From positions 66,921,758 through 66,985,757 of the forward strand of contig CM017557.1 of NCBI GenBank assembly GCA_007844125.1: a stretch of DNA of 64,000 nucleotides, written 5' to 3'. The position numbers and the translations under genes are program-made. Of this stretch, positions 1 through 64,000 are shown piece by piece. Each line of letters opens with the position of its first letter. Position 1 is the stretch's first letter. The DNA comes from Sinonovacula constricta (lineage: Eukaryota; Mollusca; Bivalvia; Cardiida; Solecurtidae). Below the pieces are notes generated by a model. That model made no database searches. It had not been told where the DNA came from and saw only the letters and a program-made list of their open reading frames with translations.

Positions 1-185
1 GATATCTTTCCTTCTAACACAGTCAACAAAATATGCAACATAACATAAAAGGCCATCTTAGGGTGTGTGATATCTTTCCTTCTAACACAGTCAACAAAAT
101 ATGCAACATAACATAAAAGGCCATCTTAGGATATCTTTCCATTTAACACAGTCAACAAAATATACATCATAACATAGAAGGCCTA
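1..185. repeat. Three-copy tandem repeat at window edge
   Basis: A unit of about 60 bp starting with GATATCTTTCC begins at 1, 69 and 130. It contains a run of CAACATAACATA-type sequence and ends near GGCCATCTTAGG. The first two copies are almost identical and separated by a short GTGTGT insert; the third is more diverged. The array may continue upstream of the window. It lies in an intron of the KCTD3-like gene. Confidence 0.85.
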
Positions 186-724
186 TACAATAACTATTTC
201 AGATGTTTGTACATGTGCTAAGTCCCATGTTATAAATCAACTGTTCACCAGCATTGTATGAATACAGTTTTAGAAAATATTTTTTTTATATTATTTCTTG
301 TATAATAATACAATAGATATTTTAAATAACTTAGAAATGTTATACAAACAATAGTAAACACAACAGATGACAATCTTTTCTGTAAAGACATCATGAATAT
401 GAGGGATGTATATAGAAACAAAGTGTGAAAAAAATCAACTGACATACATTTATTTTTATCCCATATGTAATGATACAGTCAAGTAAACATGTTAGAATGA
501 GCAAAAGAGTTTTGTGTAATATGTTAAGGAAAATTGCACAGTGTCTTGTCTTAGTGATTATTTTGCAATATAACACATAAAACAAAACTACTTTTTCATA
601 AAAGTCTTTTGCAAACAAATTAAAAGTAATTAAACTGGATATTTTTTCCATTGGTGTGCACAATAAAGCAATAATTGTGTAGTGTGTAAAAATGGTTTGT
701 TATTGGTTAAATTTATTCTTGCAG

Positions 725-1981
725 GGTGTGTGTGATACGTTCAGTGGATGGTACAACCATAAGTGCGTTCTGCGTGCACGAGTGTGAGGGGTCCAGCAGG
801 ATGGGATCACGACCCCGTCGATTCCTGTTCACTGGCCACACTAATGGTGGAATACAGATGTGGGACCTGACAACTGCCCTGGATCTCATGAACAAGGAAG
901 AAGGTAAACTAGCAATTACTATTCTGTCAAGTGAACTTTTAGTTAGCCTTTTCCTTCTTTAATGTTTGATTTATAGTCTTTTGCTTAACGTCTAAAAAAA
1001 AGAACACTTACACCCGCATGCTAAATTGTGCCATGAAAAAACTAACAGTTATGAACATATATTTAAAACAGAACATATATTTATTCGGATTTGTACATAG
1101 TACACCATCTTAAACAAATGAAAAATATAATGTAAATTTGTCACAGTAGTGAAAGAGAGAACATGATTTTTATCAACTTTTTAACAAGAGATAAATTAGT
1201 TTAGGTTTGCTTATTATTGGAACAAAAAAAGACCGGTAATTTTATAGACAGATGGTTTTTACGTAGAATCGTTGGTGAATATATTGTCGTTCTTATAACA
1301 TCATAGGCAGGCCATATACAAATAAAGTGAAACTCATCTTCGATATCATGCTGATCGCAAAACTGACAAATTCTATCTTCTCTTGCTGTTCTATTTCTAA
1401 AATGTGAAGCTTACATCAGTCCAATCAATTTAATCTGTGAAGTCAGTTTTATGTATAATCAAAGGCTCTACAAACATTTTCTTTTAAAAATAAATAAGCA
1501 TTTTGAATTGTGTCTTGTACATTGAAATATGAAATGGCAATTATTTATTCAAATGATAATTTCATTTTCGATTGTGCTAGATTAAGTGATTGTAGGACCT
1601 TTTTTTTTTTTTTTTTAAAGCTTTGCAAAATGAAATATTAATATATTATTTTTACTTTTATACATCAACTGTAAAATACTATAAAGGTCTAAAAATGTAG
1701 AAAATATTTATACCTTTTATTTGCATACAGAAAAGACCCTTGGAGGGCCCACAGCCCAGGAGCTGGTACGACTCCTTGATGCATGTGAGATCAGCCAATC
1801 ACAGAACTCTACTCCATGTATAAGCCCCTCCCCATCTATGATGTCCAGTTACCATGCCCCTAGAGCCACCCCTGACAGACCATGTGACCCCTCAGCCAGC
1901 CAATCAGACGCGGAGGAGGAGCAGGGAGCAGTAGGGGGCGTTAGCAGACATGCACATCGTGCTCAGGTCACACGGTTTTGA
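725..1981 (+). CDS. KCTD3: KCTD3/SHKBP1-family protein, C-terminal two exons (5' part outside window)
   Basis: Two coding exons, 725-903 and 1731-1981, are joined by a GT-AG intron; phase is kept (the last G of the first exon plus AA). The first encodes [25 protein letters not shown] and [12 protein letters not shown], the conserved end of the WD40-like region of KCTD3 and SHKBP1. The second begins with [16 protein letters not shown], matching the conserved GGPTEEEL-type segment after the repeats, then a Ser/Pro-rich low-complexity tail to a TGA at 1979-1981. Family members carry an N-terminal BTB/T1 domain, expected upstream and not seen here; KCTD3 is reported to bind HCN channels, SHKBP1 to act in CIN85/EGFR trafficking. 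Invertebrates usually have one gene ancestral to both, so the symbol is a family label. The tail is shorter than in vertebrate KCTD3, and a further alternative 3' exon cannot be excluded. Confidence 0.88.
1215..1400 (-). mobile_element. Non-LTR retrotransposon (LINE) 3' remnant
   Basis: On the - strand the intron translates as [20 protein letters not shown] followed by IC-W-PAY-VIR. This is the CxxC...EDExHF..C.PxY zinc-binding motif found downstream of the reverse transcriptase in many invertebrate LINEs. Only this C-terminal piece is recognisable and no reverse transcriptase is intact. It sits antisense in the last seen intron of the KCTD3-like gene. Confidence 0.6.
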
Positions 1982-2324
1982 TCATGTTACGTACATGATG
2001 AGTTATGGAAGGTGATTGTAACAAGCCAAGACCAAATCATAAGCTCATTAGTAAGGGAAGCACAAAAAGCTTGTCACTAAATTTATATGGAGAATTTAAT
2101 TTCAAATATGTTTTCATGGTAAACTTCAAAGCTGACCTGTAACTGACTTCTCTCAATTGTAGAACACATTATTAATCCCCCTCAGTTCCATGGAACAGTG
2201 CTGATGTCTATTTTATATTGTTAGTCCACGGACATGTTGTGATCATAACATGAGGCTAATTGTTTGTCTTTATGTGTATATCTTTCCTCCAACCGAATTG
2301 AAGTTATGTAAAGTTAGTGTCATT

Positions 2325-2570
2325 GGGGCACCCATGGCGTAGTGGTAGAGTCGCCGATTTGTAACTTCTGTGACTGCTTAGCCTCTTCGCGCATGGGTTC
2401 AAGTCCCGTCATGATGAAGGACTTAATGTGAGAATGTCTTCCAGCTGACTTGCGGTGCATCTGTGGTTCTACCCAGACATGAGTCTGGAGTCTTCCTCCA
2501 CCAAAAAGCTGGACGTTGCTGTTATGATTATATTTGGTCACTGCAATGTACATGTATGTCAAAAACAAAC
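2325..2570 (+). mobile_element. tRNA-derived SINE, family A, full-length-like copy
   Basis: The head starts GGGGCACCCATGGCGTAGTG. It has a tRNA-like A box (TGGCGTAGTGGTAGAGTC, 2335-2352) and a B box (GGGTTCAAGTCCC, 2395-2407), then a body containing CTTCCAGCTGACTTGCGGTG and an A-rich AAAACAAACAAACA tail. At least ten related copies or fragments lie elsewhere in the window on both strands, which establishes it as a dispersed family. Confidence 0.85.
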
Positions 2571-2579
2571 AAACATGAT

Positions 2580-2765
2580 ACCAAACCCAATTGTATTATC
2601 CTGACACCAGACTGATTAAACATGGAACTATTCTTGTATTTACTTGAGCATAAGCAAGGGAGCTCTACCACTACCAATTTTATCAACATAAAATAGATTG
2701 TGGCCTGGGATGGAACACGGAGCCTCCTGTGACTGGAGCTGATGTAGGTCAGCTTTCAAGTTTGT
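2580..2765 (-). mobile_element. Truncated family B SINE next to the family A copy
   Basis: The sequence shares ATTATCCTGACACCAG, CTTGAGCATAAGCAAGGGAGCT and GGCCTGGGATGGAACACGG-type segments with the longer family B copies at 17258, 17987 and 53842. The outer part of the body is missing. It abuts the family A SINE tail, so one element probably inserted into or beside the other. Confidence 0.7.
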
Positions 2766-3589
2766 TGGCTATTTTGTGATCATAAATGAAATGAACAAAT
2801 TCTCCATGTAACATTATCATCCTTGCACCAATAGTATTTAACCGTATCTTATCATTAATGATGTACATTATATACATAAAATAACCATTTACTTAAGATT
2901 TTGCTTCTAAAATTAACATCTATGTACTTTTATTAAGCATTTGCATTTTCTATCTTGTGCAGTTCTCTAAATCCAAAATAACTGTGTACCCATCCTAGAA
3001 TTCTTAACAATAACCTTGTAATTTTTTTTAATTTCCAAAGTTGCAATAATTATTTGAAAATTAAACATTAAAAACATATTAATCTTACTGCTAGTGAGTG
3101 GAATTTCTAGGACTGTTTACTTCTGAGCTTGAAATTATTGTTAGTTTACTACAAAATATTTAAAGGAGTCTGATTTCCAGTATTTAATGATGGATAAATA
3201 TTCTCTCTGCTTATCCCCAATAAGCTTGTCTCCTTAGAGACATTTGTAATTCAAAACCTCTTGCATAGATACATGTTTTTAGTTGATTTTTTTTTACAGG
3301 GGGACTGTAGTGGGGTGGAGGTATTTCCAGTCTTTAATGTTGGATGAATAATCCACATCCTCCATGTGTATAGTATACAATCCTTGTTTGGGGCATTTGC
3401 TTTATCCAATAATCAGCTTTGGCATTATGTTGCAATCACCATATAACTTTTCTTGATTTGTAGAAATCGAAGCCTTTTGGACTATGCTTTTTTGTGTGGC
3501 TTAATCATAACTTTGTTTTGATTTTGGGAAATTGCTTTTTATTTTGTCGGGACATTCATCGTCAAGTAATTATTTGCCAATTTATAACT

Positions 3590-3720
3590 CCTCAGCATTG
3601 TATGGCCTGGGTTCAAGTCCAGTTAGGGTAAGAACTTTCTTGCATGGAGGTCTATAGCTGAGCTGTGGTGCTTCACAAATAATAGTGCGATGTCACTGAT
3701 TGTATCATAATTTAATGATG
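3590..3720 (+). mobile_element. Degenerate family A SINE fragment
   Basis: TTATAACTCCTCAGCATTGT, GGGTTCAAGTCCAGTTAGGG and the following TGGAGGTCTATAGCTGAGCTGTGGTGC resemble the B-box and body of family A. The head and tail are lost. Confidence 0.5.
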
Positions 3721-4363
3721 CGATGTAACGTAAAAACACAAACATTTCTGTTGTGCTGTTTCTACCAGTAAATTATGGCCAACTACCAGTAAATATGTCT
3801 CAATAATCAGGAAAGCATCTCCATTACATGCTTTAAAATAAAAATTGATAGTTTCAATCTGACATTTTTGTGTGGTTTCAGTAGTCAGACTGAAACATAG
3901 ATTTTGCTGAAAGATACACTCCATTAAAGCATGTTTATGAGGCTGTTGCTGGTGTTTCCTTTAAAAGAGAAAGTTTTATTACTTTGTTAATTGATTTTAT
4001 TTTTAACACAAAATGCTCACCCCGTCTCATTTCATTTAAATAAAAGAGCTTTATAAAACTGTCTGTCATAAATTCAATTTTGGCAATGCATATAAATTGT
4101 ATGTTTATATAAAGTATGACTTATAACTAAGTTTTAGTGAGTGGATCCTTCATCACAATCTTACTTGTACTGATAGTGCCCAGAAAATGGTTTCTTTTTT
4201 TAGTAAACTTAGATTTTAGGGATACAGTTTATATATATTTATGTAGAGAGATAGACCAATACAGCTGTTGATACAATGTTTATGGTTAGATGCTCTGACA
4301 AAGTTTAACTGTGCATTGTATGAGTGCTTCCAAAAAAACTGATCTCATATATATATATTATAT

Positions 4364-4768
4364 CATGGCTGGAAAAATATGGTAGCCCGATATCCCGGAC
4401 AAGTCAAAATGCAGTTTCTTCCTTCTGGTCATTGATCAATAAATTAGTCCCCGACAAGTCGTAAATTGGCAGTTGGACAAGTGACAAAAACACATCAGTT
4501 TCCAATTGGCGATGAAGATAATCGATTTCACAACAGGAGCTTTTATCAACAACACGTAAAGGCGTTACATGTACAATGCACACACCTGTCCAAAACAGCC
4601 AATCAAGATGTGCAATACAAAAACGCTTCTAGGAAAAAAAAGTTGTAGATATGACAAATGTGTTGTTGTGTTCGTTAATTGAAGACGATGCAAATTTTCT
4701 ATCAAGTCATTTTTGTCTTCGTTACTAGTCTGGGACTAGTCAATGAAAAGAAAATTTTTCCAGCCCTG
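4364..4768 (+). mobile_element. Short hAT-like non-autonomous element (405 bp)
   Basis: The left end GGCTGGAAAAAT and the right end ATTTTTCCAGCCCTG are inverted repeats, with further inverted similarity inside (the ACTAG-containing segment near 4725-4745). The interior, from the GGACAAGTGACAA-like segment to AAAACAGCCAATCA near 4600, matches the reverse complement of the 1.1-kb element at 24538-25668, so both belong to one family. There is no transposase. A 60-codon open frame inside is not considered a gene. Confidence 0.75.
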
Positions 4769-5369
4769 TATTTAGATATATATACATATATATATATATT
4801 ATTTCTTTTATTATATAAATATATATAAATGTTATTGATGTTGTTGCAGGGAGATCCTTCAGGTAAACCAAAAGGCAAAGACTGGGTATAAGATGCATGG
4901 TCCACAATGCACCTGAAGAAGGTTACCAGGAAAACATGTCCAGATGTCACTTAGAAATTTATAAATGTTAGGTATTTGAAGCATTTATTTGTTGCTAACC
5001 TGCTAAACAAAAATCTTAAAAGACTTAAGACTCTTCCTTTCATTTAATATTTTGTTAGCTAATAATCTAGTATAACTTGTTGTATAACTCAGGTGATTTT
5101 GCTAGCTACTTACATTGGCATATTTCCTTTCATGTTTCTGTATATTTGTCCAAAAAAAAATGTTGGGGATATTTTCATATGTCAGATGTACTTGCTAGCA
5201 TTAAATCGTGGTAAGCTAGAAACTTGCATGCATTACTCATTTAACTAATCTTCTATCTCTATAGGTTTTATACTCCTATTCTAACTGACCCGTCTTCAGA
5301 CAGGTCGTAGCCATGTCTACCACAGCAAGAGGCCCCCGCTGTAAATAGGTTAGACAAACAATAGCCAAA

Positions 5370-5501
5370 ATGGCGTCGCTCACATTGAAACATGCATATT
5401 GTGTGCATTTTGCGATTGGGTTTTTAGGTGCTTTAAACATGTCTTATCAGATCAACTTGATTATAGACAATATGGAAAGGACAATTATTGTTTCATATTG
5501 A
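5370..5501 (+). other. Possible short ORF with a strong start context (43 codons), unproven
   Basis: CCAAAATGGCGTCGCTC gives an ATG with A at -3 and G at +4 inside a YY1-like AAAATGGCG motif, typical of animal housekeeping gene starts. The frame runs 43 codons, begins MASLTLKHAY, has a hydrophobic stretch (FAIGFLGAL) and ends in TGA. I do not recognise the peptide and no further exon is evident. It could be a first exon, a microprotein or chance. Confidence 0.2.
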
Positions 5502-7778
5502 TTTTTGTATTAGAAATAAAATCTGGCTTTTCCATGATGTTTAAAATCAAGGTTCTTACTCAAAAGAATGCCTGAGATTTTAGTAAGTAAAATACTTGTA
5601 CCTCCTAAACAAAATAGTAAAGAAAAAAAGAAGCTTTTTTTGTGTTCTTTAACATCATATTAATGAATGTTCGTGTAAAAAAAGTGAATATCTTTTTATG
5701 CCAAGCAACACATTTTATTTAAGCAAGAGATTATATTTTATGTAGTGTTCTTGAAGTATTTTTTATTTGTAGCTTTATTTTATAAAGTGCGAGTTCAGTA
5801 CCAAAATAGGATGTGTTGTTTCTTTTTTACTAAATTATTTCAGAACATGGCCATATATACATCTATAGTATATTACATTCACATTTCTATACAAATGGGA
5901 CAAGCTTGTAATTATTAAATTGTTTGTTCGCATTTATAAATCTTGTCAAATGAGCCAATAAGCGACATTGGCAATGTTTGAAGTGTTAATTGGCCTGGCA
6001 CAGTGTCATAAAACTGCCACCCCATAGTTTTGACATGTTTGCCACATGCCAGATAATATTGTGTTATGTTTTTTATCTGTGTGCAAGAGAGGTTCATGGT
6101 ATGTTATGTTAAATAACAATCATTATTTTACTTGTATGTTGTTAAGAAGAAAGATGCTTGATCAATCTTTACTGCACTGATATTATTAAATACATCTTCA
6201 ATGTAATTGTTGTCAATTTTCAACAATACATCATGACTATAATGGATGAAAACAAAGTCAATACTATAAATGCAATTTTCACCATATGATCCCGAATTTT
6301 CCTCCTATTTTTCACAATTTAAACATTGCTAGTGAAATTGTAAGAAAACACAGCAGCATAATATTTACGAGAAATCTTATTTACATGAAAAGCAACAATC
6401 TAAGCAGTTAATGGGCATTAAATGCACAAATCTGCTTACACTGTATATATTCCCAAATTAGCTTACCTACATTTAAGTGGTTTAAATTATTGTGAAACTG
6501 TCTTTTTATGTATTGAAATATCCAACTCTTCACTAACAACTGTCTAACCATGGAGTGACCATGATGACCACATGAAGTAATCTTGCTATCTGATTGGCTT
6601 AAGAGGCTTGTCTGTCAATTAGCTGAGGAAGGGTCAAATATAGTTCAAACAATACCAATTAGTTTTCACTTATGCAAGTTTGTAGGCAAAAATAATTAAT
6701 AGAGATTAACATGCAACAAGCTTTGATAAATATTTGTTGTCTCAAAGGATTTTGCATTGTGAATATCCTGGTCAGATTGAGAGATAAATGTATGGCAGAG
6801 TTTGCTACAATTAGATTGTAAGTTATTTACAAAAGTACCAAATATTGTAAGGCAAGTCTGTTTTTCACCTTTACACTGTAAAATATGCATATCATGATAC
6901 TGCAAGATATTTATATGACTGCATTCAGCAACTTTTCAATGGCTTTCTCTTGTTATACTTATGCAAATTAAATAGCTAATAAGGCTCATAATATAAGCAC
7001 GTTATGTTTAATGTAACTGAATTAAAATTTAGGGTGTATATTTCTGTATCATTATATCATTTAATGTGTTTTTGGAGAAGTTAATAAGCTTTTGTATGTT
7101 ATTAAAAAGTACATTAGTCTAAAATTGTTTACACAGCAGACATACATCATTTTTATTCACATTAAACACAACTGTCTTTTATTGGCATTAAGTACATCAG
7201 AATTGCTTGTAATTGGTTCATATTATATATGTATATGATGATGACTATTTTTTCTTTTTTTTTCAATGTAAATGGATAGTTTTAGAATTTTAAGTCATTA
7301 TGATGTTACTTTTTGCAACATTTCCCAAAAAATATGTTTCAATGTTTACATTTTTTTTGTTACTTCAATGACTCCTTTATGCCCCTTTAGACACAGGGTT
7401 TGTGCCATTATAGATACCATTAATAAATGGCATATTTCATATGTTGTTATCAATGTTGTTTTAGGTCAAGATGATGTCCACTAAAGTTCTGTTTTTTTGT
7501 AATTAAAGTTTATTTCACTCAGATTGACACTGTAATTTGTATTGATTTTTTTGTAAGAATCAACTGCAACCCCCCATCTCCCCCCAACACACACTTATTG
7601 TCATTACAAGTTTTTAAATGGTATTATTTTACATTATGACTAGTACATTGTTGACATTCATTGTTCAGAATAACTTAAGGTTTTGACAGATTTCATAATT
7701 GCCTTCTTTATTTGGGTTTAAGCTGGGGCAAATAACCTTCGCTTTTGCCAGTCTTCTATCCAGTTTACTTTTTGGTTT

Positions 7779-8062
7779 TATGCCTCCAGGTACGGGAGGC
7801 CCCGGGTTCGATTCCAGGCAGCAACATACCAAAGTCATTAAAAATGGTAGTGGTAAAACTCCCTTGCTAGTGCTCAAGCAAATATAAGGGTATTTCTATG
7901 ACTGGTTGGCCCGGTGTCAGGGTGTGACTGGGTGTGGTGTCATGCCAGGTGTTCACGGCATGCTATACACATTGAAGGCAGCACTATATATGCTTCAAGT
8001 GGACACCATCTTCAGATGACTGAAATACAGCTGGTGGGACGATAAACCCAATAAACAAGTAT
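7779..8062 (+). mobile_element. Family B SINE, 5'-truncated
   Basis: The copy starts inside the tRNA-like head, just before the B box (CCCCGGGTTCGATTCCAG, about 7800-7817). It continues through the shared body (CTTGCTAGTGCTCAAGCAAA, GTTCACGGCATGC, CTTCAAGTGGACACCATCTT) to an ATAAACCCAATAAACAAG tail. The A box is absent. Confidence 0.75.
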
Positions 8063-8779
8063 TTTGTTTTAAATTGGTTATACTGATCACATAGACAAAC
8101 ACTTGTTTGTTTGTTGGCCTCAACTGATAACGTCAGTGTAACAGCTTTGACATGCTGTATATACATACAAGCTTAAGTTCTCTAGCCTATCATGCACATA
8201 ATTTATCTAGGCAAGGGGGATTGAATGTTATTTGTTAAAATTTGTTAATGCAGGAACAATAGTTACAAAATTGTAAAAAATCTTTGCATATTTTTCCTGT
8301 AAATTTAATATTAATGTTAAATATTTGGCATAGACATTAAAGTAAGTTTGCTTACCATTCTTCTCATAGTTGCTGTATAATATAGTGCAATATTCCTCTT
8401 TATATTAAATCAATTTGTTATATAAATAAATCACTGTTAAATGTTGATATGTTTGTGTTGTTTTAATTTTCTCCTGTCGAGAGAATTTTCAAAAAACTGT
8501 GTATGCTTTTTTAACTTATTATTTCTGTCTTAAAATATGTACTTTATCCCGTTGTGCTTTTTTTTATCTTGTTTTTTTTTTTCCATCTTATAATTGACCT
8601 AAATCCTTGACATTGTAGTAGCCAATACACCATCTTTGTGTACACCATAAATAGTAGCCTGTGACTAGATCTGAACCAATCAAACCTCAGGCAATCAGTG
8701 TAGATCAAGATCAGCATGTCAGTTCTCACTGGAGAGCAAGTTTTCATGCTTTGTTTTGTTAACATTGCAGCAACCATTT

Positions 8780-8987
8780 ATGATTATTGTAGCATCATCC
8801 AGCTTTTTGGTGGAGGAAGACCCTAGACACATGTCTTGGTCAACCACCAGTGCACAAAAAGTTAGCTGGAGGACCTTCTCACATCAAGTCCTACACCCCG
8901 AGCGGGACTTGAAACCACGGGGTTAGAGGCTAAGCAGTCAGAAGAGTTACGAATCAGGGACTCTACCACTATGCCATGGGCTCCCCC
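8780..8987 (-). mobile_element. Family A SINE
   Basis: This is the reverse-strand equivalent of the 2325 copy. It runs from the body (AGCTTTTTGGTGGAGGAAGA on +) through a B box complement (GGGACTTGAAACC) to an A box complement (GACTCTACCACTATGCCATG) and a GGGCTCC end. Confidence 0.8.
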
Positions 8988-11072
8988 TGGCTTTCATGCA
9001 TAATCATAAGATGTGATAGCATTTGACCTTTTTTTTTTGAATTTCAAAAATTGAAATATCTGACAGGAAAAAGAAGAAAAAAGTTTATTTACATTTTTTT
9101 AATTCTTTCACATATTTAAAAAATTGAAGGTTGACATAATATACAAAAAATGTTGCAATAATAATTGATTATCAGCACTTCAAATATTTGCAATAGACAA
9201 GTTTGTCTTATAATGTATTTTGAGAATGTGTACAAATGTCAAAGAGTTTTCAAGAAATTAATTCAATAATTTATTGACTTCATTTTAGCAAAATAATTTT
9301 GGCTCAGTGTCATTTTTTTTAATTAATATTCTATAACTGCCATTTATCACAGTGTTATAATTAAAATTACAAAAATGAGAAAACATCGTACACAATCATA
9401 TCATCTAACTGAATAGACAGAAACAGTAGAATATATTTAAAACTCAAGTATAAAAAAAGATGTTAAATAGAGATATCGTTTAAACAGTATGTACTGGAAT
9501 ATGTATTTACATTTGGAAGAACTACAAAAGTTTGTTTTTATTGCAATTTATGCTTCAAATGTCAAAAATATACAAAAGCTAAAAACATACCAGTACCTAT
9601 AGTGTTTTTAATAACTTAACTACAATGAAGTAATTTAAATTTACAAGCAATATCTATGCAGCCATGTTTCATTATTACCAAGATTACAATACAGGCATTT
9701 CACTATACCTTAAAAATACTACATATGTTGAATTATTAATTTTTTTTATTTTGTAAACTCAACATGGACAAAAACAGGTCTCCACACATGATAACAACCA
9801 AAATATGACGACTAGTGAAATATTTTAGAAAAAAAAATGATGAATGGTGTAGGCTTATCTTACAATGACATCTCAGTCAAATATAATAATAAACATCAAA
9901 TATGTACAGTCACAATGTATCACACTTCTTTTTTTTCTACATACATTGCAATATCTAGGATGTGCCATGCAGCAAACTATTTCGAAATTCTGAGTGCACC
10001 TATCACTTCTGAACTTAAATTTTCCTGAAAATATTGAGTCAAGCCAGGATTTTACAAGTATCACTGTATTTAATTAGGAAATCACTTCCCATATGATAAA
10101 GTGGACATTGCCTAAAATGTTAATTTAATATGGTATGCAAAAGTTTTTTTATCTGGAAAAATAAAGCAAATCTAGAATAGGACAACCTTTCAAGCAGCCT
10201 TAAAATAAGAACCTCTGATTCAATGCAGTGCAATTTTTGGCACTGAGTTTTTCAGTCAACCAAGAAGAAAAAGGAACATTTTAAAAAAGTCACAAGAGAA
10301 AGGTTTGAATTGTTTTAAAGATATATTAAAAATCATGAGGTTATTAAAGACGGTATCCTTTATAAGTTTATAAGGTTGCCTTTGTTAAATACTTGTAACA
10401 CTGTTGTATCCCTGTTAAGCTTCTTAAGACCATCTCAAATCTTCTTAAGATCATCTTGAACACTACTTCATTCAGTAAACAGTACAATTAAAAAAGAATC
10501 ACCTTTCATGTTTATTCTTTATAATACTATTAAAAAGCACATAAGGGATTGCAGCTAAACAGTGATGTATTTGTCCGAGCATGTTGTAGTTATTTTATAT
10601 ACCCACAGTAAGTAGGTTTTATCAAAGACCTTTGGTTGAACAGTAGCTAACAATGCTGAGAATGCAGAAATTGAATTATTTATTAAAGATGGCAAGCTAC
10701 ATTTTTACTCCGATCTAGAGCATTTTTGAAAATTTTGCATATTTTCAGGTAACATTATATTATTAGGTTACTGAAAAAAATGTTTGGTCTAAACTCTTAG
10801 CTATGACTCTGATGTTACAGACAAATATTATAACCAGATCAGGTCTGAAACAGTGACTTATAGTCCTGTGTGCACATTTAACACAAATCTACTTTGATAA
10901 AGCTGCTCAGACATTTCACATTGCATAATAAGAGGTCTCAGAAGTGAAATGACTTGCTTTAAGTTTGGATTTAAACTTAAAGAAAAAGGTTGGTGATACT
11001 TTGCAGGCCACTATAACTGTTCAGTTCTTCACATATATACACTGCAGTTTCTCTGGATAGTGATTTGTGTGA

Positions 11073-29990
<18,918 letters not shown>

Positions 29991-32900
29991 TCAGCTTGCA
30001 CCATTTGCTGTAGTCATGGAAGCCTTGGCCTCTTTTACCAGATCTAAAAGTTTCTCGTAGTTGTCTAGATGAGTTCTGTCCACACCAAACTTCTCAACCT
30101 GAAAATAGAACAAAACATTGCTAGGTTTTGTTTTGGTATATACACTTCAAACAATTTGTCCATCATAGGTTAAGTTCACTTCAAGAAGTACTGTGATGCC
30201 TGCAGTGTATAAACATGCCATGAACACTTTAAGAAAGGGCACACCCATTCAAAATATCATAGTACTTCTGGAACACCGGACTGGGTGGTACAGAGGGTAG
30301 AGCATCAGCTCCAGGTACAGGAGGCCCCTGGTTCTTTCCTGGACAGTGACATACCAAAGTTGTTAAAAGACAGTAGATAAATGTTACACCTGCTAAGCAA
30401 TAACAGTTAATATGTCAATCACACAGCGCTGTGATAGTAAATTTGGCGACCTGCCAACACAGGATTACACTTGAACAACAATAAGAGCCAATTCATGAAT
30501 GATGGCGTTATAATAAGGTGTTCCAGTGTATAACTACATGAGATAAAGCTCACCTGGTCCCCATAGCTTGTTATATCAAGAACCAACTGTGTCCGGATCT
30601 TATCATCATCTGACATGCCCTGCGACCCAGAGGTTTTCTCTGTTCCGCGGACCTTCTTCAAACGTTTTAAACTGTCCTCCATTTTTTTCACTGAGGTAAG
30701 CACATCCGAGGTTACAGTGTAATACCTGAAAAAAAAATCATAGCCACCCTTATGAACAGAAGTAGAATCAGTATAATATGTAGACAACGGTCTTAGAAAC
30801 ACTGCATTATTTAAGTCAAATGTAGTCTTTACAAGAAAAAGGTAAAGGCTGCTATGTCATGAAAATCTGTAACTTTTAAGAAATGCACATCAGATTTCTT
30901 ATAACAAATCACTTTAGACCCACACATCAAGGCATGATCATCATTTTTATAATAATCACTATCAACCATCATCAATCATCAATTGCCAATCATCATCATC
31001 ATCATCATTGTCATCATCATCACCCAAAGCATGAACCACCCTTCATAATAATTATCATTATTATCATTATTATCATCAACACCAAAATCATCACCACCAT
31101 CCTAAGTGATACCACAACAATTTGACACAATAGGCAACTGTCCAAGAGATAAAAAGCATCCATCATTAATAAAACATACTGTTCGGCCAGACTTGCGAAG
31201 ACTTGTTGAGAGATGTCCCGCCTTTGCTGTTCAGCCAAGATGTCTGCATGTTCCTCCATAAACATGGTGAGGGGCTTAATCACAGTGTTGATGTATGCAG
31301 ATGGTTTTGAGGGCACCTAGTGAGGGATATGAAATATTTTGAAATATGTGATATCAGGTTTATTAACATTAAGATGCAAAGTGACACTGTGCAAAAATAA
31401 AACACTAAACTGCATGGCAAGTTACATGTTCAATTGAAAGTACAACCTAGATGGAAAGGTTTTCCAGCATGTAATTAACATTAATTTAGTTAACTGTTTA
31501 TATAAGTAAAGTACTCAAGTTCTGAAGACAAAGTACCAAGTAACAAGATCAATGAATAAAATCTTCAGTTGTGTCATATTCAAGTATGTTACTGGCAGAA
31601 AAATTAATTTAGAAATAAACATGTGCAGAACCTAAATAAACATAATTTATAAGTAACACTTTAGCTTAACAAGACTGACCTGGCTATAGATGAAATGACT
31701 CCAATTAGCATAATCTTATTATTAACACTTAATGACATTCCATAATAAATACACATATTACATAATTAACTTACATCTCTATTGGTTCTTCGGTAAAGCC
31801 GTGGAATGTCATTGACTTGTTTCAGATGCACAGAGCACTGATTGGTCACATCTACAACAATGAACTCTCTGAACTGTGGCAGTTGATCCCTGACTGCTGA
31901 GCAACATTCTTCCATACTTGCTAGAATCAAGATGAATGAAGACAATTCAGAATATTTTTTTTTTTCTGTTACATCACACCATAACAATTATGGTCATATT
32001 GGTGAATTTCAGCTTGTTATTAGTGGAGGAAGAACCCAGACTTCTTTTTGGGTAGAACCACCGACACACAGCAGGTTTGCTGGAAAATGTCCCCATATAC
32101 AAAGTTCTCAACCTGATTGGGACTCGAACCAACATAGTGAGAGGCTGAGGAGTATTAAGTTGGTGACTCCAACAGCTCAGCCAAGAGTGTCCCCTGAATA
32201 TTGTTGACACAGAGTTAAAACTTATGATAGAGAGGAACTCATACTGAAAAATGGCTCTAGTTTGAACAATAAAAGAAGACCTGATTATACATGCTGAAGC
32301 CAGTTTACAAAATGCAACAAACTATACCACGACAAACAAAAGCATACACAGCTTCTGCATGTAAAATGTTTTTTAAAAATCTATTTGAAAAAAATTCTAA
32401 ATGCAGTTAAGTCTTGAACTTTAACAGATATTTTTTCTATTATTTCACATAAATGTCAGAAAGTATTTTTAATGACAAGCTTTCAATCAAAACAATTTCT
32501 AAATGAATAACCATGTCACCAACCTTCAGAATATATCAAAAGAAACCAATAAATGTTTACAAATCTAAAATACATTATAGTTTTTGAGATACCAACCTAT
32601 AAGAGACTGTGAAGTGTCTTCACTTATCCCTTGGAACTTTGGTAATACATCTTGCTTTATCATGTCAGGCACCTTTCAAACCAGAAACAAAAGATGTAAT
32701 TCTTGATGTGCATAATAACAAAACAGTAGTTAACTATTGGTAACGTGTTCAAAGGAAGGTATGTGTCATCATTTTTAACTGTTGCCCCAAAATCACTTTC
32801 TGACAAGGTACATTTTTTGGTAAAATAAATGAAATAAAACCATAATTTAAACTAAAAATTTAAACATCAAAAGAGTAAAATAGTAAGAAGTAGGGTTCGA

Positions 32901-35900
32901 ACCAGGGACTGCAAGTATGAGAGTCGAGCACACTAACAACTTGACCAGACAGGCAGATACTATGTATTGCAGTAGATAAATTCTTTTCTTTTGTTTAACT
33001 TGACTCAGAATGTTTACACCAATCTGAAAAAAAACATATGTCCACGTAGTTCCTTTTTAACCTTACTCTGCTATTGATAGAATAGATTTTACTGATGTAA
33101 AGGCAGAATGAAGACCAGGTTTGGGTTAACGTCATGCACAAATTAAAGTGATACAAGCCTTCTTATCAATCTTGCTTTAAAATTTTGAAATATGACCCTA
33201 TGGCAGATAAAAATGTTAAATTATCAAGTGATATGAATACTTTCAATGGTGTAATGTCAGTTAACACATAAATTGTTCTATTATTTCCTCATGTTCCCAT
33301 ATGGGATCAAATGTCTAAGTCACTATATTAGTCGGCATTAGGCTACTCCTTTAAATTGGAACTAGAGGATAATTAAAAACAACTTGATAATCAAGAAAAA
33401 ATTTACCGCTGCAGATGGGAAATGAACCCCAGGTCTCTTGATTGAAGGTTAAAAATGGAAGATATGTTGTTACTGTAAAGTGTTAGTGTGCTTAATCACT
33501 GCGGGGAATTAAATTTATCATGATGTTCTATTTATTTTTATAATAAGAATTATTAATATTGTGTTAAACTTACTCTGTCAGCAAGTTTCTCAGCATCAGA
33601 AACAAGGGAAATAATCTGACCAATTGTTACTGGTGGGGTTTGAGGGACTGTTGGTGTTATTCGGCCTTCAACAACTTGACCACCAGGTGGCAGAGTCTCT
33701 CCACCATTCATTGGTCGTTCTGGCTTGGGCTTTACTTCTGGGATAAAATCTTGTCTATCTGTGATCTGATGCATAAAAAGAAAAGATTTCATCTATAATA
33801 TATTTAAACCTGAGCATCTGTTCACAATCCATTTCCGATCACAGCTTGACGTAGGAGGTGCTGGAGGTGCACTTGGAGTAGGAAATAATCGTGAACTTGT
33901 AAATCCTTTGCTTAGCCACTCACTGAGTGGGTTTGAGTCTCATTCTGGGTGCAGGACTTAATGTGGGAAGGACTTCCAGCTGACCTGCCATGTGGCAGTG
34001 GTTCTACCCAGACATTTGCCTGGGGTCTTAATACACCAAATTAGCTGGATGTTTCTATAATGACCATAACTGGTTGCTGTGAGGTACTGTGAAAGCATTT
34101 TATTTCGTGGGGCAGAAATTTCGTTGTTTGAAGAGGACTGGCATATTCGTGGGTACTTGATTTCGTGGTTTGCCCTACCCATGAAAATAAAAAAATACCT
34201 TCGATTTTTGACAGGTGCGAAACTGAGGCCTAACACTGAAACAGAGTCAATTGCGAAACTACGGATTAGCGAGTGACTCTGCCTATTGTCTTACGTTACG
34301 CCTGGTGATACTGATCCACGGCAGCCGGTCAATGTTTTCACAGCCGAGTCTCATCAGACGACTTTTATGACACCTGTTAATTAGCGTGTCATTTAAGAGA
34401 TTATATTCATAAAGATGTTAGGGGTGCGGGTTCTTTTTAGGGTCTAATTTAACGAAGCCATTGACTGTCAATTAACGCCAATTAGCGTACTATGCAAACT
34501 GACACAAAACAGACCCTTGAGTAAACACCCTACACCTATAAAGTTAAAAGTGCTCGTGTATGTATTACAGTATAAAATTACTTAGCATAGATCGTTTTTT
34601 ATGATTAAATGGCTTATGTTCGTAAACATGTTTTATCGTTTTATGTCAATACAATGTAAATAAAGTGTGGTGAAATCGTCTGTTTGTTTGAGCTTTATGT
34701 CCTGTTTAGTAAAAATATGTTGACATGAATTACAAGAAAAACTAGCATTCAAAAGTCTAACCGAGGGGATTTTATATCGTTGGTACTTAAATTCGTGGAT
34801 TTACTTGCCCACGAATTCCACGAAATTAAATGCCCCACGAAATAAAATGCTTTCACAGTATTTCAAAAACCAAAACAAATCGCTATCCCCAAGGTTAAAT
34901 ATTATTTCTCTATTTCTTGGGTTTTGTGATACAAAACACAAGACACAATTAAGTTTATACTAGTGGTGTTTATTTTGAGTGAAGGACGACCCCAGACAAA
35001 TGTCTGCATAGAACCAAGTGCACACTGCAAATCAGCTTGAAGATCTCCCCACAGGAAGTTCTGCCCATACCAGGACATGAATTTAAGTCTGTGACTCTAA
35101 CTGCTATATGTGCTCATATTTGTGTCAAATTAAAAAATTCAATAATTGTGTTTACTACCAATATTACAGAACAGAAGTGAAAACATGGATGAAAACAACA
35201 CCAAGCTAAAATAGACAGGAAAACATACATGTTCTTTGTAAGCCTCGGTGAGCCAGGTTGAGTATCTCATTACCATCTGAAGGTTGAGCTTCCAAAACCT
35301 GTGACACAGGGGTGTCAGGTAGACCTCATCCTCCCAGCACCGACATAGACTCTGCCACAGAGAGTATGTGCCATGTAGCTGGAACTGGCTGGTGTCTGAA
35401 ATAAATTCATGAAATAGGCTGGTTCTAAAATAAATTCATGGAACTGGCTGGTATCAAAAATAAACTTATGGAAACGGTGGATGTCTAAAATCATGGAACT
35501 GGCTGATGTCTAAAATAAATTCATCAAATAGGCTGTTTCTTAAATAAATTTATGGAACTGGTTAGTTTTTAAAACAAATTCTTCATCTAAATGCTGAAAC
35601 TGAATGTTCAAAACTAGAATATGAAAATGCCATGAGTGTGAGATTAACCTATAACTGATCAGGCAGTGATCGAACAAAAACATGTAAAGATATAGTCAAA
35701 AAATCACTTTATAAATATAGCATAAAGGTTGTACTGGATGATTCACCTTTATTATGTGCTTTTTTTTTGTTACAGGATGAAATTAATACTATACGAAATG
35801 ATAGTAACAACATACCTGCAGCCCTGTTGAAAGCATTGAAGAGAGATGATTCAAAATTTCCAGCTATCTCCTGAAATCTAGAGGCAAAACTAACCTTAAA

Positions 35901-38900
35901 ACCTTATATATAGTACAAATTACACATAACAAGTATATCTAATAGAGCAACACAGACAAAACAAATGTTGAATTTGGTGCAACAAATATCATGAAATAAA
36001 GGTTCAAAATGAGAATGATTAAAAACAACCTTATTTATATACTACTTGAAATGGTTGTTAAATATTATAAAGGGTTGGTAAATATCATAAAGGGTTGTTA
36101 AATATTATAATATATATATTAAACAATACCTGATCTGGAAATAGACTGGGAGACTCCATTTGTTGATGAAGGTCTGGTAGCTAGGGTGATCTCGGAGCCG
36201 CTTCACACTTGCCAGCGACCCACACTGGCTCTCAAACTCATTCAAGAACTGCATACTGATTAGGTATTTCTGGATTATATAAACACACCTCATGGCATCA
36301 ATACATGGTGATATGATACATATTCATCCATTACGACATGAAGTTTTGTAGTTGCATGACTGCATGATTTAATCTTTTTTCTTAAACTTATAGTTTACTT
36401 GGCAAAAAAATGTAATCTACAGATTTGCATACATTAGGTGATTTAGTGAATTATCATTTGTTTATAGTGAAGTTTAATAAAACACAAGTGACAAAACAAT
36501 TTTCTTCAATTTTCTTCAAGCTATAGTACATTTCAGTACATTTAAGTAAATTTCATAAAATGAGAAACATCAAGGATTTTCTAACACATACAGCATGAAA
36601 GATGTTGGGATTTCCTGGTGCGAAGATTGAGCTTGTGTTCCTCTCTATGTTACTGACAACTTCAGGCCAAACTGCATTCACAATGAAATCATAACCTCGG
36701 ACAACATCTGATGAGCTAAAATTGTAATAACATGAGTAAACATTATATAGTTACATGAATTTTGTACCCTTAATTTATTTTCATAATTGACTTAAAACGT
36801 GTCATAAGTGTCATAAAGATGGAAATATAGGCAAGAACAATAAACTGTAACAATTCTATACTAACTTCAGTCTAGAAATAAATCACAAGATTTTATCAAC
36901 CTTTTCAAGAAAGAAATACTTGTATAGGATATCAAGAAAGAAATTATCAAAAAAAATCTTCAGTTTTGGTTATATTGGCGACATATAGATATTATCAAGA
37001 AGAACTCAAGACAAATGTCTGGATAACACTACTAGCAATCAGCAAGTCAGTTGGAGGAAGTTCCCTCATGAAAGTTCTTGCCCAGACTGGTACCTGAAGC
37101 CAAGCATTAGGGGCTGAGGACTTTTAGCCCTAGATTTAAATGTTGAACGATACCTAAATGTTTGAGTGGGAAGTCTCTGGAAAATTAATGTATTTAAACA
37201 TAAATGTTTTTGTTTTTTTCCAATCTATACTTTGAGGTGCATATGAAGTAACATCATAATGATGCACAAGAGATGTTTTTAGAACACATGTGTCCTCCTT
37301 ACTACCTGTAGCACCCACTCACGCCAAAACCAAAAATTAAAATCAGGTTCATGAAAATGACCATTGCTCTACTTATCCCAAACAAATAGTGGCCATCTAA
37401 CTCATCATGATCAATGTCCCTACCAAGTTTGATGATTCTGTGCTCATGCATTCTCTAGATAGTGAATGGAAACAAAGTCATCTACTGACTGATTGACGGA
37501 CCCTGGTTGACTGCAAAACAATATGGGCCCTCATCTCTGAAGTGGGACATAATAATTAGGTAAAAGATCAGATATTATAAGACAGCTAAAAGGTAAAAGA
37601 GAGTTGGCTTTTTGTTACTTACCCAGAAGACAATCCACCAGTGACATCTGTGAGGACCTTACAATGTTCTGGTATAAACTGGAGAACTTTGTCATACATC
37701 CCCTTAAGGCCAAAATGGTTAGTCTTGATGAACTGTTCAGTGATGACCTGGAGTAGAGAAATAGGTCTCTTTAAGCTATAATTTTTTAAAAATTAATTGT
37801 ATTAAAGAAGGTAATGTATTAAAGAAGTCAATAACTATTTAATATGTATTTTTGTATAAAACTAACTGACATCTTTCTAGATAGAAGTTACAGAAAGATG
37901 AAAGAAGAACCCAATAATAGTAAGGTTTTTACAAACTCTGCTTTTTTTTACAGATTAATGGCAAACCATCTTCACATAAAGTTGTTTGTCTAGATTAGGA
38001 TCTTGCTTTATGCTGGATCAAAGGATGCTTGGATTAAGATGAAATTTTATCACATGATCCCTATTGTTTTTAATTCCATACACCCATTACATATTTTGTT
38101 ATATTACACTAATGAAATACAGCTTTTTGACTGAGGATATCATCATAATGCAGAAGGTCTCCTACCACTATTTTATCTAGTATTGTTGTTAAACTTTCGA
38201 AAAATTGTATATTGGTGACTTTTAATCATGTGAAAGGAAGATTTTTAAATGACAACTTGTGTCAAATCTGTTATGTCTCTTCTATACTAAAGAATGGATA
38301 ATCTTGCACATCACAAACACTATTCAGGAATTATACTGCCTTGGCAAATAGTGTCGATCCAGACTTACCAGCTCCTGTATCTATTTTGGTAGTTATTTTT
38401 GCAAGTACATGTAACTGTCTGAAAACACACAGACATTAGTGTGGCCAATTATTATATGTAGACAATACGAGTTAATTTTACATGATGTGGCACTCACCTC
38501 TGCCATGTATGGACTGACAATGTGCTGTCTGTAGAGATTCTCTGCATCCCTTATCTTGTCAATTAGAGCATATGTCCTTAGACACTGTCGCAGGATGTTG
38601 GAGTTGCCTGTATCAAGTCCTTCCAGAAAAGATCCTTCCAAACTGTATTGTAGGGTGGTAGTAATGTTTGCTATCCTCTGCAATGATAAAAAAAAAAAAT
38701 AATCTTTATTATGCTCTGTTCCCTGGCTTCGAATGTACAGGGACTTTACTCTAACTATTAGAAAACTACATTCTAACCTCCTTTGTGAGTAGGTATTTGG
38801 TATATTATAATTGCTGAAAACTTAAGATTTCTCTATTCTAAAACTTTTGAAAAACACTTAAGACTAAAATTTGCGCATAAAATGGAATCTAATCGATTGA

Positions 38901-41900
38901 GATAAGAATTGATTAAAAAAGTTAAGCACTTTTTTTTAAGCAAATTAAAAATAAAATTTATTATATTTCTTTAATAAAATATATGAAATCATCGTCCACC
39001 AAGGGAAATAACTAAAACATTTCTTTTATTTCAAATATACTAATAAAATTGTTGTAAAAAAAGGCCCAAAACCGAAAAGACCCAATACCAAAATGACCCA
39101 GAACCAAAAGGGCCTGGACCAGAGAGGCCCATACCACAAAGGCCCTACATCTTTGCACATCACTGAAGAGAAATTTTATTCATAATAAGTTTTTCACATG
39201 TTTATTTTAAAAGCCTTTTTTTAAGAAAATTATTGGTATTTTATAAAGACAATATTCAAACTCACAAAAACTGCCTCAAAAATAGGAGCAACTATGCTTC
39301 CCATTAAAAGATGAAAGAATGTTATATTGACATAATACACAGCAACCATCAATATGATACTTGAACAAATCATAACATACATGTCCATATAACAACACAC
39401 ATATAGGCCTTTCGGACACCCTATTTATGGGCCATTCCAGTACTCTTAAAAAGCGAGCCTTTTTGGTCTGGACCGTTTTGGGTTTGGGCCTTTATGACTG
39501 ACACCTACTAATAAGCAACAGAAAGCATATTTATCTGCTAACAGCTACATGCAAAGGTTACAAAGCATACTGCTTGACACTCAGCAGCAAATAGAGAAGA
39601 CCATGATCAGACAGCTTTAATCAGAAGCGGGCAGATCTGATTTGGATGTTAGCAATTACTAAACTTAACAAACACAGAAAATTCTAACTCCAAAACGGGT
39701 ACATTACTGCAACAAAATGAATTTTTATGGTTACCTGCCCTTTTGAAACTGATTTCACTTTTAAGGGTTACCAAGTATTTTAAGTTTGATGAAAATAAAT
39801 TTGATCATTTTTGAGAAATGGATCTTAAAAACTTGAACAAACACCGAAAATTCTTATCAATTTTAAATTATCTGCCCTTTTGAAATGGGTTTTGCTTTTT
39901 TGCTTTTGAAAGTGAATAAATATTCCAACTGTGAAGTAAATATAATTGTCAGTTTTAGAAAAATGAACCTTTCGATTTATGACAGAAGTATTATAGGTCA
40001 TTGTCTATATTTTTGCTATTTTTCTTTTCTTTCAATCAATTCAAAATATTTTTCTATCTCATTAGAAATAAAAGCTTACAAATAGAGACACTGCATATCA
40101 AAGCACTTCAAGCTATCACAAGGTATAACAGTTAATGTTTGTTTTTTAAACTAGTTAACCTGAGTGCCTAAACTTCAGTTTCATTCGTAAATTTTAAACT
40201 TTGATTACAGGCATGCTCTACAGTAAGGGACAGATAATGTCTTCCATCTGTAATTAAGTTGAAGAAGACTGAGATATTTTTTTTTGGTAAAATGCTTAAA
40301 TTGGTCTTAGCTGAAAGCAAAATTATGGACTGACAGACCACACACCTCATATATATGAACATTCATGGTCTAAATGTTAAAAAACCAGACTCAAGATCAG
40401 TGTGTCCTAGGTGCAAACCATCAATTGACTATGCCATGTTAGTTGAGCAAAGAATGTTAACTCTTTATTTCACCAGGAAGTTACAACACAAGTACTAATT
40501 CTTCCCAGGATGTGGGAAGTTGAGAAGATAAGTTGAAAGAACATGTTTCTCCAACGACTATAAATGATTAGGTTTAAACTCATACACCTACTGGTTTGAT
40601 CTGCTCCACCATGGCCAGGCCACGACTCTTAGTGACATAGAACTGTAGTTTGTTGAACTCTGTGGCAACCCGCTCTATCAGCTGTCCATTCAGCTGACTG
40701 TTACAAAAATAACAATAACTGTATAAACATAATTACACATACAACAGACTCCCATGAAAATATTCAGCAACCATTTGTTTACCCCAAATATTATTTCAAG
40801 GTTTTGCTAATGAACATACATTTTATCAAAATAGAACTTGGATAAAAGAAAAATGAACAGTAACATCAAGCAAAAAAAAACTTTAATTTTTTACAATCCT
40901 TTTTTTCCTTAATTGATAGGCATAAGTAACACAAAAAGCATTCATTCTTTCATGAAGAAGAAGAATATTCATTATATATTTAGCTGAAAACATTTACAGT
41001 TATGGTATTTCAATTATACACAAGTTGTACCATATACATTAAACCACAATAAAAATAGGAACAAAAATTCTTATGTTCTTTCAAAATAACAATATATATA
41101 CCCTGATAGTTGCATGTTAGGTGCATTTTCAGAAGACTGAATTCCAAGCAGTCTTTCAATTTTGTCCACAGAGTGAGTAATGTTCAACAGGCGCTGTAAA
41201 CAAGCCTGAGAAAACAAAAACATATGTTTTAATAAAAATAACATAACTGGTTCCAATAACAGCTGCAGCAAGAAACCATTATTAAATGACATCCATAGCA
41301 AAAAAGGAATGATCAACATTAAACTGTCTACATGTTTATAAGGTTTGTTTGGAAGACGCCATATAAATGTTGCATGTATTTTTATTTAGAATCTTTTATT
41401 CAGAATCTAGAAATGTACATAGTGTCATCTTGTACCACAATGTTGCTAGCAAAATTAAAAGCTTTAGGCTGAACAATATATATTCATTCATTTTTAAGTT
41501 TAAACCTCAATACACAGTTAAAAAGTAAACTACAACTGCTAAACAAAGAACATTTTCCAGACTAATTAATATTTATTGGCTAAATAGAAATGTTTTTAAC
41601 ATTTATTCTACCTTTTTCTGTTTAATTTGCTGTCTTTTCTTCAATTTTTCATCAACAGCAGCAATCCCATCATCCATGGCTTGTCTGACAGCCTAGAATG
41701 TTGAAGGGTTTACAACTAACCAGAACTGGTAAAAACTATTGCTGATAAGGAAATAAGGTTTAAATATTCACAATCTTAACTTTGTTAATGGCCTGATTTT
41801 GATAAAATTAACTGATTCTTGATGTGTAGTCAGTTAAAAATTTAAATTTTACAGATGGCTTTAATAAGGTCATTGGTAGCAGGCACTTACAGGTACAGTT

Positions 41901-44731
41901 AGCTAGTTGTTAATTTAAAGATTAGCTGGGGTTTTACCACAATACATTTAATAAAACATACCATCACTTCATTCCGCAGACTTTCTAGTGGCTCTGTAAG
42001 GCTCCCAATCGCCTTATCCATACCAACCTAAAAAAAGGGGGCAGCTTAAAATTAAAGCATGATTTTTTTATTTTTTTTAATTTTAACTTTGTGTTATATC
42101 TAGTTTCAAACAAAGTTTTCTCTTTTAAGGCATACCATTATCATGTATCACAATAAAATAATATTTCATCTTATCACTTATACATGTATCTGTTTTATTC
42201 AGTACTTGTTGCTTTCAACATAGAATTTAAATTATAAACAATAAAGGTGACATTTAAAAAAAAATTCTTCAACATTATAAGAGTTATATATTTACCAAGT
42301 TGCTAGACAAATTGACAAAGTCTGCATAGTCCTTGTTGATGAGCTCTATCATTGCATTTCTAAGAACCTTAAGATAAACTGAGAGATCATCTCTGAGGTC
42401 TTCCAACTGGACCCGTCTTCGACACTCGAGGACAAAGTTATCCACATTGAAATTGTCCTGAAATAATATAAAATAAGCATATGATGGTTACTGTGTCTAC
42501 CACTAATGCAATGTTTAACTGATATCTAAATATGAATTTTCCAAATAGAATTTGTATGTGCATAGCATTTGTTACTGCTTCCTCATCCTGCAAAGGAACT
42601 ACGAGAAAGCTAATTTTCTATTAATTCTATACATGTTATTTGCCAGAAATACAGCATGACCATTTTTCAGTTATGATCATATTTAAACATGATCAAATGC
42701 AATTGGTTATTGGCTAGATAGAATCAAGCAGATAAGGAAAGTGGCTGAGTATCTATTGGGAGATACTAAGTGCAGACATGAGGAGGCAAATCAATCATTA
42801 ACGTTAGTCAAAATGTGTGTTTTGTTTTTTGGATTACCTCCGCTGTATAAACTGTGCGGCCTTTATATTTTTTCTTTAAATTTTGCGGTCATTTTGGGGG
42901 TGCGGCCATTACATTGAATTAGGATTTTTTCTTCAAATTTTGCGGTCATTTTGGGGGTGCGGCCATTATACGGGTGCGACCATTACACAAGTGAATAAGG
43001 TAATGTTCTGCTACAAAAACTCTGTCATCTGGTTAAAGTGTTTACAGATCTAGTGCTGCCTTTAATGACAGCATGCCATAACCACTCTGGCTAAAACTTT
43101 ACTTTTTTTAACACTTTATAATTATTGATGTGAGTCACTATGTGATTCCTTAACGTCAAAATCAAGCAATCAGTCAGTCTTTCATTGACTTATCTTTGTA
43201 CATAAATAAGTTTAAAATTAATTTACACATTAAATGTTGTGTTGGTTTTCTTTAAATCAAACTTATAGCTTTAGTTATAATATTTATTGCTATGAGGGCC
43301 AAATAATGGTTTTATTAATAAAGTAATAGTTGAATCGACAATAAAAAGCACATTCATGGTAATCCTAGAATGTCAGTCTCTCCCTCTGGAGAGTCCAAAA
43401 CCATGTCTAATTATCCAAACACTAGGCTGGATTGTATTTGTATTTTACTGCACACCGACACTTAACAGGCCATACGGCGCCAAATACAAAGAAGTTAAAC
43501 GCGAATTGGACATAATCAGGTTAAAACTAAACTATGTGAGTAAAATATAGAAAAATACAAAAATCTATCTGGTTAAAATAATGTGCAGTATAATTGAAAA
43601 CAGGTTAATATATTTAAGGGTTTAAAAATGTATAACGGTTGCGAAATAAACAGTTTGAAAATGTATAACTTATTTAGAATATTGATTTTATTCAAGAAGC
43701 AAACAAGTTTAGAATCCGACACTGTGGTTGGATTGTTATGTAAGTACTCATACTAGGCATGAGTAAGCATTTATGCTATATAACTACATTTTTTTACTTT
43801 GATTTGTCACTGCCTTTCATACGAGGAACTGACAATCAATCTGTTAAGGTACTAGTCCTATATGTTAGGCAATGCATAACATATTTGTTTTCATAATTTT
43901 ACATGCCGATATTGACATATAACTTTTCATTGGAAATGTCAAATCTTATGGCTCCCCATGACATTCCAATACTTAAATCGAGATCAATTCGCAAAGCTGA
44001 CCCCACATCTAAGATATATTAAGAAATATTCAAGGCAGACATCTCAGTCTGATACAACATATTTAAACCTAATATTAAATAACTTAGCATTTCCATTTGA
44101 AACGCAGAGTGTATGATCTATTGTCCACAATCTTCTAGCAGTTTATACATTATATAGAATGAGTTTTAAATCTAAAAAAAAATTGGAATGATTTTGTCAT
44201 TAACATTCATGTTCTTGTTAAATATACATTATTATAATCCAAATGTTATAATTTGTTAGCATTACATTTGTTTATACCTGAAGCACAGCTACTCAAACAG
44301 CATATAAAATCGAAGCAATGACTGTTATATGGCAGTTTATGCATAGCAATATGACCTGGCATTTCAAGCAAAATAAAAAAAAATATAATGTTTAAGGTGA
44401 AATCTGATATACCGATTAATTTTTAGGAATGTGTTTTGACTGGGTAAAGTGGTAAAATTTTAAATGTGTTAAGCTCGTGACCACCCTTCCAAACAGCTGA
44501 CAATGAAGTATGTTTCACAATAAAAGAAATGTGGAGGATGTAAACCGACCTTCCAATTGGTACCGAATAGAACGAAAATAGAAAGGACGATACATGTTCC
44601 TTTTAGGGTACGACTTGACCGGGTAGAATTTTGTAATAAAGATGCACAACCTTCATAAAATCGTCCTTCTCGAAGCAGAGGGAAGCCGGACCACTTGGAA
44701 GTGGGACACTTTTAACGGGATCTCCCGTCAT
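29991..44731 (-). CDS. COG2: Conserved oligomeric Golgi complex subunit 2 (COG2), complete, 18 coding exons
   Basis: Coding exons 5' to 3': 44731-44651, 42457-42296, 42027-41962, 41692-41612, 41205-41102, 40697-40592, 38677-38498, 37747-37623, 36715-36592, 36269-36130, 35877-35816, 35395-35229, 33765-33574, 32672-32597, 31920-31775, 31316-31180, 30725-30554, 30098-29991. They total 2229 nt (742 aa plus stop; human 738), and every junction keeps frame. COG2 belongs to lobe A (COG1-4) of the COG tether for intra-Golgi retrograde vesicles. The N-terminal LCFEKDDFMK, DNFNVDNFVLECRRRVQLED and LIDKDYADFV-like (here LINKDYADFV) segments and the adjoining helical region (about 20-130) form the conserved coiled-coil part. 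FESQCGSLASVKRLRDHPSY and KWSLPVYFQIR are diagnostic of COG2. The start in CACCATGACGGG is the only good ATG before LCF. The first donor (AAG/GTTGTG) and the exon 6 donor (CCA/GTAGGT) are weaker than the rest. Exon 12 has a duplicated acceptor region. It is divergent with RRP36. Confidence 0.97.
30150..30400. mobile_element. Two family B SINE fragments in opposite orientation, last COG2 intron
   Basis: 30170-30262 matches the body on the reverse strand (TTCACTTCAAGAAGTACTGT, CATGCCATGAACACTTT). 30283-30400 is a head on the + strand, with ACTGGGTGGTACAGAGGGTA, AGCATCAGCTCCAGGTACAG and the degraded B box CCTGGTTCTTTCCTGG. Together they look like an inversion or two truncated insertions. Confidence 0.6.
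30945..31110. repeat. CAT/ATT microsatellite in COG2 intron
   Basis: There are runs of CATCAT and ATTATC units on the + strand within the intron between exons 16 and 17, ending about 70 bp from exon 16. An 80-codon frame rich in His and Ile is only the translation of the repeat. Confidence 0.85.
31978..32195 (-). mobile_element. Family A SINE in COG2 intron 14
   Basis: CATAACAATTATGGTCATAT, TTATTAGTGGAGGAAGAACC, TGGGTAGAACCACCGACACA, the B-box complement GGGACTCGAACC and the A-box complement GACTCCAACAGCTCAGCCAA are in order. It starts about 60 bp from exon 15. Confidence 0.8.
33915..34082 (+). mobile_element. Family A SINE, head-truncated, in COG2 intron
   Basis: GGGTTTGAGTCTCATTCTGG (B box), TGCAGGACTTAATGTGGGAA, GACTTCCAGCTGACCTG, CAGTGGTTCTACCCAGACAT and ATTAGCTGGATGTTTCTATA follow the family consensus. 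It directly adjoins the TIR element at 34087. Confidence 0.7.
34087..34858. mobile_element. TA-flanked non-autonomous DNA transposon, 772 bp, in COG2 intron 12
   Basis: The ends CTGTGAAAGCATTTTATTTC and GAAATAAAATGCTTTCACAG are perfect inverted repeats of 20 bp or more, followed on both sides by CGTGG/CCACG and more distant inverted similarity (TTCGTGGGTACTTGATTTCG against a TCGTTGGTACTTAAATTCGT copy). A TA dinucleotide flanks both ends (34085-34086 and 34859-34860), as in Tc1/mariner-like and some other superfamilies. There is no transposase ORF. The interior is more GC-rich than the intron. Confidence 0.85.
34960..35105 (-). mobile_element. Degenerate family A SINE fragment
   Basis: TGAGTGAAGGACGACCCCAG, AAATGTCTGCATAGAACCAA and GCAAATCAGCTTGAAGATCT match the reverse body. 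The head is lost. Confidence 0.55.
35381..35581. repeat. ~30-bp tandem repeat spanning the COG2 exon 12 acceptor
   Basis: Seven units start at 35381, 35411, 35440, 35470, 35495, 35525 and 35554 on the + strand, with consensus GGAACTGGCTGG then TGTCTAAAATAAATTCAT (24 to 30 bp). The first unit contains the true splice acceptor (AG complement at 35396-35397) and the first 15 nt of exon 12. The others are intronic copies of the same junction. Confidence 0.88.
36962..37130 (-). mobile_element. Degenerate family A SINE in COG2 intron 8
   Basis: TTTTGGTTATATTGGCGACA, AATGTCTGGATAACACTACT, AGTCAGTTGGAGGAAGTTCC and TCTTGCCCAGACTGGTACCT match the reverse family body. Confidence 0.55.
37262..37555. repeat. 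Probable dispersed repeat, unclassified
   Basis: Segment with composition unlike the surrounding intron, containing CCTACCAAGTTTGATGATTC, GACTGATTGACGGACCCTGG and ATATGGGCCCTCATCTCTGA. Its GGGCCCTCAT end recalls the ends of the repeats at 20490 and 48428. I have no second copy in the window, so the assignment rests on style rather than alignment. Confidence 0.35.
39058..39495. mobile_element. Non-autonomous element with long imperfect inverted ends, COG2 intron 6
   Basis: The left end carries a string of GGCCCAAAACCGAAAAGACC-like words repeated about every 13 bp (39060-39145). The right end (about 39410-39492) carries the complement, GGTCTGGACCGTTTTGGGTT then TGGGCC. The pair forms imperfect terminal inverted repeats around an AT-rich core. 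No ORF. Confidence 0.6.
42825..42990. mobile_element. Partial inverted-repeat element end with internal duplication, COG2 intron 1
   Basis: The block AAATTTTGCGGTCATTTTGG, then GGGTGCGGCCATTA, occurs twice (about 42876-42915 and 42935-42970). It is followed by TACGGGTGCGACCATTACAC. Such alternating GCGGCCATTA words are typical of terminal parts of short DNA elements in marine invertebrates. The opposite end is not seen. Confidence 0.45.
43442..43582. repeat. Dispersed repeat, copy 1 of 2
   Basis: GCACACCGACACTTAACAGG, CCATACGGCGCCAAATACAA, AGAAGTTAAAC and AAATCTATCTGGTTAAAATA are matched, with divergence, by the segment near 54876-55000. Both copies lie close to gene ends (COG2 first intron; downstream of RRP36 and MRPL11). 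Confidence 0.6.
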
Positions 44732-45705
44732 GGTGTCTGGTTGCTATTAGTTGTGAATTTGTTTGGAAAAAATCCTGCCACATCAGTGGTCCATGTTTGT
44801 TTGACGCTTGTTATTGCAAGCTCTTCCTTGACCTAGACATCACATTTTGCGGCACAACGTCGAAAAAGTTCGGCAATAACCACAGACATATAACAGAAAA
44901 ATTCTATTAAAAAAAGTAATGTATGAGTCTTAATTACACGATTACTGAAATGTGGAATACGTTTAATGCATGCAAAAATTGTACACAGAAATTAAAAATC
45001 GTATATTTATCACGATAACAAGTATACTGTTTCACCGTTTGTCCCCACCCCATAAAAACAAAAACATGTGGTAATCCACATATATCATAACATAAGACGA
45101 CGTACCACATGTGTTAGGCGAGCTTTGTAATTAAATTATAGCTAAAATTAAACATTATCATCCACACATATCGGAAACAAATGTGGAAACTTCGGTTAAA
45201 TACATCTAACAAGTTGATATCTAAATTCAGTGTGTTCAACCAGTAGCATAGATCATTAGTGTTCGGATGTAAGTAATCTCCGGACATTAGTGGCACCTGT
45301 AGCTGTTTTTATGTACATTATTTAGCCCCGGATAGATACTGTTGTTTGGTTGTAATTAATGAGCCAGGACATATTAATACTCACTTGGCCTGTTTTTTAT
45401 TCTAAATATCTAGACTCTTTATTACAAAATTAAATTGACTGAAGTACAGTTTGTAATTTGACATGAAATGTCTTTTCATATCTTTTACACTAAAAGTATA
45501 ATACTTGCAAAGATATGTCAGTATTTTGGTAAATGTTATATGGCATGTTTGTGATAATATTTGCTTTCTGAGACATGTTTTCATTGGTAGGACGATAAAT
45601 CTTAAGAAATATATTGCGTAATTATCAAGTTAAAGATGTTACTTATTTCAGATTTAAGAAATTTTCTCTGGTGAATAGAGAGAAAAAGAGAACACAAGCT
45701 GGGAA
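44732..45705. promoter_or_regulatory. Divergent spacer between COG2 and RRP36 start codons
   Basis: 974 bp separates two ATGs pointing away from each other, so promoters and 5' UTRs of both genes must lie here or in adjacent non-coding exons. The RRP36-proximal end has a possible splice acceptor (TTACTTATTTCAG, about 45639-45651), so its 5' UTR may be spliced. No TATA box can be assigned and no repeat is evident. Confidence 0.5.
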
Positions 45706-48700
45706 ATGGATTCTTTCAGAGACAGCAAAAATAACAAAAAGAGAAGAATTGTAGATGGAAAAACCAATAAACAGCACATTGTGAAGAGGACAAAAATACC
45801 CAAAGATGAGGCTGACTCCAGTTCAGATTATGATAATAACTCAGCACTGTTTGAAACAATGAAACAAAATGTGACTAATAAAAAGCACAACAAAAACATT
45901 ACTAATAAATCAACACAGAATTTGACTGATGCATCTGAATCAGACAAGCTAAAAAGCAGCCTTTCAGAATCAGAACCGTCGGAGGAGGAAAGCTTCAATT
46001 CTGTCTCCCAGAATCTCTCTCAAGACAAGTACACAAAAAGATTAAAAGTCCTTAAAAAGGCAAATACAGACACAAAAGATTACCATAATTCAGATCTTAA
46101 ACGTATTGACAGTTCTAAAGGTTCAGATAAACATAAACTTAAAAGTTCTAAGGAAAGATCAAGAAAAGTAATGGAGGATAAAAGGGTAATAAATGAGGAT
46201 TCTGATCATTCAAGTGATGCAGAAGAACTGCCTGAATGGGATGATGTAGAGAGTGATGATGGCTTAGAGGAGGATAACAGTGAGATGGATGAGGCAGAAG
46301 AGGGAAAAAATGATGATGAGGCAGATAAAGATGATGATGAGGAAGATGAGGACAACACAGAGGGGATGAATCAGGCTAAAAGTGAAGATGATGAATATGT
46401 AAGTTTTGTAATAATTAGGCCACTATGCATATTTCTAATTTTATTTAATAATGGACTATTTTCACAAAGACATAATGCTGATAAAATGACTTAAGTACAT
46501 GTACTTGAGCATAGTTGTTAGGAAAACTGTTTTCTAAAGTTAAAAATATTAAGTTTAGATTATGTGAATAGTATTTAGTAATAGTAACAGAAATATTTTG
46601 TCTTCCGCATTCTTAAAATAAAGCTAAATTGTCATCATTAACTAGGTCAGGGACAGCCTATAAACATTTAATTATTAACAGGAAACCCTAAAAACTAGCA
46701 ATTTAAAAAAACATGACAAAGGCACATTTTGTTGAACAATTAGTTATGATAACATGATGATTGCATATAGTAAAGTAACTAGTGCTTATCTTATAAACTG
46801 TATTATTAAGTCTGAATTATGTCCGCCTTTACCGATATATATATATATAATTATATATATATATATGTTGATGAAATTCTTAAATGTTAAATTTTAACAA
46901 CAAGCAAAAAGTTACATTTCGGCTGCTAGATTAAAATACCACAAATTTAGTGCAATTCATGTTCCATACAGCTATTTTTGAATACAGTAACATATGATAT
47001 GAAGTTAATTATATTTGAACATTTACATTTCAGGCAGCTATCAAGAGAGGTATGTACATTTATTTTCTTGTATACACTGTATTTATTCCTTCATACCAGA
47101 TACTAAAAATCAATGGCCTATGACATAACTTTAATATATTAATATTTAAATTTCAATATGAAATTAATGGAATAGCCTTGATATATATCTTAAGGTGGTT
47201 ATTTGGAATCCTCAGTCATTGCACAGTTTCACCTTCCACCTGGGCACGCTTTTTGGCTGTATAAACCATTATGAATGCCCAGTTATGTTTTTAAAGTTTT
47301 AAAGTTCATTACATAATTTTAACTATTACAAACTACTTTTAATGCATGTAAGAAGTAGACTGTTTTACTGTTGTTGTTTTTAATTGCAAAATGGAAAGTG
47401 TAGATATTTTTTTTTTTTGCCAATTCCGAAAATTCCCAAAATAAGACCATGTATTTGTAGATTACTCAAAATTACATTTTTTTTTATTTCTTACAGAATT
47501 AGCAGACATGCCTTTAGAGGATCTCATGAAATTGAAGGAAAGACTTGGTCTCAAAGTGTAAGTAAAAGGCTGCTGACCTATATCTAGCATTTTATCTTTA
47601 TAAGTCTGACTGATTAAACATCAATTTATGCTAGTCTAACAGTTTTAACATCAATTTAAGCAAGTTTGAATGATTTAATTTCAATTTAAACAAGTCTGAC
47701 TGATTTAACATTAATTTAAGCAAGTTTGAATGATTTAATTTCAATTTAAACAAGTCTGACTGATTTAACATTAATTTAAGCAAGTTTGACTGATTTAACA
47801 TCAATTTAAGTAAGTTTGACTGATTTAACATCAATTTAAGCAGGTCTGACTATGGTAATTTAACATCAATTTAATCAAATCTGACTGATTAAACTTCACT
47901 TTAAGCCAGCCTGACTAATTTAACATCAATTTAATCAAGTATCAATATCCCATTTTTATATATTTGTACCTACAATGGCATAAATAATGGACATGTACTT
48001 CAAATGTAATTGAAAGTATGTTGTTTTTTTTTTACATTTTCCTTACATGGTCTAGTAATTTAAATAAAATATTTTCCATTGGAGCATTATAGGTGACAGA
48101 CATTTAATATGGTATTCATAAAGATAAGCTTATTGCCAATTACAAACTAAAATTTAATGGTTGAACAAGTATGAACCAATGCCTTTGATGGCTAGTATAA
48201 AGTACCATACTAAGATTAGTTGAACATTCAATTGTTGTGTTTGTATAAAAGCTTCTTTTCGACAAAAATATTCTAGTGGCTGTTTGAGATGAATTAAGTT
48301 TTCTTGCAGATTCAACAAAATTATGCATGGCGATAAATTTGTGGAGAAACCCAAACAGAGAGTCTTCAAAAGGGTCAACAAAAACAGGTAATTTTTTATA
48401 CCCTTAAAGCATACAGACACAGCTTTTTAGCTCACCTGAGCTTATGCCCAGAATGAGCTCGTGTGATTGTCCACCGTCCAGTGCCATGAGTCTGTCAACA
48501 TTTTCAAACAACATCTCCTCTGAAACCACTGGGCCAAATTCAGACAAACTTTCGCAGAAGCTTACCATAAGCAGACACAGCAAAAAAACATGGCTACTCA
48601 GTGCGTGCCTATTTCCATATAAGGCTATATAGGAAAACCTAGAAAATCTTCTTGTCAGAAGCTACAAGAGCTAGAACCTTGATATTTAGTATACAAGTTC

Positions 48701-51700
48701 TGTATCAAGATTGTTCAAAGAAATTCGATTCATCAAAAAAACATGGCCACCAGGGGCGCAGCCATTTTCACTACATGGCTGTATGTGAAAACTTTGAAAA
48801 TTTTCTTGTCAAAAACCACAAGAGCTAGAGCTTTGATATTTGGTTTGTGTATTCCTTTGGTGGCATTGTATCAAGATTTTTCAAAGAATTCTGATCTGTC
48901 AAAAAAGCATAACCAGCAGCGCTAAACATTGACGGCACTCAGGTGAGGAAAAGAGGGCCATCATGGCCCTAATGTTTTTTTACTTCGTCATCATCAGCTG
49001 AGTCGCCATCCGCTTTTAGGTGCTCCAAACCATTTACAACTCAGTTCACCTTCAGGATGGTGCAGGTAGAGTGACCAGCCTCTACCCTGTCTAGGTTCCC
49101 TTTCATCCTTTTAGCATCACAGCAGCCAGAGCCAACATGATGCTCCCTTGACACAGTTCCCAAGAGCTTGGGCTGCAGCCTTTCGAAGCTTGCCTTTGAC
49201 TCCCAATGCTTTGAACATCTTCCTTATGACTTGAATCCTCTGATTCCATCCTCCACTTGAAGGACCCACGTCTTACAGCCATTTTGTCTACATGTTTCTA
49301 AAACAGAATACATTACAGCTTTCCAATGTATATGTTATATTTAAATTAATATCATGCATCTCTTAGAAGCCTGAATTTATTAAATTTCTTCCCTAGTTTT
49401 CGATCATTTTGAAGTCTTGAAATTGTGCTGTTTTTTTTTTTACAATTGTGGCTTAACTGAAAAATTAGCATTTGTCACTGAAAATTGTTATATGTTTTTC
49501 ATAACCAGTATAATAAATGAATTTTTCTTATGACCTCACACATGGGGGTCACTTGAATAATTCAACTAACAACATTTCAACCTGGCCCTTTTTCTCTACA
49601 CACAGTCATGGTATTAAATCACAAATATCATATAATTTATGTTGTTTCCTCAGGGACAAAAATAGTTTTTAAACACTTTTCATGCTATGATCTGTAAAGA
49701 CAATATAAGATGTAAATTACCGGTAATGTATTTAATGGGCTTCAGTATGCTGAGAGAAGTCCTGGGTGAAGAAATGCCAGAACAACTTGATATGTCTCGT
49801 TTGTTTTAGGTTGTCTTTTATCATGGCAAGCATTTGCATATTTCTGCACTTTGTTCATATATGTCAGTATAAATTTTGTGAAATATTTAGTGTTTATGAT
49901 GTTACTTCTGATATTCTGTATATGTAAATAGGATATAATAAATACATACAGAGTTGAAAAATCTTTTTTTGGAAAAAGTCAAATCAGTGAATGTGATTTT
50001 GCAAAGGGTTCACATAATAGTCAAATAGTGCAGCTTCTTTAAGGCAACTAGTTGTTCTACAGTTAACTACTGTAAATAAAAAACAATATATCAACCAGAT
50101 TGTTATGTTGAGTTTTCTCTGCTTTGTAGTTACAGATTTATATGAATATCATGGAAATATTGTGAATACTGTGACAAATATTTTCCTTCCAGACCAATGG
50201 AGATGTCATCAAAGCGACCCGTCCCAGTAATAAGGACTATCGTTGCACCAAAAGAAAAGGTTCGTTCAATTTGTCAGGTCTGTTTGTAGTATTTAATATT
50301 TGATTTAAGAAATTTTGTTAATGAATATAAGCTCTGATCCTTTCATTGTATTATTTACCCATGTAGTGTTTATTTATTGTGTTAAGGACAATGTGACCAA
50401 ATCTAGCTTTACACAGTGATCACAGTAAGAGGTTAGTGGGTTGGGGCAAGGTAGTGGGGGTGTTGTGGGGGTACTGCATGGTCTTACTCTGTATATCATT
50501 TTCATGATAATTGGCCAATTGTGTGTGTTTTTATTTAGGTGTAAGTAGGTGACAATTTATTGCACACTTAGGCTCATTTGTGATAGAATAAGTGCTAAAA
50601 ATAACAAAAACTAGTTTTGAACACCCTAACCTACCAGTTGAGTTGATGGGTGTATTGTCCAGCTTTGAAAACTGATTAGGGTATATTTTGTCGACCTAGA
50701 AAAATTGATGAGAGGCGCTTTGTCTACTTAAAAATAATACATCGGGGTGTTTCGTCCACCTAGTCTAAATAGGCAGGTGTTATGTCTGAGGGTGTTTGTC
50801 CAAATGCTGGTTAAAATACATTTTTGAAGTCAATAGATAACTACTAAGAAGTTAAGTACCCTGTTGCCAGATCTCTAATCCTGTGTTACCTGTGTAACAG
50901 GTAAGAAGAGACCCCAAAAAATAACTATCAAGAAGTTAATTACATGTTGCCTGGTCTCTAATCCTGTGTTACCTGTGTAACAGGTGCATAGAGACCCTTA
51001 GAGGTACCTATTGAGAAGTTAATTACATGTTGCCTGGTCTCTAATCCTGTGTTAACTGTGTAACAGGTACATAGAGACCCTTAGAGGTAACTATTGAGAA
51101 GTTAATTACATGTTGCCTGGTCTCTAATCCTGTGTTAACTGTGTTACAGGTACATAGAGACCCTTAGAGGTAACTATTGAGAAGTTAATTACATGTTGCC
51201 TGGTCTCTAATCCTGTGTTAACTGTGTTACAGGTACATAGAGACCCTTAGAGGTAACTATTGAGAAGTTAATTACATGTTGCCTGGTCTCTAATCCTGTG
51301 TTACCTGTGTTACAGGTGCATAGAGACCCTTAGAGGTAACTATTGAGAAGTTAATTACATGTTGCCTGGTCTCTAATCCTGTGTTACCTGTGTTACAGGT
51401 ACATAGAGACCCTTAGAGGTAACTATTGAGAAGTTAATTACATGTTGCCTGGTCTCTAATCCTGTGTTACCTGTGTTACAGGTGCGTAGAGACCCCAGGT
51501 TTGATGACCTGTCTGGAGAGTACAGTGACCAGCACTTCAACAGGAACTACGCCTTCTTGTCAGACATCAAGGCCCGAGAGAAACAGGTGAGTGTTTTGAC
51601 AAAATATTCTCAGATCTTCCCATTATACTTGTAGTAATCTCTCTTTCATACAAAAACACCTCATTCCATACTTTGATACATAATTGCATGTACATATATG

Positions 51701-54334
51701 TACAAATAGTATGCATACTTGCCAGGCTACTCCATTTACTTTTGTTTGATTTGAAATGCTATTTATTAGTTTCAGATAAAATTATAAATTATGTTTACCA
51801 GAAAAAAATAAAAATAAAACTATTAGTTGAACTTTTAGGGTATTTCAAAATCAAAATAAATTTTACTAAGAGAACATAGGAAAGTTGTGAAAATCAATTT
51901 TGAAATAAGAAAAATTGAGCTCTGACTTTTTATTAGGAGTCTTGTATTTTGATGTGCCAAATACTATATGTAAAGGCCACTATCTCACTGGGCTCCAATT
52001 GTTAGTGACAAATTGTGTTTGCCATTCTATCTTTGATCTGTCTCAGGGGGTCGCAGTATCTTAGCTTGGGTTGCAAAACTTTGCTTTCTTGTTGTATAAA
52101 TTTTAAGCATGTTCAACAAAAATTTGGCAAACAGCGCTAACTGTATTCAAATAATTATCTAAGATTTTTCACAATAATCAGTTGATGGTTTAACAACTGT
52201 AACTTTTTTAGAAAATTTTAAACAAAAACTTTTATGTGTATGTTTTTGCAATCTGCGGAATTTGGTGTTATTTTATGTTAAAGTTGCTTTTGTGTGTGTG
52301 GTTTCAGCTTATCCAGAAGAAACTGAACAAGACCATGGATGAAGATAAGAAGAAGCAACTGGAACAGTTATTGAAGAGAAAGGCTAGTATCCTATACTTT
52401 CTTGCCAACAGAACACATTCAGTTGTTCTTTTCACCTCTTTTTGCTGATCTTTTTTTATTTTTTTAATTAGTTTACTTCTAACAGAAAAAAGAAAAGGAC
52501 TTTTTTTCAATGATAGGACTGGTTGGGTCAACAAATAATATTAAAATTCAACAAATAAATTGTCAACAGTGCAACTGTATAGTTTGTGTCATTTATTTTT
52601 ATGGAGCTGTGTAAGAACTAGTGGTAAGTTGTTATACGAGCCAGACTCATTGATTTTCAGGTTAATAGTAAAAACAGCACTTTTCACTTTATTGCACATT
52701 GTTCAAAGTTGATCTTTCTGGATCATTATATTGTACACATTGGCTGCAGAAACACAATTTTATATCCTGACAAAATGATCTTGAAACAGCTTGAGTGCCA
52801 GTTATGAAATGGAGCGAAGTACTGTTGTATGACATTATGTCAGTATTAACATGTATATGCAGCATATCATTATAATGTCATATAAAACTTACTACTATGA
52901 GTGTAAGCTAAAATCACCTCCACACTTGATGGATATTTTTTGATGTGATGTGGAATTACCAGACTCATTTTCAGAAAGATATTACTTGGAAAGTTGTTTT
53001 GATGGTAAAAATAAGAGATGTTTTTTTTATGATTGGGTATGGATATTAAAACATTTACAATCTCTGCCATTTCAAATTTTAGATAAAATTATTAAATTTT
53101 GATTTCAATAAAAGAAGTGTTATTATTTTATATTTACGTTGGCTTGACAACATTATCACTGAGTTATCAGCATTTTTTTTTTATCATGTTCAGGAACAAG
53201 AGGAAAAAGCAGAAAAACATAAGAAAAAGAAACAAGAACTAGAGTCAACATGGAAGCAAAAGGAGAAGGCTTTAATAAAGGAGGGCAAGACACCTTACTT
53301 CCTCAAGAAAGGTAAGCACAACTCCTGCATAATTTGTAAAGCTATTCTTAGCCAACAGTTGTTGTAAAAATTAAGTCGTGTAAATGTTGGGAAAAAAGTT
53401 AATATCAACAAATTAATCTTGTCACAGTAATGCTATAGAAAGTTTAACTTCATCTAAATGGCGCATAAATAATCGTTCTGTAAGAATAAAATATGATTGG
53501 ATAAATTGAAGAAAAGTTTATGGTATATGTATGGCCTAAATTTATAAACCAACCAAAAACAAGAAAAATATCAGTTCGTAAAGTATGATATGAAAAACAC
53601 CAGTTACAATTAGGGATCATAAAAAGAAAATATGTTAGATCTGATGTCATAGTTTTCTTCTACAATCCTTATATTAAAACGGTTTATTTTAAATGTGCAC
53701 ATTTCTTACTGTAAATAATTAGTGACTACAATTGAATGATTTTTGCTTTGTATGGTCATAACAAAATATATATTTTTTTAATTTCTGTTTTTCAAGGTAT
53801 TCCTCTGACAATTTTGAAGTACACTTAATTGGCAAGTTTTTGTTTATTTATTGGGTTTATAGTCCCACCAACAGTTTTTCAGTTATCTGGAGACGATGTC
53901 CACTTGAAGAAGATATAGTGCTGCCTTCACTGTGTATAGTATGCTGTGAATACCTGGCATGATACCACACCCAGTCACATTATCCTGACACCGGGCCAAC
54001 CTGTCGTCGAACTACCCTTTTATTTGCTTGAGCGTTTCCCACTACCATTTTTTACAACTGATATGTCAAGGCCAGGCATCGAACCCAGGGCCTCCAGTAC
54101 CTGGAGTCAACGCTCTACCGATTGCGCTACCAGGTCCGGTGGCAAGTTTTTTCATTCTACTTATTATTGTTTGAATTTTAATTTATTCCAGCTGACAAGA
54201 AGAAGCTGGCCTTAGCTGAGAAGTACAAGGAGCTACAGAAGGCTGGTAAGATGGACCAATATCTGAGCAAGAAACGAAAGAAGAATGCACAGAAAGAGAG
54301 GAAAAAGCTGCCAAACCTACATACAAAATTCTAA
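45706..54334 (+). CDS. RRP36: Ribosomal RNA processing protein 36 (RRP36), complete, 9 coding exons
   Basis: Coding exons: 45706-46398, 47034-47049, 47497-47557, 48310-48387, 50193-50259, 51482-51586, 52308-52382, 53194-53311, 54192-54334. They total 1356 nt (451 aa plus stop) with frame closed throughout. RRP36 is a nucleolar factor of the SSU processome needed for early cleavages towards 18S rRNA. The conserved domain is residues 232-451: RELADMPLEDLMKLKERLG, RPMEMSSKRPVPVIRTIV, RRDPRFDDLSGEY (307-319), FLSDIKAREK, GKTPYFLKK and the basic end KYKELQKAGKMDQYLSKKRK. Residues 1-231, all in exon 1, are low-complexity: Lys/Ser-rich, then an Asp/Glu-rich stretch ending at DDEY; human RRP36 (about 259 aa) has a much shorter acidic segment. 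Odd points are a 16-nt second exon, exon 6 preceded by tandem copies of its own acceptor, and a probable GC-AG intron after exon 7. AATAAA occurs at 54334-54339 and 54366-54371. Confidence 0.95.
46838..46868. repeat. AT microsatellite in RRP36 intron 1
   Basis: Two ATATAT runs separated by AATT, forming a near-palindrome, about 165 bp upstream of the 16-nt microexon. Confidence 0.8.
47615..47945. repeat. 30-bp tandem repeat in RRP36 intron 3
   Basis: About ten units of the type GACTGATTTAACATCAATTT followed by AAGCAAGTTT repeat with a 30-bp period; part of the array alternates two variants, giving a 60-bp superperiod (47690-47770). It begins about 60 bp after exon 3. Because 30 is divisible by 3, the - strand stays open for 67 codons as a decapeptide repeat. 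I consider this non-coding. Confidence 0.88.
48428..48985 (-). repeat. TIR-bounded dispersed repeat, related ends to 20490 element, RRP36 intron 4
   Basis: The left end is AGCTCACCTGAGCTTATGCC. The right end is CACTCAGGTGAGGAAAAGAG then GGCCATCATGGCCCT. Between them are two diverged copies of a block with ACATGGCCACCAGGGGCGCA, TTTTCTTGTCAAAAACCACA and AGAGCTAGAGCTTTGATATT (near 48590-48730 and 48740-48905). Only the ends, not the interior, match 20490-21262. Confidence 0.7.
48986..49312. other. Unassigned GC-richer segment in RRP36 intron 4
   Basis: From GTCATCATCAGCTGAGTCGC to CAGCCATTTTGTCTACATG the sequence is markedly richer in GC than its surroundings. Short open frames occur on - (for example FKALGVKGKLRKAAAQALG) but none is continuous and I recognise no domain. 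A decayed retrotransposon or processed-gene relic is the likeliest explanation. Confidence 0.3.
50838..51499 (+). repeat. 83-bp tandem repeat spanning the RRP36 exon 6 acceptor, eight copies
   Basis: The word CTCTAATCCTGTGTTA starts at 50873, 50956, 51039, 51122, 51205, 51288, 51371 and 51454, exactly 83 bp apart each time. Every unit holds a branch-point-like TCTAATC, an AG acceptor 28 nt after the word's start, and a copy of the beginning of exon 6. The last unit supplies the true acceptor (exon 6 starts at 51482). Copies 3 to 7 are almost identical, so amplification is recent or homogenised. Confidence 0.95.
53842..54140 (-). mobile_element. Family B SINE, full length with perfect target-site duplication, RRP36 intron 8
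   Basis: The duplication GGCAAGTTTTT flanks it at 53831-53841 and 54141-54151. On - the head is ACCGGACCTGGTAGCGCAAT followed by CGGTAGAGCG (A box), and the B box is GGGTTCGATGCC. The 3' end is an AATAAATAAACAA-type tail. It is the best copy of the family here and sits about 50 bp upstream of the last RRP36 exon. Confidence 0.92.
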
Positions 54335-55174
54335 ATAAAGGAGTTGTGAAATTGTCTTGTTTTACAATAAAAGTGTGCATATAGTTATATGGTTTGTTTT
54401 GATAAATTAATATGTCTAAAGATCGCGACTTTCCTGCCAAAAATCGTTTAAATGAATTCTTTTTAAAATTGTTATGGAAGAAGTGATTTTGTCCACTTAA
54501 AAAAATACTATTTTATCACAAGAAATATTTTTTGGTTTTTAATAACACGTTTGTGAAAAGAATGTTGTTTTTGTTAGATTTAGACTTAAATCAAAGATGA
54601 TGTGTACCTCATAATATAGTATGTAACTATTCAAGTGATTGTAAAAAAACTAACTTGGACTCAAAATCGCAGTTTTGGCAAGGTCACATTTTTTTTATTC
54701 AATAAGAAAACTATAGAATACATATATCTTTAAACAAAAAAACAATTTAAATACAAACAATCTGACAAAAAACATTAATTAGGAATATATGGTGAAACTT
54801 AAACATTTATTATCTAAGTCTTAATCTTACAAATTTTCCTAGATAGCTGATGAATATTTATCATACAAGTTTTACGGCACACTGACAATAGGTCATACAG
54901 CGCTGAACAAGAAGTTTAACATAAAATAGGGTATAATCATGATAAAGTCAAACAGGTGAGTAGAAATATAAAAATCTATAAGGTTAAAATAATTTACAAA
55001 TTAAAATTGATAAATTGAATGCCAGTTATAACATGTCTCGACATTGTTGTATTGGTTGGAATACTAAAGGTACATGTACACTTTTTACTGAGTGACATAA
55101 AATTACTGGGTTTTCAAAGAAATTAGTTAACACAATATTGCTTAAAAAAATTTAATACATAAATGAAAAAGTTA
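54335..55174. other. Tail-to-tail spacer between RRP36 and MRPL11
   Basis: 840 bp holding the 3' UTRs of both genes. On + there are AATAAA signals at 54334-54339 and 54366-54371 for RRP36. On - an ATTAAA at 55151-55156, only about 19 nt past the MRPL11 stop, is a candidate signal but unusually near. The second copy of a dispersed repeat lies around 54876-55000. Confidence 0.55.
54876..55000. repeat. Dispersed repeat, copy 2 of 2
   Basis: GGCACACTGACAATAGGTCA, TACAGCGCTGAACAAGAAGT, ACAGGTGAGTAGAAATATAA and AAATCTATAAGGTTAAAATA align with 43442-43582 in the same orientation, with several small gaps. Confidence 0.6.
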
Positions 55175-57599
55175 CTACAATCTTAACAATTTGGCCTGGC
55201 GAAGATCTTCTAATTCCTGTTCTCTTTTCTTCACATCTTCCTTCCTTTGCTCAAGGAACTGTGCATATTTTACTGGGTCAAGTTCTCTCACCACCTCAAT
55301 ACCACAACTCCTGGCTGTTCCTATTATATGATTACACACTTGTTCCAACGTAAGTCCTTCCATTGCTGGATCTTCCGACTTTATCTTGGCAATTTCATAC
55401 ACATGCTTCAAGCTGACTTTTCCACACACTGAATTGGCTGAAAATGCATTAATATAATTAATATGCTTTAAACATAATTAAAACCAATAGTTTTATTGAA
55501 CTTGATATAATATTCTTATTACATAAAACAGTCAATTATTATTTAGATAAAATGGGAGCATGTGAGATGTTTTCAAAATCAGAATTGTGGCTATCATCGG
55601 AGCCCACGGCTAGTGAAGATGTTTCTCTCCATTCACACATCATGGGATAATTATTTGTCTTTTCACCATTTTAGCCGAAAGCCAAAGCATTTAAATCAAT
55701 GGCTTCAGGACAAAAAAAATGTCTTGCATCTATTATCCAATCGAATGGCTTGTACTTTGTAACTTTCGGTTTTCCTTCCAAAGTAAGGTCATCAATGCAA
55801 AAAGAATTCAAGTTTCCAAATATTAAGCTTCCTCCACATACGAGTAGCGGAAATGTAAGCTATGTTTTGATTGGCTGATATCTATTCAAATTTAACTCTC
55901 AATATGGCGATATAGTAAAATTTATTTGTAGTCTTTTTTAGAAAAAAAAAAAACGATTATATGTATTTACTCAAATGGACAATGAAAAACATGGGCAGTG
56001 GCACTGTCTAGTTGAAAAATATTTTACTTACTATTCCATGATCCTTTTGGTGTACCTGCTGCCATCTTTAGGAAGTAGGAGACTGGTGGCTTGTTGAATT
56101 GTATTCCAACTGTTCTGTCAGGCTTCAGAATGGAAAAAAGGGGGAAATTATTAGGCACGTTTTGATACATCTCACTAATAAAATTGACCAACCAACAGCT
56201 ACTTCCCATAATAAAAATTCCTCAGGACAAATCAAAGAGCATCATACAATGACATGGTCACTTGTTTACATTTGAGAAATGACTATTTGTTTTATAATTT
56301 CACATGATATAAAGGCATTTATGTTAAGAAATTACTTTTTTCATTATTTTTTAAATTATTTTTTTTACTTAATAAGGATAAAGATGCAAGCATGTCCCCA
56401 AATCATTTTATGACATATAAGCATATTATATGGCTTTTTTAAATAACTTTATACAGGCAAACTTCGGTTATTCAAAGTCATCAGGACCACTGATTTACTT
56501 AAAAAATGCATGATTTGGAATAATCCAAATTGCCTTTACTTACAAAATTTTCTGATGAAGACTCTACCATTTTCAATTGAGAAATTCTCTGAGGTAATGT
56601 GTAATAATCAATGCATATACCATAATACTTTCACAGTAAAGCATAAGAAATTTCTGAATTGGGATGACGGTGGTATCGGTCAGCATTTATACCTACCCAC
56701 TCTGACAGTTTACAATACCATTGTGAGACAAAGTTAATACAAGTAAATCTTTAATTAGATATTCACTTTACTTAATTGATGATCCATTGTAAGTGACTAC
56801 TCATGTCATATCCAATTAACAACTTCATCCAACCAATTAACAAGACCAAACTGATGTTACTGGACTAACCTCCCTTTGCAGTTTGACAGATGACAATACC
56901 AAATGGCCGACCAGTGACGAGAGTGGCTTTGGATGTGTGGAGAAAGCATTAAAACTGTATGATGGGACTATGGAAATGCCAAAACGTTTAATAATGCAAA
57001 TAAATAACTTGAGGTTTATTATGTATTAAATTATATAGGGAAAAAATCTTGACAGAACAATGACTAAAAATAATGTCATGGTTTCAGAAAACCCAAGTTT
57101 GAATAACAGAGGATCAACTTTACTCACAACCTAACAGTACACTGCATCAGCATCAAAATTGCATGAGTTATGTTTATAAACATGTTCCATGAGTTTCAAA
57201 GTTAAATGTTGTTTTTTAAAAGTTGACTGCAGAAGTGTCAGCACTGTCAAACTATATATATCAATCGGTCAATTATTGTCAATGTGGAAAAATCTACCAA
57301 TTATTATCGAAAGACAAATATCTAGGTAGAACCATAGTCACACTTCAGGCTAGGCTGGCTGGAAAATCTTTTCCACAAGAAAGTTTTCACCTTCAGTCTT
57401 GACAGGGACTGATATGAAAAATATGTCTTTTACAGTCTACTTACACTTTTATAATAATGTATTAAATAATTATTTCCAGCCATTAAATAATTATCTCCAG
57501 CCAAACTGTTATGTTTAATTCATAGTGTTCTTCTTAAGTATCTCAAATTGGAAAGAAAACAACTATTAGCTCAAAAGATATACATACATATATACATAC

Positions 57600-57665
<66 letters not shown>

Positions 57666-60600
57666 TCTTTGGTGGTTGACTTATAAATTGGTATATTCAA
57701 ATTTTGCCTCATTTTTTTCCTTCTTGTTGACTACATTTTTAGAATCCTACCACAAGTAAGTATACTGCACAAAAACCAAACAGCTTCAGCACTTAGGCAT
57801 TGTTTGTTATTTAAATTGTGAATTTACATTCCCAAAATCTTGAGTGTCATACTAAACATACATTTGCAGTTATGGTTGTTGGTAAGGGTATCCCAGGTTT
57901 TATGTGTTTTGTTGCATCATTGAACTGCTTGCAGAAAGGTCCTATCTGAACTCCCCTCTGAAATAAAACAACAAAAACATTAATAAAATATAATATTTTC
58001 CTTTAAACTAACAGTCACATCTGTGAGAATTCATACACAAATATATATTTTTTTATTTCATTGGCTAAGTTTATGTTTACAACATCAGCCCTAAGAGGAA
58101 AGGAGGATTTCTGTTTCATTAGAAGCTGAAATATACTTGGGAATATAGCTGATATTGCACATCAATATTTACTTGTAATGCTAGCAGCAGGACTGGTCAT
58201 GATTGACCTTTTGTCACATTCTGAAATTTACAAGCTACATGGAATCAAATCAAGTAAAGAAAACTACCTACATTAGCATCCAGTAAGGGATACAGGCCAA
58301 CATGCATTTTCTGTACATCTGGAAATTAATTTACAGAATTTATAGTGGGGGATCCACCATTAATTCGTCTCATTTATTTCCAGATGTACAGAGTATTGTC
58401 AATTTCCAACTTATATTTATTAAGTATCCATCTAAAATGCTTTTAGGATCAGCCCTGAAAAAAAGAGTTTCTGGTTTATTTCTACTACCATTCTTACAAT
58501 GTATCTTCTTTAGTTCTGCTGATGTACTCTTGCAGAATTGACATTCAACATGAAGAAATTTTGAAGTCAACATTTTCACTCCTGTTTAGCAGTTTAGTGA
58601 CATGTGTCAGGTAAACCAACAATCTTCTGCATACTGATCAGACATGTGATCTTTCCTTGGTGCCAAAAAGGGAGAATTAGGTTCCCAGAGAGGGAGATTG
58701 GGGTGCCAGGGAGCGAGTTTTTCGTGAATGCGCATTAAATTGTCTGTCTTATTTCAGCATGAGCCGTGAGACAGGTTTCCAGCCGTTCCGTACATGATCC
58801 CGTTCATACCAGACATTCCGTACCTACAGCTTTAGATGTTCCGTACCCTAATGTTTTTTGTACTACTATAGTCAACATAAATATTGTAGATATTGTTTGT
58901 ATTTCACATTTAAAAATCTTAATTCATCTATACTTTTTAACCATACGTATAAAATACAGATTCCATGCAGATAGAAAAACACAGAATAAGGCAATGCCTG
59001 GTAAAATCTATTCATATGCGTCACCGGTGCTTCATGTCTTGTTTACATGTATAAAGTACTATAGTCCGTTTTGTTATTGTCCGTCTCGTTTTTGTTGGGT
59101 AGTTTGAGACCTATAGTCTGTATGTCCTCCGTAAGGTCCGTGCATCTGTCTGGGTCTGTTCTGCTTGAGGCACGATGTTGCGAAACTTGTAAAACCTGTT
59201 CTTGTCCTTCTGTATGTCTTCATATATGTTAATCGTGAGAGTGAGATTTTGTACGAGAGTTGGGAGTTTTCTTTTCAAATCTGAAAACCACATTTATTCA
59301 TTCCACCCGCCTCTCACCATACGACAACAGATACTCAGTTGGTTTATACTGTTAGTTTTGCAATAAACTAATATAGTACCAGTTCTGTTTGGTAAGTTAA
59401 GTAGACCCATTATTTCAATTAGTGAAATGATGTCATGGTTGTCATTAGGAGGCGGCTGGCGGCCAATTTGACCTCCTCAAATGAAAATCGGGCCGCCTCA
59501 AATTTGAAGGGAAAAAAAGAAAATGAGTAAAGAGCATGCCCCCGGACCCCCAAGCAGCGCTTCGTGCCTTTGGCGCTCGCATAGCCTAGCCTCCTCAAAA
59601 GTTAATTGAGCCTGCTCAAAATATTTCTAGTGACAACCCTGGATGTATTATTTATTTAACTTGTATTGTTTGAATTGGTCTATTTCTACTTTGCAATGTG
59701 TGAATATTTGCATTGTTAAATAATGAATTGGTATATTTTAGCCAACTATGGCAGTGTTTGATAAGTGTCTGTATTATGGTTATATTTTAAATTACAGGTT
59801 CTTGTGTATGTAATAAAATACTAAACCGTAAACGGACTGGTCAAGTCAATTTGCCCACCACGACCCGTAACTTATGTATTCCACATTTAAAAATCTTAAT
59901 TCATTTATACTTTCTAACCATATGTAAAAAAAATTAGATTCCATGCAGTATAGAAAAACACAGAATTAGGTGACGGATGGTAACAAGTTCTACTATAGCC
60001 TACCCAATTTTCACCCATCTACAGCGTTTTATACAAGCATGGTAAAGCAAGTCTATTATAGCCTAACCAATTTTCGCCCATCAACAGCATTTTATACAAG
60101 CAGAGTCTATTGATGAATGATGTGGATAATAATGTGTAACTAATAATTACTAATAGTAACAGGTTTATTTAGCTTATAAAATGTGTTTTGCATAGAGACA
60201 TCTCCTGGGTACAGAACCTCCAAAGTTGTAGGTATCGACTGGTACGAACAAGATCGTGTATTGAACATCCGGTGAACGTGAGACAGACCACTGATATCGG
60301 AAGTCTCCCGGGGATATAAGGATAGATCACATGTCTGACTTATAATTATCTACTGTATGCTTTAACAGAAAAGACAACGTTATTATATATTAGTGAAAGC
60401 ATCAATGGATGACTAAATAATGAACAACGTATCATTGGTAGCAACATCTTATTTAGGGGACGACATGCCCTTGTCCGAAACTTTCTTTGACCGCTTCGCA
60501 AGGTAATATACATTATTTTGTAGAGAAATGAATACCTGTCCAAGTTGAGGACCCAGTGGTGGTGCTGGTGCAGCTTCACCTGCTGCAATGTTTGTTTTTA

Positions 60601-60667
60601 GCCACTTTGGGTGATTAATTTTATCGGCAACCGCTCGTGCAGCCTTCGTTACTTTTTTCGTCGCCAT
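55175..60667 (-). CDS. MRPL11: Mitochondrial large-subunit ribosomal protein uL11m (MRPL11), complete, 4 exons
   Basis: Exons 5' to 3': 60667-60536, 57957-57862, 56122-56032, 55437-55175. They total 582 nt (193 aa plus stop; human 192), all GT-AG, frame closed. The protein is the mitochondrial counterpart of bacterial L11, part of the GTPase-associated centre of the large subunit that contacts elongation factors. The N-terminal domain has [20 protein letters not shown] (residues about 33-52) and [40 protein letters not shown] follows, then the RNA-binding C-terminal domain with [26 protein letters not shown] and a charged tail. No cleavable presequence is obvious, but the N-terminus ([16 protein letters not shown]) is basic and amphipathic-looking, suiting mitochondrial import. 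Cytosolic RPL12 is excluded by the PPLGPQLGQ and [10 protein letters not shown] type of sequence and the C-terminal tail. Intron 1 is repeat-rich. Confidence 0.97.
57588..57662. repeat. TA dinucleotide microsatellite in MRPL11 intron 2
   Basis: About 30 uninterrupted TA units follow a TACATACATATA lead-in. It begins about 200 bp past the end of exon 2 in transcript order. Confidence 0.95.
58884..59990. repeat. Pair of ~100-bp direct repeats about 970 bp apart, MRPL11 intron 1
   Basis: CACATTTAAAAATCTTAATT, CATCTATACTTTTTAACCAT and GATTCCATGCAGATAGAAAA at 58905-58995 recur with changes at 59881-59980. The interval includes the TIR element at 59434. The direct repeats might be LTR-like ends or a segmental duplication; no reverse transcriptase or integrase is visible. 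Confidence 0.6.
59434..59641. mobile_element. 208-bp MITE with 5-bp target-site duplication, MRPL11 intron 1
   Basis: The ends CATGGTTGTCATTAG and CTAGTGACAACCCTG are imperfect inverted repeats. GATGT flanks both sides (59429-59433, 59642-59646). The interior includes CATGCCCCCGGACCCCCAAG and GCGCTTCGTGCCTTTGGCGC and is far more GC-rich than the intron. No ORF. Confidence 0.75.
59985..60112. repeat. ~65-bp tandem duplication, MRPL11 intron 1
   Basis: TCTACTATAGCCTACCCAAT and ACAGCGTTTTATACAAGCA are repeated as TCTATTATAGCCTAACCAAT and ACAGCATTTTATACAAGCA directly downstream. Confidence 0.85.
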
Positions 60668-60680
60668 TTTGTTATACTAT
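60655..60680 (-). promoter_or_regulatory. YY1-like motif overlapping the MRPL11 start codon
   Basis: On - the start codon sits in ACAAAATGGCGACG, matching the AANATGGCG core bound by YY1 in many animal housekeeping genes, especially mitochondrial and ribosomal ones. This is motif recognition only. Confidence 0.45.
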
Positions 60681-61725
60681 TTTGCGGCGGATCCAGTATT
60701 TTCTAAGTCAACATTTTACGGTATCAAATCCGTTAAAAAATATAGAGCTACATAAAAAAAGTTTATATTTAAAAACGTTATTTAAAAAAAGTAGTATCAA
60801 ACATCCTTATATGAAGTGAAGACAACTAGGGAAATATTTCTGTTGCAAAGTTAATAAATCAAAGCGCTAAAAAGCGCTGTTCTTCTGGTGAAGTTGAATT
60901 TTATGGAATGCATCTTAAAAAATGGTGGAAACTCCTTGTTAAGCAACATAGTTACCCATGTTGTATAGTTTCTACATACGTCATGATAAGCATCTTAGAA
61001 GCAATATTCAAAGAACACTTTTAAAAGTTACATAGTATCTCTATGAGTCTTAGTAGTGGATCCAGGATAAATTTTCAGTGGGAGGGGATTTTAATTGAGA
61101 GGGTACCAGTGGCAGTGTTTGGGGGTCTGGTGGCATGCTCCTCCAAAACACTTTTAAAATGTAGAAGCCAAATGAAATGTTTTCTGCATTTCAGAATCTG
61201 CTTGAAATTTTACTACAAACTTCAATCTAACCGAAGTTGCTATTTTTCTGTGACTTTATACTTTCCTGCCGTAGGTTTAATTTGATCTTTTTCAGATTAA
61301 ACTTGGTAGAATTCACGAGTTAAAAAATACCACCAAATGGCACCTATTAAGATATTAAATCCTTTGCTAAATGCATATGATGCGGAATCGCTGACCTGAA
61401 TTATTTATAACATGCACGTAAATTACAATGCCAAATGTACTGTTTTTTCACAATTAGTTTAATTTCAATTTGTGTTAAAGACATTTTAGGAGTAAATACG
61501 TGCTTACTCGTTTTATTTTTAGCACTGAACACATATGTGACATCTATACTACTAGTTTCAAAAAGATGTACACATGGAAGGTAGTGTTTTTGTGTGTGTT
61601 TGTTTTTTTATTTCATGGAAAACATTACATGGATTAAAGTTGGACGGTAAGTTTTTTTTAAAATCCATATTCAAACAAACTGAACAGTTTTAAACCTTAA
61701 GCAGTTACCTCTCTTAGCCTGGCAT
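60681..61725. other. Non-coding region upstream of MRPL11
   Basis: About 1 kb containing the MRPL11 promoter and otherwise AT-rich sequence. An 80-codon frame at 61043-61285 has no recognisable similarity. No repeat family could be assigned. Confidence 0.5.
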
Positions 61726-61727
61726 AA

Positions 61728-62948
61728 TGAGACCAGACCAACCACACCTGACCACATCCAGTCACAGGGTCATGAGACCAGACCAACCTCACCCAACTTA
61801 TCCAGTCACAGGGTCATGAGACCAGACCAACCACACCTGACCACATCCAGTCCCACGGTGATGAGACCAGACCAACCACACCTGACCACATCCAGTCACA
61901 GGGTCATGAGACCAGACCAACCTCACCCAACTTATCCAGTCACAGAGTCATGAGACCAGACCAACCACACCTGACCACATCCAGTCACAGGGTCATGAGA
62001 CCAGACCAACCACACCTGACCACATCCAGTCCCACGGTCATGAGACCAGACCAACCACACCTGACCACATCCAGTCACAGGGTCATGAGACCAGACCAAC
62101 CTCACCCAACTTATCCAGTCACAGGGTCATGAGACCAGACCAACCACACCTGACCACATCCAGTCACAGGGTGATGAGACCAGACCAACCACACCTGACC
62201 ACATCCAGTCACAGGGTCATGAGACCAGACCAACCACACCTGACCACATCCAGTCACAGGGTCATGAGACCAGACCAACCACACCTGACCACATCCAGTC
62301 ACAGGGTGATGAGACCAGACCAACCACACCTGACCACATCCAGTCACAGGGTGATGAGACCAGACCAACCACACCTGACCACATCCAGTCACAGGGTCAT
62401 GAGACCAGACCAACCACACCTGACCACATCCAGTCCCACGGTCATGAGACCAGACCAACCACACCTGACCACATCCTGTCACAGGGTCATGAGACCAGAC
62501 CAACCTCACCCAACTTATCCAGTCACAGGGTGATGAGACCAGACCAACCACACCTGACCACATCCAGTCACAGGGTCATGAGACCAGACCAACCACACCT
62601 GACCACATCCAGTCACAGGGTCATGAGACCAGACCAACCACATCAGACCACATGCAGTCACAGGGTCATGAGACCAGACCAACCTCACCCAACTTATCCA
62701 GTCACAGTGTCATGAGACCAGACCAACCACACCTGACCACATCCAGTCACAGGGTCATGAGACCAGACCAATCACATTAGACCAAATCCAGTCACAGGGT
62801 CATGAGACCAGACCAACCACATCAGACCACATGCAGTCACAGGGTCATGAGACCAGACCAACCTCACCCAACGTATCCAGTCACAGAGTCATGAGACCAG
62901 ACCAACCACACCTGACAACATCCAGTCACAGGTTCATGAGACCAGACC
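61728..62948. repeat. 45-bp minisatellite, about 27 copies, with higher-order structure
   Basis: The unit is CATGAGACCAGACCAACCAC, then ACCTGACCACATCCAGTCAC, then AGGGT (45 bp). A 44-bp variant carrying CTCACCCAACTTATCC appears near 61786, 61921, 62100, 62500, 62683 and 62861; three of the five intervals are about 180 bp (four units). Other variants have CCCACGGT, GGTGATG or CATCAGACC. Open frames on both strands arise because 45 is divisible by 3. Confidence 0.97.
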
Positions 62949-62984
62949 ATAATGACAGGTGACAGAGATCCTGCAGGTTATGAT

Positions 62985-63990
62985 AGTGATGTTTTTTGGT
63001 TATGTTTATGGGGTTGTGACATCATTGCTGCTGTTATTTTTTTTATTATTTTGTTTGTTATTGTGATACTACTGATTGATGAAAGTGATGATGCTGATTA
63101 TGTCGCTTTGGTTTAAGATGCTGGTGATGCTGATGTAAGTTATGGTAATAATAATGGTGACTTTTATGTGTTGTTGCTCCCTGTAATGATAATGTCATTA
63201 TAATGTATGATAATGAAGATTATGTTTGGCAGGATGGTTTTAGAGCTTTTAAAGATTAAAAGTGATTTCTTGAGGCTGATGTTTGTGATGCTTTTTTGAT
63301 TTAATGGTATCTTGGTGATAGGGGTGATAATGATGATGATGATGATGTTGTGATTTCTTGAGGGTGATGTTGGTGATGCTAGAATTGGTAATAAATGGCA
63401 TCGTGGTGATGCAGGTTATGACGATGATGGTGATGATGTGATGATGTGATTGATTAGGAAAAAGATGATAATGTTATGTTGTTGTTGATGTAGTTGTAGT
63501 TGAAAGATTTATAGGTGATGCTGTTGTTTATTATGGCAATTATTATTATGGTGATGATTATTATAGTCTTGGTTATTATATTGTTGTAATGTTTTTGTTA
63601 ATGACAATAATGTTATATGATGATGCTGGTGAGGATGGTGATATTGATGATGTTGATGCTGCTGCTGCTGTTGATAATGGTGATGACATTGATGATGGTT
63701 TTGAAGAGGAGGAGGAAGTTAATTACTATGTTGTTGATCATGTAAATAAAGTTATCTTTTATGAAAATGGCTGATTCATATTTTTGTTGCTGCTCCTTTC
63801 ATTAATAATGATGACGATGATGATGACTGACATTAGTTATTTGTTGTTGATGATGATGATTATAATGATAATTGTCTATGATAAGGATATGATGAAGAGG
63901 AGGAGGATATTAATGGGGATGTTGGTTTTGTGAACAATGGTGCAGTTCAGTTAATGAAGACAGCATGGTGATAATATAGATGCTACCTCT
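62985..63990. repeat. GAT/GTT-rich simple-repeat tract
   Basis: About 1 kb of imperfect GATGATGAT, GTTGTTG and TTATTATGG runs on the + strand with purine/T bias. The 61-codon Asp-rich frame at 63589-63774 is explained by the repeat and is not called as a gene. The tract continues to the window edge. Confidence 0.8.
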
Positions 63991-64000
63991 ATTGCTGGAT

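What the first reader, a model, noticed from the sequence alone, without database searches (positions are those of the whole stretch)
50838..51499. Tandem 83-bp array that multiplies a complete 3' splice site in front of RRP36 exon 6
Eight copies at an exact 83-bp spacing each contain a branch-point-like TCTAATC, an AG, and the start of exon 6. AG/exon-like boundaries fall at 50901, 50984, 51067, 51150, 51233, 51316 and 51399, and the true exon starts at 51482. The spliceosome therefore meets seven near-identical acceptors before the real one in a conserved ribosome-biogenesis gene. The true copy differs in its exon part (GTGCGTAGAGACCCCAGG against GTACATAGAGACCCTTAG), so choice of the last site must depend on exonic signals or on surveillance of wrong products. 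I know of no established name for such an array.
Basis: partly seen in the sequence, partly recalled or inferred. Interest (0 to 1): 0.8.

Follow-up and report, generated by a model that had tools for sequence, protein, structure and literature searches.

The report
Repeated splice-acceptor minisatellite in clam gene
In a clam-like mollusc, the start of one exon and its splice signal have been copied eight times in a row, yet the one matching transcript product in the databases is made with the correct last copy; such arrays are already known from lancelets as "mirages", and a second, more degenerate one lies in a nearby gene.

Summary
The array is real: eight 83-bp copies at 50838-51495, each with TCTAATC and CAG followed by a copy of the exon start; boundaries at 50901 to 51482. 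The gene is RRP36 of an unidentified bivalve. A public 451-aa protein from a 1683-base contig equals my nine-exon model exactly, so a transcript spliced to the last acceptor, 51482, exists. No decoy product was found, but that evidence is thin. Acceptors 6, 7 and 8 are identical over 63 intronic bases, so the proximal intron cannot decide among them; exon sequence and nearness to the exon 6 donor are the likely guides (inferred). All seven decoys lead to an early in-frame stop. New here: a bivalve case, and a second, degenerate 30-bp acceptor array in the nearby gene COG2. Best reading: a mostly neutral minisatellite, tolerated because the last acceptor wins. One bolder lead survives: every boundary is AG|GT, copy 1 with a strong donor, so wrong joins might be re-spliced.

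The parts
50838..51495 (+). 83-bp tandem array, eight copies of the intron 5 3' end plus exon 6 start
50838..50920 (+). copy 1, most diverged; AG|GTAAGA at 50901 is a juxtaposed acceptor and strong donor-like site
50921..51418 (+). copies 2-7 (83 nt each), decoy acceptors with boundaries 50984, 51067, 51150, 51233, 51316, 51399
51419..51495 (+). copy 8, holds the true acceptor; its intronic 63 nt are identical to copies 6 and 7
50193..50259 (+). RRP36 exon 5 (ends in phase 0); donor AAG|GTTCGT has the lowest score of the gene's eight donors on an approximate recalled matrix
51482..51586 (+). RRP36 exon 6, starts VRRDPRFDDLSG; donor CAG|GTGAGT has the highest score of the eight
45706..54334 (+). 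RRP36 coding region, nine exons, 451 aa plus stop, PF06102
35380..35581 (-). second, degenerate acceptor array (30-bp unit, about 7 copies) ending 16 nt inside COG2 exon 12
35229..35395 (-). COG2 exon 12, acceptor ATTTATTTCAG|ACACCAGCC, inferred from homologous proteins only

Best explanation
It is an intronic minisatellite that arose by tandem duplication of 83 bp spanning the intron 5/exon 6 boundary of RRP36 in a heterodont bivalve, that is, a 'mirage'. The copies are kept alike by unequal exchange or conversion, with the outer copy left behind (inferred from the copy pattern). Splicing still gives normal mRNA because only the last acceptor sits on the full 105-nt exon 6 next to its strong donor (exon definition; inferred from the behaviour of other duplicated acceptors). 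Joins to the seven decoys meet an in-frame stop at the 6th or 8th codon (shown) and would be expected to be removed by nonsense-mediated decay (inferred). The array is mainly tolerated, not selected, and may cost some splicing efficiency (inferred).
For: Array anatomy. The protein P0001 (source lgn, 1683-base contig) equals the nine-exon model over 451 of 451 residues; the coding span is 8629 bases of genome, so that contig comes from spliced RNA or a retrocopy. A search with the decoy product (310 aa) gave 8 proteins at E up to 1e-10 among 2032 candidates; the only one from this organism was the full-length P0001. All 7 decoys give VHRDP* or VRRDPKK*. Copies 4 and 5 are identical, 6-8 are identical over 63 nt and copy 1, at the edge, is diverged; homogenised inner copies with excluded edges are also reported for amphioxus BflGb6 (PMC3087553). 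Published mirages do not disturb regular splicing (passages of PMC3087553 and PMC3902484). In vitro, duplicated human beta-globin acceptors were spliced only to the distal site (passages of PMC5389562). A second acceptor array, in COG2, shows that this is not special to RRP36.
Against: One transcript-derived protein supports the splicing; there are no junction counts. The database is clustered at 90% identity and decay would hide decoy products, so their absence says little. None of copy 1's 16 differing columns falls in the 27-nt branch-point-to-AG core (hypergeometric P = 0.0008, post hoc), more than drift alone predicts, though a short conversion tract would do it. Two of the four long arrays of the two-gene span overlap an exon edge; random placement limited to at most 20 coding nt gives two or more with P = 0.031, without that limit two or more cover an acceptor with P = 0.33.
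Confidence: 0.78

Rival explanations
1. Self-correcting or recursive splicing: each boundary is AG|GT, so a join to a decoy rebuilds a donor and the 83-nt units can be removed stepwise or together. Copy 1 (CAG|GTAAGA) would act as a ratchet point that replaces the weak exon 5 donor.
For: All 8 boundaries are AG|GT. The donor rebuilt at copy 1 (AAG|GTAAGA, 7.03) outscores the exon 5 donor (AAG|GTTCGT, 1.28) on an approximate recalled matrix, and those rebuilt at copies 2-7 (1.28 to 1.59) equal or slightly exceed it. Copy 1 is the only one of 434 AGGT sites in the window, both strands, with acceptor score at least 2.53 and donor score at least 7.03 (thresholds set on that site). Its branch-point-to-AG core is unchanged from copy 2.
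Against: Recursive splicing is described for very long introns (passages of PMC8758631); this intron is 1222 nt. Rebuilt donors at copies 2-7 are weak. The COG2 units have no AG|GT at the matching place, so that array could not work so. Direct splicing suffices, and the same mRNA would result from either route.
Confidence: 0.08
2. Regulated unproductive splicing: decoy acceptors are used in a controlled way to make RRP36 mRNA that is decayed, tuning ribosome biogenesis.
For: Every decoy gives an early stop (7 of 7).
Against: Early stops are common in intron-derived sequence, and copies 2-7 share one repeat, so they are not independent. No decoy product was found, though decay would hide it. 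No conservation data.
Confidence: 0.04
3. Structure-guided choice: hairpins over branch point and AG hide the decoys and free the last site.
For: Copies 2-8 can pair GGTCTCTA with TAGAGACC (7 of 8 copies); z-scores -3.10, -2.74 and -3.79 for copies 2, 4 and 8 and -8.12 for array plus exon 6 (20 shuffles).
Against: The true copy folds as well as the decoys (-25.6 against -13.5 to -27.0 kcal/mol); an inverted-repeat score of at least 8 occurs at 18.5% of 5000 random positions.
Confidence: 0.03
4. Assembly artefact or wrong copy number.
For: Near-identical short repeats are prone to it; one lancelet mirage was found misassembled in the genome draft (PMC3087553).
Against: Several copies carry their own differences at exact 83-nt spacing; but copies 4 and 5, and nearly 6 and 7, cannot be told apart, so the count could be off. 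COG2 shows a separate, degenerate case.
Confidence: 0.07

Closest known systems
Amphioxus mirages (Adh3, globins BflGb6 and BflGb9, TnC, PGBD5)
   Same: Minisatellite-like tandem copies of intron-exon boundaries, acceptor side in BflGb6; regular mRNA made; edge copies outside homogenisation in BflGb6 (passages of PMC3087553 and PMC3902484)
   Different: Here a bivalve; unit 83 bp against 150-160 bp (BflGb6) and 10-72 bp (Adh3); eight copies against 6 and 3 in the two BflGb6 haplotypes; length variation not tested here
Human ABCA7 intron 18 VNTR
   Same: Tandem 25-bp units flanking an exon and including its splice site; single-unit retention and effect of length on splicing measured (passages of PMC5954066)
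   Different: Donor side, length-variable among people, alternative products known
Human CBS 844_845ins68 and 31-bp VNTR
   Same: [quoted passage not shown] that paper writes 'donor', the cited Romano 2002 title says 3' splice site). The VNTR, written c.1444_1467+7, runs by its notation across an exon end
   Different: One duplication only for ins68; the VNTR is at a donor
Intron gain by tandem genomic duplication of AGGT
   Same: AG|GT at each unit boundary makes an intron-like 83-nt unit (passages of PMC3443670)
   Different: Here the intron already exists with its donor outside the array; no new intron position
Recursive splice sites (ratchet points)
   Same: Juxtaposed AG|GT; copy 1 fits the motif (passages of PMC8758631)
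   Different: Intron is short; no evidence of stepwise removal

Membership tests
Mirage (intron-exon boundary minisatellite) | tandem, minisatellite-like repeat | tested here: met
   83 bp x 7.9 copies, 95% matches
Mirage (intron-exon boundary minisatellite) | unit spans a real intron-exon boundary including its splice signal | tested here: met
   63 intronic plus about 15 exonic nt; exon start supported by P0001
Mirage (intron-exon boundary minisatellite) | regular mRNA is still made | tested here: met
   P0001 equals the model, 451 of 451 residues; one record only, amount unknown
Mirage (intron-exon boundary minisatellite) | homogenised inner copies, diverged edge copy | tested here: met
   difference matrices
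Mirage (intron-exon boundary minisatellite) | copy number varies among haplotypes or somatically | not testable with these tools
   no reads or second haplotype
Recursive splice site | juxtaposed AG|GT with usable acceptor and donor | tested here: inconclusive
   copy 1 has the motif, scores 2.53 and 7.19 on approximate recalled matrices; use not shown
Recursive splice site | lies in a very long intron | tested here: not met
   1222 nt
Recursive splice site | stepwise splicing intermediates | not testable with these tools
   needs nascent RNA
Intron gained by tandem duplication | both splice sites lie in the duplicated copies | tested here: not met
   the donor of the model is at 50260, outside the array

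The most novel reading that the evidence does not exclude
The array is an error-correcting splicing strip: because every boundary is AG|GT and each 83-nt unit has the signals of a small intron, any join to a decoy rebuilds a donor and can be spliced on to the next or last unit, with copy 1 as a strong ratchet point that relieves the weak exon 5 donor. If so, tandem duplications of AG|GT boundaries are inherently harmless, which would help explain why such mirages persist.
Probability: 0.08. Interest if true: 0.75.

Novelty: new member of a known kind. Interest (0 to 1): 0.4.

Why it matters
Under the name mirage, the passages I read describe such arrays only in lancelets; this adds a mollusc, with acceptor arrays in two genes of one 64-kb window. 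Copies 6-8 are a natural experiment: three acceptors with identical proximal introns, so their relative use would measure the effect of exon sequence and position alone.

Tried and rejected
Hairpin control of acceptor choice was considered because copies 2-8 are partial inverted repeats. Rejected as the discriminator: the true copy folds as well as the decoys, and random positions reach the same inverted-repeat score in 18.5% of 5000 draws.

An excess of arrays at splice acceptors was tested. In RRP36 and COG2, 2 of 25 acceptors and 0 of 25 donors have clear boundary repeats in the nearest 700 intronic nt (z 14.5 and 11.5; next best acceptors 3.9 and 2.6, donors at most 2.7). Random placement of the four TRF arrays of 100 bp or more in that span puts two or more on an acceptor with P = 0.33; with at most 20 coding nt allowed, two or more overlap an exon edge (acceptor or donor) with P = 0.031. 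I do not claim an excess. The other genes of the window were not mapped.

A borderline single diverged copy before COG2 exon 10 was left open. COG2 splicing rests on homologous proteins only: the best of the 120 listed hits (of 1321) was 72% identical, so no transcript of this species was seen.

Literature: ten searches; only asked for bivalves (with minisatellite, splice site, exon-intron boundary) and it returned 0 papers. Only open-licence PMC papers are held, so absence in print is not shown. The original Adh3 mirage paper is not held and is cited through later papers. Passages of PMC12480690 were seen and not used. All papers cited were seen as passages, not as whole texts. The terms exon definition and NMD, and my reading of the source tag lgn as assembled public sequencing runs, are recalled.

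Full report
The observation. The window holds a tandem array at 50838-51495 with period 83, 7.9 copies and 95% matches. Every stated coordinate is right: eight TCTAATC motifs and eight ACAG|GT boundaries at exact 83-nt steps, the last at 51482. Copies 4 and 5 are identical. Copies 6, 7 and 8 are identical over the 63 intronic bases; 8 differs from 6 and 7 only in its exon part (6 and 7 differences in the 20 positions compared, which run past the repeat into exon 6). Copy 1 is diverged, with 16 differing columns against copy 2.

The gene. Nine exons join into an open reading frame of 451 residues that matches PF06102, RRP36, at 9.7e-50. A database protein, P0001, from a 1683-base contig (source lgn, no name) is identical over all 451 residues. 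The genomic coding span is 8629 bases, so this is a spliced product (or a retrocopy of one), and it joins exon 5 to 51482. The best named relatives are Ruditapes philippinarum (69%) and Mercenaria mercenaria (68%) over residues 230-451 (best 120 of 334 listed), and Mercenaria for COG2 (72%); Mercenaria is a venerid, superorder Imparidentia. The species itself is not identified. The same model needs a GC-AG intron 7.

What the decoys would do. Exon 5 ends in phase 0. Joins to copies 2-7 read VHRDP*, to copy 1 VRRDPKK* (7 of 7 with early stops). A search with the decoy product returned 8 proteins among 2032 candidates, the only one from this organism being full-length P0001. This is weak evidence, because decay, assembly and clustering all favour the major form.

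How the last site is chosen. By an approximate matrix recalled from memory, acceptors 6, 7 and 8 score the same (5.11) and earlier ones less (0.65 to 3.24). So copies 1-5 may lose on strength, but 6 and 7 cannot. What differs for 8 is the exon: 105 nt with the gene's best-scoring donor (8.41), against extended exons of 188 and 271 nt for copies 7 and 6 that include stops. In vitro, duplicated beta-globin acceptors whose upstream copy had 14, 55 or 205 nt of exon were spliced very inefficiently and only to the distal site; [quoted passage not shown] The human CBS ins68 duplication likewise strongly favours the distal copy (passages of PMC2630376). Exon definition is therefore the most likely rule (inferred), and a loss of efficiency is possible.

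A second array. On the minus strand, 35581-35380, a 30-bp array of about seven copies, 69% matches, ends 16 nt inside a COG2 exon. I mapped COG2 with a spliced protein alignment to two homologues (P0122 from Mercenaria, P0123 unnamed): 18 exons, and both give the acceptor at 35395. No transcript of this species was found for it. Its last unit, TTTATTTCAG|ACACCAGCCAGTTCC, is echoed upstream; an AG stands at the matching place in four upstream units and is lost in at least one. All 16 upstream AGs listed between 35599 and 35418 lead to a stop in the frame of exon 11. Among 25 acceptors and 25 donors of the two genes, only these two acceptors show strong boundary repeats (z 14.5 and 11.5). The COG2 boundaries read AG|AC or AG|AA, so a recursive rescue is not available there.

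Origin and turnover. A diverged edge copy and homogeneous inner copies are the usual picture of tandem turnover, and the amphioxus BflGb6 mirage is described in these terms. One feature goes beyond: none of copy 1's 16 differing columns falls in the 27 nt from branch point to AG (P = 0.0008, post hoc), and its exon start reads GTAAGA, a strong donor. Among 434 AGGT sites of the window it alone passes acceptor 2.53 and donor 7.03, thresholds taken from the site itself. This is the basis of the novel case; it is suggestive and was found after looking.

What is known. [quoted passage not shown] The human ABCA7 VNTR is the donor-side parallel with measured splicing effects (passages of PMC5954066). 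The finding is thus a new member of a known kind, in a new phylum as far as the passages I read go, and with a neighbour.

Limits. No reads, no second haplotype, no genome of a relative; the genome search did not complete. Copy number and junction use remain untested.

Noticed in passing
window 35380-35581, minus strand: A second, degenerate 30-bp array repeats the 3' splice site and first 16 nt of COG2 exon 12 about seven times.
   Followed up: yes
window 52383-53193: RRP36 intron 7 appears to be a GC-AG intron (AAG|GCTAGT), consistent with the transcript-derived protein P0001.
   Followed up: partly
window 36270-36591, minus strand: A possible single diverged copy of the COG2 exon 10 acceptor region lies within intron 9 (z 3.9).
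   Followed up: partly
window 47602-47940: A 30-bp, 11-copy array lies in RRP36 intron 3, starting 45 nt after the end of exon 3 without spanning the donor.
   Followed up: no
window 61727-62949: A 45-bp unit array of 27 copies (also fitted with periods 134 and 179) with open frames of up to 208 aa on + and 154 aa on -; gene or non-coding satellite not decided.
   Followed up: no
window junction 50259/51482: The exon 5-exon 6 junction in the mature mRNA (AAG|GTGCGT) resembles a donor (5.09) better than the original exon 5 donor (1.28) on the approximate matrix, a possible re-splicing hazard.
   Followed up: no
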